A stretch of DNA of 64,000 nucleotides from Bacteriovorax sp. (GTDB lineage: Bacteria; Bdellovibrionota; Bacteriovoracia; Bacteriovoracales; Bacteriovoracaceae). The stretch's first letter is position 1. Every line of letters begins with the position of its first letter. The notes under the pieces are model-generated. The model was not told where the DNA came from, did no database searches, and was given only the letters and a program-made list of their open reading frames with translations. The stretch lies in contig JACMPM010000005.1 of NCBI GenBank assembly GCA_014377485.1, forward strand, positions 1 through 64,000. Reading direction: 5' to 3'. The position numbers and the translations under genes are program-made. Shown one piece after another: positions 1 through 64,000 of the stretch.

Positions 1-1180
1 TAGTACCAGTTAATCCTGTATCTCCTTTGGCACCAGCTAAACCTTGCGCTCCAGCTGTACCTGCATCTCCTTTATCTCCAACAGGTCCAATTAATCCTTG
101 TGTACCAATCGCTCCTGTATCACCTTTTACTCCAGCTAAACCTTGCGATCCTGCTGCACCAGCAGGTCCAATTAATCCTTGTGAACCAATTGCTCCTGTA
201 TCACCTTTTACTCCAGCTAAACCTTGCGATCCAGCTGCTCCAGCAGGTCCAATTAATCCTTGTGAACCAATTGCTCCTGTATCACCTTTTGCGCCAGCTA
301 AACCTTGCGATCCTGCTGCACCAGCAGGTCCAATTAATCCTTGTGGACCAATTGCTCCTGTATCACCTTTTGCTCCAGCTAAACCTTGAGCTCCGGTTGC
401 TCCTGTATCTCCAGCAGGCCCTGCCATTCCAGAAAGACCTTGCGGTCCTTGCGCTCCAGTTAAGCCAGCTGGCCCTTGCGGACCTTGAGGACCTTGAGCT
501 CCAGCGGCACCTGAAGATAATCGCGAGGCCATCCAAGTTGAACCATCCCATAAAAGAACGTCACCTGCAGACTGACCATCAGGAATATAATTTGATGTAA
601 CCCAAAGTTCTCCATCGAAGCGAAGAATTTGTCCTTTAGTAGCATCAAGTTGAGGAAGCTTAATTCCTTTCACATATTTATCTGAAACTTTTACTGTGGC
701 GTAAATAGTTGCAGGAGTTCCTTTTACTTCTTTTAAGTAAAGTCCAACTTTAGAATCAACTCTTACTTCATCTCTAACTCTCGATCCATCAGTACATGAA
801 GTGAATCCATAAATTGAATTGAAAAATTTCTTATTCATGCTTGCGGTATAAGTACACTGAACTCTTCCATCAATAATTAATACGGCCTGCGAAATTCCTT
901 CGCGCAATAAACCTGTATTTGCTCTTAATGTATCCGGAATCTGGATTGTACCTTTAAAAGGAATATATTTTACTTCTCCGGCCTTACTGAAAATTCTTAA
1001 GGTCTTATCGTCATCATTATCGTTATCGTCATGAGACCAGTTCTTTGGACTCATTATGTAGTATGCATAATCATTTTTATTATCATTGCGTTCGTCATCA
1101 TTTTTGGCAAATGCAGAGGTTGCACCACAAGTGAGTAAAAGATTCATAAGAACGAGGATGTTAATTGTTGGTGTTTTCAT
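1..1180 (-). CDS. Collagen-like exported protein, C-terminus beyond window
   Basis: The reading frame opens at an ATG at 1180 on the minus strand and stays open to the left edge, so the C-terminus is missing. Residues 1-26 form a Sec signal peptide (basic start, Leu-rich core, ending TSAFA). Residues about 27-223 are a non-collagen domain with an Asp/Asn-rich stretch and a VLLWDGSTWMAS motif just before the repeats. From about position 511 down to position 1 the protein is uninterrupted Gly-X-Y, about 170 residues, with triplets such as GPQ, GAK and GDT. Bacterial collagen-like proteins of this kind form surface stalks or fibres. A role in adhesion is inference. It reads away from the response regulator at 1494. 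Confidence 0.85.
   Translation of the reverse strand, partial: MKTPTINILVLMNLLLTCGATSAFAKNDDERNDNKNDYAYYIMSPKNWSHDDNDNDDDKTLRIFSKAGEVKYIPFKGTIQIPDTLRANTGLLREGISQAVLIIDGRVQCTYTASMNKKFFNSIYGFTSCTDGSRVRDEVRVDSKVGLYLKEVKGTPATIYATVKVSDKYVKGIKLPQLDATKGQILRFDGELWVTSNYIPDGQSAGDVLLWDGSTWMASRLSSGAAGAQGPQGPQGPAGLTGAQGPQGLSGMAGPAGDTGATGAQGLAGAKGDTGAIGPQGLIGPAGAAGSQGLAGAKGDTGAIGSQGLIGPAGAAGSQGLAGVKGDTGAIGSQGLIGPAGAAGSQGLAGVKGDTGAIGTQGLIGPVGDKGDAGTAGAQGLAGAKGDTGLTGT
82..405 (-). repeat. 81-bp tandem repeat inside the collagen-like gene
   Basis: The string caggtccaattaatcc recurs at 82, 163, 244 and 325, exactly 81 bp apart. Each unit encodes 27 residues, nine Gly-X-Y triplets. The middle copies differ by only a few bases. 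The last copy diverges after about position 386, and a decayed copy lies left of 82. Such repeats can change copy number by slippage, which would change stalk length in whole triplets. Confidence 0.9.
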
Positions 1181-1493
1181 TTTTCAATTATATAGGTCAA
1201 TCGAAAAGCGACCGTAAGTTAATAAAACAAATGCAATAAGCTTATGGATACCAACTAGTTAAACTAACTAAATAAACTCCGAAATCAAAATTAAGATAGT
1301 TTAAATTACACGCATAACTAACACGAAAAGTTGGCGCTTTTTTATATCCAAAGGAAATATCAAGAATTTTAAGTATCCCAACAATCTTGATACTTTGTTA
1401 AAATTTTTAAAAAGCTATTTACATCGAAAAATCTAAATTTAGAGAGTTTTACTCTTTGAGTTATAATAAGAGTAACAAAGGACATACATCCCC
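1181..1493. other. Divergent intergenic region, no gene seen
   Basis: This AT-rich spacer separates the collagen-like gene (minus) from the response regulator (plus) and must hold both promoters. A TATAAT hexamer lies about 35 bp before the ATG at 1494, without a convincing -35 partner. An AAAGGA ribosome binding site precedes that ATG. No RNA gene or repeat was recognised. Confidence 0.4.
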
Positions 1494-1922
1494 ATGGTTG
1501 ATGACAAAGCAAAATTTCTATTAGAGCTAATCAGTAAATTCTTATACAAGAAATCTATATTACTGATTGATGATGAAGAAGAGATTAAATCTCTAATGGC
1601 CAACTACTTGGTGAAATCTCATATAGATGAAAACAGAATAATACTTGCCTCAGATGGTAAAGAAGCCCTAGGTAAAATCCAAAACCAGGAGTTCGGACTT
1701 ATAATAGTAGATGTGCTAATGCCTAAAATGAACGGCCTGCAACTCATTAAGGAAATAAAATTAAGAGCTAAATATAAAGACATTCCCGTCATTCTTATTT
1801 CTGGGACGCTGGAAGCTGATAATGTAAAGTCGGCCATAGCACTAGGTATAAATAATATTCTGGTAAAGCCATTCACCTACAATATATTTATTGAAAAAAT
1901 TGGACGTGCATTAGGTGTTTAA
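1494..1922 (+). CDS. Single-domain response regulator (receiver only)
   Basis: A 142-residue CheY-like receiver with no output domain. Acidic residues Asp26-Asp27 lie in LLIDDEEE. The phosphoacceptor Asp is about residue 73 in IIVDVLMPKMNG. The conserved Ser/Thr is the Ser of LISG near 103, and the Lys is in LVKPF near 125. About 20 extra residues precede the first strand. It probably relays phosphate from an unlinked kinase, since none is adjacent. Its last 12 bases overlap the convergent signal peptidase-like gene. Start chosen for AAAGGA about 13 bases upstream; the output is unknown. Confidence 0.9.
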   Translation: MVDDKAKFLLELISKFLYKKSILLIDDEEEIKSLMANYLVKSHIDENRIILASDGKEALGKIQNQEFGLIIVDVLMPKMNGLQLIKEIKLRAKYKDIPVILISGTLEADNVKSAIALGINNILVKPFTYNIFIEKIGRALGV

Positions 1923-2747
1923 ATGATTTCGTAAATTGGCCGCAACTTCTTCGAGATGTTTATAATTATCTCCCTCCCGCAGCTTTAATTCTTTTCTTTC
2001 ACCGGCCAGCAGAGCTTCAACATACTTCTCAAATGCGTAGAGAGGACCTGCCGTTCTTTTTGAAAGAACAATGCCGGCAATAAAAGATAGAATATTAAAA
2101 AAGACAGTGATGGCCAGGAAACTTACGCCAAATGCAATGATTGTTGATTGATTGGGGTTTTGACTCTCTTTTAAAGTCAGACTCAAATAAGATATAGAAA
2201 AAATCCCAAGTACCAGACATGTACTCAAAGAAATGAATGAGAATTTCAATGCAAATTTAATCTGTTCTTTTGGATTTATAAGTCCAAACCCTCTTTGATT
2301 ATCCGGGTACCAGATGATTTTTTCTTTTAAGAAAATAGTCAGGACTATAAGTGCAGTGCCGACCCATTGAAATAGATCTGCCGGATTAAAAACCATTACT
2401 ACTTTATGATTAAAAACGAAGGGAATAAAATCGAGAGTCCCGGCGTGTAGTGCTCGGTCGACAACATTACCCAAGACTCCACCGATCAACATTCCAAGGC
2501 CTATCTTCAATGTGATCAGTTCTCTTGATAAAAGAGTAATAAGTAAAAGATAAATAAAAAATAAAACGCCGCCAAAACTTGTTAACGTCACCAACGTCAA
2601 ACTTTGTGGCAAATCCTGTAATGAACCAAAAATAAACCCGCGGTTAATATGAGAGTCTACACTTGTGAGGAATCGATATTTTAAAACCATATCAATTCCA
2701 ACACAAAGTGCGAAAACAAGGAGAGAGAAGAAAATATCCTTTTTCAT
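1911..2747 (-). CDS. Signal peptidase II-like protein with C-terminal HAMP-like region
   Basis: Residues 1-150 have the layout of the lipoprotein signal peptidase LspA: Asp19 in helix 1, NRGFIFG (35-41), GGVLGNVVDR with Asp97, and VFNPADLF with Asp124. The two catalytic Asp residues are 27 apart, as in E. coli LspA (114 and 141). Residues about 165-228 add two more membrane helices. The last 50 residues (AGPLYAFEKYVEALLAGE and on) look like a HAMP linker. LspA is normally about 160-170 residues, so the tail is extra. The start overlaps the stop of the upstream cytochrome lipoprotein gene (ATGA), suggesting coupled translation. It may be a specialised paralogue for lipoproteins of this operon; that is inference. 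Confidence 0.8.
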   Translation of the reverse strand: MKKDIFFSLLVFALCVGIDMVLKYRFLTSVDSHINRGFIFGSLQDLPQSLTLVTLTSFGGVLFFIYLLLITLLSRELITLKIGLGMLIGGVLGNVVDRALHAGTLDFIPFVFNHKVVMVFNPADLFQWVGTALIVLTIFLKEKIIWYPDNQRGFGLINPKEQIKFALKFSFISLSTCLVLGIFSISYLSLTLKESQNPNQSTIIAFGVSFLAITVFFNILSFIAGIVLSKRTAGPLYAFEKYVEALLAGERKELKLREGDNYKHLEEVAANLRNHLNT

Positions 2748-4066
2748 TTTACTACTTCAATTACATCAAAACTAAATGACAATTTATCGAATTCAGAACC
2801 TTTATCTTTTAAAAGAACCATTGTGGCACTTGAGAGACTTGAATCAGTTTTAGTAATAGTTTTATTAACAACTAGATATGTTGCATGTTGAGGATTAAAA
2901 CTTCCATTTACTAAAATTTTTATTTTTTTTACTTTTAAATCTTTTGAAGAACGTATTCTTGGATTAGACACTTTGTAGCTATAAAGATCGAACTCTTCAA
3001 TATCAAGATCAAGAAAAGCGTCAGCCACACCAGTGAGATCGCTCAGAGGAGCACTGATTGTCGCTTTCTGATTCATTTTCGCCATTGCATTGGGATCGTA
3101 AGATAAATCACTTGTCACAACTATTTTAGAGATTTTTACACCTGGCTTTTTCTGACGAATTTCTAAAGTATAATTTTTTGAACCGGTTAAATAAAATTCT
3201 GTCTGCAGTTTTTGAGGTGTATTTGTTAACTCTTGCCACTGAAAACCAGTGGTCGTATCAAGCGTCCATTCTTTATAATCACTACCGGCAACTTTAACAT
3301 ATACTGAATCCGAACCGGCCTGTGATGAATTTACATACATAAAAATATTGTAAAAATCAGAAGCTTGTACGGCGAAGTTTAAAGTCGCAGTTCCAGCGTC
3401 CTGGCTCGACAAATCCTTTATTCCTGCTGCTGCTGGAGTCCAGACATAACTTATTCCACCTTCAGTTGCAGTAATCATTGGCGCTTTAAGTGAAGCTGCT
3501 TCAGTCATCAAGGTCAGATTGCTTTCACTGGCATTGAAATTAGGGTTTAGGGCCATAGCGATAGTCATTGTTTCTTTTGTCGTTTTACCGCTGACATTGG
3601 TGTTCCCTACATCTGCGATCGTGCCTGTAGTTAAACTTTTCCAGGTATTTATTTGTGCTAACATTTCATCTGCATTGCTTGAACAGTTCCCCCAGCAATT
3701 GTGGTTTTCATTTCTTAATTTTAATACAAGTCGCGAGTTCCCTGGAGTCGAAAAATCAACTTTAGAAGAATTGATAACTGCATCGTAGGCAACGTTAACA
3801 TCACTTGCCGCATGCATGGGAGTCTGGCTAACTCCATGACAACTTATACATCGGGCCCTAGTTACCGAATAAACTGTTGTCCTAAATGCTTCTACTGAAA
3901 CAGCTCTGGAAACTGTTCCAACAGAAGAACTGCTAGATTTTTGATCTGTAAATTTCAAAGAATTACTTTTACTTGAACTCATAGGCGTAACACATTGGTT
4001 GTATCCTAAGAGGACTGCTCCAAGTGCAAATAGAGTGCTTAATTTATACTTTGATGATTTCTTCAA
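2744..4066 (-). CDS. NQCV lipoprotein with one cytochrome c haem site
   Basis: Residues 1-25 are a lipoprotein-type signal ending LLGYNQC with Cys25; Asn-Gln before the Cys is not the usual lipobox. A Ser-rich linker follows, then a haem-binding CISCH at 73-77. A second motif, HNCWGNC, lies near residue 118, and NTWKSL closes a domain of about 90 residues. The same domain starts the cytochrome at 6358-7851. The remaining 300 residues are beta-rich, resembling an adhesive or carbohydrate-binding sandwich, family not recognised. It is probably an envelope-anchored electron carrier or haem sensor. Fourth gene of the minus-strand operon. Confidence 0.75.
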   Translation of the reverse strand: MKKSSKYKLSTLFALGAVLLGYNQCVTPMSSSKSNSLKFTDQKSSSSSVGTVSRAVSVEAFRTTVYSVTRARCISCHGVSQTPMHAASDVNVAYDAVINSSKVDFSTPGNSRLVLKLRNENHNCWGNCSSNADEMLAQINTWKSLTTGTIADVGNTNVSGKTTKETMTIAMALNPNFNASESNLTLMTEAASLKAPMITATEGGISYVWTPAAAGIKDLSSQDAGTATLNFAVQASDFYNIFMYVNSSQAGSDSVYVKVAGSDYKEWTLDTTTGFQWQELTNTPQKLQTEFYLTGSKNYTLEIRQKKPGVKISKIVVTSDLSYDPNAMAKMNQKATISAPLSDLTGVADAFLDLDIEEFDLYSYKVSNPRIRSSKDLKVKKIKILVNGSFNPQHATYLVVNKTITKTDSSLSSATMVLLKDKGSEFDKLSFSFDVIEVVK

Positions 4067-4084
4067 TGCTTTATCCTTAAAAAA

Positions 4085-5593
4085 CTAAACTGATTTATTA
4101 AAAATTATGTAATCATTTAAATTATTACCAAAGGGATTGTCGCCTACTACCGTTTCAAGAGTGGTTTCTTTTCCTGAGAGTGCCAGGTAATTTCCAACAA
4201 CTGCTTTTGCTAAATTCGTCACGTTATTACTTATAAGGCTAGCCGTTAAATCGACATTTTCATTAGATTTGAATGCTCCAACTTGTCTTTTACCAGGGAC
4301 TCTTAAAGTTGCTTTTCCTGCTTGTCTGTAATACAGGAAAAAAGTAGAACCTCTTTGCCCACTATCTCCACCCCATCCAAGTTTCCCTCTACCTGCAGCA
4401 GTGTCGTCAATTTTTCCATTCGAAGAAACTCCACCGTCCGTAATTATGTAAATGAAAATGTCTTTTTGTTTTTTTGCTGCAAGTTCAAGGACTCTTCCAA
4501 TTAAGTCCCCTACTTTAAAATCCTTAGTCTCTCCATCAGATCTATTATCTGAATGATAGTCAAATCCACCAAGAGTAATTGTTCCAACTCCAATGTGGCC
4601 ATCGAGAATTAATTTCGTAATAGTTGCAGTTTTTCTTTGATCAGCATCAGTTAAATTATTAAACGTACTTGTGACTTGTGTATCGAGTGTTGGATCAATG
4701 GCTGAAGGAAGAAATCTATTTAAAGCATCCTGACTTTTAATATAACCACAATTGATTAAATCTTTTAATTGGTCAGGTAGACTTCGACGATTAAATTGAG
4801 CAATTTTTGTAGCACTCATATTCTCAATTGCTTTCAGAACTTTCGTCGATTTATCAGGACCAAAAAGAGTTCCAAGCTTCCCAATATTCACAAGATTGAG
4901 TGCATCTTTTGGCGTATTAATTATAACTGGCTTCATTGTAGGTATTAATGAGGCAACAGGAATTGCTGAATTTCCACCAGAATCTGATCCTTGAGTTCCG
5001 GCCATTGCACTTAAATCCCCTACTGCTCCGGCCTGGGTCAGCCAATAAATAGGATTGTGAGGATTGTTTGAAGTATCATCATTTGAAGCTGTACAAAAAA
5101 CCGCACCATCAACCTTTGCTCTTGTTGGCGCTGTTGATGTAGATTGAATTCCTCTCAAGATGGCAGAGTCAGTATGGAATTGAAGGCCAAGATCATTTGA
5201 AGTCTGTCCAGAAATTTTTGGAGACATAGTATCCGGTAAGCCTAATGTTTTATAAGATGGAAGATAATCCATCTGACCTCCGGCCATTCCAACCATAACG
5301 TTTGAACCAGCAATATTCGACCCGCCAGCTAAATCAAAAATTAAAATAGGTATTCCGTTAGTGAGCGCATTGCCCATCCCAGATCCACATTCCACAGCCA
5401 TTGCCGAATTCATGGTTAAAGAGGATAAAAGAGTTGGCAGCATAACTGCCCCAAATCCTGCCATCATACCGTGTGATAAAAAATCTCTACGATTTACTAA
5501 TTTATGTCCTTCAAGTTGCTTTTGTTTTGCTTTAAATTCTTCTTGAATTTTTAAGGCCTGTAATCTTTTATTCTGTTCATTTTCATTACTCAT
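4085..5593 (-). CDS. Tat-exported DUF1501-like protein
   Basis: After a charged N-terminus of about 33 residues comes a twin-arginine signal, NRRDFLSHGMMAGFGA, followed by a hydrophobic stretch and an AMA cleavage site near residue 66. Mature-chain motifs include LIFDLAGGSN, GFDYHSDNRSDGE, YIITDGGVSSNGK and GWGGDSGQRGS. Asp, His and Gly-rich loops of this sort, with a Tat signal, recall DUF1501 proteins (sulfatase/phosphatase-like fold). In Planctomycetes those are encoded beside cytochromes with DUF1549-type domains, and here too the neighbours are cytochromes. Substrate unknown. The family assignment is by overall pattern and should be tested by profile search. Confidence 0.6.
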   Translation of the reverse strand: MSNENEQNKRLQALKIQEEFKAKQKQLEGHKLVNRRDFLSHGMMAGFGAVMLPTLLSSLTMNSAMAVECGSGMGNALTNGIPILIFDLAGGSNIAGSNVMVGMAGGQMDYLPSYKTLGLPDTMSPKISGQTSNDLGLQFHTDSAILRGIQSTSTAPTRAKVDGAVFCTASNDDTSNNPHNPIYWLTQAGAVGDLSAMAGTQGSDSGGNSAIPVASLIPTMKPVIINTPKDALNLVNIGKLGTLFGPDKSTKVLKAIENMSATKIAQFNRRSLPDQLKDLINCGYIKSQDALNRFLPSAIDPTLDTQVTSTFNNLTDADQRKTATITKLILDGHIGVGTITLGGFDYHSDNRSDGETKDFKVGDLIGRVLELAAKKQKDIFIYIITDGGVSSNGKIDDTAAGRGKLGWGGDSGQRGSTFFLYYRQAGKATLRVPGKRQVGAFKSNENVDLTASLISNNVTNLAKAVVGNYLALSGKETTLETVVGDNPFGNNLNDYIIFNKSV

Positions 5594-5608
5594 AATTTAA
5601 TCCTTAAA

Positions 5609-6355
5609 CTAAAGAAGTGTTACGTAAGCACTGCTGAGTGAAGCTACACAAATACCTTTAACTACTTTTCTAGTAGTTAAATTTGTAGTTAGACTCTCAC
5701 CGGCAATCATAATATCGTATAAAGATAATAATTCTGTTTTGGCGCTATCAATTGAAACAGTAGCAACAGGCCCTAAAAAACGCTCAACAGTCTGATTGAT
5801 CATGGTTGTTTTATTTATTGCAGTTAATGTCTGAGTTGGAGATTGATCGAAATTAATTGTAGTCCAAATAACTTTTCGATAAGCGTCTGTCTCAACTAAA
5901 CGATCACAGTATTCCGTGGCAAGCTTGGTGATTGCAACCTGCATTGACGGCAAAAAACTTTTTACGCTGTTGTCACTTGGAAGCTGAATAGCAATGTCGT
6001 TAAAAACGGTTACGATATTCGCGTCACTAACTGGAACACCAGTTAATTGCGACATGGTTACATTTATTTGCTCGAAATTTTTCACACCAACATTTAAGGT
6101 AGATAGTTCTGTTTCTGAAACCGGCGCATTCATTCCCGGCATTGGCAATCCTTCAGGCAAATTTGGATTAGGGTCTCCTGCATCACCGGTTCCAGGGGCT
6201 GGTATACTTGTAGATCCATAAGTTGAAGTTGATTTTTTATTACTTACAGATGGCTTGAACACGCACTGGTTAAACGCCAGCAAGATCGCAAGCAAAGTGC
6301 CTATAGATAAGAACATTTTAACTTTTGTCGGCAGAGGTTTTTGTTGGCTTTCCAT
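5609..6355 (-). CDS. NQCV lipoprotein, function unknown
   Basis: The start is placed at the ATG at 6355 because GGAGGA lies 6 bases upstream; an ATG at 6373 would have no such site. That gives 248 residues. The signal runs LLAILLAFNQCVF with Cys31, the same unusual FNQCV form as its neighbours. A Pro/Gly/Ser-rich linker covers about 32-75. The rest is a mixed domain with repeated Thr/Val-rich stretches and two Cys (TEYCDRL, GICVASL). I recognise no family. It lies between the 497-residue cytochrome (two bases away) and the Tat protein, so it probably acts with them on the periplasmic side. Confidence 0.75.
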   Translation of the reverse strand: MESQQKPLPTKVKMFLSIGTLLAILLAFNQCVFKPSVSNKKSTSTYGSTSIPAPGTGDAGDPNPNLPEGLPMPGMNAPVSETELSTLNVGVKNFEQINVTMSQLTGVPVSDANIVTVFNDIAIQLPSDNSVKSFLPSMQVAITKLATEYCDRLVETDAYRKVIWTTINFDQSPTQTLTAINKTTMINQTVERFLGPVATVSIDSAKTELLSLYDIMIAGESLTTNLTTRKVVKGICVASLSSAYVTLL

Positions 6356-6357
6356 GA

Positions 6358-7851
6358 TTATTCCTCCACACAAGATGCAGCAGTTTCTGCAATTAAATTT
6401 TTCATATTATAGTTTTCATCCATTTGAAAAATATCAGCAAGTCTTCTCATTTCAGTTTTATCAGTTGTACTTGATGGAGTTCTCAAACAGACAAGCTCAT
6501 AAACTTTTGTAGACATACATTCAGAAAAAGCCCGTGATCGTGAAAGCATGACACCGAGTTCACGAACTCCATTTCCAGTGGTTTGTGAAGGCCATCCTAA
6601 ATTTGCATTTTGTCCTTCGGCCCAAGTATTAACCCAGCTATTGTCTTTTGTTATCCAGCCATCGGCGAAGCCTACGTTCTTGTTTATTTTTGCAGCGACA
6701 ACTCCTTCGGTGTAAACGACTTCTCCGTTCACAAAGTCGAAATAAGCAAACGCTCCTCCGAGAGCATCTTGTCCCGCATGACAGCCAACACACTTATTTC
6801 GATAAGTACGGCTGTCTCCTCCTGGATTTCTCTCTATATCGCGACGAACGTGATAATCGGGAACATTAATATCGTGAAGGGCTTCAAAATCGCGACAGAG
6901 ATAGTTCATAAAAGTAAATCTTGTCGCTCTTCTATTTGTTCCTGCTGAGAAAAAGGCGAGACCAGCTGCTCTTGTTGTCAGCACTCCCGCAGTATCCTTA
7001 ATACCAGTTGTTTTAGATTGGCTCACTCTTACTAAATAATCTTTTAATGAAACTCTAGACTCTTCTAATTTTTGGTAATGAAGATTAGTTTTTTTGTCGT
7101 AAACCGGAATAGCTCCAGGTGTTCCTACTCCCGCTATATAAAGATGATCCCCATAAAGAATCTGATCGAAAGGAATATTGTCTCGGATAATACCTATAGC
7201 TGTAGCAACATAATCATTTAAAATTATGCGATTTGTTTTATCAATATTCGTCCAGGGCTTAATCCAGTTTTTTAAAGTAAGATTGTAAAAATTAGAATCG
7301 TCCATCGATCTTAGTGCAGCCTCTTTCACTTTGCCGGCCTTTACCAGTGTATCAATTTCACTCAGGATGGCAGGTACAGGAGGTACTCCCGCCAAACGAT
7401 TGTAAATTCTGAAGGCTTTCATCTTAGTAGTTGTTGTTGGAGTTGTCGGAGGTGCGACAATGCCAGTTGGATTAGAGACAGTTGTATCTGTCATCAAAGT
7501 TTTCCAACTTGCAATTTGACTGGCAATTTCGTTTGAATCATTCGTACAACTAGCAGACCAACAATGGTGACCACCTTTAACTTTCAAAGTAATTTTTGAA
7601 GAAGTCGGTGTAGTAAAATCCACCAGGGAATTTGTTAAAACTTGATCATGTGCCACTTGAACATCTGCCGAAGCATGAAATGGTCTTTGATTGGTATCAT
7701 GACAACTAATACATCTATTTCTGGTGACGGTATAAAGTGATTGCTGAAAAGCCTGTACCGAAGTTAATGCTGCTATCGATGAAACTGAATAAGTTAGTAA
7801 TAACGAAGCTGCCAATAACTTCAAAGTTTTGGGTTTTGGGTCAAATTTCAT
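6358..7851 (-). CDS. Exported cytochrome with two CxxCH haem sites
   Basis: A Sec signal covers residues 1-28 (ending SSIAA). Residues 30-120 repeat the domain of the 2744-4066 protein: CISCH at 47-51, then HHCWSASC and ASWKTL. The middle part (PFDQILYGDHL, CRDFEALHD) resembles the DUF1549/DUF1588 type of planctomycete and Bdellovibrio cytochromes. A second haem site, CVGCH, lies near 353 and is followed by AGQDALGGAFAYFDF. So two covalent haems are likely. It is first of the minus-strand operon running to 1911. Redox partner and substrate are not evident. Confidence 0.8.
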   Translation of the reverse strand: MKFDPKPKTLKLLAASLLLTYSVSSIAALTSVQAFQQSLYTVTRNRCISCHDTNQRPFHASADVQVAHDQVLTNSLVDFTTPTSSKITLKVKGGHHCWSASCTNDSNEIASQIASWKTLMTDTTVSNPTGIVAPPTTPTTTTKMKAFRIYNRLAGVPPVPAILSEIDTLVKAGKVKEAALRSMDDSNFYNLTLKNWIKPWTNIDKTNRIILNDYVATAIGIIRDNIPFDQILYGDHLYIAGVGTPGAIPVYDKKTNLHYQKLEESRVSLKDYLVRVSQSKTTGIKDTAGVLTTRAAGLAFFSAGTNRRATRFTFMNYLCRDFEALHDINVPDYHVRRDIERNPGGDSRTYRNKCVGCHAGQDALGGAFAYFDFVNGEVVYTEGVVAAKINKNVGFADGWITKDNSWVNTWAEGQNANLGWPSQTTGNGVRELGVMLSRSRAFSECMSTKVYELVCLRTPSSTTDKTEMRRLADIFQMDENYNMKNLIAETAASCVEE

Positions 7852-8026
7852 TATTACTATACTCCTCGCCCAGCATTGGGTTTAAAGCATAATCATAACC
7901 TATAACTTTATTTTTTATTGAGTGAAATAATTGCCACCACATTACCCGATAAAAACACACCAATAAATAATGAATGCAAAATTAAAAACTTATGTTTAAG
8001 ATAAGTGTTAATAAAATTAAAACACT

Positions 8027-9193
8027 ATGATTAAATCGCTTCTACTTTTCTTCCTGATTATAATGAACTTTCTAGGAAGCAAGGCCTATGCTTACCCTCA
8101 TTTTATTTCCCTGGGATATAACTCTTGTATTACCTGTCATTATAATCCGTTTGGAAATGGTCCAATAAATGATTATGGAAGATCAGTCTCGGGAACTGCG
8201 ATAGCCAGTCGCGATTTCTATGATGAAAATAAACCGGAAGAACTCATTGCAAGTGAAACTGCTTTTTTTATGAAAGAAGCATTAAATAAACATATAAAAC
8301 CGTTCATTGGTTATCGCGGTATGTTTTATAAAAGCAACCTGGGACAAGAAGGAAGCAAAGTAGAATTCATCAATATGCAGTTCGATGCCAACCTGGTTGT
8401 TAAATTTGGAGAAAAAGACCAATTTATCGCCAGTGGAACTTTCGGCTACGCTCCTATTCCTCGAGCCTTACAAAATACTCCAACTGGGGACGCCATGAAG
8501 GAGTATAGAACGAGAGAGCATTATATTGGATATCGTCCAAAACCAAATTGGGGAATATATTTTGGATTGATGGATAAGACCTACGGAATAAGAGTTGCTG
8601 AACACAATTCTTTCTCCAGAATTTCTACACAACTAACTCAGGATGACCAGGCCCATGGAGCCATTCTTCACTATTCCGGCCCTACTTTCGAAGGTGGATT
8701 AAATGCTTTTGTTGGAAATCTTGCCACTAAAGCCGATGTACGTACAAAAGGTTTTGCAGGAACATTTGAACAAACAGTTTTTGAAAAAAACAGAATAGGT
8801 GCCAGCTTTCTTTCTCAGAAAGATGATTATTTGAAAACAATGGCCACAGCTATACACTCCCGATCTCAAATTACTTATGGTACGAGCGTCATGGTTGAGC
8901 TTGGAAGAGTTGATAAAAAACCTGTTAACGGAACCCTGACCAGAAAGGAATACTACGCCCTTCTTCAAAACCATATCAAAACCCATCGCGGGCTCTATTT
9001 TTTAAATTCTGTTGAATATTTCAAAAGCAGTCTCGATAAGAATTACCGTGTTAGATTTGGACCAGGTCTTCAGTACTATCCTTTTTCAAAATTAGAATTA
9101 AGAGCAGATGTTTATAATACAAGAAATTTTAATCAAGAAGCTAACTCAAGAGATCGCTGGGATCTTTTGATGCAAATTCATGCGTGGTTTTAA
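8027..9193 (+). CDS. Outer-membrane barrel-like protein with one haem motif
   Basis: A signal peptide ends near residue 22 (SKAYAYP). Directly after it is CITCHYNPFGNGPINDYG, a single haem-binding site of the CxxCHxNP(F/L)G type seen on exported multi-domain cytochromes. The remaining 340 residues alternate polar and hydrophobic with aromatic girdles (YIGYRPKPNWGIYFGL, LQYYPFSKLELRADVY) and end in WDLLMQIHAWF. A C-terminal aromatic residue is typical of outer-membrane barrels. It probably carries a haem plug on a porin-like barrel. First of four overlapping genes, divergent from the 6358-7851 cytochrome. Confidence 0.7.
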   Translation: MIKSLLLFFLIIMNFLGSKAYAYPHFISLGYNSCITCHYNPFGNGPINDYGRSVSGTAIASRDFYDENKPEELIASETAFFMKEALNKHIKPFIGYRGMFYKSNLGQEGSKVEFINMQFDANLVVKFGEKDQFIASGTFGYAPIPRALQNTPTGDAMKEYRTREHYIGYRPKPNWGIYFGLMDKTYGIRVAEHNSFSRISTQLTQDDQAHGAILHYSGPTFEGGLNAFVGNLATKADVRTKGFAGTFEQTVFEKNRIGASFLSQKDDYLKTMATAIHSRSQITYGTSVMVELGRVDKKPVNGTLTRKEYYALLQNHIKTHRGLYFLNSVEYFKSSLDKNYRVRFGPGLQYYPFSKLELRADVYNTRNFNQEANSRDRWDLLMQIHAWF

Positions 9194-9201
9194 ATAAAAA
9201 A

Positions 9202-10257
9202 ATGAAAAGCTTATTAGTGCTAAATCTATTATTTACAATCTTTACGACTGATCTCAGAGCAGCCGACGTGAACACTAATATCAAAAAGATGCAGCTATCG
9301 CTTGATAAGAATAATCCTGAGAACGTAGAAGAGATATATGATGTTAATGAAGAGAGTTTAAGTAAAAACTGGATGGCACTTGAGCGACTTGCACTAAGTT
9401 TTGAACGCAGAAACAAATACAAAGAAGCAATCGAAGTTTACCGCAAGCTGATCGCAAAATTTAATCTTCCTGAACATAAGAAAATTATCGAGAGCACAGC
9501 TTCACCCGTAACTGAAAATCTTTATACAACCAATAAACTACCTTACTATTATTACAAGTTGGCATTTTTAAATGCTCAGCTCTTTGTTTCATCAAATAAA
9601 TACATGCCTGAAGCGGATCGTATTAAATTCAAGAAAAATGCCGAAGGTTACATCGGTATTTTAAAGAAAGTCAGAACAGACGAAGGTGAAATCAAACTTA
9701 TAGAAGAGTTGATTTCCGAAAAAATTAAAATTGAAGATCAACTTTCTTATAAGACTAACTGGTATGTCTTTTTGGATGTTATAAGCTGGCAAGACAGAGT
9801 TTATCTAAAAAATTCTTCTACCAAGACGAAATCAAAGTTATTGAGTACAGACATCGGCTCAAGCCTGGGCGTCGGTAAAAAATGGAGCAATTCCCGCTAT
9901 GAATTTAATATGGAAGGTGAATACTCAGTCGCTACTTCAACCATAAGCAATGATGGGGCCGGTCCCACTTATTTACAATCCTCGGTGCCCGTCCATTCTA
10001 TAATCGCAGGCCCTGGAATGTATTACAAAGCTTTTTCCGATAAAGTTTTTGTTGGATTACAAATTCCTTTTTCTTACCGCACGGGTGATTGGGAAGTCCC
10101 AACTGGATATGAATTTGAAAATGATAAACAATTCGGTGCAGGTTATTTCTTTCAGGTAAAATTTGCAATGGGCAATATCGCCATTCAAACTCGTCTTGGT
10201 AAAATTTTTCCAAATCCCGCTAGCCATTGGTCAATAGGAGCAATTTATGATTTCTAA
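9202..10257 (+). CDS. Exported protein: helical TPR-like N-half, barrel-like C-half
   Basis: Start placed at the ATG at 9202 (MKSLLVLNLL), giving a clean signal peptide ending LRAAD. An in-frame GTG at 9184 would overlap the previous stop. Residues about 45-100 include NWMALERLALSFERR and KYKEAIEVYRKLIAKF, which look like TPR helices. From about residue 185 the chain is strand-rich with many aromatic residues and ends HWSIGAIYDF, as in outer-membrane barrels. No family recognised. Its last 11 bases overlap the YceI-like gene, so the four genes are probably co-translated and their products work together at the outer membrane. Confidence 0.65.
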   Translation: MKSLLVLNLLFTIFTTDLRAADVNTNIKKMQLSLDKNNPENVEEIYDVNEESLSKNWMALERLALSFERRNKYKEAIEVYRKLIAKFNLPEHKKIIESTASPVTENLYTTNKLPYYYYKLAFLNAQLFVSSNKYMPEADRIKFKKNAEGYIGILKKVRTDEGEIKLIEELISEKIKIEDQLSYKTNWYVFLDVISWQDRVYLKNSSTKTKSKLLSTDIGSSLGVGKKWSNSRYEFNMEGEYSVATSTISNDGAGPTYLQSSVPVHSIIAGPGMYYKAFSDKVFVGLQIPFSYRTGDWEVPTGYEFENDKQFGAGYFFQVKFAMGNIAIQTRLGKIFPNPASHWSIGAIYDF

Positions 10258-10738
10258 AACTTACTTTCCTTTGTTTCTTTTTATTACTTTATTTTCAAGC
10301 CTGTCAAATGCAAGTGATTTATCTGTTCATATGACTTTATCTCCAGCTGGATCTTTTGATGCAAAGACTGCAAAACTTCGTGGTGATGTTGTTAAAAGCG
10401 GAGACAAATACACAGCAGATTCTCTTTGGGTTAAAATTGAAGATTTAAAAACTGGAATTGATCTACGCGACGACCATTTTCACAAACATTTGAACTTTGA
10501 AAAATTTCCAAAAATTTCTATGACAAATATAGTTGCTCAAAGCGGAAAAGGCAGTGCGATGCTTACGATTAATGGAGTGCCAAACAAACAAGATTTTACT
10601 TATAAGCAAATAAACGATAAAAAAATTGAAGCACATTTTAATGTTAAGCCCAGCGCTTATAAATTAAAAGAAGCGAAGTATCTTGAAATCGGAGTAGATG
10701 ATGATGTTGAAGTCACGGCTTCGATGGATGTGAAATGA
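10247..10738 (+). CDS. YceI-like periplasmic protein
   Basis: 163 residues with a signal peptide ending LSNAS. The motifs LWVKIEDLKTGIDLRDDH, KHLNFEKFPKISM and a C-terminal EIGVDDDVEVTASMDV fit the YceI lipocalin-like barrel. That family binds amphiphilic or polyisoprenoid molecules, and some members serve in haem or quinone handling. Length is a little short of the usual 170-190. The haem-binding neighbours on both sides suggest it serves the same electron-transfer or ligand-carrying unit. Start overlaps the previous gene by 11 bases and its stop overlaps the next gene by ATGA. Confidence 0.75.
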   Translation: MISKTYFPLFLFITLFSSLSNASDLSVHMTLSPAGSFDAKTAKLRGDVVKSGDKYTADSLWVKIEDLKTGIDLRDDHFHKHLNFEKFPKISMTNIVAQSGKGSAMLTINGVPNKQDFTYKQINDKKIEAHFNVKPSAYKLKEAKYLEIGVDDDVEVTASMDVK

Positions 10739-11100
10739 AGAAAAAGTTTCTTCTACTTTTTTCACTGCTAGTCTTTTTAGGTTCCTGCGGGCAGGATTAC
10801 AATTCCAATTATAATGACCGCGGAACCTATGCTGATATTGGAATTCCACCTGGAACTCCTCTCTATAATTCATATAAAATACTTCAAAATAAATGCTTCA
10901 GTTGCCACGCCGCCAAATGGCAAGATTTTAAAACAAACCAAGCCTGGATAGATTCTGGGGAAGTAACTAAAGGAAGTTTTGATACTTCATCGATAAAAAC
11001 TAATTTAGTAAATTTTGGTGGAAGTATGCCGCTACCTCCTAACGCCTCCCTTACAGATGCCGAAGTCGAAACATTAAGATCATGGGTTAATGGCCTTTAG
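10735..11100 (+). CDS. Small cytochrome c lipoprotein
   Basis: 121 residues with a conventional lipobox (VFLGSC, Cys18), unlike the NQC lipoproteins nearby. The haem site is CFSCH in LQNKCFSCHAAKW, about residues 54-58. The C-terminal part has PLPPNASLTDAEVETLRSW, where GSMPLPP supplies the Met axial ligand typical of class I cytochrome c. That layout predicts His/Met ligation. It ends the operon of 8027-11100 and may hand electrons to or from the haem-bearing barrel protein encoded first. The partner is inference. Confidence 0.85.
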   Translation: MKKKFLLLFSLLVFLGSCGQDYNSNYNDRGTYADIGIPPGTPLYNSYKILQNKCFSCHAAKWQDFKTNQAWIDSGEVTKGSFDTSSIKTNLVNFGGSMPLPPNASLTDAEVETLRSWVNGL

Positions 11101-11179
11101 TTTAAATTAGATAAACTTCTTATCATAATTATTCTTAAGTTTTGTTCAAGTTTTAATTATGGTTACCGAATTATTGATT

Positions 11180-13189
11180 ATGAAGAAAATCTTTTTAGTT
11201 TTTTTAATAGCTCTTTTCGTATTCTCATGTGGCAAAAAAGGTGAATCTTCAAAGGCTAAGTTCAAAATTTTTGCAGGCAATATGACTGACGCCGACGTTC
11301 AGTCCGTTTTTCCTGGAGGACTTTTGGTTCTTGGTAGAAGCTCGGATGGCCAGCAGTCATTCACTCTCGCCTATCAGTCTGGACTTGAATTGAATTTAAA
11401 AAAAGGAGATTGGGAATTTGCCACCATCGGCTGGATGGGAGCTAACCCCATGGAAGGCAATCAGCAATGCTCCTTCCAACATTTTGATATCCAAGTTGAT
11501 TCAGCAGTAATTAGTTTTAATATGAGCAAACAAGGATGCCTCACTCTTGCCGGTAGTGGTGGTAATCGTTTCACTGATCCACTCTTTTACGACTACCTTG
11601 GCGGTACTTATAATGGTTTTAAAAAATTACAAATAAAAACTTGTCCTGATCTGATTACAAATTGTTCTGGAGCTCAAGCAGCACCCGATTCATTTAATTT
11701 GGATATCCCTGCCATGACAAAAGGTGTGAGTTTAAACTTGCTTCCAAAAGGATTGATTTCAAATTGCATATCAGGTGGAACATCAATCAGTAATATTACG
11801 CCTCCACATGGCGGATCAAACGGTTTTGTTGGCGTAAGAGTGACTACCTTTGCACCTCCACTTACATCATTTAATAACCCAAGCGGTGTTGTTCAAGATT
11901 CTACCGGGAATATTTTTGTCTTAAATACGGCCCAACATAATATAAGAAAAATCGATACCAGCGCTGTTATAACTACATTTGCTGGGCCTTCAAGTGCTGC
12001 AATTGTTTTTGGAGCAATAGACGCAACTGGAACTGCTGCCAGGTTTAAGAATCCCGCAGGAATTGCCATTGATTCTTCTAATAATATTTATGTTGCTGAT
12101 ACTTATAATCATACCATCCGCAAAATTACTACAGCAGGAATTGTATCAACTCTTGCTGGAACAGCATTAACTCAAGGAACTACTGACGCCACAGGAAGTT
12201 CAGCGAGATTCAATACACCTAATGGTATTGCCGTAGGTTCTTCTACAGGAAATGTGTATGTGGCAGACACAGCAAATCAGACTATCCGAAAAATTACTCC
12301 AGGTGGAATCGTTACAACAATTGCAGGTGGAGCAGGATTAACTGGAACTACAGACGCTACAGGAACTGCAGCTCGTTTTAATTCACCCCGTGGAATCGCC
12401 ATAGATGCAAGTGAGACTTATCTATATGTCTCAGACACTCAAAATTCTACAATTCGAAAAATAAATATCAGCGGTGGTGTCGTGACAACTCTCGCGGGTA
12501 TTGCCGGTACTTCCGGTCATCTTGATGCTACTGGCACCTTAGCCTCATTCGACATGCCTATAGGTCTGACAGTTGACTCTTCTGCCAATGTTTACGTCGC
12601 AGATAAAAATAATCAGAACATTCGTATGATTAATTCTAGTGGAGTCGTCACTACTTTTGCCGGTGTTTATGCCACTAATGGTTCAGTAGAAGGACCCGTG
12701 GCCACGGCAAAATTTAATTATCCAGTTGGGATAACTAGAAATGCTTCGAATGATATTTTTGTAGCGGACGCAACGAACCATACAATAAGAAAAATAACCT
12801 CTGGTATCGTTTCAACATTGGCAGGAAATGCAGGAGTCCATGGCAATACAGATACAGGCGGAGGAGCTGGATGCACAGGAGTTCCCAAATCTTATTTTTT
12901 CCAGCATGGTGATGGTGAAGCAATGAGTAGCCCACAAACGGCCAATTCGGTAGATATCAATTCAGCCGATGCAAGCATTGCATTAGCTCCATTCTATGGA
13001 GTTATTACCGATCCAGTCTATGCTAATTTGCCGGTGATTTCTGGGGCGGCTCATGCTCTCTACTTTTATAATGGAACTTCTATGGGTTCACCTTTGTACG
13101 CCAATCAGGGAGACTTTATCTATTACAACGGATCCTCTTGGTCAAAATTCTCGGAGTCAAATTCTGTAAAACTTTTACTTCAACAATAA
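11180..13189 (+). CDS. NHL-repeat beta-propeller lipoprotein
   Basis: Start placed at ATG 11180 (MKKIFLVFLIALFVFSC), which gives a normal lipoprotein signal with Cys at 17; the upstream in-frame ATG at 11159 adds seven residues that spoil it. Residues about 230-555 contain six NHL repeats, each with the pattern PxGIAxDxxxNxYVADxxNxxIRKI followed by VTTxAG. Six blades make one complete propeller. The N-terminal 200 residues and the Ser/Tyr-rich C-terminal 100 residues were not assigned. NHL propellers bind protein or carbohydrate ligands; the partner here is unknown. It stands alone after the cytochrome operon. Confidence 0.85.
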   Translation: MKKIFLVFLIALFVFSCGKKGESSKAKFKIFAGNMTDADVQSVFPGGLLVLGRSSDGQQSFTLAYQSGLELNLKKGDWEFATIGWMGANPMEGNQQCSFQHFDIQVDSAVISFNMSKQGCLTLAGSGGNRFTDPLFYDYLGGTYNGFKKLQIKTCPDLITNCSGAQAAPDSFNLDIPAMTKGVSLNLLPKGLISNCISGGTSISNITPPHGGSNGFVGVRVTTFAPPLTSFNNPSGVVQDSTGNIFVLNTAQHNIRKIDTSAVITTFAGPSSAAIVFGAIDATGTAARFKNPAGIAIDSSNNIYVADTYNHTIRKITTAGIVSTLAGTALTQGTTDATGSSARFNTPNGIAVGSSTGNVYVADTANQTIRKITPGGIVTTIAGGAGLTGTTDATGTAARFNSPRGIAIDASETYLYVSDTQNSTIRKINISGGVVTTLAGIAGTSGHLDATGTLASFDMPIGLTVDSSANVYVADKNNQNIRMINSSGVVTTFAGVYATNGSVEGPVATAKFNYPVGITRNASNDIFVADATNHTIRKITSGIVSTLAGNAGVHGNTDTGGGAGCTGVPKSYFFQHGDGEAMSSPQTANSVDINSADASIALAPFYGVITDPVYANLPVISGAAHALYFYNGTSMGSPLYANQGDFIYYNGSSWSKFSESNSVKLLLQQ

Positions 13190-13200
13190 TTAGAAAAACT

Positions 13201-13965
13201 CTAGTGATTGCAAATCTCTTTTAAACTAATCCATTCCACTTCTGTGAGAACTTCTTTAGAAGGTTTATCCAAAAAAGGTTTTAGTTTTGATAATCTCGAA
13301 CTATCACTTGGATGATCCGATAATAGTGCAGCGAGGTCAGAGCTGCTTTTCATTCTTTTAAAAAAAGTGTAAATCCCCTTCACACTTACATTCGCCATCT
13401 GCAATCTTTTTAGTCCTTCACTATCGGCCTGTGCTTCTTCGCTTTTAGTGAAACTCATATTAAAAAAAGTTGAAGCGGTATCTGCTGATAGCGAACCTGG
13501 ATCACCTGAGAGTACAAACTTTAACCCTTGAGCGGTAGCAAGTCTTACCAGTACTCCCTGAAGAATATGGCGAAGTCTGACGTGCTCAATTTCATGGGCG
13601 AGGATACCGGCCAGCTCTTCTGGCGTGGTCGCAGCAAGAAGCAATGCTTCGTTAATAAAAATATTTCCACCTAAGGTCGCAAATGCATTTATACTTTTTT
13701 TCCGCAAGACTTGAACCCGTAAAGAAAATTTATGATCGTCGCTTTTTAATGGATAAATTCTCTTCACCAGTTTATCTAACGCAATTTGAGAATTTAGATT
13801 ATTCCCAACGCAATTTTTTCCATAACTTCCATCATAAACGAGTGCCAGCTTTCGCTCTACGCTCCAGGGAATCTGTTGCACAAAAAAACTAAACCCCAAA
13901 GAAAATCCGACGGCCATTAGCATAGCGCTTAGCAGCCAGAAAACTCCTTTCAATTTTGCTTTCAT
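13201..13965 (-). CDS. M48-family metalloprotease, membrane-anchored
   Basis: 254 residues with an N-terminal hydrophobic segment (about 8-30) that could be a signal anchor or an uncleaved signal. The zinc site is HEIEHVRLRH (HExxH) near residue 125, with the third ligand Glu in EEAQADSEGLKRL. This is the BepA/LoiP type of M48 peptidase, which works on envelope proteins in the periplasm. Only one base separates its start from the stop of the triple-YbjQ gene upstream, so the two are one operon. The C-terminus has HPSDSSRLSKL, the conserved DHP(S/T)xxxR motif of these proteases. Confidence 0.9.
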   Translation of the reverse strand: MKAKLKGVFWLLSAMLMAVGFSLGFSFFVQQIPWSVERKLALVYDGSYGKNCVGNNLNSQIALDKLVKRIYPLKSDDHKFSLRVQVLRKKSINAFATLGGNIFINEALLLAATTPEELAGILAHEIEHVRLRHILQGVLVRLATAQGLKFVLSGDPGSLSADTASTFFNMSFTKSEEAQADSEGLKRLQMANVSVKGIYTFFKRMKSSSDLAALLSDHPSDSSRLSKLKPFLDKPSKEVLTEVEWISLKEICNH

Positions 13966-13966
13966 T

Positions 13967-15220
13967 TTAATGAATAAAAATTTTAAAAATATAAAAAGCC
14001 ACTATAAAAATAAAAAAGATTATTCCTAAAGGTCCCTTCTGCATTCTACTAGATGAGCTTGAACTACCACGGTCCAGATCCAGCTTGCTCCCCAACGTAT
14101 CCATAAATGTATCTCTATCCTGAATGATGGCCTGAGGAGGCAAATCCTGATGAAGAGTTGTAACATTTTTTATTTTTTTTACAGCAGTACCAATGGCCAT
14201 GAATTCAACCATTCCTCCACCGAGATCATAAACACGAGTCTTCACTCCAACCACTTCGTCCGCTCCGCAATTAACAGCATCCTGTTGAATGCGAGCGAGT
14301 GCCTTCTCTCGTGCCTCATATAAAATTTCAGTTAATCCTTCAACTTCTCCTCCGCCTAGAGATTGGAGCAGCGACATTACTCCGCCTGCAAATCCTAAAG
14401 AGTAAACTGAAACACCCATTACAAGTTGAATAGGCATGTAACCGATATTTACCATGTTCCACATTTCTTCATTGGTCATATCACTCGTTACAGGATTATT
14501 GATAAATTCATCCAACAAAGGATGGTGAGAGGCAGTTCCAATCATCAACATTTCCTGCGCCCCCATCAACGGAGCAAGTGTCGTTTCAATTCCTATTATT
14601 GAATTAGCACCAACTTTTTTTGCTTCCGCCTTCATTCTGGTTAAGGCCAGGTGACGGGTCTTATCAAAAATTTCGGTAAACTCTTTAACCTCTCCGCGTT
14701 TTAGGCTTTTAAATGATCCCATGATGTTTCCGCCAATACCGATAGAGTAAGCTACGTTTCCGAAAACAAAATGAAGCGGTTTAAATCCAGAATCAATCTG
14801 GCAGTAAAGTTGTTGAACATTTGCTGCAGTTGAAAATTCTAATTTTTCTTTTTCACCGTCTTCGAGACCTTTGGTTCTAATAGCTGAGCCAATCGCCAGA
14901 AATTCTAAATTCCCGCCATGATTAATTAATTCAAACGATACTCCTGAGAGTCCAACTCCTCCGGCCTCGCGAGCTTCATTCATTAATCGCTCTATGGCCT
15001 TCATGCGTCCATCGTGGACCAGTTGAGTAATCTCTTCAACTTCACCACCGCCTAAGTTTGATAGTCCCGCACCAATCCCTCTGGTCACTCCAAGGGCCAC
15101 TACACTATTGCCTACACACAACTGCCCTGGACGATAATCAAGTTTATTCAAACAATATATTTCATTACCTGACAAACCAGTAACCTGACGATGTTTCTGC
15201 GATAGCGTAGTGTTGATCAT
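13967..15220 (-). CDS. Triple YbjQ-domain protein with C-terminal membrane anchor
   Basis: 417 residues holding three copies of the YbjQ (DUF74) fold. Each has a Gly-rich strand, GGGEVEE/RGEVKEF/GGGEVEGL, a helix like AREKALARIQQDA, a GA(N/D)xxxG turn and a final strand ending IGTA/IGSA. Single YbjQ proteins of about 107 residues form pentameric rings, so a three-domain chain is unusual. After a Ser-rich linker the last 22 residues are a hydrophobic tail anchor. Start at ATG 15220; ribosome binding site AGGAG about 8 bases upstream. Co-transcribed with the M48 protease. Function unknown; it may be a membrane-tethered scaffold for that protease. Confidence 0.85.
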   Translation of the reverse strand: MINTTLSQKHRQVTGLSGNEIYCLNKLDYRPGQLCVGNSVVALGVTRGIGAGLSNLGGGEVEEITQLVHDGRMKAIERLMNEAREAGGVGLSGVSFELINHGGNLEFLAIGSAIRTKGLEDGEKEKLEFSTAANVQQLYCQIDSGFKPLHFVFGNVAYSIGIGGNIMGSFKSLKRGEVKEFTEIFDKTRHLALTRMKAEAKKVGANSIIGIETTLAPLMGAQEMLMIGTASHHPLLDEFINNPVTSDMTNEEMWNMVNIGYMPIQLVMGVSVYSLGFAGGVMSLLQSLGGGEVEGLTEILYEAREKALARIQQDAVNCGADEVVGVKTRVYDLGGGMVEFMAIGTAVKKIKNVTTLHQDLPPQAIIQDRDTFMDTLGSKLDLDRGSSSSSSRMQKGPLGIIFFIFIVAFYIFKIFIH

Positions 15221-15322
15221 AAAAACTCCTGTAAATTTAAAAAATTAAACAATTCTCTCACAAGACTTCGGTTGCTCAAAGATTTAATACCTAGTAAAAT
15301 ATTTTTAACGAGGGATATTTTT

Positions 15323-15679
15323 ATGAGCGTAAAAATTGTGACTGATAAAAACATGGAAGAAGTACTGGAAAAAAACCAGATCATCTTTTTAGATTTTTGG
15401 GCCAGCTGGTGTGAGCCTTGTAAAGTCTTTGCTCCCATCTATGACAGAGTATCAGCCGCTCACCCCGATCTTTTTTTTGGAAAAGTTAACACTGAAACTG
15501 AACACCTTTTAGGTTCAGACTTTCAAATCAAATCCATTCCTACACTTGTCATTTTAAAAGAGGGCACTATAATTTTTTCAGAGTCAGGAGTAATTCCCGA
15601 ATACGTTCTTAATAATATCGTTGCCGAAGCAAGAAAAATCGATGTTTCAACACTAATCAAAGAAGATCCTGAAATTTAA
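15323..15679 (+). CDS. Thioredoxin
   Basis: Start placed at ATG 15323 (MSVKIVTDKNMEE) because AGGGA lies 8 bases upstream; an earlier in-frame start at 15272 has no such site. This gives 118 residues, close to the usual 105-110. The active site is FWASWCEPCKVF (WCEPC rather than the common WCGPC), with the cis-proline in KSIPTLVIL. It reduces protein disulfides in the cytoplasm. No signal peptide. Glu in place of Gly between the active-site residues would be expected to shift the redox potential somewhat, but the effect cannot be read from sequence. Confidence 0.9.
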   Translation: MSVKIVTDKNMEEVLEKNQIIFLDFWASWCEPCKVFAPIYDRVSAAHPDLFFGKVNTETEHLLGSDFQIKSIPTLVILKEGTIIFSESGVIPEYVLNNIVAEARKIDVSTLIKEDPEI

Positions 15680-15791
15680 GACTTAGATGATAATTAGCTA
15701 TTTATTAGAGGTAATCTTTAATTGCACTAATGCGCCCTTTCGTGCTACTTGAGGTCAACTTTACTACTTCAGACTATCAAGGACTAAAAAC

Positions 15792-16874
15792 ATGAAAAGT
15801 TTTCCAATCGCTTTATGCCTAGGGCTTGTCACAAGCATGGCATTTTCAAAAGAAGACGGTGCATTTCTAGATGCTAAATATCGAAATCTAGTTCACCCAA
15901 TTAAAAATAAAAACTCAATCAACAAATCACTTCCGGCGAGCAACACAAAAGAAGTTATTGGATACCAAAGCGCTGTGCGCTCACAGGCAGCACGCGGTAC
16001 TTGCTCAATTTTTTCTTCAACTGCTTATCTGGAAGGACTACTGATTAAAAAAGGCTTAAATGCTTCATTAGACCTTTCAGAAGAATGGCTACAATACACG
16101 GCCGTTAGAAACAAATCATCTGATGGTTCATCAGGATGGACTAACTTCGCGGCCATTAGAGATTATGGAATGCCGTCTGAAGAAAGTCTTCCTTATATTG
16201 GAGAAGATTGGGTTGAAGCTTTTAATCCATTAAAAGACGAGCGTTGCGGAAAACTTACAGGAGCAAATAAAAAATCATGTTTAATTGTTCACCGCGATCC
16301 TTCTCTACTTAATTTAACTGATGCTCAAATCACGGCGCTTAACGGCGATATTGAATTTATCGCTGCCAGAAAAGAAGCTTTGGATTTCAAAAAGAAAAAT
16401 ATAAAATTCTCAGGATCTGACTTCAATGTTTCAAGTGTTTCAGAAGTAAAGACATTACTAGAAAGTGGAACACCAGTTGTTCTAGAAGTTGATTTCTACT
16501 ATGGAGCATGGAACCACAGAGAAGCTGAAGAATTTGGTATCGGAAGAAACCTTGATCACTGGGCAAAAGGAATAATTACTTTTCCAGAAGAAGGAAGTTT
16601 GGATGAAGTTGAATCACGCAAACATCCAGCGGGGCATTCAATTCTAGTAGTTGGTTACGACGACAATAAAATTGTTGAAAAAACTATTCAAATGGCTGAC
16701 GGTACAACTAAGATATTTACTTATAAAGGTGTATATTATTTCAAAAATAGCTGGGGAACTTCAAGCTTTGGAAAAGATTTCAAAATTGATGGAGTTAGTT
16801 TCCCAGGTTACGGAATGATGGTGGCTAAATACGCAGAAGAAATTGGGCAATTTTTCAAAATGCCGCTACTTTAA
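15792..16874 (+). CDS. Papain-like (C1 family) cysteine protease, exported
   Basis: 360 residues with a signal peptide (ending SMAFS near 19). The catalytic set is visible: Gln/Cys in SQAARGTCSIFSS (Cys about 71), His in AGHSILVVGYDD (about 282), and Asn in YFKNSWGTSSFG (about 319). The prosegment is short, so activation may be simple. An insertion of about 60 residues between Cys and His (DERCGKLTGANKKSCLIVH) carries two extra Cys that may pair. Secreted C1 proteases are plausible prey- or polymer-degrading enzymes in this group. Monocistronic, followed by a hairpin at 16891. Confidence 0.88.
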   Translation: MKSFPIALCLGLVTSMAFSKEDGAFLDAKYRNLVHPIKNKNSINKSLPASNTKEVIGYQSAVRSQAARGTCSIFSSTAYLEGLLIKKGLNASLDLSEEWLQYTAVRNKSSDGSSGWTNFAAIRDYGMPSEESLPYIGEDWVEAFNPLKDERCGKLTGANKKSCLIVHRDPSLLNLTDAQITALNGDIEFIAARKEALDFKKKNIKFSGSDFNVSSVSEVKTLLESGTPVVLEVDFYYGAWNHREAEEFGIGRNLDHWAKGIITFPEEGSLDEVESRKHPAGHSILVVGYDDNKIVEKTIQMADGTTKIFTYKGVYYFKNSWGTSSFGKDFKIDGVSFPGYGMMVAKYAEEIGQFFKMPLL

Positions 16875-16890
16875 ATTTAAAACGGTAAAT

Positions 16891-16925
16891 AGAAAAGGGG
16901 CTCAATTGATTTGAGTTTCTTTTCT
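16891..16925 (+). terminator. Hairpin after the C1 protease gene
   Basis: AGAAAAG (16891-16897) pairs with CTTTTCT (16919-16925), three G-T wobbles follow, and CTCAA (16901-16905) pairs with TTGAG around a five-base loop. There is no clean T-run afterwards, so it may be a weak terminator or a 3' stabiliser. Confidence 0.5.
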
Positions 16926-17097
16926 ATCTCAGTCTTTGTACTTTGTTCTCACACACATCTAATTAAAAAGCTAATCCTGATTTTCGTTAGTTAAAATCAC
17001 TTCTTTAGTTGTGTAGGTTGTTTCTTTTAATCAGTTCTCTAAACCAGGCCAGATTAGCACCAAGGAAAATAACCGAAACATCAATGAGTTAGATAAA

Positions 17098-17475
17098 CTA
17101 GAGACGCTTAAAATCCATCGGGACTTCAGCATTGATTATTGTAGTGTAAACAGGCGCTTGAAATTTCGAGAAGTCAGATATTTGAGAAAGATTAATTTTT
17201 AATGTAATGGCCATTCCATTTTCACAAGCAGGTGTAGAGACGAGTTCATTATTAATCATTGATGCAGTTCCCACACAATTCAAATAAAGATAAGAGGAAT
17301 AAACCAGAAATTTAATATTCCCTTCGATGTCTACGCTAACCTGTCCTTGAAGGGCCACATTCATAAAACTAGTATTTACTTCATAGGCACCGGCGAATTC
17401 CTTCAAAGTCGCCGCACTGGCAACAGTTGAAAAGAGTGATGTTAAAATCGATAGAGCGAGTATTGTTTTTTTCAT
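17098..17475 (-). CDS. Small exported protein, unknown
   Basis: 125 residues with a clear signal peptide (MKKTILALSILTSLFSTVASA). The mature chain of about 104 residues is strand-rich with two Cys (LNCVGT, TPACENG) that could form one disulfide. Motifs such as GAYEVNTSF and GQVSVDIEGNIKFLVYSS suggest a small beta barrel or lipocalin-like fold. Family not recognised. It is transcribed convergently with the protease at 15792 and has no partner gene close by. Confidence 0.65.
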   Translation of the reverse strand: MKKTILALSILTSLFSTVASAATLKEFAGAYEVNTSFMNVALQGQVSVDIEGNIKFLVYSSYLYLNCVGTASMINNELVSTPACENGMAITLKINLSQISDFSKFQAPVYTTIINAEVPMDFKRL

Positions 17476-17887
17476 GAAAGAGCAATATCACAGAAACTCT
17501 CATTTCTATAAGTCCATGTAAAAATAATCTAGTTCCCAGAATAGCTGGAAATATTTTCGTATGACCAATACTTCGAGAGTATTATAAGGAGATCTTGGCG
17601 CGATCTCTATCTTGAATGATAAAATAAAAAAATTATAATTAATATTTTTTCATTGATTGTTTAAACTATAAAAGTCCCATGAATCTACAAAATACTTATC
17701 TTTAAAAACGCAGTATTTATGGCAAGCACCTTGCTGAATTTGTGATCGAATACTTCAATGTTTGCAGTAGAGGAAAGAAAGCATCAAGAATTGAAACCTT
17801 ATTGATCCAGTATCGGTCATACCATAATTAAGGATTTTATTTAGTTTTACCGATAAATAATATTATTGAAGTTATTGTGGAGAATTT
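17476..17887. other. Gap of 412 bp; one open remnant without a start
   Basis: This AT-rich region lies between two divergent genes. On the plus strand 17706-17831 is an open stretch of 41 codons that reads like real protein (GKHLAEFVIEYF, RIETLLIQYRSY) but has no ATG, GTG or TTG start near its beginning and a stop immediately upstream. It could be the decayed end of a lost gene. A weak ribosome binding site, GTGGAG, precedes the ATG at 17888. No RNA gene was recognised. Confidence 0.4.
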
Positions 17888-19279
17888 ATGAACAAAACGA
17901 ATAAAAAAAATTTCTATCCGGCCATAATGCTGACCCTTCTCCTGGCAACATTAATAAGCTTCAATCAGTGCGTTTTAACAAATACTGCCAGCAAATCCAT
18001 AAAAACTGTAAGTGAAAAGACTTCTACATTGGGTTCTAAAATATTTAGTGGAAATACAAATGCTTCCATAATTGATGCTACAGCACCTGCATGTACGGCA
18101 GAAGTTCTTAGCGGCTGGAAGTGCTTTCCGACAACAATAAGAACGCTAGAAGGTGATGAGTATAAAATTCTAATTAAATGGAACCGGTCAGGACTTACTT
18201 CCAAAGGAACGGTTCTAATGGCCGTTGGTGGAGCAGGAATGGGGGAATCGAGAGAAGATCCTCCTTCAAAACAAATGATGGATGAACTTGATAGCTTGGA
18301 CCATATCAGGACAGTTCAACTTGAGTTTGTAGATGTTCCCAACACAAGCCTCTATGCTGCAAATCCATGGGGCGGATATTGGAAACATTTTGGAAGCTAT
18401 CATAGTGCAGGCTCTGCATTTCTCGCCTCACTTGAACTTATAGGTGAAAGTGGATTATTTACTGGAGATTTTCTCAACTATCTTGGTGGTAGCAATGGTT
18501 CAATGATCGCAGCTTATGCTATGTCACATTTTGGAGCAGATAAATATTTTGATCGAGTTGTTTTTCAAATGGGTCCATTTCTTCCTGATCTAAGTCACGC
18601 TTGTGATAGACTTAATCCCGCAAGTTTTTTTATTAATCTACCTGCGACCCAAAAAAGTGTCGCTGATTTAATAAATACATGGTCGGGTGGAAATCCAACT
18701 GAAGACGTTTGTAATACTCTCAACAATGATCGCACCTCTGTTCTCAAAGGTGGAAATGCTCAATATCCAAATACTCATGTACATATAATTGTTGGTGCAG
18801 ATGAAGTCACTAGAGGCTTTGGTCCATGGATTCTGGCTTCAAATCTTGAATATTATCAAGCAATCGATGCTAAATCTAAAGAGCGCATTGTGCGACCTGG
18901 AATGGCCCACAATAATAGTTATCAAGATATGAGAAGACTTTTAAAACTTAATCAAAACGAGTCACCTGAAGCCGAAGTTCTAGCTTGCCCTTCAAATAGT
19001 ACAGGTACATTTTGTAATCAAAATGGAAACAGTACTGATTACTTTTGTAATGGTTGTGGACAGAATATTCCGCCAGACAATTTTGGAAATTGGGTCAGTG
19101 TCGGGAATAATTGTTTTCATCGTGGAACTACCAATTCTTGCGGTCAATGTAGTAATGGTGAATTTTGTAATTCAGGATCAGCTGTAGAATGGGCATGCAG
19201 TTGTTCTTTAAGTGGTGTTGGATGGGTAAGCCAAGGCAACGGATGCTCACACCGAAAAACAAACAGGTCTTGCAAATAG
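17888..19279 (+). CDS. NQCV lipoprotein with serine-hydrolase-like domain and Cys-rich tail
   Basis: The signal ends LATLISFNQCVLT with Cys28, the third FNQCV-type signal in the window. Residues about 75-360 look like an alpha/beta hydrolase. VLMAVGGAGMGESRE could form an oxyanion loop, LGGSNGSMIAAYAM has the GxSxG nucleophile elbow, and VHIIVGADEVTRGFGP and VRPGMAHNNSY supply plausible acid and His residues. From about residue 367 to the end are some 13 Cys in short loops (FCNGCGQ, CGQCSNGEFCNSG), likely disulfide-bonded and perhaps for binding. Substrate unknown; probably a surface-anchored esterase or peptidase. Confidence 0.7.
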   Translation: MNKTNKKNFYPAIMLTLLLATLISFNQCVLTNTASKSIKTVSEKTSTLGSKIFSGNTNASIIDATAPACTAEVLSGWKCFPTTIRTLEGDEYKILIKWNRSGLTSKGTVLMAVGGAGMGESREDPPSKQMMDELDSLDHIRTVQLEFVDVPNTSLYAANPWGGYWKHFGSYHSAGSAFLASLELIGESGLFTGDFLNYLGGSNGSMIAAYAMSHFGADKYFDRVVFQMGPFLPDLSHACDRLNPASFFINLPATQKSVADLINTWSGGNPTEDVCNTLNNDRTSVLKGGNAQYPNTHVHIIVGADEVTRGFGPWILASNLEYYQAIDAKSKERIVRPGMAHNNSYQDMRRLLKLNQNESPEAEVLACPSNSTGTFCNQNGNSTDYFCNGCGQNIPPDNFGNWVSVGNNCFHRGTTNSCGQCSNGEFCNSGSAVEWACSCSLSGVGWVSQGNGCSHRKTNRSCK

Positions 19280-19293
19280 TTCGAAAAATAAAA

Positions 19294-19314
19294 TGGGCCA
19301 CCAACAAAGTGGCC
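19294..19314 (-). terminator. Bidirectional terminator hairpin
   Basis: GGGCCAC (19294-19300) pairs with GTGGCCC (19308-19314) around a seven-base loop. Read on the minus strand it is followed by ATTTTATTTTT, so it best serves an end for minus transcripts from the dienelactone hydrolase gene. It also lies just past the plus-strand lipoprotein gene. Confidence 0.75.
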
Positions 19315-19336
19315 CTTCTATACTCTTAATTTTAAA

Positions 19337-20116
19337 TTACTTTGTTAATTCATGAAAAAATTGTTTCATTCCTTCCCATGATCTTTTATCTGCTAGAGCA
19401 TTATAGGCTTGCCCTTTGGTAACATCGCTTCCAGCTCCACTGTCAGTGAAGCTATGAACAGCTCCAGAGAAAGAAGTTAACTGATAAGTTACTTTTGCTT
19501 CATCCATTTCTTTCTTGAAAGCTGCAACTTCATCGCCTGGCACGTACGGATCAATTCCTCCGTGATAAACTTCTACTTGAGCTTTTATATTTTTAGCGTC
19601 AGCGGGGGTTGGATTTGAAAGTCCACCGTGAAAAATTACGATTCCTAAAACATCTGCACCAGAGCGGCCAAGTTCAAGAGCGGCCGTTCCGCCAAAACAG
19701 TAACCAGTTGCTAATAATTTACTTGAATCAACTTTTGAATTTTTTGCAAGAGTGGCTAGAGCAAGATTCGCTCTATCTCTTAAGAGTTTGCGGTCATTTT
19801 TATACACAGTCGCAAGTTCACCTGCTTCTTTTGCATCTTTTGGTCTAATTCCTTTTCCATACACATCTGCGGCCATAGCAACGTAACCAAGTTTCGCCAG
19901 TGCAGTAATTTTTGATTCGGTTTCTGAAGAAACTCCCATCCAGTTAGGAAAAACAATAACTCCAGGTTTTTTTCCTTTAATGGCAGTGTCGTATGCCACA
20001 ATGCCTTCAAAAGTTTTGTCGCCAGATTTGTATTCTACTTTTTCTAAAGTAATTTTTGCTTCTGCGCCCATAGAAATTAATCCTAATAATAAAATGGTTG
20101 AAAATAGTTTTTTCAT
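19337..20116 (-). CDS. Exported dienelactone hydrolase-family protein
   Basis: 259 residues with a signal peptide ending SMGAEA. The family's cysteine nucleophile is in ATGYCFGGTAALEL (GxCxG), with Asp in YHGGIDPYVPGDE and His in GAVHSFTD. The DLH fold cleaves lactone or ester bonds, the classic substrate being dienelactone, but many members are general esterases. The periplasmic location makes aromatic catabolism unlikely, and no such genes are near. Single gene, with a hairpin at 19294 as its probable end. Confidence 0.88.
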   Translation of the reverse strand: MKKLFSTILLLGLISMGAEAKITLEKVEYKSGDKTFEGIVAYDTAIKGKKPGVIVFPNWMGVSSETESKITALAKLGYVAMAADVYGKGIRPKDAKEAGELATVYKNDRKLLRDRANLALATLAKNSKVDSSKLLATGYCFGGTAALELGRSGADVLGIVIFHGGLSNPTPADAKNIKAQVEVYHGGIDPYVPGDEVAAFKKEMDEAKVTYQLTSFSGAVHSFTDSGAGSDVTKGQAYNALADKRSWEGMKQFFHELTK

Positions 20117-20194
20117 ATGTAATCTCCCCTAAAATATGTGACAGGAAATACTAAATGAAAAAATGTAAAAAGGAAAATGGACAAAGCTTTGATT

Positions 20195-20226
20195 AAAAAA
20201 AAGTAGCCTCTAATAGATCAGAGGCT
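20195..20226 (-). terminator. Terminator of the sucA-sucB-lpd operon
   Basis: AGCCTCT (20205-20211) and AGAGGCT (20220-20226) form a 7-bp stem with an eight-base loop. On the minus strand a run of eight T follows (20196-20203), the usual intrinsic terminator form, 17 bases past the lpd stop. Confidence 0.85.
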
Positions 20227-20242
20227 CGATTATAGATTAAAA

Positions 20243-21646
20243 TTATATATTTAATGCGCGATTATCCGTAGCTGCCAAACAAGCTTCTTTCAAACTTTCC
20301 GAATATGTCGGATGTGCATGACTTGTTCTGGCAATATCTTCTGCCGAAGCTCTGTACTCCATAGCAAGTACCGCTTCACCAATAAGATCGGCGCAACGAG
20401 GACCAATCATATGAACACCCAAAATTTCATCTGTCTTTTTGTCTGCGAGTACTTTTACAAATCCAGCTGATTCATTTGAAGCACGAGCACGTCCTGAAGC
20501 TTTGAATGGGAAAGAGCCCGTTTTATATTCTCTGCCAGAAGCTTTTAATTGCTCCTCTGTCTGACCTACAGAAGCAACCTCTGGCCAAGTGTAGACCACA
20601 CCTGGAATTAGATTGTAGTCAATATGTGGAAGTTGACCGGCCATAAATTCGGCAACGACACTTCCTTCTTCTTCAGCTTTGTGAGCAAGCATAGCTCCTT
20701 TTACCACATCACCAATAGCGTAAATATGAGGAACGTTAGTTTGCAAATGATCGTTTGTTTCAACTTTTCCGCGTTCATCTATTTTTACACCGGCAGCTTC
20801 GAGATTTAATCCTTCTGTATAAGGACGGCGACCTACGGCCACTAAACAGTAGTCCCCTTCGAGCGTAATAATAGTTTCAGTTTTTTTGTCTTTTGCTTTT
20901 ACGACAACTTTCTTTCCATCCGATTTAACTTCAGTTACGCCGTGACCTAGGTAGAACTCCACACCATCTTTTTTTAGTATTTTAAAAAGAGTTTTTGAAA
21001 GCTCACTATCCATTGTCGCAATAATTGAATCAGCAAATTCCACGACAGTTACTTCTGTACCAAGTCTTCTAAAGACAGAAGTTAATTCCAGGCCGATAAC
21101 TCCACCGCCAATGACGATAAGTTTTTTTGGCAATTCTCTAAGCACGAGGGCTTCAGTTGAAGTGATAATTCTTTTTTTATCAATAACTACACCGGGAAGA
21201 GTTGAAGGTTTTGAGCCAGTAGCGATGACTATTTTTTTACCTTTTATTTCCTGAGTTTCGCTTTCGCCTTTAATGATTATAGTATTGGCATCTTTAAAAG
21301 ATCCCAGGCCTGTGTAGGTCTCAATTTTATTTTTTTTCATGAGAAATGAAATACCACCGGAAACGTCTGTTACAACTTTTGAAACTCTGTCTCTCATTTT
21401 ATTAAAATCTAGTTTTACATCCCCTGCACTAATTCCGTGATCTGCAAATGAATGCATTAATTCATGATATTTCTCGCTTGAATCAAGCCATGCTTTAGAA
21501 GGAATACATCCTACGTTTAAACATGTTCCCCCGAGGGCCTTGTATTTTTCTATAATGGCAACTTTCATTCCTAATTGAGCACATCTGATCGCACAAATAT
21601 ATCCACCTGGACCAGAACCAATAATAACAACATCGTACTCTTTCAT
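20243..21646 (-). CDS. lpd: Dihydrolipoamide dehydrogenase (E3)
   Basis: 467 residues, the normal length. Order: FAD-binding VVIIGSGPGGYICAIR at the N-terminus, redox-active disulfide GGTCLNVGCIPSKA (about 40-53), NAD-binding VIGGGVIGLELTSVF near 180, second FAD motif YAIGDVV near 310, and the C-terminal HAHPTYSE with the active-site His. It reoxidises lipoyl groups of the 2-oxoglutarate (and perhaps pyruvate) dehydrogenase complex, passing electrons to NAD. It is last in the operon sucA-sucB-methyltransferase-lpd and is followed by a terminator. Confidence 0.97.
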   Translation of the reverse strand: MKEYDVVIIGSGPGGYICAIRCAQLGMKVAIIEKYKALGGTCLNVGCIPSKAWLDSSEKYHELMHSFADHGISAGDVKLDFNKMRDRVSKVVTDVSGGISFLMKKNKIETYTGLGSFKDANTIIIKGESETQEIKGKKIVIATGSKPSTLPGVVIDKKRIITSTEALVLRELPKKLIVIGGGVIGLELTSVFRRLGTEVTVVEFADSIIATMDSELSKTLFKILKKDGVEFYLGHGVTEVKSDGKKVVVKAKDKKTETIITLEGDYCLVAVGRRPYTEGLNLEAAGVKIDERGKVETNDHLQTNVPHIYAIGDVVKGAMLAHKAEEEGSVVAEFMAGQLPHIDYNLIPGVVYTWPEVASVGQTEEQLKASGREYKTGSFPFKASGRARASNESAGFVKVLADKKTDEILGVHMIGPRCADLIGEAVLAMEYRASAEDIARTSHAHPTYSESLKEACLAATDNRALNI

Positions 21647-21677
21647 CTAAACTCCGAATCATATTTTTGATAATTAA

Positions 21678-22508
21678 CTAAAACATTCCATTGCGGGCTT
21701 TCGCCTGAATAAACGAAAAGAAAAATACAGCATTGGGGTCATTGGCCACTACACTCATTTCTTTTTTCATTCCATCTACTGTTTCCTGGTCGACATACTT
21801 GGCGCTAACCAATTGCTCACTGGCACTCATTAAAAGTTCACTCCAAAATTCAATAATCTCTTTTCTTTTTTGGGGGTGACGATTATCCAGAAACCAAGTC
21901 TTCACTTCTGTTTCAATATTCTGATAACCGTTTTGCATCAAAAGATTTCCAAGTTTCGCCCCCATAAAGGGATCCCCTTTTTGATCATACTGATAATCGT
22001 TGAAGGCCATCCAGTATTTCAAAACATTGGGAGAATATGGATCGAGGAAAAAAGATGAATTGAGCACTTCAGTGATATAAACAATTCCACCGGGGCTCAG
22101 CACTCTCCTCACTTCAGATAAAACTCTTCTCGGATCAGGTACATGTTCTAAAACAAAACATAGAAATGCCCCGTCAAAACTCTCGGCATCAAATTTTAAA
22201 TCTTCGGCGCTCATTTGTTTTAATTCGTAGCGATCTTTGGCAAAAGCCAGCTGGCCTAAACTTGTTTTGGCGGCCGCAAGTTGTTTATCGCTTAAATCAA
22301 TTCCTGTTAATTTAATATCTGGAAAACGACGTAAGAGAATTTCTGATTGCGCTCCAACTCCACAACCCACTTCCAAAACTTTTTTAGTGGAAGAAAAATT
22401 TACGTTTTGATAAATCGTATGTTCAGCAAATCTTGCTTGTCTTCTTAAGCGTTCCTGCTCAACTGGAGAGAACCCATGGAGATAAGGAAAATCGGATTTT
22501 TCTGTCAT
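21678..22508 (-). CDS. Class I SAM-dependent methyltransferase in the suc operon
   Basis: 276 residues. Motif I is KVLEVGCGVGAQSEIL near residue 46, the acidic end of strand 2 is TGIDLSDKQLAAA, and DAESFDGAFLCFVLEHVPD plus LSPGGIVYITEV follow as motifs II/III. This is the small-molecule or lipid methyltransferase type (Methyltransf_11/25). It lies between sucB and lpd with gaps of 36 and 31 bases, so it is co-transcribed with them. The methyl acceptor is unknown; nothing in the sequence ties it to lipoate or the complex. Confidence 0.85.
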   Translation of the reverse strand: MTEKSDFPYLHGFSPVEQERLRRQARFAEHTIYQNVNFSSTKKVLEVGCGVGAQSEILLRRFPDIKLTGIDLSDKQLAAAKTSLGQLAFAKDRYELKQMSAEDLKFDAESFDGAFLCFVLEHVPDPRRVLSEVRRVLSPGGIVYITEVLNSSFFLDPYSPNVLKYWMAFNDYQYDQKGDPFMGAKLGNLLMQNGYQNIETEVKTWFLDNRHPQKRKEIIEFWSELLMSASEQLVSAKYVDQETVDGMKKEMSVVANDPNAVFFFSFIQAKARNGMF

Positions 22509-22544
22509 ACGAGCTCCAATTCAATCTATTATAAAAATAAAATA

Positions 22545-23762
22545 TTAAACATCAAGCAACAGTCTAGAAGGATCTTCCAGCAGCTCTTTGACTTGTTTTA
22601 AGAAACTTACTGATTCACGTCCATCGATAATTCTATGGTCGTAAGATAAAGCTAAATACATCATCGGACGAATCACTACCTGGCCGTTAAGGGCAACAGG
22701 GCGTTCGATAATATTGTGCATACCCAAAATCGCCGATTGAGGAATATTGATAATTGGAGTTGAAAGCATTGAACCAAAAACACCACCATTAGTGATTGAG
22801 AATGTCCCACCTTGCATATCTTCGATCGTAATTTTTCCGTCGCGAGCTTTAGTTGCAAGTGCTAAAATTTCTTTTTCAATTTGCGCCAGTGACATGCTCT
22901 CAGCATTTCTCACTACTGGAACAACCAGCCCTTTGGCAGTAGAAACTGCGATGCCGATATCAGCATAGTCGTGATAAGTAATTTCGTCCCCGTTAATTTG
23001 TGCATTTACAGAAGGGAAATCTTTAAGAGCAACAGTCACTGCTTTTGTAAACAGAGACATAAAGCCTAAACCCACGCCATGTTTTTTAGTGAATGCGTCT
23101 TTATATTTTTTTCTTAGGTTCATCAGTTCATACATATCAACTTCATTAAAAGTTGTGAGCATCGCTGTGGTGTTTTTGGCTTCGACTAGTTTTGTTGCGA
23201 TGGTTTTTCTTAGACGTGACATTTTTTCGGATCTAACTGCTCTTTGGCCGGGAACGACTGTAGGAGAACTTGCTTTTGCAGGGGACGGTTTCGGGCCTGG
23301 TGCGGGAGTTGGGTGCGACGCTAGCGCGTCTTCCTTAGTAATACGGCCGTCTTTTCCAGTGCCGTTCACATTCTCAGCACTCACTCCCTTTTCATCAAGA
23401 ATTTTTCTTGCAGCCGGGCTTGGAATATTAACTTCTTTTGAACTTGCAACTGGTGCAGCTGGAGCGGTTTTAGGTGCTTCGACTTTTTCTGCAGGTGCAG
23501 TTTTTGCAGCCGCAGCAGGTTTAGCTGCACTAGTATCAAGCTCGCCGATCTTTGCACCAATTTTTAATTCTGAGCCGGCCTCTGCCATAATTTTTAAAAC
23601 ACCTGCACTTGGTGCCGGAAGCTCCATTGAAGCTTTATCAGATTCAATTTCGCAAACCGCTTCGCCTTCAGCGACGTAGTCACCATCTTTTTTTAACCAA
23701 GATGATAAAGTAACTTCTGTAACTGATTCACCGATAACCGGTATTTTTAATTCAACACTCAT
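22545..23762 (-). CDS. sucB: Dihydrolipoyllysine succinyltransferase (E2 of 2-oxoglutarate dehydrogenase)
   Basis: Start placed at ATG 23762 ([17 protein letters not shown]) behind CGGAGT; an upstream in-frame start would overlap sucA. Length 405, as usual. Lipoyl domain 1-75 has the lipoylated Lys in [12 protein letters not shown]. An Ala/Pro-rich linker follows, then the E3/E1-binding domain ([14 protein letters not shown], about 115-150), a second linker, and the acyltransferase core from about 180 with [11 protein letters not shown] (HxxxDG) near the end. It moves the succinyl group to CoA in the TCA cycle. Ten bases downstream of sucA. Confidence 0.96.
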
Positions 23763-23772
23763 AAAGACTCCG

Positions 23773-26508
23773 TTATTTTGCAAAAGCTTTCGTAATTATT
23801 TCTGCTTGCTCTTTCTTATGGACATTAGAAAAGCCGGTCGCAGGTGCCGCTGAAGACTTACGACTGATTAATTTAAAGGTTCCAAAAACTTCAATAAAAC
23901 GCAGAAGGTATGTCCAGTACCCTTGGTTCATTGGTTCTTCTTGTATCCAAAAACTTTCAGCACCTTTATACTTGGCCAGGATTTTCTTAATTTGTTTTTC
24001 TGGCAAAGGATGTAATTGTTCTAGCCGAACGATGGCCACATCGTCCCTTTTTTCTGCGATTTTTTTATCATTAAGATCATAATAAATTTTACCAGTACAC
24101 CAAATTACGCGAGTAACATTTGTTCCAGCATTGGAATCATCTATTAACTCTTGAAACTTTCCGTTGATAAATTCATCGCGAGTTGAAGTACAACGAGGAT
24201 CGCGAAGCAGCGATTTGGGAGTCAAGACCATTGCTGGTTTTCTAAAAGACCAAGTTAACTGGCGGCGAATAAGATGAAACATATTGCCAGGAGTCGAGCA
24301 GTTCGCAACGATAATATTATTTTCAGCGGCCATTTGTAGATATCTCTCAGGACGAGCACTTGAATGCTCAGGCCCTGCTCCTTCATGTCCGTGAGGCAAA
24401 AGCATTAGTAGCCCGCTCATTCTCTGCCATTTAACTTCGGCCGAAGTAATGTATTGATCGATGACAATTTGAGCACCGTTCGAAAAATCTCCAAACTGCG
24501 CTTCCCAAATAGTAAGCGTATTGGGGGTGGCCCAAGAATATCCAAATTCAAAACCGAGAACGGCATATTCTGATAAAAGCGAATTGTACAAACTCACTTT
24601 ACCTTGTTTTTCAGAAATAAATTCTAATCCACAATAAGCTTCATTAGTTCTTTCATCAAAAACTTTAGCGTGACGGTGAGAAAAAGTTCCGCGAATAATA
24701 TCCTGACCGGTAAAACGCAGTGGATGTCCTTCGTCTAATAAACTTCCGTAGGCCAATAGCTCGGCACTTGCCCAGTCTAATTTATCTGTATTAAAAGCTG
24801 CATCTCTATCATCTAAAACTTTTTGTGTTTTTCTCATTAATTGCATTCCAGGGGGAGTGGAATTAATCGCCTTTACAACTCTTTCTAAACCTTCTTTTGA
24901 AACCCCTGTCGCTGGTGACTCATCAAAAGACTCTGCTTTTGAATAGCCCAAGCCGTCCCAATCTTTATGCGGTCCTCTTATTTTATTAGGAATTTCTTTT
25001 TGGCGAACATTATTGAAGCGGTCTGAAAGAAGAAGTTTATAAGCTTCGATCATTTCAGTTGCGAGTTGCGATTCAATTTTCCCCGAAGTTAAAAGTTGTT
25101 CAAGATAAAGCTCTCTAGGATTTTTATGCTTGGTGATCAGATCATAAAGATTTGGTTGAGTGTAACGAGGTTCATCCCCTTCGTTATGCCCGTACTTTCT
25201 GTAGCAAACCATATCAATAAAAATATCTTCTTTAAATTTTTGTCTAAACTCTACTGCTAACTCGATTGCATAGACGACAGCTTCTGGATCGTCCCCGTTT
25301 ACTTGAATGATCGGTGCTTCGACAACTTTTGCAACTGAATCACAATATTGTGAAGAACGACCATCTTCAAAGTCAGTTGTAAAACCAATTTGATTATTGA
25401 TTACAAAATGGATTGATCCACCAACAGCATAACCTTTGAGTTTACTCATTTGAAGAACTTCGTACACTACCCCTTGACCTGCGACAGAAGCGTCTCCGTG
25501 AATGATAATAGGAATAACTTTTGATTGATCACCTTTGTAGTGATTATCGATAAGTGCTCGGCAATACCCAATTGCAACTGGAGCAACCGTTTCTAAGTGA
25601 GAGGGATTGGGAAGAAGTTTTACATAAACTTCCTGATCGTTCATTGTTTTTTGAACAGTGGTAAAACCCATATGGTATTTTACGTCTCCACTATGTCCTT
25701 GCATCTCTTCAATCGATCCGCCTTCAAATTCAGAGAAAATATACTCGTATGTTTTTCCAACAGTGTTGGCCAAAACATTCAACCTTCCTCTATGCGCCAT
25801 CCCGATAACAAATTCATGACAACCTAACTCAGCACCTTTATTGATGATAGCATCCAGGGCCGGAATGGTCGTCTCTCCACCTTCAAGTGAAAATCTTTTT
25901 TGTCCAACATATTTTGTCTGAAGAAAATTTTCGAAAACATTGGCTTCATTTAATTTTTGCAGAATTCTTTTTTTCTTATCAAGAGAAAGATCAATGTTTT
26001 TAGCAGTAGATTCAATTTTCTCTCTCATCCACCGGCGAAGATCAGTGTTGTTAGAGTGCATGTATTGAAAACCAATTTTACCGCAGTAAATTTTTTTCAT
26101 GTGATCGAGAATATCTTGAAGTGTAGCAGGGCCTAAACCCACGAACTCTCCACATTGAAAAACAGTAGAGCGATCAGCTTCAGTCAGACCATACTCTTCC
26201 AAACTTATGCGTGCCTTGCGGTCAATACGTGCTCGAATTGGATTGGTGTCTGCGAGTAGATGTCCTCTCGCTCTAAAAGATTGAATCAAACGAAAGACGT
26301 TAAATTCTTTTCTGAGTAATTCATTGCTGATTCCCGCACCAGTTCCAGAAGAAGTTCCAAAACTTGATTCTGAAAATTCAAAGCCTTGAAAAAATCTTTG
26401 CCAAGATTCATCAACTGCTTCAGGACTAGTTCGATAACTGTCGTACAAAGAATCAATAAAAGTAATGTCTGAACTAGAGAGATGTGTGAAGTCGATATTC
26501 TTCGTCAT
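23773..26508 (-). CDS. sucA: 2-oxoglutarate dehydrogenase E1
   Basis: 911 residues, close to the family norm of 920-940. The N-terminus has the conserved [18 protein letters not shown] and an ESWQRFF motif that binds E2. Thiamine-diphosphate residues are in the block [14 protein letters not shown] and INNQIGFTT, with the catalytic His in [14 protein letters not shown]. The C-terminal half has the Tkt-like [20 protein letters not shown] and [16 protein letters not shown]. It decarboxylates 2-oxoglutarate and succinylates the lipoyl group of SucB. First gene of the operon, following its own hairpin-bounded leader. Confidence 0.97.
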
Positions 26509-26522
26509 AAACTTCCTTCAAT

Positions 26523-26560
26523 AAAAAAAAGAGCTGCCGAGTGTTTTACTCGGCTAAAAA
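26523..26560 (-). terminator. Terminator between ychJ and sucA
   Basis: GCCGAGT (26536-26542) pairs with ACTCGGC (26548-26554) around GTTTT. On the minus strand the stem is followed by AGCTC and eight T, so it should end transcripts from ychJ before sucA. Because it sits in the sucA leader it could also act as an attenuator, though no alternative pairing was found. Confidence 0.75.
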
Positions 26561-26648
26561 ATAGATAACCCTAATATAGATCTAAGATATCAAAATTTTA
26601 AGCTTTTTTTCGCAATAGGAAGAATTGTCTCAATTAATTTTTAGGTCA

Positions 26649-27134
26649 TTACTGATGACAGCATTTCTTGGCTTTTTTGCCAGAACCGCATGGACACGGA
26701 TCGTTGCGACCAACCTTTGGGTCGACTCTGCGAACTGTGTTATTTCTCATTACACCGTCGACGAAAAACCACTCTCCTTTCTCTTTTATGAAGGTGCTTA
26801 GCTCGTGATGGGCCTGTTCTGCGCCATTGAAGTTGAATTTGCATTTAAACTCTACCTGGCCTTCAGTATCTTTTTCAGTTCCTTTGCTCGTCTCGCGAAT
26901 CTCTAAACCAAGCCATTCTGAATTTTGGGCCCAAGACTTAACTCCATCCATATCAAGATCTTTTCTGGTTGATTCGTGGTGTGTCTTAAAAATATAATCC
27001 ATTTCTCCCACAGCAAAAGCCGTGTAACGCGATCGCATTAACGCAACTGCAGTCGGAGCAGGCTTAGTTCCTTTGATATATGGCTGACAACAATCGCTAA
27101 AGTTTTTTTCAGATCCGCATGCACATAAACTCAT
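26649..27134 (-). CDS. ychJ: YchJ-like protein with SEC-C motif
   Basis: 161 residues. Two Cys/His metal clusters frame the chain: an N-terminal [17 protein letters not shown] and a C-terminal SEC-C motif, [15 protein letters not shown]. Between them is the conserved UPF0225 core ([27 protein letters not shown]). SEC-C motifs bind zinc and, in SecA, contact SecB and ribosomes; the role of YchJ itself is not established. Followed by a terminator before sucA. Nineteen bases separate it from the methyltransferase upstream, so it may share that transcript. Confidence 0.92.
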
Positions 27135-27152
27135 TACTCACTCCTTAAAATC

Positions 27153-27827
27153 TTAAAATCGAAATAATAAATCAGTAAAACTGCTGGTGTCTTCGCCAAA
27201 ATGAATTTTACTTTCTAAGAGTCTACTCGAAACGAAAGTAAAATGGGGACGAATAAATTTAAGATATTTCTCCTTAGTTCGGTGTATCGCGTATTCATCT
27301 TTAAATTTAACATCTTCTATCTGTACTTTTAATTCCAGATCGGTTGGCACGGATAAATAAAGATAACGAACTCTCGCAGCAAGTACGGGCATTACAATTT
27401 TAATTTCTTCATCACTCAAGTACTGCAACACCGAAGTGCAAAGCCCTAAATCAAAAATTTTTTCTCGCTTCATCACATTTGTTGCCCAAGAAACTAAATC
27501 AGTATTTTCCATGACTAATTTAGTGCTTTCGGCCGGACGAATATCTCTTTTGGCGACTAAATCATAAGCGTGTTTAGAAGGTTCGATGCCATGAGCGCGG
27601 TATGGAATAAAAGTTTTCAGCACTTCTTCAAATAAAATTCCAAGGCCAAAACCCAAATCAATTACACTGCTGATATCTACAGCTTCAAGAGCGAAAATAG
27701 CCTTCATATAGGCCGCATGCTCACGCGCATTGACGATATTATCCATCTCTTCCGGATCGGCGTAATTCACGTCCCAATAATCTTGTGAAAAACCTTCGGC
27801 GCCTTCTAAACATTTCGTTTTTTTCAT
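27153..27827 (-). CDS. Class I methyltransferase
   Basis: 224 residues. Motif I is SSVIDLGFGLGILFEEVL near residue 55, followed by HGIEPSKHAYDL at strand 2 and KIFDLGLCTSVLQYLSDEEI at strand 4. The N-terminal SQDYWDVNYADPEEMD is common in small-molecule methyltransferases of this type. Its start overlaps the stop of the membrane-protein gene upstream by ATGA. No target can be read from the sequence or context. Confidence 0.8.
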   Translation of the reverse strand: MKKTKCLEGAEGFSQDYWDVNYADPEEMDNIVNAREHAAYMKAIFALEAVDISSVIDLGFGLGILFEEVLKTFIPYRAHGIEPSKHAYDLVAKRDIRPAESTKLVMENTDLVSWATNVMKREKIFDLGLCTSVLQYLSDEEIKIVMPVLAARVRYLYLSVPTDLELKVQIEDVKFKDEYAIHRTKEKYLKFIRPHFTFVSSRLLESKIHFGEDTSSFTDLLFRF

Positions 27828-28192
27828 ACAGACACAGGTTTATTTATCGCAATCCAAATTGCAAACCAGGCCAGTAGTAAAATGATTGAAGTAATAATTG
27901 CTTTGTACTCGATCGTTTTTAATCTAAATAAACAAATAAACAAAATATTTATCACAAACCATGTGCCCATTTTAAGTTTGACCCACAAAGGGAATGCCTG
28001 ACCGTGGGTAAAACCTAATCGTGCAATAAGACCCATTCCTGCGACAAAAATGAGAAAGCTGACTAAACCAACCATCCATTTTCCACGTTTCTTTTGAATT
28101 AAGTTAGAATTACATGAAATAAATCCCATGCTGGAAAATAAGCAGAGAATGAAGAGTATATGCATTGTTTTATATTGTTCATAAGTAATCAT
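27824..28192 (-). CDS. Four-helix inner-membrane protein, SirB2/DUF-like
   Basis: Start placed at ATG 28192 (MITYEQYKTMHILFIL), 8 bases after GGAG; a GTG three codons earlier is less likely. 122 residues with four hydrophobic segments (about 9-28, 41-62, 74-94, 100-118). YKTMHILFILCLFSSMG and PLWVKLKMGTWFV recall the SirB family, which has the form YxxLKxLHxxxxxxS and an LxxKLxxxxxxV segment. That assignment is tentative. Overlaps the methyltransferase gene by ATGA. Confidence 0.65.
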   Translation of the reverse strand: MITYEQYKTMHILFILCLFSSMGFISCNSNLIQKKRGKWMVGLVSFLIFVAGMGLIARLGFTHGQAFPLWVKLKMGTWFVINILFICLFRLKTIEYKAIITSIILLLAWFAIWIAINKPVSV

Positions 28193-28295
28193 GTCGTTCA
28201 CTCCAGTTTAACAATAAGATGACCATTATAATCCAATATTGCATTCTATCAAGTTCCTGCTTTAATCTTTTTGGATTCTTCATTAGAATGGAGCT

Positions 28296-29039
28296 ATGGA
28301 ACAATGGACAACAAAAGTATACCGCAAAGAAGATAAGATTTACCGAGGTGCATTTGCTTATATCCGAAATGAAGGATCGTATGCCGAAGAAAACTTCGAC
28401 GTTTACAAAGATAAAAGAGATCAAAGTTATCACTATGTTTCGCAAGCAATCGTAAAAGTCACGACCGGTGAAGTTTTAAATCTTCACGTCGAATACATTG
28501 TGAACAAAGACTATATTCCCCAAATGGTTGTGATTGAAAAAATCATGGGAAAAGAAAGCACAAGAGAAACTTATGAATATCTTCCAAGAAAAAACCACCT
28601 CGTTTATAAATTCATTAATTCTAAAGGTGAAGAGCATACCGAAGAAATCTCAACTGCTCCCAAATATCATATAGCCACTCCAACTGCTGCTAGTTCAATG
28701 CTTTTTTTGCGCTCAAAGAAATTTGATGCCAACGGAAAGAACTCTTTCAATATTTTAGTGGGCAAAAATCTTTGGGAATACAAAGAAGCTCCAATCTTTA
28801 AAAGTGTCATATTAGAACGCGCCAGTCTTACCGCTGAAAAAATGAATATCGACGGACAAAATGTTCAGGCCACTCAGTATAAAATGTTTGATGACGCCAC
28901 TGACTTTAAAGGGGCCAAAGACCCTCAACATATCAAAATTTTTCTAAGCCAGCACGGTGCGATCCCCTACATGGTCCGCACAGACGATGGGACAAAAATT
29001 CAAATTAAGTATCTCAACGATCTCACTGAGAAAGAGTAG
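28296..29039 (+). CDS. Conserved-looking cytoplasmic protein, unknown
   Basis: 247 residues, no signal peptide or membrane segment. It reads as a soluble beta-rich domain: KVYRKEDKIYRGAFAYIRNE, TGEVLNLHVEYIVNKDYIP, TRETYEYLPRKNHLVYKF, ending KIQIKYLNDL. I recognise no family. Good codon structure and a start right after GAATGGAGCT support it as real. Its 3' end overlaps the convergent dinG gene by 17 bases. The opposite-strand frame at 28179-28445 is a shadow. Confidence 0.7.
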   Translation: MEQWTTKVYRKEDKIYRGAFAYIRNEGSYAEENFDVYKDKRDQSYHYVSQAIVKVTTGEVLNLHVEYIVNKDYIPQMVVIEKIMGKESTRETYEYLPRKNHLVYKFINSKGEEHTEEISTAPKYHIATPTAASSMLFLRSKKFDANGKNSFNILVGKNLWEYKEAPIFKSVILERASLTAEKMNIDGQNVQATQYKMFDDATDFKGAKDPQHIKIFLSQHGAIPYMVRTDDGTKIQIKYLNDLTEKE

Positions 29040-31962
29040 AAGCATCCTCGCCATGTAAAGTAGGATGACTTAAAATAAATTCTTCTATTTCAAGGCAGGC
29101 TTCATCCAATGGTGCTCTTAAAAGTGAATAGGGTTCCATTAATTTAACCATCTTTTCCATAGTCTTCCCTTTCCAGGTCTTCACCCGGTTATCCACTATA
29201 ATAACCCCTCCATAATCACTTTCTGTTCGAAGTAGCCGCCCTAGTTTTTGGTGGAGAGAACGTGTGCGATGAGCAAGGTAGTAATCAGTAAACTCGTTTC
29301 CTAAATTGGTCTCGAAAAAATCTCTTCTTTCATTGATGACTAGATCCATTCTTAAATCAGGAATCTTATCGATGAAAATAAATTGCAGAGCATCTCCTGG
29401 AATATCGATCCCTTCGCCAAAGGACTCCATCCCAAGCAAAATTCCCGAACCAGATCGTTTATAATCTTCAACGACGTTTGTTCCCATCCCCTGAATAAAA
29501 AGTGGAATCTGGCCTTCAAATTCTTTTAACAAAATTTCGCGGGCAATTTCAAAGCGTGCTTTCGCCGAAAAAAGTAAAAGTGTTTTTCCATTGAGTTTTC
29601 TAATGAGAGGTTTAATTTTCATCAAATTGTATTCAACAAAATTGGATTGATACAAAGATGGTCCGTCATCACAAAGAAAAATCTTAGTTTTTGTTTTATA
29701 GTCAAACGTAAAAGGCAAATAAGTTCCCGTTTTAAATCTTTTTTCGGGCTCCAAATAAGCATATCCGGTCGCCCACTCAATACCTCGTGCCCCAGTATCC
29801 CCGGTACCATTGGCCAGTGTTGCTGAAGTAAAAACGACGGAAGCAGAAGTTGATAACAATTGATCTTTGAGAATAAGTCCTACATCAACAGGTGAAGAAG
29901 AAAATAAATATCCCTGGTCTTCTTTAAACTTCATTGAGCGGCAATAATTATCGGCAGGAACAATTAGTTTATCAAAGCACAAAACATAGTCAGAGAGTTG
30001 AGCAAAGAAAGATTCAAACCTGGTGAACGCAATGATTTCATTTTCTGATTTTAAATTCTTCGCATCAAACCTTCCTGCATAGGGAATCAGATGATTGAGA
30101 TAAGTTTGCATAATAAAATGCACGCTCTCCAAATGATTTAAAATTCCTTGCGCATTATTTTCAGTGTGAGTCAGGCGATTAAGCATCGGAAGCTCATTCC
30201 AAAAGAGCTCAGTATATTTGGGCATGCGTTTAAAATACATCGATATCAAATCACGTAATGGTGCCAGGTGATCTGTCAGCATTTGAAACGTTTTCAGCGT
30301 TTCATCACGCAAACGCCTGATCACTTCACTGGATTCGCCTTCAACACTTTCATTTTGAGCGAGAAGGTAAAATAATGACCCCACCCCTTGAAGGTGCTGG
30401 AGAGCATTTACAAAGACTTCAAATCCGATTTGATCAATCTCAAGTGAAAAAGCCTTAGTGGCTTCATCTTCAATTTTATGGGCCTCATCCACTACGATAT
30501 TTAGGGGACGCGGTATTCCTTTAGGCCAGGCAAACATCAAGGAATGGTTCCCGATAATAATATGGGCTTCCTTTGCTTCCCGAAGGCCTGTTATATAACT
30601 GCAATTGCCTTTGAAAGGACAATTACTTCCCGAACAAGAGCGAAAATCCACTCCGAGTTCAATTGAGCGTCGATTGAGTGCCTCAATTTTTCTTTTTAAA
30701 ACATAGGGCAAATCATCGCGCAAAATTTTGTCATTACTTTTTAAACGAGCGTTGTGAAAGAAAATCGATTCAAAATAAATCGACGTAAAAAGTTCACCAA
30801 AATCGCGGTTAGAACTCATCAATGTATTTTCACTTTCTTCCACTCGAAAGATTGATTCACATAAATGGTTGTTCGATCCCACTAATAATTTTATTTTGAT
30901 CTCATCTTCATTGAGACCTAAAAATTCTAGAACCTGCGGCACATCTTTATTAAATGCCTGATGCTGCAGGGTCTTAGTTCCCGTCGCAACTAAGATCGGT
31001 TTTTTTTCTTCAAGGGCAAAAAGCACGGCCGGAATTAAATACCCAAATGTTTTCCCGGTTCCGGTTGGAGCCTGGACTAAACTATGAATGCTATTTTTAA
31101 ATGACTGCCCTACTTTAACCGCAAGATCAATTTGTGATTGTCGTTTGCGGTAGCTGGGAAACAGGTTTTTAATTTTTGCTTCATCGCTAAAAATATTCTT
31201 AATATTTTGACCGGAAAATTCCAGTGAAAAATTCTTTACTGGTTTTTTCACTGGTTGAATTTCTGGAAAGCGCTTCTGCCAGATTTTTTGTTGCGCCATC
31301 CCCACCGAGCGCTCCAGATCAAATTCAATTTCAGCGGCCAGTGAAATAATTTCTTTATCTGAGAGATGAAGAAAATTGGCGAGCCAGAAATTATCTAATT
31401 TCTTTTCCAATAACTGCAGTTTTAAAAATTGGTAGTAGGCCTTATCTTTTCTGGTGAGGGCCGTAGCAACTAAAACGACTTTTAACAAATCGCGTGCATC
31501 TTCAAATCCTCTGTGCATTTCTGTTTCGGCAATCCCCCAATCCTGGATAAAATGCTCAAGTTTAAGAGATGCGTATTCAGGAAATAAAAGTCCTAAAAAT
31601 AAAAGTGTATCGCAAAATTCTTCACGTTCGGATCCGTCGTCAATCTTATCAAAAGATCGCTTTAAAAATCCCGATTCAAAATCAGAATTGTGAGCAACGA
31701 GTTTTGCTCCAAAAAGTTCCTGAATTTCTCCTTCAACTTGTTTCCAGGTTGGTGCGCGAGAAAGCATTTTATTGGTGATGCCGGTAAGTTTTTGAATAAA
31801 AGAAGAAAGTTCAGTTGGATACATCACTAGTGAAGAGTATTTTTTGGTCAGTTTAATCCCATCAAACTCGAGATATCCTATATCGATAACTTGATCATAA
31901 CTTGGATCGGCACCCGATGTTTCGACATCAATGACGGCCCATCTTCCCAGCCTATGACTCAT
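29023..31962 (-). CDS. dinG: Exonuclease-DinG family helicase
   Basis: 979 residues. Residues 1-170 are a DEDDh exonuclease: VIDVETSG, HNSDFESGFL and HRGFEDARDLL. From about 270 comes an XPD/DinG helicase with Walker A APTGTGKTFGYLI, DEAH box VVDEAHKIEDE, and motif VI HQKLGRLLRTES. Four Cys in the iron-sulfur positions (NNHLC and CSGSNCPFKGNC) predict a 4Fe-4S cluster. Gram-positive DinG has the exonuclease but no cluster; E. coli DinG has the cluster but no exonuclease. This protein has both. It should unwind R-loops, forks or G-quadruplexes with 5'-3' polarity. Confidence 0.92.
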   Translation of the reverse strand: MSHRLGRWAVIDVETSGADPSYDQVIDIGYLEFDGIKLTKKYSSLVMYPTELSSFIQKLTGITNKMLSRAPTWKQVEGEIQELFGAKLVAHNSDFESGFLKRSFDKIDDGSEREEFCDTLLFLGLLFPEYASLKLEHFIQDWGIAETEMHRGFEDARDLLKVVLVATALTRKDKAYYQFLKLQLLEKKLDNFWLANFLHLSDKEIISLAAEIEFDLERSVGMAQQKIWQKRFPEIQPVKKPVKNFSLEFSGQNIKNIFSDEAKIKNLFPSYRKRQSQIDLAVKVGQSFKNSIHSLVQAPTGTGKTFGYLIPAVLFALEEKKPILVATGTKTLQHQAFNKDVPQVLEFLGLNEDEIKIKLLVGSNNHLCESIFRVEESENTLMSSNRDFGELFTSIYFESIFFHNARLKSNDKILRDDLPYVLKRKIEALNRRSIELGVDFRSCSGSNCPFKGNCSYITGLREAKEAHIIIGNHSLMFAWPKGIPRPLNIVVDEAHKIEDEATKAFSLEIDQIGFEVFVNALQHLQGVGSLFYLLAQNESVEGESSEVIRRLRDETLKTFQMLTDHLAPLRDLISMYFKRMPKYTELFWNELPMLNRLTHTENNAQGILNHLESVHFIMQTYLNHLIPYAGRFDAKNLKSENEIIAFTRFESFFAQLSDYVLCFDKLIVPADNYCRSMKFKEDQGYLFSSSPVDVGLILKDQLLSTSASVVFTSATLANGTGDTGARGIEWATGYAYLEPEKRFKTGTYLPFTFDYKTKTKIFLCDDGPSLYQSNFVEYNLMKIKPLIRKLNGKTLLLFSAKARFEIAREILLKEFEGQIPLFIQGMGTNVVEDYKRSGSGILLGMESFGEGIDIPGDALQFIFIDKIPDLRMDLVINERRDFFETNLGNEFTDYYLAHRTRSLHQKLGRLLRTESDYGGVIIVDNRVKTWKGKTMEKMVKLMEPYSLLRAPLDEACLEIEEFILSHPTLHGEDASTLSQ

Positions 31963-32075
31963 ATATTTTCCTTATAAAATTTCGTTTAAAAGTTTTATCA
32001 CAGCATTACCCATTAGAATATTGATGAAGTTCACTTTTTCATCTATTGTGGGATTTATTTATTAAAGGAAAATTC

Positions 32076-32462
32076 ATGACCAGTGCCGTTGTTTTTCAAA
32101 TTCAATCTTTTCTCGTTTATGCACTCATGGTCTTTGGGATTTCTAAGCGTAAAAAACGCCGTATCCATGTGCCCACAATGATTACCGTTTTGACTTGGGA
32201 CGTATTACTTATTTTGCAAATAGAACTCAATCGTGGTGCTGTAGAAAAAGCCGTTAAAGCATTGATAAACCCAATTATTTTAAATATTCACGTATCATTG
32301 GCAGTTTCTTGTGTAGTTTTCTATGTTCTTCTTATCTATACTGGTAGAAAGCTTTTGAAAGGTGATAACACTTATCGTTTGCGCCATCGCATATTTGGAT
32401 GGACTGCTTTTACTTTGCGCACATTAACTTTAATCACCAGCTTCTTTGCTGTTGCTAAATAA
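32076..32462 (+). CDS. Small membrane protein, DUF420-like
   Basis: Start placed at ATG 32076 (MTSAVVFQIQSFLVYALM), after AAAGGA; a start at 32046 lacks a site. 128 residues with four hydrophobic helices and conserved-looking HVP, NIHVSLAV and RLRHRIFGWTAF. That His pattern fits the DUF420/YozB class of small membrane proteins often linked to cytochrome oxidase assembly or haem handling. The His residues could be haem or metal ligands. Twelve bases upstream of the BolA gene, so the three genes to 33131 form one operon. Confidence 0.65.
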   Translation: MTSAVVFQIQSFLVYALMVFGISKRKKRRIHVPTMITVLTWDVLLILQIELNRGAVEKAVKALINPIILNIHVSLAVSCVVFYVLLIYTGRKLLKGDNTYRLRHRIFGWTAFTLRTLTLITSFFAVAK

Positions 32463-32473
32463 AAAGGATCTCA

Positions 32474-32734
32474 ATGGAATTTGAAAACGTAAAAAATATT
32501 ATCAAGGCCGGATTAACAGACGCCTATGTTGAAGTTCAAGACATGACTGGAACTCGCGATCATTTGGATCTTTTAATCGTCAGCGATCAATTCAAGGGAT
32601 TAATGCTTATAAAGCAACACCAATTGGTAATGAATCTTTTGACCGAAAGCCTTAAAGCAGAGATCCATGCAGTTCAATTAAAAACAATGAGTTTTGAAGA
32701 CGCTGAAAAACGTGGAATCAAAACAAATAAATAA
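32474..32734 (+). CDS. BolA-family protein
   Basis: 86 residues, the normal size. MTGTRDHLDLLIVSDQF carries the conserved acidic/hydrophobic strand, and SLKAEIHAVQLKTMSFEDA has the His and the xLKTxT motif of the class II fold. BolA proteins form [2Fe-2S]-bridged complexes with CGFS glutaredoxins, and this gene lies 28 bases before one. The pair probably regulates iron or carries clusters. RBS is AAGGATCTC before ATG 32474. Confidence 0.92.
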   Translation: MEFENVKNIIKAGLTDAYVEVQDMTGTRDHLDLLIVSDQFKGLMLIKQHQLVMNLLTESLKAEIHAVQLKTMSFEDAEKRGIKTNK

Positions 32735-32762
32735 TCAATTATTAATCTAAAGGAGTCTTATT

Positions 32763-33131
32763 ATGAGCAATCCATTTCAAGTTGTAGGCGGAAACGCAAT
32801 AGACGAATCTGAACAAAACAAAGGTTTAGATTTAAGCACTCGTTGTGCAAATTTAATCAACTCTGCACCAATCATGCTTTTCATGAAAGGAACACCCGAT
32901 ATGCCTCAGTGTGGCTTCTCAGCAAACGTTGTGAAGATTCTGAATCATGTGGGTGTAAGCTTCAATACATTTAATATCCTTTCAGACATGGATATTAGAG
33001 ACGGCATTAAGCAATACTCTAACTGGCCTACTTACCCTCAGCTTTATGTTAAAGGGCAATTAGTTGGTGGAAATGATATCATTACTGAGATGATGAATAA
33101 TGGTGAATTGGAAGGGGTTTTGAAGTTATAA
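32763..33131 (+). CDS. grxD: Monothiol CGFS glutaredoxin
   Basis: 122 residues with an N-terminal extension of about 25. The active site is PQCGFSANVV, preceded by FMKGTPDMP. The GSH-binding TYPQLYVKGQLVGGNDII is intact. Such proteins bind glutathione-ligated [2Fe-2S] clusters and deliver them in assembly, with BolA as partner. The last gene of the BolA operon, followed by a strong terminator. RBS AAAGGAG is 9 bases before the start. Confidence 0.95.
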   Translation: MSNPFQVVGGNAIDESEQNKGLDLSTRCANLINSAPIMLFMKGTPDMPQCGFSANVVKILNHVGVSFNTFNILSDMDIRDGIKQYSNWPTYPQLYVKGQLVGGNDIITEMMNNGELEGVLKL

Positions 33132-33158
33132 GCATAAGTAAGTATCAGGTATCAGCAT

Positions 33159-33188
33159 AAAAAAAGGCTCCTTTGGGGCCTTTTTTTT
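33159..33188 (+). terminator. Terminator after grxD
   Basis: A run of A leads into GGCTCC (33166-33171), a three-base loop TTT, and GGGGCC (33175-33180), then eight T. The stem has one T-G wobble and is lengthened by A-T pairs. It can also end the convergent response-regulator transcript at 33194. Confidence 0.9.
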
Positions 33189-33193
33189 CCTGC

Positions 33194-33571
33194 TTAAGCT
33201 GAGGTCGCTAAATCACTTTCTATATCTTTAATTAATTCATCCAAATCAAAAGGCTTCGAGAAAAATTTCTTTGCCCCCGCACGAAGTGCATCTTCTACAC
33301 TCACGTCAGCTTGGCCTGAAACGAAAAAGAATGTTGGACGCAAACTCATTTTATTAACATGAGAAAGCACGGCCATTCCGTTTCCATTTGGCATTTTGTA
33401 ATCAGAAACCACAATATCGACTTTTTTATTATCAAGAATCTTAATTGCATCATTTCCGCAAATTGCAGTAATAGTTGTATACCCACAATACTTAAATTCT
33501 TCTTCCATTAATTCTAAAATATCTGGCTCATCATCGACGATAAGTACGGTCAGATTTTTCTTTGCGATCAT
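33194..33571 (-). CDS. Single-domain response regulator
   Basis: 125-residue receiver. VLIVDDEPDILELM gives the acidic pair, VDIVVSDYKMPNGNGM the phosphoacceptor Asp, FFFVSGQADV the Ser/Thr and KKFFSKPFDLDELI the Lys. No output domain. The mid-sequence KMPNGNG is common in receivers tied to hybrid kinases. No kinase gene is adjacent. It lies between the grxD terminator and the CFI-box protein gene; 49 bases to the latter suggest possible co-transcription. Confidence 0.93.
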   Translation of the reverse strand: MIAKKNLTVLIVDDEPDILELMEEEFKYCGYTTITAICGNDAIKILDNKKVDIVVSDYKMPNGNGMAVLSHVNKMSLRPTFFFVSGQADVSVEDALRAGAKKFFSKPFDLDELIKDIESDLATSA

Positions 33572-33620
33572 TTCTATTGTCCCTAAAGCTAATAAGGTCT
33601 CTATTTGCGCTCAATTAGAA

Positions 33621-35003
33621 TTATAGACGATTATTATGTAATAAAATTTTAATTTTCCATAAATTAAGAAAAAGACAAGCTCCCAGGAATATAAGCACTA
33701 CCCAATAGAAGTTAAAAAGAAAATAAAGCGTATAGGCTGCCGACCTAATAACAAACCTCATCCATTCACTTTTATAAATGATCATGGCATAATGCGGAGC
33801 TGACCTATAGTAAACCTTAATAAATTTTCGCCCAAGCCACGAGTTGGCCAAAATATGATCTCGGTAACTTCGGAAATAATTGATTATGTAGTGCTCTTCT
33901 CCAAAGCCAGCGGTCAACAAATAGCAGGCCTGCTTCTTTAAAAGTTCCTGGATCTGTGTTGGAGTTCCAACTCCAGCATTTGAAAGATTTGTTACGAATT
34001 TATATTTATCCATTAACCCAATAGATAATAAATATGATGTTCCATTAATCGCCGGTTTCCCATAGCCGAAAGAGTTTATAGTAATTGCTGGATCGCTTTG
34101 AGAAGTTGAATAACTATAATCAATAAGCTGAGCGTCAGGATAAATTCCGATATATAGGGCCGGATCTCCCACTGCTAAATGTGGAGCTGGATCTACCGGC
34201 AGAGCTGCTACACTCGCGGCCTTGGCATGCATAAAAACTGCCACATGGTCAAAGGCATCTGAACTAATGGGATTTGTTACAGTGTAGTTGGCAATAACTC
34301 TCCCATCACCTTTAGTTAATGGAGTCGATAAGCTGATAGAAGAATCAATACTCTTATAAACTTTATTACTTAATTTCACTTGAAAAAAAACGCCTCCATC
34401 ACCGTCACCAGCTGTTGTCAAAACGACAGGATCATTGTCAGCATGAGCAGAATTTGTAGAGATGAAAAAATAAACTTTTGCGACTTGCCCACTTACCAGC
34501 GTAGCCGAGCCAACTGCTAAATTAGTACATGCAGTAGTATTGACTGCACATATATCTTTGAGAAGAAGATTAAAAGTAGTAATTGTCGCAGTTGAATAAG
34601 CAGTAGGAGCTGACTTTCTAACAATTACATAGTTCGTTCCATTATAAACTGCAGCATACAGGTAATGAGTCGAGCTGACGTTCAAGGTTAATGGAAAAGA
34701 AATATAGCTATAAGTTGCATCACTTATGTCAAATAAGCGATAACCTTCATGATAACGAGAAAAATAAAAATCATGAGTCGCATCTGCCGTATTACTTATG
34801 GGAATATAAATAAAAGCCGCTGCCGCTTCGCTCAAACCATTTCCGTCAGAGGGATTTACACTTCCCAATAAAAAAGTGCTCGTCGCTGTTGCATTGGTCG
34901 TCCCATAAACTTGAAGATTTGTGGGACTCGTTATCCTTACATTATCTGCCGCAAACAAATTAGTTAAAAGGACCAAGAATAGGCAAAGCAGGATTAATTT
35001 CAT
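33621..35003 (-). CDS. Exported protein with CFI-box-like C-terminal domain and membrane helix
   Basis: 460 residues with a signal peptide ending NLFAA. The main part is strand-rich, with Thr/Ser/Ala-rich adhesin-like segments and two Cys (DICAVNTTACTN). Near residue 357 comes CYLLTAGFGEEHYIIN, then YFRSYRDHILANSWLGRK, YYRSAPHYA and a final membrane segment plus basic tail. This order matches CFI-box-CTERM domains (CFIATAAYG, RxFRDxxL, GRxF, YYxxSP), recognisable but with the first motif changed. Such domains end many exported proteins of delta-proteobacteria and relatives and are thought to be sorting or anchoring tags. Function of the body is unknown. Confidence 0.72.
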   Translation of the reverse strand: MKLILLCLFLVLLTNLFAADNVRITSPTNLQVYGTTNATATSTFLLGSVNPSDGNGLSEAAAAFIYIPISNTADATHDFYFSRYHEGYRLFDISDATYSYISFPLTLNVSSTHYLYAAVYNGTNYVIVRKSAPTAYSTATITTFNLLLKDICAVNTTACTNLAVGSATLVSGQVAKVYFFISTNSAHADNDPVVLTTAGDGDGGVFFQVKLSNKVYKSIDSSISLSTPLTKGDGRVIANYTVTNPISSDAFDHVAVFMHAKAASVAALPVDPAPHLAVGDPALYIGIYPDAQLIDYSYSTSQSDPAITINSFGYGKPAINGTSYLLSIGLMDKYKFVTNLSNAGVGTPTQIQELLKKQACYLLTAGFGEEHYIINYFRSYRDHILANSWLGRKFIKVYYRSAPHYAMIIYKSEWMRFVIRSAAYTLYFLFNFYWVVLIFLGACLFLNLWKIKILLHNNRL

Positions 35004-35085
35004 TTAAAAATTATCCCTTTTGGCGCGAGCCTCGTCAAATAATTATGGCATTGATTTATCCTCAATTAGCCACTATTTTAACTTT

Positions 35086-35943
35086 ATGGATAAGTTTCTG
35101 ATTAATATAAACGGTGAACTCTTCAATGAAGAAAAAGCAAAAATCTCTGTTTTTGACAGAGGCTTTCTCTATGGTGATTCAGTATACGAAGCTACTCGTA
35201 CATTTAATCGCATACCTTTTCGCATCCAACATCACCTCGATCGCCTCTTTTTTTCTGCACAAAAAATTGAACTTGAATTGACTTATTCTAGAAAAGAAAT
35301 CTTGGAACTCATCCTACAAACCATCAAAGCTTCTCCTCATAATGATATTTTTCTGCGAATTATTCTCACTCGTGGAACCAACATAGATCTTGGGCTCGAT
35401 CCAGAACTCTCTTCAAAAAATAATCTTATCATTATTACCAAGGCCATCACCCCCAACCCTGACTGGTGGTTAACGAAGGGGCTTTCGATGATTTTCCATA
35501 ATAAAAAAAGCTCAGAAAGAGGACCTCTACCAAAAACCGGCAAGTACCTGGAAAATATTTTGGCTTACAAAGACGCTACCGAAAAAGGCGCATTCGATTC
35601 GATCATGGTAAACACTGCCGGCCATGTAACTGAAGGGACCACCAGTAATATTTGGATGATTAAAGACAATATTATTTATACCCCATCTCTCCAAGATGGC
35701 GTTCTTGACGGTCTGACCAGAAAAACCTTGATCCAAATGGCGGATCGCAACAATTTAATGTTACAGGAAATAAGCCTCACACAGGAGGACTTCCTAGGGG
35801 CCGACGAATGCTTTATCACCAGCACCACTAGAAACCTCGTCCCAGTGACAATAATCGAAGGTCGCCCTGTAGGTAACGGACTTCCAGGAAAAAAGACGTT
35901 GGAACTTCTAAAAATGTACTTGGAATTTGTGAGTCTTCAATAA
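35086..35943 (+). CDS. Class IV aminotransferase
   Basis: Start placed at ATG 35086 (MDKFLININGELFNEEKAK); the TTG-led extension to 35020 is not credible. 285 residues, typical. The chain has RGFLYGDSVYEATRTF, then the PLP lysine in KTGKYLENILAYKDA, and VTEGTTSNIWMIKD plus TSTTRNLVPVTII near the end. Fold type IV enzymes include branched-chain and D-amino-acid aminotransferases and aminodeoxychorismate lyase. SVYEATRTFN and RFRIQHHLDRL resemble the branched-chain or D-alanine type, but substrate choice cannot be settled. Starts divergently from the CFI-box gene. Confidence 0.88.
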   Translation: MDKFLININGELFNEEKAKISVFDRGFLYGDSVYEATRTFNRIPFRIQHHLDRLFFSAQKIELELTYSRKEILELILQTIKASPHNDIFLRIILTRGTNIDLGLDPELSSKNNLIIITKAITPNPDWWLTKGLSMIFHNKKSSERGPLPKTGKYLENILAYKDATEKGAFDSIMVNTAGHVTEGTTSNIWMIKDNIIYTPSLQDGVLDGLTRKTLIQMADRNNLMLQEISLTQEDFLGADECFITSTTRNLVPVTIIEGRPVGNGLPGKKTLELLKMYLEFVSLQ

Positions 35944-36113
35944 TATTAAGTCTGCAACAAAATTCAAATTGACATCACCTCCACCTACAAGTATTACTAA
36001 CGGACGTATTTTTTATTAAAATCACAGCTCTAAAAGAAAATATTTTAAGAAATATTTATTAAATATAAGAAGCTAAGATTTTAAAATTGTTAATTATTTA
36101 GGGGATTATTTGC

Positions 36114-36734
36114 ATGGCACGAAGTACTACAGGTAGAAGCCGTTTTAAGATTCAAAGAAGTCTTGGTCTTGAACTTCCAGGTTTGGGAAAAGCTGGAGCT
36201 CTAGAAAGAAGACCTTACGGTCCAGGGCAACACGGAAATAAAAGAAAGAAAATTTCTGACTTTGCTGTTCGTATGAAAGAAAAGCAAAAACTTAGATACC
36301 ACTACGGAATCAGAGAAGGTCAATTAGTTAACTACGTAAAGAAAGCTAAAAAAGATAAGTCACGTGCATGGATGGAAACACTTCTAATCACTCTTGAGAG
36401 AAGATTAGCTAACGTTGTTTTCAGACTTAACTGGGCTCCTTCAATGCTTGCTGCTAACCAATTAGTGTCTCACGGACATGTTTTGGTTAACGGAAAGAGA
36501 ATCAACGTTGCTGGATACACTATCGCTAAAGGCGACACTGTAACTATGAGCGAGCGCGGATTTGCTTCACTTAACTATATTCAAGCTCAAGCAACTCCAA
36601 GACTTCCTTCTATCCCTGCTTGTTACACGATCGAAGGTAAAACTGCTAAGGTTTTAGATATGCCACTTCCAAGTGACATTCCTTTCGAATACGAAGGACA
36701 GTTGGTAACGGAATATTACTGGAAAGTTAAATAA
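36114..36734 (+). CDS. rpsD: 30S ribosomal protein S4
   Basis: 206 residues. MARSTTGRSRFKIQRSLG opens the chain, RRPYGPGQHG is the conserved S4 block, and the S4 RNA-binding domain is at about 96-160 (RRLANVVFRLNWAPS, GHVLVNGKRINVAGY). No zinc cysteines are present at the N-terminus, so it is the Cys-free type. S4 nucleates 16S rRNA folding. It is alone here, not in the alpha operon with rpsM-rpsK-rpoA, and a terminator follows. RBS is AGGGGA 10 bases before the ATG. Confidence 0.98.
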   Translation: MARSTTGRSRFKIQRSLGLELPGLGKAGALERRPYGPGQHGNKRKKISDFAVRMKEKQKLRYHYGIREGQLVNYVKKAKKDKSRAWMETLLITLERRLANVVFRLNWAPSMLAANQLVSHGHVLVNGKRINVAGYTIAKGDTVTMSERGFASLNYIQAQATPRLPSIPACYTIEGKTAKVLDMPLPSDIPFEYEGQLVTEYYWKVK

Positions 36735-36765
36735 TCTAATTTGCAAAAATTTAAATTATATAAAG

Positions 36766-36790
36766 AACCACTCGAAAGAGTGGTTTTTTT
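36766..36790 (+). terminator. Terminator after rpsD
   Basis: AACCACTC (36766-36773) pairs perfectly with GAGTGGTT (36778-36785) around a stable GAAA tetraloop, followed by a T-run. It may also serve the convergent gene at 36794. Confidence 0.92.
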
Positions 36791-36793
36791 TGC

Positions 36794-37804
36794 CTATTTT
36801 ATATTTAGAGCTTTTGCTATCATTTGAGAATAATTTGCCAATGCCACTTGATTTAAATGACCGTCATCAAATGCAGGTAAATCAAGAATTTCTTTCTGGT
36901 TAAATACAATTACTTCTATATTTTCTTTTTTTAATATTCTTACAAAAGCGTCCATACCTAATGCGTTTTCAGGATTTATATACCTAGGATTTATGCTAAC
37001 AATAAAACGATTTTTACTATTTGTTTGTTTTAAGTATTCCTTTTTAATCTCAGCTAAAATCTTTGCAGTTAAATAAAAATGTTGATTTGAAAGCCGCGGT
37101 AAATTTGGGAAAAGTTTTTCATTAAATGGTAGATAGTCTAGGAACTTATAAAATAGCGAAAGCCAGTAATGGTTAAAAGGGCCTAGGTATTCAACACCAT
37201 TATTTTTTAGTCCATAACGAGCTTGAAAAATCCCCCATCTTAAAAATTCTTTAGATCCAACCACTCTTTCGATTAAATAATAATGGAAATCATAAATAAA
37301 GATGCCTGACTTTTGACGTTCTGGAATAATATCTTTGAGTCCAAAATATTGTAAAAAATAAAGCGTGGCGTTTGGCCCAGTTGCCGTTAATCCAAAATTG
37401 TAAATGGCGTGTGACTTTATTTTTTGAGCGAGACGGCTTGTTAGGGTCTCTGAATCATTAACTCCAATTCCAAATATATTCGAATCACCACCTAAAAGAA
37501 GATGCTCATGTGTAAGAGTATTCATATTGGCAGTGACTCTTAAACCTAATTTCCCAGTGTGATATTTAACATTATAGATAATTTTATTACTATCGTCAGA
37601 TAGCTTGTCGTTCATTGTTATAAATGGAAATGGTACAAAAGGGTTAGCTTGCGAGTGATGCTTTTTATAATATAGAACTGATTCTGTATCGTTAGAAGAC
37701 GAACAATAGATATCTTGAAGTCGGTTAAAACCGTTGAATGTTTTTTTTTGAATAGAAATAAAACAATACTTTTTCGTGACAGTTTCAAGATTTCCAAAAC
37801 TCAT
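36794..37804 (-). CDS. SGNH-hydrolase-like protein
   Basis: 336 residues. GGDSNIFGIGVNDSE carries the GDS block I serine, NFGLTATGPN a block II-like Gly/Asn, and the end FDDGHLNQVALANYS supplies Asp-x-x-His (DGH) of block V. These are the marks of GDSL/SGNH esterases, often polysaccharide O-acetyl esterases. The N-terminal 90 residues are unassigned and lack a clear signal peptide. Convergent to rpsD. AT-richer than its neighbours, with few recognisable motifs, so horizontal origin is possible but unproven. Confidence 0.65.
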   Translation of the reverse strand: MSFGNLETVTKKYCFISIQKKTFNGFNRLQDIYCSSSNDTESVLYYKKHHSQANPFVPFPFITMNDKLSDDSNKIIYNVKYHTGKLGLRVTANMNTLTHEHLLLGGDSNIFGIGVNDSETLTSRLAQKIKSHAIYNFGLTATGPNATLYFLQYFGLKDIIPERQKSGIFIYDFHYYLIERVVGSKEFLRWGIFQARYGLKNNGVEYLGPFNHYWLSLFYKFLDYLPFNEKLFPNLPRLSNQHFYLTAKILAEIKKEYLKQTNSKNRFIVSINPRYINPENALGMDAFVRILKKENIEVIVFNQKEILDLPAFDDGHLNQVALANYSQMIAKALNIK

Positions 37805-38036
37805 ATTTGAATAAAATAATAATAATATAAAAAAAATTATGTTGTTAATTTAAGAAATCCCTATTTTATTTTGAGTGTTGATTTAGCCCATTGAAAAAGG
37901 ATTTGTTGTTTATTACTTCGTTAAATCTGAAGGTAATTTTAATTTTTCCTTGAAGCTTAAAATCATTAATAATTAAAAACAGTATGCTTATGCAAGAAAA
38001 AATATTTTATTTTTCATTGTTCCCTTGAGTTTAAAT

Positions 38037-38654
38037 CTATTTTCTAAGATCAGTCGACGAAATATTTTTATAAGGATGATCGGCCAAGTAATGTACTTCT
38101 AAATTTGGATTCAATTTCAAAACTTCTCGTTCTTGTTTCAAATAATCATCTTTTCCATATTTTCTGGGAACCACGTACAATTTTGTAAGGGCCTTCAAGA
38201 TCGGTTCTGGATTTTTCCAAGTAAGTAGACTCATATAAGAGTCATCCCCTATTAGGAAATTTTTTTCTTTTATTTTTACGTACGGGAGCCATGAAGCAGT
38301 TGGATTAGGAAGATTTTGTCCTAAGAATCCTGGATAAAGAGAATAGGGCGTATCTTTTAGTTCAAGGGCCAAGGCTAAAAATTCTGCGTAAACATTAGAG
38401 GAAGAATAAATTTCTGTTTTAAATGGATTGCAGTCTGGGACAATTAGAATATTTTTTTCTGGGCATAAATCCAAACAAGCGCGGTGTCCTTGGTGGAATG
38501 GATTAAAGCTTCCACCAAAAAAAGTCACTGAGTTCGTAATTGGATGTTTTAAAAAAAGATGTGCTAACTCAGACTGATTATGAGTTTGATCGCTATTTGG
38601 CATAAATTCAAAATAATTTCCCAGCTCTATACATTTTTTAAACTGATCATTCAT
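38037..38654 (-). CDS. nadD: NadD-like nicotinate-nucleotide adenylyltransferase, short at C-end
   Basis: Start placed at ATG 38654 (MNDQFKKCIEL), overlapping the histone-fold gene by 8 bases; a GTG at 38687 would overlap by 41. The nucleotidyltransferase fold is shown by FFGGSFNPFHQGHRACL (HxGH), IVPDCNPFKTE, and FLIGDDSYMSLLTWKNPE. The ISSTDLRK motif binds phosphate, but the chain ends right there, where typical NadD runs another 20 or so residues. An N-terminal extension of about 40 residues is extra. It may make deamido-NAD or another nucleotide. Co-transcribed with the zinc-finger/histone-fold gene. Confidence 0.75.
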   Translation of the reverse strand: MNDQFKKCIELGNYFEFMPNSDQTHNQSELAHLFLKHPITNSVTFFGGSFNPFHQGHRACLDLCPEKNILIVPDCNPFKTEIYSSSNVYAEFLALALELKDTPYSLYPGFLGQNLPNPTASWLPYVKIKEKNFLIGDDSYMSLLTWKNPEPILKALTKLYVVPRKYGKDDYLKQEREVLKLNPNLEVHYLADHPYKNISSTDLRK

Positions 38655-39117
38655 AATCTCTGTCCATGACTGTTTTTCTTCCTTCACTGCGGGCCTTTTC
38701 TACCGCCCGATCTGTGAGGCGTCTCACATCGCGTGAAAGCGCTTCCATCACATTGGCAGCGGTGTTCATATCGTATTTATCTTTAATATACTGCTTGAGC
38801 TTAGAGGCGACGATCAGAATTTCTGCGGAATCGTCTGATTGGTTCATTGCAGTAGGTTTAGGCTGGACTAAAATTCGTCTTGGTGCTTGCCCTGAATCAT
38901 TATTTTCGATTATTATTTCCGGTTTGCGAGGGGATCGATTTTCTTCGGCCCACGAGCTTTTATGGTTCATAACAGGATTATGAAGATTCCAGCAGTCTAC
39001 TGAGCAAAAAACTAGTTTTCGACAGGTACTCACATTGCACATTTGGTAGATAGTACTATAACTGATCTCTTTTTTGCAACTTCCGCATTTGCGCCAATAG
39101 GTACTTATCTCATCCAT
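38647..39117 (-). CDS. Zinc finger joined to a bacterial histone-fold domain
   Basis: 156 residues. The N-terminus has Cys11, Cys14, Cys27, Cys32, Cys38, Cys42, His46 and His52, spaced like an HIT or MYND zinc finger (FCSVDCWNLH). A charged linker (about 55-97) follows. Residues 98-156 are a histone fold: AEILIVASKLKQYIKDK, NTAANVMEALSRDVRRL, TDRAVEKARSEGRKTV and MDRDYE, in helix-loop-helix order with the RKTV signature that archaeal histones and Bdellovibrio Bd0055 share. It probably binds DNA and another partner through the finger. Overlaps nadD. RBS AAGGAGTAGG is 8 bases before ATG 39117. Confidence 0.8.
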   Translation of the reverse strand: MDEISTYWRKCGSCKKEISYSTIYQMCNVSTCRKLVFCSVDCWNLHNPVMNHKSSWAEENRSPRKPEIIIENNDSGQAPRRILVQPKPTAMNQSDDSAEILIVASKLKQYIKDKYDMNTAANVMEALSRDVRRLTDRAVEKARSEGRKTVMDRDYE

Positions 39118-39180
39118 TTCGTCCTACTCCTTACGGTTAGCGTGTACTCTAACTCTATTTTTAGATAGAATAATTTTAAC

Positions 39181-39522
39181 ATGAATTTTGAAACAGAATA
39201 TAAAAACCTAAATTTTCACATCTCAGTAGAAGCAATAGCAATCACCGACGTTTCGTTGCTTCTTGGTGACAAATTTAATCGGCTTCCCAATCAGACGATG
39301 GTGGAACTAAAAAAAGGGACAATTGCTCCTTATAATTTAGTAATTAAATCAAAGAATGGTGATGACGAGAGAACTCATTACTGGAGTAATGTTTTACTTA
39401 CCAGTGACAGCAATGAACTTTTAGAAGAATTAGGTTTTTACCTGGATGATGAAGAAATTCTGGATTCTATTATCTCTAACTGGGAATTAGTTGGTGATGA
39501 CTCAGGACCCGGTTGGAAATAA
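39181..39522 (+). CDS. Small acidic protein, unknown
   Basis: 113 residues, no signal peptide or membrane segment and strongly acidic near the C-end (YLDDEEILDSIISNW, GDDSGPG). Strands such as FHISVEAIAITDVSLLLGD and APYNLVIKSKNGDDE suggest a small mixed fold. No family recognised. It starts divergently from the zinc-finger/histone gene 63 bases away and ends just before a bidirectional terminator. Confidence 0.6.
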   Translation: MNFETEYKNLNFHISVEAIAITDVSLLLGDKFNRLPNQTMVELKKGTIAPYNLVIKSKNGDDERTHYWSNVLLTSDSNELLEELGFYLDDEEILDSIISNWELVGDDSGPGWK

Positions 39523-39547
39523 AAAAAGCCTGCATTTCTGCAGGCTT
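39519..39547 (-). terminator. Bidirectional terminator
   Basis: AAGCCTGCA (39526-39534) pairs perfectly with TGCAGGCTT (39539-39547) around TTTC. The T-run (seven T) is on the minus strand, so it fits the end of the minus-strand lipoprotein gene, and the hairpin also follows the plus gene directly. Confidence 0.88.
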
Positions 39548-39576
39548 CAAGATCTTAATAATTTTTTTTAAATTAA

Positions 39577-40167
39577 TTATCTACAGCCAGATTCGCTTGT
39601 AACAACTCTGTCAGCATAATTAATATTGCCATGGAAATCTGCAGATTCAACTGTAGCCGATGAAGGTTTTACAGATAGGTTAACATTTTTGTTTGTTTGT
39701 CTGTCGTAGTATCTGATCCACTGAAGTCCATTAACTGTTCTGTATTGCATAGAACAACTCATTCCACCATACGGACCAGTTGGGTAACAAACTTGTTCAG
39801 GAATTTGATAAGTACAAGACTGAGTTCCTTCTCTAGTTTCAGAATTTGTCACAACAGTTGAAACATCTCCAGTCAGGTCAACAGGTTGTCCTGAAACTTT
39901 TGAACTGATTGAGAATGAACCGTTGTCAGGAATATTTCCATTATGTACGAAAACAAATTTTTCATCCGAATCGTTGTTTAAACGAAGAACGATTTTCTTA
40001 GAAGTTTTAGCACTTAGATCAGCAGAATATGTTCCTACTTTTAAAAGATGAGTAACACCTCTTGAGTTCACAAGTTTTAAGTCCTTTGTGATATTTAATT
40101 GACCTTCAATTTTTTCACAACCAACCAAGAAAAGTGCAGCTAACATTACAGGCATAAAAAATTTCAT
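39577..40167 (-). CDS. Cys-rich lipoprotein, unknown
   Basis: 196 residues with a conventional lipobox (LAALFLVGC, Cys17), so it is likely lipidated. The mature part has four more Cys (QSCTYQIPEQVCYPTGP, MSCSMQY) and a final GCR, giving a probable set of disulfides. Strand-rich motifs include GVTHLLKVGTYSADLSAK and KIVLRLNNDSDEKFVFVHNG. It resembles small Cys-rich envelope proteins of predatory bacteria in general form, but no named family is recognised. RBS AGGAGG is 8 bases before the start. Confidence 0.72.
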   Translation of the reverse strand: MKFFMPVMLAALFLVGCEKIEGQLNITKDLKLVNSRGVTHLLKVGTYSADLSAKTSKKIVLRLNNDSDEKFVFVHNGNIPDNGSFSISSKVSGQPVDLTGDVSTVVTNSETREGTQSCTYQIPEQVCYPTGPYGGMSCSMQYRTVNGLQWIRYYDRQTNKNVNLSVKPSSATVESADFHGNINYADRVVTSESGCR

Positions 40168-40402
40168 AAGTTTCCTCCTAAGATCAATATTCTAATATTT
40201 CGAGGCTAGCTCACTAAACTCTATTGATCAACTATCCCTGTAAAATGTAAGCATTTTGGTAATTATTGGAGATCGAGGTGACAAAATGGCACCAAAACCT
40301 CAATTTTACCTAAAATTTTCAGCATCTCAGGACGTTAGCCTGCCCACTAGGCTATACCCTGCAAAGTCTTTCAAGGATCTCGTTTTAAATCTGGAGGGAA
40401 TT

Positions 40403-41686
40403 ATGGGAATTGGAAATATATTAAAAAAACATCTCACGTTACTCATTTTAGTCATGATTTCCTCGCAGGCCAAATCATCTGAACAGACAGATGCTTCATG
40501 GGTGCAACTTTTGAGCGCCAACAAACTTCCCTCAAATGAGCAGTCTTATTGTTACACCGATGAAAAAGGTCATGCACATGGATCAAACCTTGACCTTCGC
40601 ATTCGCCTCGCCTCTGTTTCTAAACTGCTTACTAGTCTTTGGGCCATAGAAAAATTAGGGCTCAATTATAAGTATGAGACAAAACTTTTTATCAAGGGAT
40701 CTAATCTTCATATCCAGGGAAGTCTTGATCCTTTTCTTGGAAATGAAAAAATGTTTTTTCTACTCTCTCAATTAAATGATCTGGGTTATACAAAATTCAA
40801 TACCATTACTTTTGATAAAATCATCCAGATAAATCCAGACGCAGAAAATCATTCAGATCAATATCCACTCATCACTCGTGCATCGAACGCCCGCAATTTA
40901 AAAATGTATTTCAATACAAAAAACTGGGCGCCAGAATTCCTTGCTGAATACACTCGTATTGCAAAACTCTCCAAAGGAAGATTTAGACCAATTGTTCAGT
41001 TTGAAATTGGAGACGTTCAATATGTCGATACCAACCCTTATGAAAATGATAAAGAAGCAAGACTGCTTACTCTTTCTTCTCCGATGCTTTATAAATATTT
41101 GAAAGAAATTAATGTTGAATCCAATAACTACGCAGCTCACACCATCTTTCTTCAATTGGGTGGAACTCCTGATTTTGAAAAATTCTTGAGTGATCGTTAT
41201 AGTAAAACCTCAGACTCAATCCATTTTTATACTGGAAGTGGTTTGCCACTAGTAGTTAATGGCGTTCGCTATGATAATTATGCTACTTGCTCAATTATGA
41301 TTGAATTAATTGCTGCTTTAAAAGAATCAATAGAAAGACAAGGACGGAAGCTTGAAGACATCGTAGCTGTCCCGGGAAGTGATGCTGGAACTTTTAGCAA
41401 CCGAACTTTCCCCGCCGATTATACGAATGCATTCGTGGCAAAAACTGGAACACTTATGCACACTTCGACTCTTGCGGGAGCAATGAGCACTCAAAAGGGG
41501 TTTAGCTTTTTTGGAGTTTTTAATCAGAGCACTGATATTGAAGGATCAAAAAACGTTCAAAATGCAATGGTGAGAAGTTTGATGACTGAGATGGGTGGTC
41601 CTCTCGTTTTTAATTACGTAGTAGATCCATTCCATACATATAACGGTGATAATGTGAAAATCTTTAAAGAAAACCTTTTATACTGA
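40403..41686 (+). CDS. PBP4-like D-Ala-D-Ala carboxypeptidase (S13 type)
   Basis: Start placed at ATG 40403 behind GGAGGG; the longer frame from 40256 has no signal peptide at its start. 427 residues with a signal ending QAKSS. Active-site motifs: SVSK (SxxK) in RLASVSKLLTS near 70, SNN in VESNNYAAH near 239, and KTG in FVAKTGTLMHTS near 346. This is the order of class C penicillin-binding proteins (DacB), which trim or cut peptidoglycan cross-links in the periplasm. Predators of this group use such enzymes to round the prey cell; whether this copy is predation-linked cannot be told. Confidence 0.88.
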   Translation: MGIGNILKKHLTLLILVMISSQAKSSEQTDASWVQLLSANKLPSNEQSYCYTDEKGHAHGSNLDLRIRLASVSKLLTSLWAIEKLGLNYKYETKLFIKGSNLHIQGSLDPFLGNEKMFFLLSQLNDLGYTKFNTITFDKIIQINPDAENHSDQYPLITRASNARNLKMYFNTKNWAPEFLAEYTRIAKLSKGRFRPIVQFEIGDVQYVDTNPYENDKEARLLTLSSPMLYKYLKEINVESNNYAAHTIFLQLGGTPDFEKFLSDRYSKTSDSIHFYTGSGLPLVVNGVRYDNYATCSIMIELIAALKESIERQGRKLEDIVAVPGSDAGTFSNRTFPADYTNAFVAKTGTLMHTSTLAGAMSTQKGFSFFGVFNQSTDIEGSKNVQNAMVRSLMTEMGGPLVFNYVVDPFHTYNGDNVKIFKENLLY

Positions 41687-42319
41687 TTTCCGTTTTTCCC
41701 GGATGAATTCAATTAATCCGGGAAAAATTGATATAAGAACAATTGCCAGCATCGCGAATTTAAAATTGCGTTGAATGAAGGGAAGATTACCAAAGAAATA
41801 GCCAAGTGGAATGAAAGAGAAAATCCAAAGAGTGGCGCCGATAACATTATAAGACATAAATTTTTTGTAAGACATTTTTCCAATACCTGCTACAAAAGGT
41901 GCGAAAGTTCTTACGATCGGAATAAAGCGTGCAAGGATGATGGTCTTTGCACCATATTTTGCATAAAACTTATGAGCTTTATCGAGATGTTCAGTATTGA
42001 GCAGCTTATGGTTTTTTTGAGAAAAAATCCTAGTCCCAATAAATTTTCCGACAGAATAATTAACAGTGTCACCAAGTATGGCCGCTAATAATAATGTTCC
42101 GCCAATTGACCAAAAATTTAATGATCCGCGAGAGGCAAATGCACCAACTGCAAACAAGAGAGAATCGCCGGGAAGAAAAGGCATTATAATAAATCCCGTT
42201 TCGATAAAAATAATGAGAAAAAGAAATAAATATGTCCACGAATGATAATTGGTAATAACGTAGTCTAAATGAACTTCAAAATGAAGTAAGTAATCAATAA
42301 TGGTGTGGATAATATCCAT
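41678..42319 (-). CDS. DedA-family membrane protein
   Basis: 213 residues with several membrane helices. ETGFIIMPFLPGDSLLFAVG contains the family's E-T-G and PGDSLL signature, and GAKTIILARFIPIVRTFAPFVAG has the F/RFxPxxR re-entrant motif. DedA proteins flip or carry polyprenyl phosphate and phospholipids and help membrane-potential balance. Its 3' end overlaps the convergent carboxypeptidase gene by 9 bases, so the two stops are interleaved. Confidence 0.94.
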   Translation of the reverse strand: MDIIHTIIDYLLHFEVHLDYVITNYHSWTYLFLFLIIFIETGFIIMPFLPGDSLLFAVGAFASRGSLNFWSIGGTLLLAAILGDTVNYSVGKFIGTRIFSQKNHKLLNTEHLDKAHKFYAKYGAKTIILARFIPIVRTFAPFVAGIGKMSYKKFMSYNVIGATLWIFSFIPLGYFFGNLPFIQRNFKFAMLAIVLISIFPGLIEFIREKRKSV

Positions 42320-42421
42320 AAAAAAAGTTTCCTTGAAAATTAGTCAATTACAAAACATTTTCTGGTATAATGGACACTAAAACAATGAAATTTTTTAAGA
42401 GCTTATTAGGAGGAGATATCT

Positions 42422-42751
42422 ATGATTAAAAAAACTATCGCATTATTATTACTCACAGCTGCTGCCACGGCCGGTGCTCATTGCCCTACTGCTTTTAAAC
42501 CAGAAACTGCCTGCTTGATGCTCGATAAAAACGTTATTTTTGTTTTCGATCAAAAAGACAAACATGACGGGCCTTATAAAGATTTTAAAGAAAGCTCTAT
42601 TGAAAGTGTTAAATCCAATGGAGAGCCTGTGAAATTTTCTCGTGTTGCAAGAGGTGTTTATAGAATTGAATTCGCTCAAACGCTAAAGACTGTCGAAATT
42701 GAAATTATGAATGCCAAGAAAAAGATACCGCTTAAATTGACATCTGAATAA
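42422..42751 (+). CDS. Small exported protein, unknown
   Basis: 109 residues with a signal peptide ending TAGA. Two Cys in the mature part (HCPTAFKPETACLML) could form a disulfide. The rest has FVFDQKDKHDGPYKDF and VARGVYRIEFAQTLKT, likely beta strands. No family recognised. RBS AGGAGG is 8 bases before ATG 42422, so expression should be efficient. A strong bidirectional terminator follows. Confidence 0.7.
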   Translation: MIKKTIALLLLTAAATAGAHCPTAFKPETACLMLDKNVIFVFDQKDKHDGPYKDFKESSIESVKSNGEPVKFSRVARGVYRIEFAQTLKTVEIEIMNAKKKIPLKLTSE

Positions 42752-42768
42752 GACCTTTCGAAAAAAAA

Positions 42769-42795
42769 AAGCCACTCCTAAGAGTGGCTTTTTAC
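42769..42795 (+). terminator. Bidirectional terminator
   Basis: A ten-A run leads into GCCACTC (42771-42777), loop CTAA, GAGTGGC (42782-42788) and five T. The A-run on one side and T-run on the other let it end transcripts from both the 42422 gene and the minus gene at 42816. Confidence 0.92.
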
Positions 42796-42815
42796 TATAA
42801 TCTAAATACGAAATC

Positions 42816-43289
42816 TTAGTTATTTGTGAAACCTGGAATTTCTTTGTCACCGTAAAGAACACCATTAACAATTGTGAATCCATCTGGATGTCCACCGTGT
42901 GGATCGAAATGAGTCCAATGAACCATTCCCTGACCTACTTTCTTGAACTCTCCACAAACTGAAAGTTTTGTTCCGATTACAACTGGAACGCGACCAAAAT
43001 CAAGATTGCTTACAACTAAAAGTTTAATTTGACCGTCAACCGTCAAAGTATATTTCTGGTGTGGAAGACCATTGTGATCTTCTGGAAGAATTTGAGAAAC
43101 TACGCCTGTAACCATTACTTGAGGACGACTAGCGTTTGATTTCATCACGACTTTCAACTGATCAACCGTATTTGGAAGAACGGATCCTCTCAAATCTTTG
43201 CAATCAGGAAGTGTAGAAGGATTAATTGTGCCAGCAAAAGCAGAAAGAGATAAAAGTGCGAAAAGAGAAGATACAATGAAAGATTTCAT
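42816..43289 (-). CDS. Exported DUF3465-family protein
   Basis: 157 residues with a signal peptide ending SAFAG. Motifs typical of DUF3465 are present: VTGVVSQILPEDHNGLPHQKY, VVSNLDFGRVP, KLSVCGEF and GMVHWTHFDPHGGHPDGF, giving a fold like a small OB barrel with a possible metal or ligand site at HWTHxDP. Its role is not established. The N-terminal 30 residues after the signal carry an extra Cys (PDCKDLRG). Shares a terminator with the convergent 42422 gene. Confidence 0.82.
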   Translation of the reverse strand: MKSFIVSSLFALLSLSAFAGTINPSTLPDCKDLRGSVLPNTVDQLKVVMKSNASRPQVMVTGVVSQILPEDHNGLPHQKYTLTVDGQIKLLVVSNLDFGRVPVVIGTKLSVCGEFKKVGQGMVHWTHFDPHGGHPDGFTIVNGVLYGDKEIPGFTNN

Positions 43290-43355
43290 AAAGCCTCACT
43301 AATGGTTGGTATAAGCAAAACTAACGGATTCACTCAAGCTCTGTCTACTATATTT

Positions 43356-44294
43356 TTAATTCTTCACAGAATCTTGTGATAATTTTCTAAATCCAGTCAG
43401 TTTTTTGTCCACCAATCCCTCTAAATAAGCATTGTATCGGACAATTATCGGTTGGTTGGCCCCGAGTGATTCTCTGGCCGTAATCTTCTTGTAAGCATCT
43501 TTCTTTATTGGAAAAGCAGTGATTAAAACTTCTTTTTTATTTTTAGGGTGAAGTACTGAGTAGATTAAAAGATAGTCATTTTCTTCATCTGCTTTTTTAA
43601 AAGGAAAGCGCACCAAAGTTGTTCTTAAAGTTGTTGGATTCTCTCCCGTAATCTGCTCATCAAGAATCTCTATAGTCAATTTGGAATAATCAAAATTAAG
43701 CACTTCACTTGAAACATTTTTTAAATTCTTCAAGGATTGGAGATCACTTTTATTCTTAAAGGCCAGTGTTCCTATGAAGTAGGTAATATTGGAAAGAAGT
43801 CCACCTTCCATCGTTTCAGGAGACAAGCTATTACCGTTAAAAGAAAATGCATAGTTCAGCGTGGGTTCAACCCATCTCTTGCGTTTAAAGCCGTAAGGAG
43901 TCTCTAGAACGCTAAAGAGATAGCCATAGGTATGAGTGATTCCGGCATGGACAATCATATTATCGTTCTTAATCCCAAATAGAGCTTGAAGATCAGCTAT
44001 CACTTGGTCATTGATAATTTTCTTTTTAGCTCCTGAATCGAAATTGAGACTCTGGCCCCATAAATTTATTAAAGCAGAATCTTTTGAATCATTGAGTATT
44101 TGGTAATAGAGAGAAGGTTTTTTAATTTCAAGAATTGATTGGATAGAAGTCCCGGTGTGAATCGATTGATTAACTAGTTCTTCCCAATACTGATCATCTT
44201 TAGGTGAATAATGTTTGGTTTTTAAATTGGAGCAAGAGATAAAACTAAAAACTATTAGCATACAAAATAAGCTGGTTTTTTTTAAGGCCATCAC
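43356..44294 (-). CDS. Lipoprotein downstream of the efflux operon
   Basis: 312 residues with a conventional lipobox (FSFISC, Cys21 counted from the first Met; an in-frame Met directly after it would also do as start). The mature chain has GAKKKIINDQVIADLQALFG, NMIVHAGITHTYGYLFSV and SFNGNSLSPETMEGGL. I recognise no family. It starts 16 bases after the TetR stop, so it belongs to the same transcript as the efflux genes, and could be an accessory envelope component or an unrelated tail gene. Confidence 0.7.
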   Translation of the reverse strand: MMALKKTSLFCMLIVFSFISCSNLKTKHYSPKDDQYWEELVNQSIHTGTSIQSILEIKKPSLYYQILNDSKDSALINLWGQSLNFDSGAKKKIINDQVIADLQALFGIKNDNMIVHAGITHTYGYLFSVLETPYGFKRKRWVEPTLNYAFSFNGNSLSPETMEGGLLSNITYFIGTLAFKNKSDLQSLKNLKNVSSEVLNFDYSKLTIEILDEQITGENPTTLRTTLVRFPFKKADEENDYLLIYSVLHPKNKKEVLITAFPIKKDAYKKITARESLGANQPIIVRYNAYLEGLVDKKLTGFRKLSQDSVKN

Positions 44295-44310
44295 AATATC
44301 CTAATTTTTA

Positions 44311-44991
44311 TTATAAATTTTTATAAGTGCTGAATAAATTTCGCACGTGGTGGACATAAAGGCGACGAAAAAATTGATCATCAATTTTGTCAATTCCGTG
44401 TATTTTTGTAGCAACTTGAGTTGAGATGCACGAACAAATAACAGGACTAGTAAGTGAAATACCAACTATGTGGATATCAGTATCTTCAGGTAATTTTTTG
44501 TCGGCGATAAATTGGCGTAATTGTTTATGAATATGTGGCACTACTCCATAATCATTTTTCACCAGTGCATTTAACATCATTTTTCCGCCCGACATAGAGT
44601 CACGGATCATGATTTGATGTATCTCCCGATGAGAGTAAGCAAAACTTGCAAACTCGCAAAGAGCTTTACAAAATTGTCTGATTTCTGGGTCTTTAAACTC
44701 AGGGAATTCTAGTGCAAGAGATATATCGTCTGATTCTTGATCAAGATTTTGATTAAAATGAGAATATACCTTTACGATTTCCAGAAAATAATTATCAAGA
44801 ATCTGATCAAGCAAACCTTCTTTGCTGCCAAAATAATATCCAATCATTGCAACATTGCAGTCTGCTTTCTCTGCTATTTGTCTGATGCTGGCACCGGTAA
44901 AGCCGTGCTCTGCAAAAAGTGAACGCGCCACTTTAATAATTTTATTTTTATCAACTTCCGTTGGACGTCCTAATTTTTTTGCTACGGCCAT
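44311..44991 (-). CDS. TetR-family repressor of the efflux operon
   Basis: 226 residues. The N-terminal helix-turn-helix is GFTGASIRQIAEKADCNVAMIGYYF, with the recognition helix at CNVAMIGYYFGSK; the preceding VARSLFAEHG is family-typical. The C-terminal ligand domain has Cys and Leu-rich helices. It is the fourth gene of the operon and 10 bases after the transporter, so it likely represses its own transcript. Two matching inverted sites flank the promoter at 48810-48876, a good operator candidate. Ligand unknown. Confidence 0.9.
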   Translation of the reverse strand: MAVAKKLGRPTEVDKNKIIKVARSLFAEHGFTGASIRQIAEKADCNVAMIGYYFGSKEGLLDQILDNYFLEIVKVYSHFNQNLDQESDDISLALEFPEFKDPEIRQFCKALCEFASFAYSHREIHQIMIRDSMSGGKMMLNALVKNDYGVVPHIHKQLRQFIADKKLPEDTDIHIVGISLTSPVICSCISTQVATKIHGIDKIDDQFFRRLYVHHVRNLFSTYKNL

Positions 44992-45001
44992 TTTTTAATC
45001 C

Positions 45002-46591
45002 TTAGTGAGAGTCCATAATAGGTTTTGAACTGGCACCATCTTTTTTCTTTAATAATACTAAAGGAAGAAGTGAAAGCAAGTATCCAAAAGCTAAGATTCT
45101 TACAATTTTTTGGTAACCAAGAATAAAAGCTTGTTTTTGGGCCATGCCTGTCATTATTTTTATCGAATCTAGTGCAGCTGAACCCATCCCGACTGCATCT
45201 GCTATTTTTCCTTGCATGCTCATTTGTAGCTGATGAGAAATCTGCCAGGCCTGGTGGTCAAGTGCCGTTATATGTGAAGACATAACTGAATACGATACAA
45301 CCTGATAGCGTTGAAAAAAAGTTGAGATCAAAGCAATTCCTACGGATCCTCCAAGTTGTCGGAATAAATTTAGTAGTCCCGCGGCTTGCCCAATTTCATT
45401 TCCGGAGAATTGAGAAAGTACAATGGTATTAATCGGGACAAATAAGAAAGCCAAAGCTGCTCCTCTAATGAGAAGTGGCATAAACATTCCGTCGACTGAG
45501 GTGTAAGCATCAAAGAATGAAATTTTATAGATGGCAATACTTAAGATAATTATTCCGGCGGCAATTAAAAAACGAGCATCTATTTTTCTAAGGCTTGCTC
45601 CTACTACTGGCATTATCATTGCTGCTAATAAGGCCCCTGGAATAAAAAGTGCTCCTGTTTGGGTCGCGGTTAGTCCTTGAACGGTTGATACGAAAACAGG
45701 AATAATAAAAATCAATCCGTAGAGTACAACACCGACTCCGCTCATTAACAAAACTCCGCCGGTGAATGTTTTATTTTTAAAATGTCGAAGCTCTAAAATT
45801 GGGTGTTTATTTCGAAGTTCCCACCATATAAGACCAACAATGGAAACCACTGCGGCAATAGTACAAACTAAGATTAATTTAGAATCAAACCATTCATCTG
45901 CTTGTCCGCGTTCAAGTACAAATTGTAAACAGCCAATCCCCGTTATTAAAAATACCAGTCCCCATACATCAATAGGTGTACGTTGATTTTTTCTTATTTC
46001 TTTTAACTCTGCTTTAGTTTGTTTAATGGCCGGATCAAATCCAACGTCTTCTACTAAGAAAAAAGAAAGAATGGCAACGATGATACCGATAGGAAGATTG
46101 ATATTAAAAATCATTCTCCATCCAAAATGATCAGTGAGGAATCCTCCAAGAACAGGCCCGACTGTCGGACCAACCATTACGCTCATTCCGTAAATAGCAC
46201 TGGCCAGTCCCGCTTTTTCTTTAGGGAAGGACTCGAAGATCAGCGCTTGTGAAGTAGGAAGTAAAGCTCCGCCGGCAAGACCTTGAATGATTCTAAAGAA
46301 GACCAACATTTCTAAACTGCTCGAGAGACCGCAGGCCACAGATGCAGCTGTAAAAAGAATAATACAAGAAGTATAATAAAGTTTTCGTCCAAACTGCTTT
46401 GATAGCCAGCTCGAAATAGGAAGAACTATCGCATTGGCAATAATATATCCCGTAACTACCCAGCTGATCTCATCGAGAGTTGCGCCTAGATTTCCCATCA
46501 TAGAGGGAATCGCTACGTTTACAATCGATGTGTCTATGATCTCCAATAATGAAGCTAAGACAGCGGTAAGAACTATTAATTTTGAGCGCAT
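45002..46591 (-). CDS. emrB: DHA2-family multidrug exporter, EmrB type
   Basis: 529 residues with 14 membrane helices expected. LEIIDTSIVNVAIPSMMGNL opens the chain, WVVTGYIIANAIVLPISSWL and SCIILFTAASVACGLSSSLEML follow, and the middle has GPTVGPVLGGFLTDHFGWRMIF, motif C of drug/proton antiporters. It pumps out toxic compounds with a proton gradient. It works in a tripartite complex with the EmrA-like protein (22 bases upstream) and the TolC-like channel (47466-48785). Confidence 0.95.
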   Translation of the reverse strand: MRSKLIVLTAVLASLLEIIDTSIVNVAIPSMMGNLGATLDEISWVVTGYIIANAIVLPISSWLSKQFGRKLYYTSCIILFTAASVACGLSSSLEMLVFFRIIQGLAGGALLPTSQALIFESFPKEKAGLASAIYGMSVMVGPTVGPVLGGFLTDHFGWRMIFNINLPIGIIVAILSFFLVEDVGFDPAIKQTKAELKEIRKNQRTPIDVWGLVFLITGIGCLQFVLERGQADEWFDSKLILVCTIAAVVSIVGLIWWELRNKHPILELRHFKNKTFTGGVLLMSGVGVVLYGLIFIIPVFVSTVQGLTATQTGALFIPGALLAAMIMPVVGASLRKIDARFLIAAGIIILSIAIYKISFFDAYTSVDGMFMPLLIRGAALAFLFVPINTIVLSQFSGNEIGQAAGLLNLFRQLGGSVGIALISTFFQRYQVVSYSVMSSHITALDHQAWQISHQLQMSMQGKIADAVGMGSAALDSIKIMTGMAQKQAFILGYQKIVRILAFGYLLSLLPLVLLKKKDGASSKPIMDSH

Positions 46592-46612
46592 AACTCGCCT
46601 ATACTTATATTA

Positions 46613-47464
46613 TTAATGAACGATAATAGAAATGACTGCTGACAAACCAAGTTGTAATGCATCGACATCTTTATCCGATAAATTTTCTAATTCAATTTTT
46701 ACTGGAATTCTTTGAACGACTTTTGTAAAGTTCCCAGTAGCATTATCAGGTGGCAGTAAACTAAACACGGCACCAGTACTTGGAGCGATACTGATGACTT
46801 TCCCTTCAAATTTTTGACCAGCAAGAGCATCCACATGAATTTTTACTTTTTGTCCTAAACGAACATCTTGAAGTTCAGTTTCTTTAAGGTTAGCAAGAAC
46901 CCATCTTTTATTTTCAGCAACAAATCCAAAGAGAGGTTGTCCTGCAGGAACAAACTGTCCTGGCTCAACTGCTTTTCTGGCGATAATTCCGTCATTAGGA
47001 GCGATGATTCTTGTGTAAGACTCGTTTAATCCAGCTTGCTCAGCTTGAGAATTGGCAGCTTTTAATTTTGCGTCCAAATCTTTTAGGTCGGCACTTGCCC
47101 TATCGAAACGCTCTTTACTGATTGCCTGAGTTCTAATGAGCTCTTCTGCACGTTTAAAATTAACTCTCGCTTCGTTGACTCTTGCTTCTAATGAAGTCAC
47201 TTGTGCAACAGCTGCAGTTTTGGCATTTGAATAATCTGAAGTATCGATCTGAGCGAGAATATCTCCAGCTTTAACTTTTTGATGATCTTCAACAAAAACT
47301 TTGCTGATAGTTCCGTTGACTCTAGAAGAGAGCATTAAAAAGTGTGCTGAAATTTGAGCGTTATCAGTGCTCACATGTAAATAACTGTCATAACTAAAGT
47401 AAGCTGCAAGAGCTACTAAGATAACAGCGACCGGTATACCGAATGTCTTCATTTTATTTTGCAT
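46613..47464 (-). CDS. emrA: Membrane fusion protein, EmrA/HlyD type
   Basis: 283 residues. A single N-terminal membrane helix (about 8-25) is followed by a lipoyl-like segment, FVEDHQKVKAGDILAQIDTSDY, a coiled-coil hairpin (ARVNEARVNFKRAEELI, DLDAKLKAANSQAEQAGL), then a second lipoyl half (IIAPNDGIIARKAVEPGQFV). The C-end has the barrel part. It bridges inner and outer membrane in the efflux pump. One base separates it from the TolC-like gene stop. Confidence 0.94.
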   Translation of the reverse strand: MQNKMKTFGIPVAVILVALAAYFSYDSYLHVSTDNAQISAHFLMLSSRVNGTISKVFVEDHQKVKAGDILAQIDTSDYSNAKTAAVAQVTSLEARVNEARVNFKRAEELIRTQAISKERFDRASADLKDLDAKLKAANSQAEQAGLNESYTRIIAPNDGIIARKAVEPGQFVPAGQPLFGFVAENKRWVLANLKETELQDVRLGQKVKIHVDALAGQKFEGKVISIAPSTGAVFSLLPPDNATGNFTKVVQRIPVKIELENLSDKDVDALQLGLSAVISIIVH

Positions 47465-47465
47465 A

Positions 47466-48785
47466 TTATAATCTCCTACCCATTGCTAATTCTAAATTGA
47501 GTAATGCTTCAACCGCATCTACTTGTGCTTTTACTACTCCGGCCTCTGAACGATCAAGATCTAATTCTGCATCCAGTAAGTCTGAGTTGGTTCGCGTACC
47601 AGCTTTTAAACCATTTTGATAAATGCGTACACTTTCTTTTGAAGCATCAACCGAGCGAAGTTTTGCTGAATATAAAACCGCACTATTTAAATATCTTCTT
47701 TTCCAAAATTCAACTTCGTTGGCGGAGGATAAAATCATTTTTTTGGCTTTTTGTTCCAATTGAATTTTTTGGTAATAACTTTGTTCCTGGCGAGCGTAAC
47801 TAGAACCACCATCAAAAAGATTCCAAACGAGGTTCACACCAAGGGCATATGAATCTTTAAATTTTTGAGAATCGGTAAATGAGAAATTGCGATTATTATA
47901 GTGTTCGTAATCAGCAACCAAATTAACTTTAGGCATCCAGATCGAGCGACTTGCTTTATAGAATTCGTCGCTTGCCTCAACTCTTTTTTGAAGAGCTTTT
48001 AAATCCAGTCGCCCTGATGAAAGCGCACTTGAAGATGCCTCGTTGGCGTTGATATTTTTAACTAATTGCTCTTTTGGTACAGGAAGCGTTTCCTGAAGTG
48101 GTCTATCATCACCTTCGATTCCCATTGCTTCACTTAAATTTTTTCGAGTGAGAAAAGCATTGTCTGCCGCTGCTAATTTTTCAGGAACAGCCTGCTCTAC
48201 TTGAACTTGAATTTTCAGGACATCGACTTTGGTAAACTCACCTTGTCTTAAAAGTTCTTGAGCTCGCTTTAAGTGATCACTTAGAGTTTTTACATTCGAC
48301 TCAGCAACACTTGCTAAGACTTGAGCACCTAGAGCTTGAAAATATTTTAAACTAATCGAATTTTCAGTCGCCATTTTTGTATGGTTTAATTCATAGTCAG
48401 CTGCTTCAACGTTGGCCTTAGAAGCATTATTGAAATAAGTCGTTTTCATTCCGTCAAAAAGATTAAGAGTTGCCTGAGCACCATAAGAAGTTTTGGGATA
48501 AATACTTTCAAAAATAGAAGTTGGTGTGATTTGAATTTCTTGGTATTTCAAATCAAAAAAGTGATTAGCCACAATGTCAACTTTGGGAAGAAACCCGCCT
48601 AAGCTTTCCTTCTTTTTCCACTGGGCTTCGCTAAGTGCAGCCCAAGATGCTTTTAATTGTGGATTATTTTTTAGACCTTCATCCATCGCCTGATTAAGAG
48701 AGAGACCACTCTCAGCAAAACTGCCTGAGCAGAATAGTCCTGCCACTACTATTGATAAATGAGCAGTACTCATTAAGAATTTCAT
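47466..48785 (-). CDS. TolC-like outer-membrane efflux protein
   Basis: 439 residues with a signal peptide (ending SGSFA). The repeated TolC pattern is visible: SLNQAMDEGLKNNPQLKASWAAL at the start and ARQEQSYYQKIQLEQKAKKM in the second half, with long helical stretches such as TENSISLKYFQALGAQVLA. It forms the trimeric outer-membrane channel of the pump. It is first in the operon, after the promoter described at 48825-48852. Confidence 0.93.
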   Translation of the reverse strand: MKFLMSTAHLSIVVAGLFCSGSFAESGLSLNQAMDEGLKNNPQLKASWAALSEAQWKKKESLGGFLPKVDIVANHFFDLKYQEIQITPTSIFESIYPKTSYGAQATLNLFDGMKTTYFNNASKANVEAADYELNHTKMATENSISLKYFQALGAQVLASVAESNVKTLSDHLKRAQELLRQGEFTKVDVLKIQVQVEQAVPEKLAAADNAFLTRKNLSEAMGIEGDDRPLQETLPVPKEQLVKNINANEASSSALSSGRLDLKALQKRVEASDEFYKASRSIWMPKVNLVADYEHYNNRNFSFTDSQKFKDSYALGVNLVWNLFDGGSSYARQEQSYYQKIQLEQKAKKMILSSANEVEFWKRRYLNSAVLYSAKLRSVDASKESVRIYQNGLKAGTRTNSDLLDAELDLDRSEAGVVKAQVDAVEALLNLELAMGRRL

Positions 48786-48809
48786 CTTTATTTTCCTTTT
48801 AAGCCTTTT

Positions 48810-48825
48810 TTAAACGTTTGTTTAA
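48810..48825 (-). promoter_or_regulatory. Operator 1, probable TetR site
   Basis: TTAAACGTTTGTTTAA lies on the expected +1 region and touches the -10 hexamer. It contains the reverse complement of operator 2. A repressor bound here would block the start. Confidence 0.65.
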
Positions 48826-48852
48826 ATATAGGCTTTCAAATTTTTTAGTCAA
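48825..48852 (-). promoter_or_regulatory. Promoter of the efflux operon
   Basis: On the minus strand TTGACT (48852-48847) and TATATT (48830-48825) are 16 bp apart, a good housekeeping-type promoter. The start would be near 48818, about 33 bases before the TolC-like ATG. Both flanking operators touch or border it. Confidence 0.75.
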
Positions 48853-48862
48853 TGCCTTTATC

Positions 48863-48876
48863 AAACAAACGTTTAA
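48863..48876 (-). promoter_or_regulatory. Operator 2, probable TetR site
   Basis: AAACAAACGTTTAA is an exact 14-bp match, inverted, to operator 1. Centres are about 53 bp apart, five helical turns, on the upstream side of the -35. It also lies in the upstream region of the divergent gene at 48932, so both could be controlled. Confidence 0.65.
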
Positions 48877-48931
48877 CAAAGTTCTAAACGGCCATTAGAC
48901 AATATGAATCTTACAAGGCTATCATTCTGAA

Positions 48932-49612
48932 ATGTGGAAAAAATACTCTTATCAAATATTTTTTATTTTATGCTTTTTAAACGCAACTGCAGTTCATTCA
49001 GAAGATTCAACTAGTCGAATTAAAGCTAAACTTCAAGAAGACTTAGTTAGTCATTACCTTAAAAGCTTAGAAATAAAATTTGGAGAATGTGGAAGTTCAT
49101 TACAGTCATGTCTTCAACAAAAAGAAGATTATATGACTGCCAATCTTCCGAAGAGTGAAGTGTGTTTTCCTTATACCATGTGTGGTTTTTATAATTGCAT
49201 GGAGCAGGATTATCACTGCAGTGACGTGGGAGTGAATTATTTTACGGAACTCGCCCTCCCTACTTGCAGCGCTTATGAAAGCAATATTAAAAAAAATCTG
49301 TTCAGTGATCAGGGTGTGGAATGGATTTACACGGTCATGGTTTGTTTGCAAAAAGGGCTAGTGGATGAATGTGTGATCAAAGGCAATTGTCCGGTCAGCA
49401 CCAATAAAATAGAACAGAAAAAAACTTGTGATCATATTACAGAATTTACACTTCTCTATCATCCCGGCTGTTATATCAATAGCGGTGTAGGTGTTTGTCA
49501 TCTTCCGCTTAAAGATAAAATGAGCATCTGGAAAACGGTGAATCCATTTATGACGGCGAGAGAGAAAAAAGAAGCTTATAAAGTTATATTCGAATGTTTT
49601 TCTCGTGAGTAA
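48932..49612 (+). CDS. Secreted Cys-rich protein, unknown
   Basis: 226 residues with a signal peptide ending AVHSE. The mature chain has 14 Cys, an even number that would allow seven disulfides (CGSSLQSC, CFPYTMCGFYNC, DECVIKGNC, PGCYINSGVGVC). The N-end is helical (KAKLQEDLVSHYLKSLEIKF). No family recognised. Divergent from the efflux operon, so it may share the operators there. No clear ribosome binding site precedes the ATG. Confidence 0.65.
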   Translation: MWKKYSYQIFFILCFLNATAVHSEDSTSRIKAKLQEDLVSHYLKSLEIKFGECGSSLQSCLQQKEDYMTANLPKSEVCFPYTMCGFYNCMEQDYHCSDVGVNYFTELALPTCSAYESNIKKNLFSDQGVEWIYTVMVCLQKGLVDECVIKGNCPVSTNKIEQKKTCDHITEFTLLYHPGCYINSGVGVCHLPLKDKMSIWKTVNPFMTAREKKEAYKVIFECFSRE

Positions 49613-49710
49613 ACTTTTACGAAATAGAATCGAGTCGTTTACTCTTGATCGACTGCTTAGATTTTTAGAAATAATTCATCCCAGTTACAAGATTGAGATG
49701 GTAGCTTAAA

Positions 49711-50445
49711 TTATTTTTTCTTCAATGCGTCCATATGAGAGTATTGCCATGGTCTAAACGCCACCAGGATTCCCATATCTTCCGCTTCTTGCTCGTTCTC
49801 GCTAATAAAGCGCGCTTCCTCTTGAATTTCGGCATGCAATTTTTCAATTTTAACTTTAAATTTATTCAGGGCCTGCGGCGTGAGTCCCACCAATGAAAAT
49901 CTAATGAAATCAGATTCTCCATTAAAATCATGATTGAGATAATTATTTTTCGTATAGGTGAACATGGCCTTTCCAACTGCCCCTTCACGCCTAAAGTGCA
50001 GAGTACCGACGCCTTTTATTTTTACGCGGTCGCGAGGATGCAATTCAATCAGATTCAGGCGGTCGAGTTGCAGGAGAAATTTTTTGGATTCATTATTGGT
50101 GATCTCGTATTCTTTTTCTATTTTTTGTGGCTTTTTTCCATCATGAAGGAGGATGTAATAATGAAGCAAGCGAGGATTATCGGCGAGCGCCTTTTCTTGT
50201 TCTGTACTCAAGTTTAAAACATGAGTCTCTTCTTCAAACTGAGCATTCCTGCAAATCTCGGCGAAGCTTAAATCGCAGGCCTTGCATATTTCTTCAAGGC
50301 GCTCTAGGCTCAGGCTCTTGCTGGATAGGATTCTTTTTACACTTGATTCACTTAAGTTCAGGGTCTCGGCCAGGTCTCGATAGAGAATATTACGGGCCTT
50401 GAGTGAACGTTTTAGTGCTCCTAAGAATTGATCTACTTGTGACAT
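49711..50445 (-). CDS. XRE-type transcription regulator
   Basis: 244 residues. The N-terminal 60 residues are a lambda-repressor-like helix-turn-helix: YRDLAETLNLSESSVKRILSSK and LSLERLEEICKACDLSFAEI. The remaining part, with NNESKKFLLQLDRLNLIELH, resembles a winged-helix segment, and the C-terminal helix EKLHAEIQEEARF may dimerise. No ligand motif recognised. It is divergent from the small gene at 50562 and the DOPA-dioxygenase-like gene, its likely targets by position. Confidence 0.85.
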   Translation of the reverse strand: MSQVDQFLGALKRSLKARNILYRDLAETLNLSESSVKRILSSKSLSLERLEEICKACDLSFAEICRNAQFEEETHVLNLSTEQEKALADNPRLLHYYILLHDGKKPQKIEKEYEITNNESKKFLLQLDRLNLIELHPRDRVKIKGVGTLHFRREGAVGKAMFTYTKNNYLNHDFNGESDFIRFSLVGLTPQALNKFKVKIEKLHAEIQEEARFISENEQEAEDMGILVAFRPWQYSHMDALKKK

Positions 50446-50561
50446 GTTTTCCCTCTTACTACTAAAGTATCATATTTTGGTACTTTTTAAAAGAGTATTG
50501 AATAAAAAGTCTTTTTAGTCCATTCTCCATTTATAGAACCAAGAGCACGAAGGGAGACCAT

Positions 50562-50696
50562 ATGTTTATAGCAATAATTAAAAAAATTTTTAGTAATGAC
50601 GTACATTTTTTCGACATGAAAGAAGAAAGAGAATATTGTTTAAGCGTCGAACTTCATAAGTATGACGGAAGTACTTCAGCTTTCAGACAATTTTAA
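50562..50696 (+). CDS. Small protein of 44 residues
   Basis: ATG at 50562 follows AAGGGAG by 6 bases, and the frame stays open for 44 codons to TAA at 50694. The product starts MFIAIIKKIF, then has a charged middle (DMKEEREY) and a hydrophilic end (HKYDGSTSAFRQF). No family recognised. It ends 16 bases before the DOPA-dioxygenase-like gene, so they probably share a transcript. The strong ribosome site is the main evidence that it is translated. Confidence 0.5.
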   Translation: MFIAIIKKIFSNDVHFFDMKEEREYCLSVELHKYDGSTSAFRQF

Positions 50697-50712
50697 AAGT
50701 GTAAGTGGGTAA

Positions 50713-51099
50713 ATGGAAAACAAGAGAAATTTTAAAGTTAACTCGCAGCTCTTACCGAAAGATTTCCTCAGGGAATTCGATGCTCATATCTATTTTAATG
50801 AGCTAACTTTTAATAAAGCCGAGAATCTTCATTCTAAAATGTTAGAAGCGTTCAAGGGAAAAGAAGTTTTTGTAGGGCAAATGATCAATCAACCTTTAGG
50901 ACCACATCCGACAGGGATGTTTGAAGCGAATTTTCCAGTTAGTCTTTTTGCCGATGTCGTTTTATGGTTAATGACGGAGCATGATGAATTATCAGTGCTC
51001 GTTCATCGCTTAACCGGTAATGATTATATCGATCACACAAGCGGGTCTTTATGGCTTGGCGCCACTCTTCCTCTAGATTTTTCAAAATTCACTTTATAG
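50713..51099 (+). CDS. DOPA 4,5-dioxygenase-family protein
   Basis: 128 residues. The family's signatures are present: FDAHIYFNELTFNKAENLHS, NQPLGPHPTGMFEANF and VLVHRLTGNDYIDHTSGSLWLG, with the metal-site His residues in DAHIYF, GPHP and VLVH. DOPA dioxygenases open catechol rings, but most bacterial members have no known substrate. It overlaps no other gene and follows the 44-residue gene closely. The XRE regulator is divergent. Confidence 0.85.
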   Translation: MENKRNFKVNSQLLPKDFLREFDAHIYFNELTFNKAENLHSKMLEAFKGKEVFVGQMINQPLGPHPTGMFEANFPVSLFADVVLWLMTEHDELSVLVHRLTGNDYIDHTSGSLWLGATLPLDFSKFTL

Positions 51100-51160
51100 C
51101 GTCCTCTGTGTACTATATAGTTAGTAAAACCAAATGATTCTTCCACGACGGATAAGATGT

Positions 51161-52123
51161 ATGAGCGACCACCAACACCACCACAATTGTAATCATGATC
51201 ATTCTTCAAAAAAACATACGCATTCTCATGGGCATCATCATGGACCCAAAAATTATAATTCTGCTTTTGTCATCGGGATTTCTCTCAATACGATCTTTGT
51301 AATCATTGAAGCTTTTTACGGATATTTCTCTAACTCATTAGCGTTGATGGCGGATGCAGGCCATAACTTAAGCGATGTGGCCGGATTACTTCTAGCTTGG
51401 GGAGCAATCTGGCTTGCCACAAAAAAACCAACCAGCAACTACACTTTTGGTTTCCGAAAATCATCTATTTTATCTGCACTTTTCAATGCTATTTTTTTAA
51501 TGATTGCTGTTGGTATTATTATATGGGAAGCCCTTCACCGTTTATGGATAACAAGTCTAGTTGATTCTAAAACAGTCATCATCGTTGCCAGTATAGGGAT
51601 TGTTATCAACGCGCTTACAGCAATATTGTTTTTTAAAGACAAAGACGACGATATAAATATTAAAGGTGCCTACCTGCACATGGCCGCAGATGCGCTTATT
51701 TCAGCCGGTGTAGTTATTTCGGGAGTCATCATTTCCTATACCTCATGGAACTGGCTTGATCCTGTTGTCAGTATCATTATTTCATTAATCATCATTTACA
51801 TGACATGGGACTTGCTTAAAAATTCTATGCGTCTCTCGATGGATGCCGTTCCACTGGATATTGATCCATTTGCCGTAAAAAAATATCTCGAAAGTATTGA
51901 AGATGTTACTGATGTCCATGATCTGCATATTTGGGCAATGAGTACAACGGAAACGGCCCTAAGTGTCCATCTCACTGTTAGAAAACATTCTTTAGAAAAT
52001 ACAAAGTTAGTGAGAATTACAACTCATTTGAAAGATAAATTTAAAATACATCACCCCACAATTCAGGTAGAATTGTATGAAGAAAATTTTGAATGCCACT
52101 TAAAACCAGAGAATGTTCTTTGA
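51161..52123 (+). CDS. CDF-family metal cation exporter
   Basis: Start placed at ATG 51161 (MSDHQHHHNCNHDHSS); a start at 51134 is less likely. 320 residues. The N-terminal His-rich tail probably binds zinc. SLALMADAGHNLSDVAGLLL and MAADALISAGVVISG supply the HxxxD metal sites of the CDF transport domain, with six membrane helices. The C-terminal domain (DVTDVHDLHIWAMSTTETALSVH) is the usual cytoplasmic dimer. Exports zinc or related metals in exchange for protons. Its end overlaps glsA. Confidence 0.95.
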   Translation: MSDHQHHHNCNHDHSSKKHTHSHGHHHGPKNYNSAFVIGISLNTIFVIIEAFYGYFSNSLALMADAGHNLSDVAGLLLAWGAIWLATKKPTSNYTFGFRKSSILSALFNAIFLMIAVGIIIWEALHRLWITSLVDSKTVIIVASIGIVINALTAILFFKDKDDDINIKGAYLHMAADALISAGVVISGVIISYTSWNWLDPVVSIIISLIIIYMTWDLLKNSMRLSMDAVPLDIDPFAVKKYLESIEDVTDVHDLHIWAMSTTETALSVHLTVRKHSLENTKLVRITTHLKDKFKIHHPTIQVELYEENFECHLKPENVL

Positions 52124-53076
52124 AGAATCTAGAGCAGATTGAAAAGACACTGAAAGACTTATATTCGAAATATCTTCCTTGTCTTGACGGTCATACTGCT
52201 GATTATATTCCTGAACTTGCAAAAGCAGATATTAACCAATTCGCCATTGCTATTGTGACTGTAGATGGTGAAATTTTTAAGATTGGCGATAGTAATAAAA
52301 ATTTTACTCTTCAATCTGTTTCAAAACCGTTTGTTTACGGACTGGCCCTTGAAACTCACGGGCGAGAACTAATGCTCACTAAAGTTGGAGTTGAACCAAC
52401 TGGAGACGCTTTTAATTCGATTATTGAATTAGAAAAACAATCTCACCGTCCTTATAATCCCATGATTAACTCGGGTGCAATAGCAGTAAGCAGTTTAATA
52501 AATGGTGAAAATTTAACCAATCGCTTGCAACATATTCTCAATTTATTTGAAAACTATGTTGGCCATTCAGTAAGTGTTGATGAAAATGTTTTTTTGTCTG
52601 AAAAGAAAACTGCCCACAGAAACCGCGCTATCGCCAACCTGCTTAAACATTTTGACATCATCGAAGGTGATATAGAAGAATCTTTGGATTTGTATTTCAA
52701 ACAATGCTCTATCCTTGTAAATACAGTTGATCTAGCTCTCATCGCGGCCACTCTTGCTAATGGCGGCGTGCAGCCAGTCACTGGGGTAAAAGTTCTAGAA
52801 TCAGATTCGGCACGGGATATATTAAGCCTAATGTTTACCTGTGGAATGTATGACTCTGCCGGCGAATGGGCCTATAGTGTCGGCTTGCCTGCTAAAAGCG
52901 GTGTGAGCGGTGGACTACTGGCTGTCGTTCCAGGAAAAATGGGAATCGCTGTGTACTCTCCTTTAATTGACGATCGAGGCCACTCGGTAAGGGCAATGAA
53001 AGTCTTCAAAGACTTGGCTCGAGTTTATGATCTAAGTGTTTTTTCAAGTGGTGTTCGAGATGGAGTAAATAAATGA
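52093..53076 (+). CDS. glsA: Glutaminase
   Basis: 327 residues from ATG 52093, overlapping the CDF gene by 31 bases; a TTG at 52120 is an alternative start that would overlap by 4. FTLQSVSKPFVYGLALE holds the catalytic Ser-x-x-Lys, and NPMINSGAIAVSSL, the Tyr in YFKQCSILVN and KSGVSGGLLAVVPGKMGI follow. The family hydrolyses glutamine to glutamate and ammonia. Its stop overlaps the MscS start by ATGA. Confidence 0.95.
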   Translation: MPLKTRECSLKNLEQIEKTLKDLYSKYLPCLDGHTADYIPELAKADINQFAIAIVTVDGEIFKIGDSNKNFTLQSVSKPFVYGLALETHGRELMLTKVGVEPTGDAFNSIIELEKQSHRPYNPMINSGAIAVSSLINGENLTNRLQHILNLFENYVGHSVSVDENVFLSEKKTAHRNRAIANLLKHFDIIEGDIEESLDLYFKQCSILVNTVDLALIAATLANGGVQPVTGVKVLESDSARDILSLMFTCGMYDSAGEWAYSVGLPAKSGVSGGLLAVVPGKMGIAVYSPLIDDRGHSVRAMKVFKDLARVYDLSVFSSGVRDGVNK

Positions 53077-54122
53077 AAGACCAATGGATACCGGTAGAAA
53101 AAATTCAATACCTCATTCAGTTTGAACCTTTTATTCTACTTTGGGTTTTACTCATCCTGGCTTTTATTTTTTATAAAGTTTTACTTAAAAAAATTACAGA
53201 TAAACGCCACGCTAATTTGCGCCAAAGATTTTGGCGTACTTCAATTTACTTGATTATCACCACTCTTATTTCAGTCCTTCATTGGCTTATGTTTGAAAAT
53301 GCCTATCATGCTAGTTATGAATATCAACTGGTAAAGATCTCAGCCTATTCATGTTTGTTTGCTCTTACCTTTGGTGTGATTAGTACAATAAAACTGGCAC
53401 AAATTTATGTGTATCTTTATTTATTTCTAATGAATATGAGTGTCGGTGTTCCTCGTTTAATTGCCAATATGTTTACTTTAGGATTTACCCTAATCATCGT
53501 GAGCTGGCTGGCCGCTGACGTATTTGGCTTTCACCTGGCCGCTGTACTCGCGACTTCTGCCGTTTTTTCTTTAGTCTTGGGTCTTGCTCTTCAAGATACA
53601 CTGGGAAATTTATTTTCAGGTGTGGCCTTGCAAATTGATCGTCCCTTTAATATTGGAGACTGGGTTGAAATTCATAGTGGTACTGAAAAATTAGCAGGAC
53701 AGGTTCAAGAGATAAGTTGGCGAGCAACTACACTTTTAGGTTTTGCAGACGAGTTTATTTTAATTCCCAATCGAGTTATTGCTCAAAGCCAGCTACTTAA
53801 CTTTTCACATTTTTACAAACCTGCGCGTTTAAATCAAATGTTCCGATTTCATTTTGATGTTTCAATCGACACCGCTCGCCTTGCGCTGCTTGAAGGCATA
53901 GCTAATATTCCAGAAATTTTGAAAGATCCATCCCCCCGCACACTTATAACTGAAGTAACGGAGTCATGGATTACCATAAAAGTATTTTATTCCTTAAAAG
54001 ATTATGGAACTCGTTATAGAACAGGTGATCTTGTGATCTCTCAAATCCTGAACAGAATTCGCTTTCACAAATTAAGCCTGGCAAGTCCAACACTAAATTT
54101 GCTGAATAAAACTGAGCTATAG
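53073..54122 (+). CDS. MscS-family mechanosensitive channel
   Basis: 349 residues with four or five membrane segments in the first 180. The pore-lining helix and downstream barrel are marked by VLGLALQDTLGNLFSGVALQ and RPFNIGDWVEIHS, with FADEFILIPNRVIAQSQLLNFS in the beta domain. It opens under membrane tension to release solutes during hypo-osmotic shock. Translationally coupled to glsA, followed by a universal stress protein gene, so this operon may serve osmotic or nitrogen stress. Confidence 0.94.
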   Translation: MKDQWIPVEKIQYLIQFEPFILLWVLLILAFIFYKVLLKKITDKRHANLRQRFWRTSIYLIITTLISVLHWLMFENAYHASYEYQLVKISAYSCLFALTFGVISTIKLAQIYVYLYLFLMNMSVGVPRLIANMFTLGFTLIIVSWLAADVFGFHLAAVLATSAVFSLVLGLALQDTLGNLFSGVALQIDRPFNIGDWVEIHSGTEKLAGQVQEISWRATTLLGFADEFILIPNRVIAQSQLLNFSHFYKPARLNQMFRFHFDVSIDTARLALLEGIANIPEILKDPSPRTLITEVTESWITIKVFYSLKDYGTRYRTGDLVISQILNRIRFHKLSLASPTLNLLNKTEL

Positions 54123-54216
54123 AAATAATATATATGATATTTAACAGTCATTATTTAAGTTCCCCAAAGAGAAATTATGGGTTTTAATGACGGTAGAGAT
54201 ACTCTAGGGGGATTTT

Positions 54217-54657
54217 ATGAAAAATATTGTTGTCTGCACTGATCTCAATCAAAACAGTCTTGATACTTTAAAATCATTAAATACAAGTCTCGATTTCAAA
54301 GATGCAACTCTTCACTTTGTTCATGTTTTTGAAATTCATATGTATAATGCAGATATTGTCCCAGTTATTTTTCCAACTGAAGTTCAATATCCTGAAATAG
54401 AAAAAAGTACATTGGGTATTTTGGATAAACTCTCTATAGATATTGGAGCGAAAAGCGATCAAGTAAAGTTAAAATGCTTTTTCTCACATTCGCGTGAAGA
54501 AAAAATTAACAGCTACCTAAGCGAAGTAAATGCCAATATGGTGGTTGTGGCCACTCGAGGTAAACACGGCATAGAAGGATTTTTTTCAAGCTCTTTGGCC
54601 GACTTTCTTTGTAAGTATTCACCATGTGATGTTTTGGTTATAAGACCTAAAAAATAA
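54217..54657 (+). CDS. Universal stress protein (UspA fold)
   Basis: 146 residues. MKNIVVCTDLNQNSLDTLKS is the family start, and VVVATRGKHGIEGFFSSSLADFL carries the ATP-binding G-x2-G-x9-G(S/T) region with Ser in the final position in place of Gly-Ser. The end, CDVLVIRPKK, is typical. USPs sense ATP or act under starvation and stress. RBS is GGGGGA 6 bases before the start. Confidence 0.9.
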   Translation: MKNIVVCTDLNQNSLDTLKSLNTSLDFKDATLHFVHVFEIHMYNADIVPVIFPTEVQYPEIEKSTLGILDKLSIDIGAKSDQVKLKCFFSHSREEKINSYLSEVNANMVVVATRGKHGIEGFFSSSLADFLCKYSPCDVLVIRPKK

Positions 54658-54795
54658 AGGCTTGCCCAAGTTTCGTGATACTTAACTGAACGATTAAATA
54701 GGCACTCCTCACTATTTACGGCCCGTCTATCCGGCCGATTTCCTCTTTTTATTCATGAATTTGACCCAAATCATCTTTAGGTGTTAAAATAAATT

Positions 54796-56274
54796 ATGGG
54801 AATTACCGTAATCGACCAAGGCCCTGAGTTGTATTGGTTCGTTAGCAACGCTCTACTGCTAGACGAAATACCTCTCAAGCACCTGCAAAGTATTCAAACT
54901 GGTGAAAGGAATATCCTTCAGGAACTTCCGGAAATTGTCATATTAAATGGCGATGATAAATCTCTGCTCCCAGAACAATTTATTAGTAAAATGAGAAACC
55001 ATGTTTTCGCAAGAAATACTCTTTTTATAGTAATGACCTCCGATACTTCAATTGAATTCAAGAAAGCTCTTCTCATTGCAGGTGCAGGTCAAATCCTTTA
55101 TAGAGGACGTGGATATAGCCCATCTCCTAAATTTTTTGCCAGCCTTGTTAAATGGTTTCTTAATAATAAAAATCCAGACGCTCAAATTTTTGACTACAAA
55201 CCAGTTCCCTTTCCTACCGAAGCTGAATTTACAACTTACGGACGAATTGGATGGATTTCATCAACTCACTGTATGATAGAGGCGAACGTAGATTTAAATC
55301 CAGGCCAGTCAATTGAAATATCAAATTCATTGTTTGATGAATTAGATATTAAAAATGTAAAACTTGAATGTGTTGAAAAAAATAAAGTCGGAAGATACTA
55401 TCAATATGCCAATAGTATTCTTTGTAAAATCTCCTCAAAAGATCAATTTAAAGATCCAAAAAAGCTAGATGCCTGGATTCAAAATAATCACGAAGCTTCT
55501 AAACACAAACCCATTAAAGTCGTTTACTTTGAAAATGATCCTGAATACCGGGATGAAATTAAGCTAATGATTAAAGCTGACAAGCGCTACTGCGCTCGAG
55601 GGTACACTGACTTAAAAGAATTTCAGGAAATACTCGATTATCAACTCCCTCATTTAGTATTAATTGATAGGTCCTTGATTCAAAAAGATAAAGCAAAATT
55701 TGAAGCGATGAGGACTTTTGTTAAGTCTCATTTTTGTTATTGTGTGACTTACGCTAACAGCGAATTATTCAGTGTAGAAGAATTTAAAAAAAATTATGAG
55801 TTTGCAATGCATTCACCTACCCCTATTGATCTTCCGCTTCTCGAATCTATGATTCAAAAGCTAGAAGAAAAATTACCCGATAATTTAAAAACAGATGATA
55901 AAAAAATTTATTTTAACAAACATTCCGGCTATAGCCGATTAAGTTTGCATGCAAGCTGTAAACTAACTGAAATTGCCATAAACGGAGCTGGAGTAGAGCT
56001 GCCTTTTAGCATCAGTAATTTTTGTGCTTGTGAAATTTCCAGCAATGCGTTCAGTGTAGCCAATTTGGGTCGCGCTCAATTTTTTAGATCTTTTATAAGC
56101 AAGGCCAATAATGACAGCACGAAAGGAAAATATCATCGTCTAGTCTTCATGGGACAAAACGTGAAGGACAACGATTTAGTTAAAGAGGCCATTGAGCTCA
56201 TCACTGAATTTGGATATGAACGATGGCTCAAGGGTGAAACCCAAGCTGATGAAAGTAAAATCAAAAAACCTTAG
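54796..56274 (+). CDS. Duplicated receiver-like/PilZ-like regulator
   Basis: 492 residues with an apparent internal duplication. Residues about 1-125 look like a receiver (LPEIVILNGDD; ITLFIVMTSDTS-like strand; AGAGQILYRG). About 130-220 is PilZ-like (TYGRIGWISSTHCMIEANV, LNPGQSIEI). About 240-345 is a second receiver with IKVVYFENDPEY, LVLIDRSLI (candidate phospho-Asp) and HSPTPIDLPLL. About 365-480 is another PilZ-like unit (SRLSLHASCKLTEIAINGAG, VELPFSI). RxxxR c-di-GMP motifs are not obvious, so ligand binding is uncertain. Cytoplasmic, monocistronic. Confidence 0.6.
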   Translation: MGITVIDQGPELYWFVSNALLLDEIPLKHLQSIQTGERNILQELPEIVILNGDDKSLLPEQFISKMRNHVFARNTLFIVMTSDTSIEFKKALLIAGAGQILYRGRGYSPSPKFFASLVKWFLNNKNPDAQIFDYKPVPFPTEAEFTTYGRIGWISSTHCMIEANVDLNPGQSIEISNSLFDELDIKNVKLECVEKNKVGRYYQYANSILCKISSKDQFKDPKKLDAWIQNNHEASKHKPIKVVYFENDPEYRDEIKLMIKADKRYCARGYTDLKEFQEILDYQLPHLVLIDRSLIQKDKAKFEAMRTFVKSHFCYCVTYANSELFSVEEFKKNYEFAMHSPTPIDLPLLESMIQKLEEKLPDNLKTDDKKIYFNKHSGYSRLSLHASCKLTEIAINGAGVELPFSISNFCACEISSNAFSVANLGRAQFFRSFISKANNDSTKGKYHRLVFMGQNVKDNDLVKEAIELITEFGYERWLKGETQADESKIKKP

Positions 56275-56280
56275 TCTTAA

Positions 56281-56892
56281 TTATCTATGCAAGTCTGCAT
56301 ATTTATCTTCAGCATGTTTCCAATTCACTACTTTCCACCAAGCCTGAATAAATCCGGGTCTTTCATTTTTATATCTCAAGTAATAAGCATGCTCCCAAAC
56401 ATCTAGCACTAGGAGTGGACTCCCCTTTGTTGGACAAACATCCATTAAAGGATTTTCATGATTATGTGTCTGAATAATTTGCAATTCTTGTTTTTCATCC
56501 AAGATAAGCCAAACCCACCCTGAAGCAAAAAGATCAGTAGCAGTTTCAGTGAATTTTTTTTCAAAACTTTCAATTGTCTTCCATTTTTTTTCAATTGCAG
56601 TTTTTAGTGGACCAATGCAATCTCGATAATTGGGAGTCATGGAATTCCAAAAAAAACTATGATTATAAAGTCCACCTCCATTATTTTTTATCGCTGGTTC
56701 ATACTTAGAGATATTTGAAAAAAGCTTTTCAAGTGTTTCAATTCCCTGAGTATTAGTATGTTCTATTGCCTCCATAAACTTCTCATAATATTTCCGGTGA
56801 TGTTTATTGTAATGAAGATCCATGGTTTGAGCATCGATACATGCATCCAAAGCATTTAAGGCATAAGGAAGTTCTGGGAATTGAAATTTCAT
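56281..56892 (-). CDS. Iron/manganese superoxide dismutase
   Basis: Start placed at ATG 56892 (MKFQFPELPYALNALD) behind GAGGAG; a start at 56910 would precede that site. 203 residues. Metal ligands: His in MDLHYNKHHRKYY, His in LYNHSFFWNSM, Asp and His in LDVWEHAYYLRY. NNGGGLYNHSFFW is Mn-like, but THNHENPLM has His where MnSOD has Gln and FeSOD has Ala, as in some cambialistic enzymes. Converts superoxide to peroxide and oxygen. No signal peptide, so cytoplasmic. Confidence 0.93.
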   Translation of the reverse strand: MKFQFPELPYALNALDACIDAQTMDLHYNKHHRKYYEKFMEAIEHTNTQGIETLEKLFSNISKYEPAIKNNGGGLYNHSFFWNSMTPNYRDCIGPLKTAIEKKWKTIESFEKKFTETATDLFASGWVWLILDEKQELQIIQTHNHENPLMDVCPTKGSPLLVLDVWEHAYYLRYKNERPGFIQAWWKVVNWKHAEDKYADLHR

Positions 56893-57098
56893 AAAGACTC
56901 CTCTGTTCAATCATTATTGAATACATTGGATGCTGACATTAAAAATTCGATTTATAAAATAGTTTTTATTCGAATAATTTTAAATTAAAATCATAACGAA
57001 TTACTATAAATACCATTAATATTTTGTATTTTATTAACACTTGGCTTTAATGCATTTTGATATAACGAAATCAATAAACCAAACGCCGGGAGTTTGTA

Positions 57099-57266
57099 AT
57101 GATTAATAAAAACTTAAGATTAAATAATATGAAAACAAACACCCAAAAGACTGATGAAAAAAAAGAAGCTTGCGATTCTAAAATTAAAGAAATGCAAGAA
57201 CGGGACTTCAAGGCGAGGCAATCAAGAGAACGTGATATAAAAATTGAACAATCCAAGAAAAAATAA
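57099..57266 (+). CDS. Small charged protein of 55 residues
   Basis: ATG at 57099 follows GGGAG by 7 bases. The frame is open for 55 codons, giving a Lys/Glu/Asp-rich chain (KTNTQKTDEKKEACDSKIKE, MQERDFKARQSRERD). No hydrophobic core is evident; it should be a helix or disordered. One Cys. Family not recognised. The opposite strand here is open too, but it has no ribosome site. Lies between SOD and the secreted endonuclease. Confidence 0.55.
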   Translation: MINKNLRLNNMKTNTQKTDEKKEACDSKIKEMQERDFKARQSRERDIKIEQSKKK

Positions 57267-57460
57267 AATTGGAATAAGTGGAAATTAACGAAAATCAGGC
57301 CGGATCCACTAGAGTTACCCCCTATGTAGCCTCACATATTCTTACATCGATATCATTGTAACTAAATTATAATGAAATCCTGACTATCTCCACCTGTTCA
57401 AGACATTTTTGCTAGTCTAGATTAAACTTACGCAATAACTCCATGAAGGAATCATTGATT

Positions 57461-58336
57461 ATGAAAAGTATTAAGAATAAATTCTATTTCTCGGTTTTTC
57501 TTCTTCTCTCTTTGACTTTTAATAATCTGGCCCTCGCCAAAATCGAAGTGGTCCTAGGAAGCGCTCCTCTCGACGGAAATCCAAACTTAGCCCTTAAAGC
57601 TCCTTCCAACGATGCCAGCGAAATTATCATCTCCAGAGACCAATATGTGATCTCCTACAATAAACTACGCCGTTCCCCTAACTGGATAGCCTGGAAACTT
57701 GAAGTAGATCAAATTGGGCATTCTGGTCGTTCTAATAATTTTTCAGTTGATGCAGATCTAGAAACTTATTTGAACCAGTCTCAGGCTAACCTTCATGCTG
57801 TTGATCCAATTGAATATAAGGGAAGTTGTTTTGATCGAGGACATCAAATTCCTAGTGCAGATAGAACTGACACGACCGAAAACAATCAAATGACTTTTGT
57901 TATGAGTAATATGATTCCACAAACTCCCTATCTCAACAGAGTTGTGTGGGAACATTTGGAACAATACACGCGTGATTTAGTCCAGAAACAGGGCAAGAAA
58001 GTCTATATAATAGCAGGTCCAATATACGATCTGGATTTTGGGCTCATTGGTCCTAATAAAGATATTCCAGTTCCTTCAAAAGATTTTAAAGTGATTATCA
58101 TCCTTGATGCCAACCAGACTCCTGAGGACATCAATAGCAACACTCAAATTATATCTGTAATTATGCCCAACACATTACAAGACGGCTCAAATCCATTGGC
58201 AGATAAGACTCAACTCTGTAAAGCGCTATCGCCTGGACCGCTTGATCGAAATGACTGGGTAAAATATAAAACGACTTTGTCTGAAATAGAGAAATTATCT
58301 GGATTAAAAATACTTTCAGCTAAGGCCAAAATATAA
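57461..58336 (+). CDS. Secreted DNA/RNA non-specific endonuclease
   Basis: Start placed at ATG 57461 (MKSIKNKFYFSVFLLLSLTF) with a signal peptide ending ALA; an ATG 18 bases earlier is possible. 291 residues. The NucA/EndA signature DRGHQIPSADRT holds the catalytic His, and NMIPQTPYLNRVVWEHLE has the Mg-binding Asn. VYIIAGPIYD follows. It degrades DNA and RNA outside the cytoplasm, as predators do with prey nucleic acid; the specific role is inference. A strong hairpin follows. Confidence 0.92.
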   Translation: MKSIKNKFYFSVFLLLSLTFNNLALAKIEVVLGSAPLDGNPNLALKAPSNDASEIIISRDQYVISYNKLRRSPNWIAWKLEVDQIGHSGRSNNFSVDADLETYLNQSQANLHAVDPIEYKGSCFDRGHQIPSADRTDTTENNQMTFVMSNMIPQTPYLNRVVWEHLEQYTRDLVQKQGKKVYIIAGPIYDLDFGLIGPNKDIPVPSKDFKVIIILDANQTPEDINSNTQIISVIMPNTLQDGSNPLADKTQLCKALSPGPLDRNDWVKYKTTLSEIEKLSGLKILSAKAKI

Positions 58337-58363
58337 AAAGGTGATCATATAGATCACCTTTTT
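58336..58363 (+). terminator. Terminator after the endonuclease gene
   Basis: GGTGATC (58340-58346) pairs with GATCACC (58352-58358) around a five-base loop, flanked by A-runs and T-runs. Bidirectional: it also lies at the end of the minus small gene at 58371. Confidence 0.9.
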
Positions 58364-58370
58364 TAAAAAA

Positions 58371-58484
58371 CTAGCCTTTGCTCTTTGCCTTTTCTTTTTT
58401 CTTGTCTTGCTTTTCTTTTGTAGTCAATTTAGGTTTCCCTTTTTCTTTGCCTTTATCTCTTCCTTTTTCTTGTCCTTTTGCCAT
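58371..58484 (-). CDS. Lys-rich 37-residue protein
   Basis: ATG at 58484 on the minus strand follows GGGAGG by 6 bases, a near-ideal ribosome site. The chain is MAKGQEKGRDKGKEKGKPK, then LTTKEKQDKKKEKAKSKG, almost all Lys, Glu, Gly and Gln. Small basic proteins of the MAKGQxKGxxKKxxKKPKK kind are known from many proteobacteria, without a firm role. The codon bias and ribosome site make translation likely. Convergent to the endonuclease gene with the shared hairpin between. Confidence 0.6.
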   Translation of the reverse strand: MAKGQEKGRDKGKEKGKPKLTTKEKQDKKKEKAKSKG

Positions 58485-58779
58485 TTGGGCCTCCCATAAA
58501 ATTTGTATTAGAACTTATATCTATAATATCATCAAAATTTATATATTTTTCAATAAATCATTCAAAGAAAATATATTTTTTAAGTTTTAATCTAAAATTT
58601 ACCCCAGCATTGGAAGCGATCTCTCGGGATCTGTGCAAGAAGTAACATTGACATAATATTTGTAAGATAAAAGATCACTATAAAATTTATAAGAATTATA
58701 TATTTTTTTTCTTAACATTAATGGCAGATCCTCAAGTTAGCTGAAAACTACAATAGTTTTCTTAACCTGGGAGTATAAA
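58485..58779. other. AT-rich spacer, no gene seen
   Basis: About 295 bp between the Lys-rich gene (minus) and the Gln/Ser/Gly-rich gene (plus), so it should contain promoters for both. Very AT-rich with no RNA gene or clear repeat. A GGGAG ribosome site lies close to ATG 58780. Confidence 0.4.
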
Positions 58780-59145
58780 ATGCCAAAATATAATACGGGA
58801 AGCGAATCTTCAAGCAATCAATCTGATAAATCAAAAACTGACCAACAATCTGGCCAAGGACAATCACAGCCAGGTAAATCGGGAAGTGGACAAAGCCAAC
58901 AATCTGGCATGGGACAACAGCAACAAAATAAAACTGGCCAGGGATTGGGCCAAAATAAATCAGGGCAATCTGGAATGAGTCAACAAACAAATCCCACCAA
59001 AGATAGTTCAAAAATGGGCGGCACAAAATCTTCTTCTAGTTACAAATCAAGTGATGAAGATTCTGCTGATGAAATCAAACAAGGTGGACAACGTTTTTCT
59101 CAGGACAAGCTAAAAAATCAAGAAAACAACACTTGGGATAAATAA
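58780..59145 (+). CDS. Gln/Ser/Gly-rich low-complexity protein
   Basis: 121 residues, no signal peptide. Residues 9-80 are mostly Gln, Ser, Gly, Lys and Asn in loose QSGxGQ repeats, prion-like in composition. The C-terminal 40 residues are charged and end EIKQGGQRFSQDKLKNQENN. The KQGGQRF part resembles the KGG motif of stress-induced proteins, but loosely. No fold can be predicted; disorder is likely. RBS GGGAG 8 bases before the start supports translation. Followed by a hairpin at 59161. Confidence 0.6.
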   Translation: MPKYNTGSESSSNQSDKSKTDQQSGQGQSQPGKSGSGQSQQSGMGQQQQNKTGQGLGQNKSGQSGMSQQTNPTKDSSKMGGTKSSSSYKSSDEDSADEIKQGGQRFSQDKLKNQENNTWDK

Positions 59146-59158
59146 TTACTTGTTAAAT

Positions 59159-59182
59159 AGAGAGGGCAGCAATGCCCTCTTA
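59159..59182 (+). terminator. Terminator-like hairpin after the low-complexity gene
   Basis: AGAGGGC (59161-59167) pairs with GCCCTCT (59174-59180) around a six-base loop. The downstream T-run is short (TATATTGTTT), so termination may be partial. Confidence 0.7.
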
Positions 59183-59367
59183 TATTGTTTATTTAAATCG
59201 TATATTTATCAAAAAAAACCTTCATTTAAATCGAAGTTTAATCAAAAGAAAAGAAGGTAATATGCTTGCTGGTATTTAGCTTAGAATCTAAGATGATAAA
59301 AAACACCTGATTCACTCATTAAATTTTCTATTAAAGAGAGAATCAGATGCATTTCTTCATCAGGTTT

Positions 59368-59607
59368 TTAAATCCTGATTTTTTCATTTTTATATGAATG
59401 ATGAAGCTTTCTTCTAAGAGTATGTCTTGCTTTATTATATTCTTTTCTAGATCGGTCTTTGGCATGACGATATACTTTTCCAATATTAAATGAAATGAGG
59501 TCAATATGTTCCCGCAATTCTTCAAGCTCATGCTCACTTGATCTGCTACGTTTTGCTTTTGTTGTTTGTTCAGACATTAAACTATCTTCCCACATATTCT
59601 CTACCAT
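59368..59607 (-). CDS. Small basic helical protein
   Basis: 79 residues from ATG 59607 (MVENMWEDSLMSEQ); alternatives are an in-frame GTG at 59616 and an ATG at 59577. GGGGGAG lies shortly upstream, closest to the GTG. The chain is helical and highly basic: RSSEHELEELREHIDLISFN then YRHAKDRSRKEYNKARHTL. No membrane helix, so it is not a full DUF883/ElaB protein, though the N-terminal half recalls that family's helix. DNA or ribosome binding is possible but unsupported. The frame at 59343-59537 is a shadow. Confidence 0.5.
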   Translation of the reverse strand: MVENMWEDSLMSEQTTKAKRSRSSEHELEELREHIDLISFNIGKVYRHAKDRSRKEYNKARHTLRRKLHHSYKNEKIRI

Positions 59608-59710
59608 CACCTTCACTTGCTCCCCCTTAAAGATTTTCTGTTGCTGTAAATATTTCCAAAAAGACTAAAAAATAAAAAATATAAAATATAAAATAATTAA
59701 ATGAAAAAAG

Positions 59711-60694
59711 TTATGTATATAATTGGTGAATTTGTGGATTTGAAATTAGTTTTTTAAAAGACGGATTTGCTTGCTCACACAAGTCTTTAAATGACTTTGA
59801 AAATGCTTTAACTAACGAATCCTCCTTATTAAGTGGATGACAACCCAGGGTAATATGATAGTCCCAAAATCCTAAATTAGATCCGAGACATTTTAAATAA
59901 TTTTCTTTTATTTCTGTAGAAACATGAAGTAGAGGAAGAAAAGAAAATCCCAATTCATTATGAACGGATCTCACAAGTGTAGTAATATTATCGCTTTCAA
60001 AAACGACTCTCTTCTCAATTTGATTATCATTAAAGAACTTATCTATTTGAGTACGTAATTCAAAACTGTTTGAGGGTAAAACCCATTGGATATCTTTGCA
60101 CTTTGCAAGTTCACTAATCACTAAATCATTGTCAGTAAGACTAGTGCAAGTGATATTTTGCCATTTACTTGAACAGCACAAGACAACTGGAACACTCGCC
60201 TCTTCCAAACTGATAAATTCTGAATCATTTATTACTTGTGCGGTAATAACCGTATCTATTTCTTTAAAATGCAGATGATCTAATAGTTGATTGAGAGGTC
60301 CAGATAGTAGATTGACTTGAGGTCTTTGCTCTGGAGAGAAATGATTTAAGAAGTTGCTTACGATCTCTGAAACAAACTCTTTTTCTACATCATCAGAGAC
60401 GCCAATGTGAATTTTTCTTTTTGCAGTTGGAGTACCCTTCGTCACAACTGTTGTCATCTTTTCAGCTAATTCAAACATCTGTTTGCAGTAATCATAAATA
60501 ATTATGCCTGATGGAGTCAGTTGGTTTCTTCTTCCCACTTTTTCAAAAAGTTTCAAATCAAGTGAATCTTCTAAAACTTTTAACTGACTACTTAAGCTTG
60601 GCTGACTAATATGCAAATGTTCTGAAGCTTTTGTAATACCACCAGATTTTGCAGCAATGTAAAAATAATATAGATGATTGAAATTATAATTCAC
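59711..60694 (-). CDS. LysR-family regulator, NhaR-like
   Basis: Start placed at GTG 60694 (MNYNFNHLYYFYIAAKSG), 5 bases after GAGG; the longer frame from 60751 begins with an unlikely Cys/His-rich stretch. 327 residues. The helix-turn-helix is ITKASEHLHISQPSLSSQLKVLED and the start NYNHLYYF matches NhaR-type LysR proteins closely. The C-terminal effector domain has KIHIGVSDDVEKEFV. It is divergent from the BON-protein and antiporter genes, and NhaR regulates sodium/proton antiport, so those are its likely targets. Confidence 0.88.
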   Translation of the reverse strand: MNYNFNHLYYFYIAAKSGGITKASEHLHISQPSLSSQLKVLEDSLDLKLFEKVGRRNQLTPSGIIIYDYCKQMFELAEKMTTVVTKGTPTAKRKIHIGVSDDVEKEFVSEIVSNFLNHFSPEQRPQVNLLSGPLNQLLDHLHFKEIDTVITAQVINDSEFISLEEASVPVVLCCSSKWQNITCTSLTDNDLVISELAKCKDIQWVLPSNSFELRTQIDKFFNDNQIEKRVVFESDNITTLVRSVHNELGFSFLPLLHVSTEIKENYLKCLGSNLGFWDYHITLGCHPLNKEDSLVKAFSKSFKDLCEQANPSFKKLISNPQIHQLYT

Positions 60695-60981
60695 AGTTTC
60701 CTCACTATGCTTTAAGCAGTGACGATGACATAAAAAAAAACACTTTATCAAGTCGACACTTGTTATTTACTTAAAAGCATTTGAGCCTAAAGCCACATTG
60801 CATGGGGCATAAACTCGCAAACAATTTGATAACTATATTTTTAATGCATAAGCAAACTATATAACTCATAAAGAAAAGGTCTCAGTATTAAAAGCAAAGT
60901 CTGGCAAAGTCTTTGCAATATTTATAATTAACTCACGTGGATAGTGTTCAGGAAAACTTAATGGAATAAGGAGATGAAAAA

Positions 60982-61380
60982 ATGAACAAGTGGACTAAAG
61001 CATTTCTTGTTTGCTTGGGATTATTAGCAATTGCAAGTAGGGCAGATGAGTCTTTTCAATCTCCTTTGCAATCAATAGCTTCTAAATCTTCTTCCATTGA
61101 GATTACAAAAACTTCGTACGAACAACTTGCCTTTGATGCTCAAGCAAATAAACCTCGAGATTTAGATTTGGTAAGAAAAATTAGAAAAGAATTAACACTT
61201 GATAGAAACCTTTCGACTAATGGAAAAAATGTAAAAATTATTATCGTAGATAAAGAAATAACTCTAAAAGGACCAGTTAAGTCTGATGGAGAAAAAACAA
61301 GAATATTAAATATCATTTCTAAACTTTCAAGTGATCATACGATTCGCAATCAGTTAGAAGTCGCAAGAAATAATTATTAA
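60982..61380 (+). CDS. Exported BON-domain protein
   Basis: 132 residues with a signal peptide ending ASRAD. Residues about 58-125 form one BON domain: LDLVRKIRKELTLDRNLSTN, VKIIIVDKEITLKGPVKSD and KTRILNIISKLSSDHTIRNQ. BON domains bind phospholipid or periplasmic partners and occur in osmotically induced proteins such as OsmY. It is first in a likely operon with the 45-residue membrane protein and the antiporter. RBS is AAGGAG. Confidence 0.88.
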   Translation: MNKWTKAFLVCLGLLAIASRADESFQSPLQSIASKSSSIEITKTSYEQLAFDAQANKPRDLDLVRKIRKELTLDRNLSTNGKNVKIIIVDKEITLKGPVKSDGEKTRILNIISKLSSDHTIRNQLEVARNNY

Positions 61381-61407
61381 TTCTTATAAAACGATAGGAG
61401 GAATTCT

Positions 61408-61545
61408 GTGAAAAAAATACAACCATTTATAAATAATATGAAAGATGAAGCTGGGAAAGTAGGTGTACCTATTTTGATGTATCTCCTAGGAGTTCCAGGA
61501 TTTGTAGTCGTCTTCGCATGGTTATTTTACTTTAGACATAAATAA
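61408..61545 (+). CDS. Single-helix membrane protein of 45 residues
   Basis: GTG start at 61408 follows AGGAGG by 6 bases, an ideal site. The frame encodes 45 residues: a polar start (MKKIQPFINNMKDEAGKVG), then a membrane helix (VPILMYLLGVPGFVVVFAWL) and a basic end (FYFRHK). It lies between the BON gene and the antiporter and is probably co-transcribed. Role unknown; it might be a small subunit or regulator of the antiporter, which is inference only. Confidence 0.65.
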   Translation: MKKIQPFINNMKDEAGKVGVPILMYLLGVPGFVVVFAWLFYFRHK

Positions 61546-61587
61546 TTTTACCAAAGTTAATAATTCTTACTACAACTTGTTGGCTCT

Positions 61588-63756
61588 ATGATTCATCTCC
61601 CGCCCCTCATACAAGATCTTGCGATCATACTTATGGCTGCAGGGTTTGTTACCATTCTTTTCCGAAAAATAGGTCAGCCAGTTGTACTCGGTTATATCAT
61701 CGCAGGCTTTCTAGTTAGTTCTCATGTTGGTTTGTTACCAAGAGTCTCGGATCTTCCAAATATTCAAGTATGGGCTGAAATTGGCGTTATCTTTTTATTG
61801 TTTGCTCTGGGTCTGGAGTTCAGCTTTAAAAAATTACTCCACGTAGGTGGACCTTCATCCATTGCAGCCCTAGTTGAAGTGTGTGGGATGGTGATTCTTG
61901 GTTTTTCGAGCGGTAAATTTTTTGGATGGTCAAACATTGATAGTTTATTTCTTGGCGGTATTTTAGCTATTTCGTCTACCACCATTATAATTCGAACCTT
62001 GGGCGAAACCGGAATGAAGGGGCGGGGGTTTGTTGAATTTGTTTTTGGTATATTAATTATTGAAGATCTAGTTGCAGTTTTACTACTTGTGCTTCTATCA
62101 ACCGTTGCCGTAACAAATCAATTTAATGGAAAAGAACTACTTGTTTCAACTTTAAAACTTTTTTTCTTTGTAGTGCTTTGTTTTTTAACCGGAATATTTA
62201 TTCTTCCAACTTTACTCAAGGCCATTCGCAAAATATTAACAGAGGAAATGCTTCTCATCGTTTCCTTAGCATTTTGCTTTTTGATGGTAATCCTCTCTAC
62301 ACATGCGGGATTTTCTCCTGCCTTAGGTGCATTTATAATGGGTTCAATTTTGGCAGAAACAAGTGAGGTGAAAAAAATTGAACATTTAATTCTACCGGTA
62401 AAAGATTTGTTTGCGGCTATCTTTTTTGTGTCTGTGGGAATGCTAATCAATCCTAAAGTACTGCTGGAGTACAGTGGACAAATTGTGATTTTGACTATAA
62501 TTACTGTATTCGGAAAGTTTTTTACTATTTTACTTGGCGCGCTAATTTCGCGTCGATCTTTGCGCCATTCGATCCAAGCAGGATTAAGTCTTGCTCAGAT
62601 TGGTGAATTCTCATTCATTATTGCCGCCCTAGGTATTAATCTAAAAGTAACGAGTAGTTTTCTATACCCGATTGCAGTTGGTGTTTCAGTCATAACTACA
62701 TTTATTACACCTTATCTCATTCGAAACATCGATCCGATATTTGTGTGGATTGAAAAATGTTTGCCGTCGATGAAACAAGACTCTATAAAGAAAAAACCTC
62801 ATCATTCGAATACAAAATTAGAAGAAAGACAAAAATGGAAAAATAATGTATTCAACTCTCTCAGCTTTATCGTCCTGAATGCCGTAATTATCCTTGCTAT
62901 TTTTTCATCATTCTTTTGGCTATTTGTTTACACCAATAAATATATTGGATTAAGCATGACACTGTTATTGTCTGCTCCATTTTTTTGGGCCTTGCTACTT
63001 AGAAAGGCATTACCTCTTTCAAATAGTAAAAAAGATCGTATCACTTTTATTTGTATGGAAAGTTTACGTATAATTATTGTTTGTATTTTATTTTGGTACC
63101 TAGCCTCTCACTTTTATTCGATTTCCCTCATTATCGCGATGTTTTTATTAGTCACTTTGATTCTTATATTTTTATGTTCACCTTTTTTAAAATATATTTA
63201 TAGTAAATTTGAAAAACATTTAATAAAGAATTTTTTTGAAAAAGAAAATTCAACTCAAGCTCCAACTTTTGGGCCCTGGGACGCCCATATTTCTTACTTG
63301 GTTATTCCTGCTGAATCAGAAGTCGCAGGTAAAACTCTTCATGAACTTAAAATTCGTGAAACTTTTGGTGCCTCAATCGCTCTTATTGAAAGAGGTCATT
63401 TGTTTATAACTGCTCCAGGCAGGGATGAAAAACTTTTCCCTAACGACCGCGTCGCCGTTATTGGCGACGATGAAATGATCGAGCGACTGACTCAATTTTT
63501 AAAATCAACCAAAGTTTTCACACCCAATACAAAAGTTGAAAACTACGCGCTCCATAAAGTTTTAGTTACCAATAAAATGTCTTTCGCATTTAAAACCATT
63601 CGAAAATCTGGTATTCGGGAGAAGACGGATGGACTGGTCGTTGGAATCGAGCGGCATGGTGAAAGAATCCTCAACCCAGACTCGATGCTTAAAATACTAC
63701 CCGATGACCTATTATGGATTGTTGGAGACAGCTCCAAAATTGAAACAATGAATTAG
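61588..63756 (+). CDS. CPA2-family cation/proton antiporter with two TrkA-C domains
   Basis: 722 residues. Residues about 1-390 are the CPA2 exchanger (GQPVVLGYIIAGFLVSSHVG, FLLFALGLEFSFKKLL, VPGFS-like THAGFSPALGAFIMGSILAE, LAQIGEFSFIIAALG). A second hydrophobic block of four or five helices (about 425-550) follows. Two RCK-C (TrkA-C) domains end the protein (about 565-640 and 650-722). No TrkA-N nucleotide-binding domain is visible, so it differs from KefB/KefC. It probably exchanges K or Na for protons. Regulated by the NhaR-like protein nearby, by inference. Confidence 0.92.
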   Translation: MIHLPPLIQDLAIILMAAGFVTILFRKIGQPVVLGYIIAGFLVSSHVGLLPRVSDLPNIQVWAEIGVIFLLFALGLEFSFKKLLHVGGPSSIAALVEVCGMVILGFSSGKFFGWSNIDSLFLGGILAISSTTIIIRTLGETGMKGRGFVEFVFGILIIEDLVAVLLLVLLSTVAVTNQFNGKELLVSTLKLFFFVVLCFLTGIFILPTLLKAIRKILTEEMLLIVSLAFCFLMVILSTHAGFSPALGAFIMGSILAETSEVKKIEHLILPVKDLFAAIFFVSVGMLINPKVLLEYSGQIVILTIITVFGKFFTILLGALISRRSLRHSIQAGLSLAQIGEFSFIIAALGINLKVTSSFLYPIAVGVSVITTFITPYLIRNIDPIFVWIEKCLPSMKQDSIKKKPHHSNTKLEERQKWKNNVFNSLSFIVLNAVIILAIFSSFFWLFVYTNKYIGLSMTLLLSAPFFWALLLRKALPLSNSKKDRITFICMESLRIIIVCILFWYLASHFYSISLIIAMFLLVTLILIFLCSPFLKYIYSKFEKHLIKNFFEKENSTQAPTFGPWDAHISYLVIPAESEVAGKTLHELKIRETFGASIALIERGHLFITAPGRDEKLFPNDRVAVIGDDEMIERLTQFLKSTKVFTPNTKVENYALHKVLVTNKMSFAFKTIRKSGIREKTDGLVVGIERHGERILNPDSMLKILPDDLLWIVGDSSKIETMN

Positions 63757-63760
63757 CAGA

Positions 63761-64000
63761 TTAATGACTGCAGTAGCGATTTACAATGCCTATGAGATCT
63801 TCAATTTTAAAATTCTTACTTAAATAGTCAACATGAAAAGGCGTTAATTGTCTTCCCAGGTCTTTTTCAGCAGAAAGAATAACAATTGGAATGGAAGCCA
63901 ATTCAGAATTTTTATTGCTTTTTATATTAGAAAGAAACTCTAATCCGTTCATTGAAGGCATCATTAAGTCACAAAATATTAATGATGGTTTGACATCATG
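63761..64000 (-). CDS. Response regulator receiver, N-terminus beyond window
   Basis: The frame runs off the right edge on the minus strand. The visible 79 residues hold LIFCDLMMPSMNGLEFL (phospho-Asp), IPIVILSAEKDLGRQL (Ser) and DYLSKNFKIEDLIG (Lys), the last half of a CheY-like receiver. Its stop is 5 bases from the convergent antiporter stop. Whether an output domain exists upstream of the receiver cannot be seen; nothing follows it. Confidence 0.9.
   Translation of the reverse strand, partial: HDVKPSLIFCDLMMPSMNGLEFLSNIKSNKNSELASIPIVILSAEKDLGRQLTPFHVDYLSKNFKIEDLIGIVNRYCSH

Follow-up and report, generated by a model that had tools for sequence, protein, structure and literature searches.

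Genomic organization of the finger-histone locus

In the window (the whole 64,000-nucleotide stretch of Bacteriovorax sp. DNA that was analyzed), a gene encoding a histone fold preceded by a putative zinc finger lies between an NMNAT-like gene on the same strand and a divergently oriented gene, and the following features were delimited, with the evidence for each given in brackets:

38037..38654, minus strand: NMNAT/NadD-like nucleotidyltransferase gene (PF01467 and TIGR00482 matches)
38647..39117, minus strand: finger-histone gene of the ZZ-histone family, 156 aa (ORF and family searches)
38929..39117, minus strand: residues 1–63, finger and conserved W-A-E-E-x-R-[SA]-P tail (ligand invariance, pLDDT)
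38824..38928, minus strand: residues 64–98, variable linker with conserved P-R-R-I at 79–82 (identity, lowest pLDDT)
38650..38823, minus strand: residues 99–156, alpha3-type (bacterial-dimer-like) histone fold with K106, K108, K112 and RKTxMDRD (phmmer, Foldseek, conserved columns)
39181..39522, plus strand: divergent 113-aa gene, a conserved neighbor (homologues found at this position in relatives)

The 156-residue ORF that the initial annotation had placed at 38647–39117 was found there on the minus strand, with an ATG start and an AAGGAG motif about 9 bases upstream. Its product shares 61–85% identity with 14 Bacteriovoracia relatives, which, in combination with low dN/dS values, indicates that the ORF is not due to chance. 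In the comparison with the near relative L001, dN/dS was approximately 0.05 in the finger, 0.13 in the linker and below 0.01 in the histone half, and the identity of these three parts to the nearest relatives was 86%, 51–57% and 98–100%, respectively. Judged from these values, the protein consists of two domains under constraint, joined by a loose linker. The AlphaFold2 model, a monomer without zinc obtained with 86 relatives in the alignment (15 close relatives gave a pLDDT of 49.5), was confident in the finger and histone domains and weak in the linker (pLDDT 53 at residues 71–80), and its pTM of 0.44 fits two domains whose mutual orientation is not fixed.

The histone half is of the bacterial-dimer type

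The earlier proposal that residues 98–156 form a histone fold near Bdellovibrio Bd0055 was borne out by sequence and structure searches alike. Using phmmer against PDB chains, we recovered the B. bacteriovorus HBb/Bd0055 entries 8cmp (E 8.6e-12) and 8fvx (E 1.2e-11), and the family profile matched HBb/Bd0055 at E 1.7e-18. The AlphaFold2 monomer, a prediction that the initial annotation had suggested as a check, also has the histone fold, which Foldseek aligned with 8fvx (TMt 0.85) and 9f0e (TMt 0.89) over 57–59 columns, and the Pfam search on the finger-histone returned PF00808 below threshold (15.2 bits vs the cut-off of 21.4). HBb/Bd0055 (PDB 8fvx, 8cmp, 9f0e) is about 47% identical to the window protein over 58 residues and resembles it in the histone fold, the alpha1 lysines and the RKT motif, but has neither finger nor linker. 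The residues K106, K108, K112, R147, K148, T149, D152 and D154 were invariant in the window protein and its 14 relatives. The FtF histones (HLp of Leptospira, PDB 9qt0, and HTkC, 9f2c) share the alpha3 histone fold with 32–38% identity and have no finger, and the residues that make their tetramer, R48 and N52, are absent from the window protein, where the HLp alignment (9qt0) places K141 and E145 at the equivalent positions. Based on the HBb matches in sequence and fold, the alpha1 lysines, the RKT...D residues and the replacement of R48/N52, the histone half is of the bacterial-dimer (HBb) type. Its net charge is only approximately +2 (13 K/R, 11 D/E), which counts against the overall reading favored below. 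By analogy with HBb, which is the basis for both the pairing and the bending described here, dimeric DNA binding is likely: two copies would pair through their histone folds, and the dimer so formed would use the RKT motif and the lysines of alpha1 to bind DNA without sequence preference and, like HBb, would bend it.

A conserved eight-ligand finger

The eight putative ligands (Cys11, Cys14, Cys27, Cys32, Cys38, Cys42, His46 and His52) are positioned as first annotated and were invariant in all 82 finger-bearing relatives, across which W8, K15, I18, Y24 and P63 are nearly invariant and K16 is mostly kept. This invariance points to zinc binding, and the finger would hold two zinc ions in a cross-brace, with C11/C14/C38/C42 as one site and C27/C32/H46/H52 as the other. 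The AlphaFold2 finger reached a pLDDT of 95–97 over residues 11–60, with strands at 7–10, 17–19 and 23–27 and a helix at 40–50. Among 90 sampled fingers, 45 have the ligand spacing 2-12-4-5-3-3-5, 43 have 2-12-4-9-3-3-5 and the remaining two differ from both, so that the loop between ligands 4 and 5 comprises five residues and not nine in half of them (45/90), the window protein included.

The HIT/MYND label originally given to this finger was reasonable insofar as zf-MYND was touched by 11 of the 31 family members searched (best E 0.0024), joint first with VATC among the families listed (25 of 26). As a class assignment it is not settled, since no Pfam finger model reached its curated cut-off in the 31 members (zf-MYND in the window protein: E 0.41, 11.2 vs 22.7 bits) and the published survey classes the finger as ZZ-type by structure, likening it to the ZZ domains of HERC2 and p300 (PMC11390915). 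The zf-HIT model was touched by 4 of the 31 members (best E 0.9) and FLZ also by fewer than MYND or VATC; the Pfam ZZ model was absent among the matches listed for the 31 members (25 of 26 families, E up to 10). Eukaryotic MYND/HIT and ZZ fingers likewise have eight ligands, six Cys and then His, and MYND also has the CxxxC of the second half in common with our finger (FCSVDC in the window protein, YCNVEC in SMYD2), but the window finger is below every Pfam finger cut-off and its hhalign comparisons with CBP ZZ and SMYD2 MYND were insignificant, the templates being single sequences that cannot decide the type. When the PDB was searched with the finger profile, MYM-type and VPS71 (HIT) chains came up without significant E-values, and the cytochrome c3 CxxC matches were judged spurious; Rhodanese_C, considered as a finger relative, matched residues 9–43 at a sub-threshold E of 0.007 and was set aside. 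The best 50 Foldseek matches of the whole-chain model were histone-fold chains only. Sequence does not settle whether the finger belongs to the ZZ, MYND or HIT class.

Some treble-clef fingers bind nucleic acid, and the finger might itself contact DNA or RNA, in which case the protein would bind nucleic acid through both of its halves and have no protein partner. The near-invariant W8 and K15 and the mostly kept K16 beside the first CxxC are consistent with this. We consider it improbable, given that the net charge of the finger is only about +2 and that MYND, a protein-interaction finger, is among the nearest Pfam models below threshold.

An added member of the ZZ histones

The caution in the initial annotation that histones with N-terminal fingers might already figure in prokaryotic surveys was well placed. 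Compared with the published prokaryotic histone classes, the window protein falls, with near certainty, among the ZZ histones, a class described by Schwab et al. 2024 that has D0LYE7 of Haliangium as an example and is also represented in Bdellovibrio (PMC11390915). The architecture is thus not new, and the window protein only adds a member to a described family. The ZZ histones have the same N-terminal C4 and C2H2 sites in the same order and a C-terminal bacterial-dimer-like histone, and full-length relatives run unbroken from the window protein to Bdellovibrio-type members. The published ZZ profile places the ligands at C10, C13, C26, C31, C41, C43, H49 and H55 (PMC11390915). Counted from C10, the long-loop spacing observed here gives 10, 13, 26, 31, 41, 45, 49 and 55, such that the long-loop sampled fingers agree at seven of the eight published positions, the loop of the window clade being shorter by four residues. 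The legend of Fig. 4 in the survey prints the sixth ligand as C53 in D0LYE7 (profile C43), where the sampled fingers have the equivalent of C45/C55; the printed C43 is either a misprint or unlike every finger sampled.

The window protein and the second histone of Bdellovibrio are orthologues. In B. bacteriovorus, Bd3044 was described as a longer, less conserved histone found in 37% of Bdellovibrionota genomes (Hocher et al., PMC10627809), and it is probably the Bdellovibrio ZZ histone of Schwab et al., since that species has only two singlet histones. The Bdellovibrio ZZ histone has low expression, and the survey authors consider binding of the finger to the tails of other histones unlikely (PMC11390915). 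Knowledge of the ZZ histones so far consists of computational description and these Bdellovibrio expression data only. What sets the present case apart from the published ones is the position of the protein as the sole histone detected in its genome and its operon with an NMNAT-like gene.

Distribution and sole-histone setting

A search with a clade profile showed that 58 of the 129 class genomes have full-length homologues, as do many other Bdellovibrionota families. Phages and plasmids gave no relative, nor did viral contigs (scanned with close-relative patterns only), and a phage or plasmid origin was rejected. Two loci (L016:5998-6390 and L017:5998-6390) encode two alpha3 histone folds in one chain, and paired matches suggest that this tandem doublet is common in genus g36.

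In the window genome (98.9% complete), four queries returned this locus as the only credible histone match, and a separate HBb orthologue was not found. Throughout the genus, exactly one match was present in 13 of 14 sampled genomes, the window genome among them, and the fourteenth (84% complete) had none. This sole-histone setting is possibly new, and it would allow the role of the protein to be examined without an HBb background. It also raises the possibility that the protein took over the global packaging role of HBb as a bulk chromatin component, its finger crosslinking neighboring dimers, with which the almost unchanged histone half (dN 0–0.007 between species) would agree. We nevertheless regard this as fairly unlikely, given the three HU/IHF-type proteins of the window genome, the scarcity of the Bdellovibrio orthologue (PMC11390915) and the dispensability of the gene within the class, where 20 of 129 genomes had no match at all.

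Coupling to an NMNAT-like gene and other neighbors

The stop of the histone gene overlaps the ATG of the NMNAT-like gene by 8 bases (ATGAATGA). The product of the latter matches PF01467 at E 3.9e-9 and TIGR00482 at E 3.3e-14, the second match being under its curated cut-off. Eight genus members, the window genome among them, show the same 8-base overlap, and the remaining five that were sampled have gaps of 8–19 bases between the two genes. Outside the genus, the pair adjoins directly or overlaps by 1 or 8 bases in several genera, some of which have an NMNAT-like enzyme with an additional Nudix domain. This pairing, kept in relatives, is possibly new: a literature search aimed at such a coupling did not find it, which is weak evidence of absence. 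It yields the concrete hypothesis that the finger-histone is a specific regulator of NAD metabolism, either controlling the NMNAT-like enzyme or acting together with it; it could, for instance, be a DNA-bound sensor or an autoregulator. The persistence of the arrangement across genera, even with finger-less orthologues and with the Nudix-NMNAT form, speaks for such a role. We hold it to be quite improbable all the same, as the neighbors differ in many class members, in Bdellovibrio-type loci and elsewhere in the phylum, so that the link is not general; moreover, translational coupling may merely reflect a shared operon, and the NMNAT activity itself is predicted from a NadD profile match below its cut-off.

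The divergent 113-aa gene, for whose product Pfam holds no family, has homologues upstream at the same place in relatives, the finger-less loci included. Directly after the finger-histone, four relatives have a gene for a SWIB-domain protein whose tail is an HC2/H1-like lysine-alanine repeat (L006:6534-6977, L009:578-1027, L014:6527-6976 and L015:6535-6960); the window genome has three SWIB matches, located elsewhere. We count this chromatin-type neighbor in favor of the adaptor role proposed below.

Separability of the two halves and a putative adaptor role

At seven sampled loci (L072–L078), the encoded histone lacks a finger but has the P-R-R-I linker together with an acidic N-terminus. The divergent upstream gene is kept at each of these loci, and the NMNAT-like gene lies directly downstream in five and one to two kilobases off in two. 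In the histone tree, which has 56 columns only, six of them nest with a support of 96/82 within a clade of finger-bearing proteins from their own class, which, along with the kept neighbors, indicates loss of the finger in place. In L079–L081, another finger-less set, the histone gene abuts the Nudix-NMNAT gene. Conversely, ten sampled genomes of another family in the phylum have stand-alone finger proteins of 111–123 aa (L106–L115), in which a basic ILRR-like C-terminus replaces the histone fold. A separate plain histone was read in six of these genomes (L130, L131, L133, L136, L138 and L139), and the other four have a second match that is a candidate histone. Taken together, the finger-only lineage and the finger-less histones argue that the two halves are separable and that each can be kept alone. 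The in-place losses, as well as the finger-only protein beside a separate histone, are possibly new, and the clade offers a natural comparison among finger-bearing loci, finger-less versions at the same locus and finger-only proteins beside plain histones.

On balance, we lean toward the finger-histone being an HBb-like DNA-binding dimer that carries a partner-docking finger on a tether and works as an adaptor or regulator present in low amounts. For the finger taken by itself, we put a partner-docking function at even odds, based on the finger type and the separability of the domains; it would dock a protein at the end of the tether and bring this partner to the DNA, and the recruitment of a partner to chromatin, which had been suggested from the outset, is plausible. 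The protein would probably be an adaptor or regulator of low abundance and not bulk chromatin, considering the weak expression of the Bdellovibrio member and the presence of HU/IHF. The abundance argument rests on Bdellovibrio, which also has HBb, and where it is the only histone the protein could be abundant. A farther-reaching picture, which we regard as a long shot, is that the genus has as its only histone a zinc-finger adaptor whose gene shares an operon with that of an NAD-synthesis enzyme, so that a chromatin protein would be tied to NAD supply and to a recruited partner, and that its halves can separate in evolution into a free finger acting in trans with a plain histone.

At L013:2274-3380, the finger and linker run in frame into methyltransferase-like sequence, which we rejected as a true fusion, since the 3.4 kb contig and the genome completeness of 59% make an assembly join likely. 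In six fused genes of one family (L117, L118, L104, L097, L119 and L116), an in-frame ATG lies just before the histone fold, where the plain histones of relatives start, and is preceded by a purine-rich Shine-Dalgarno-like stretch; a second, finger-less product of these genes is therefore possible.
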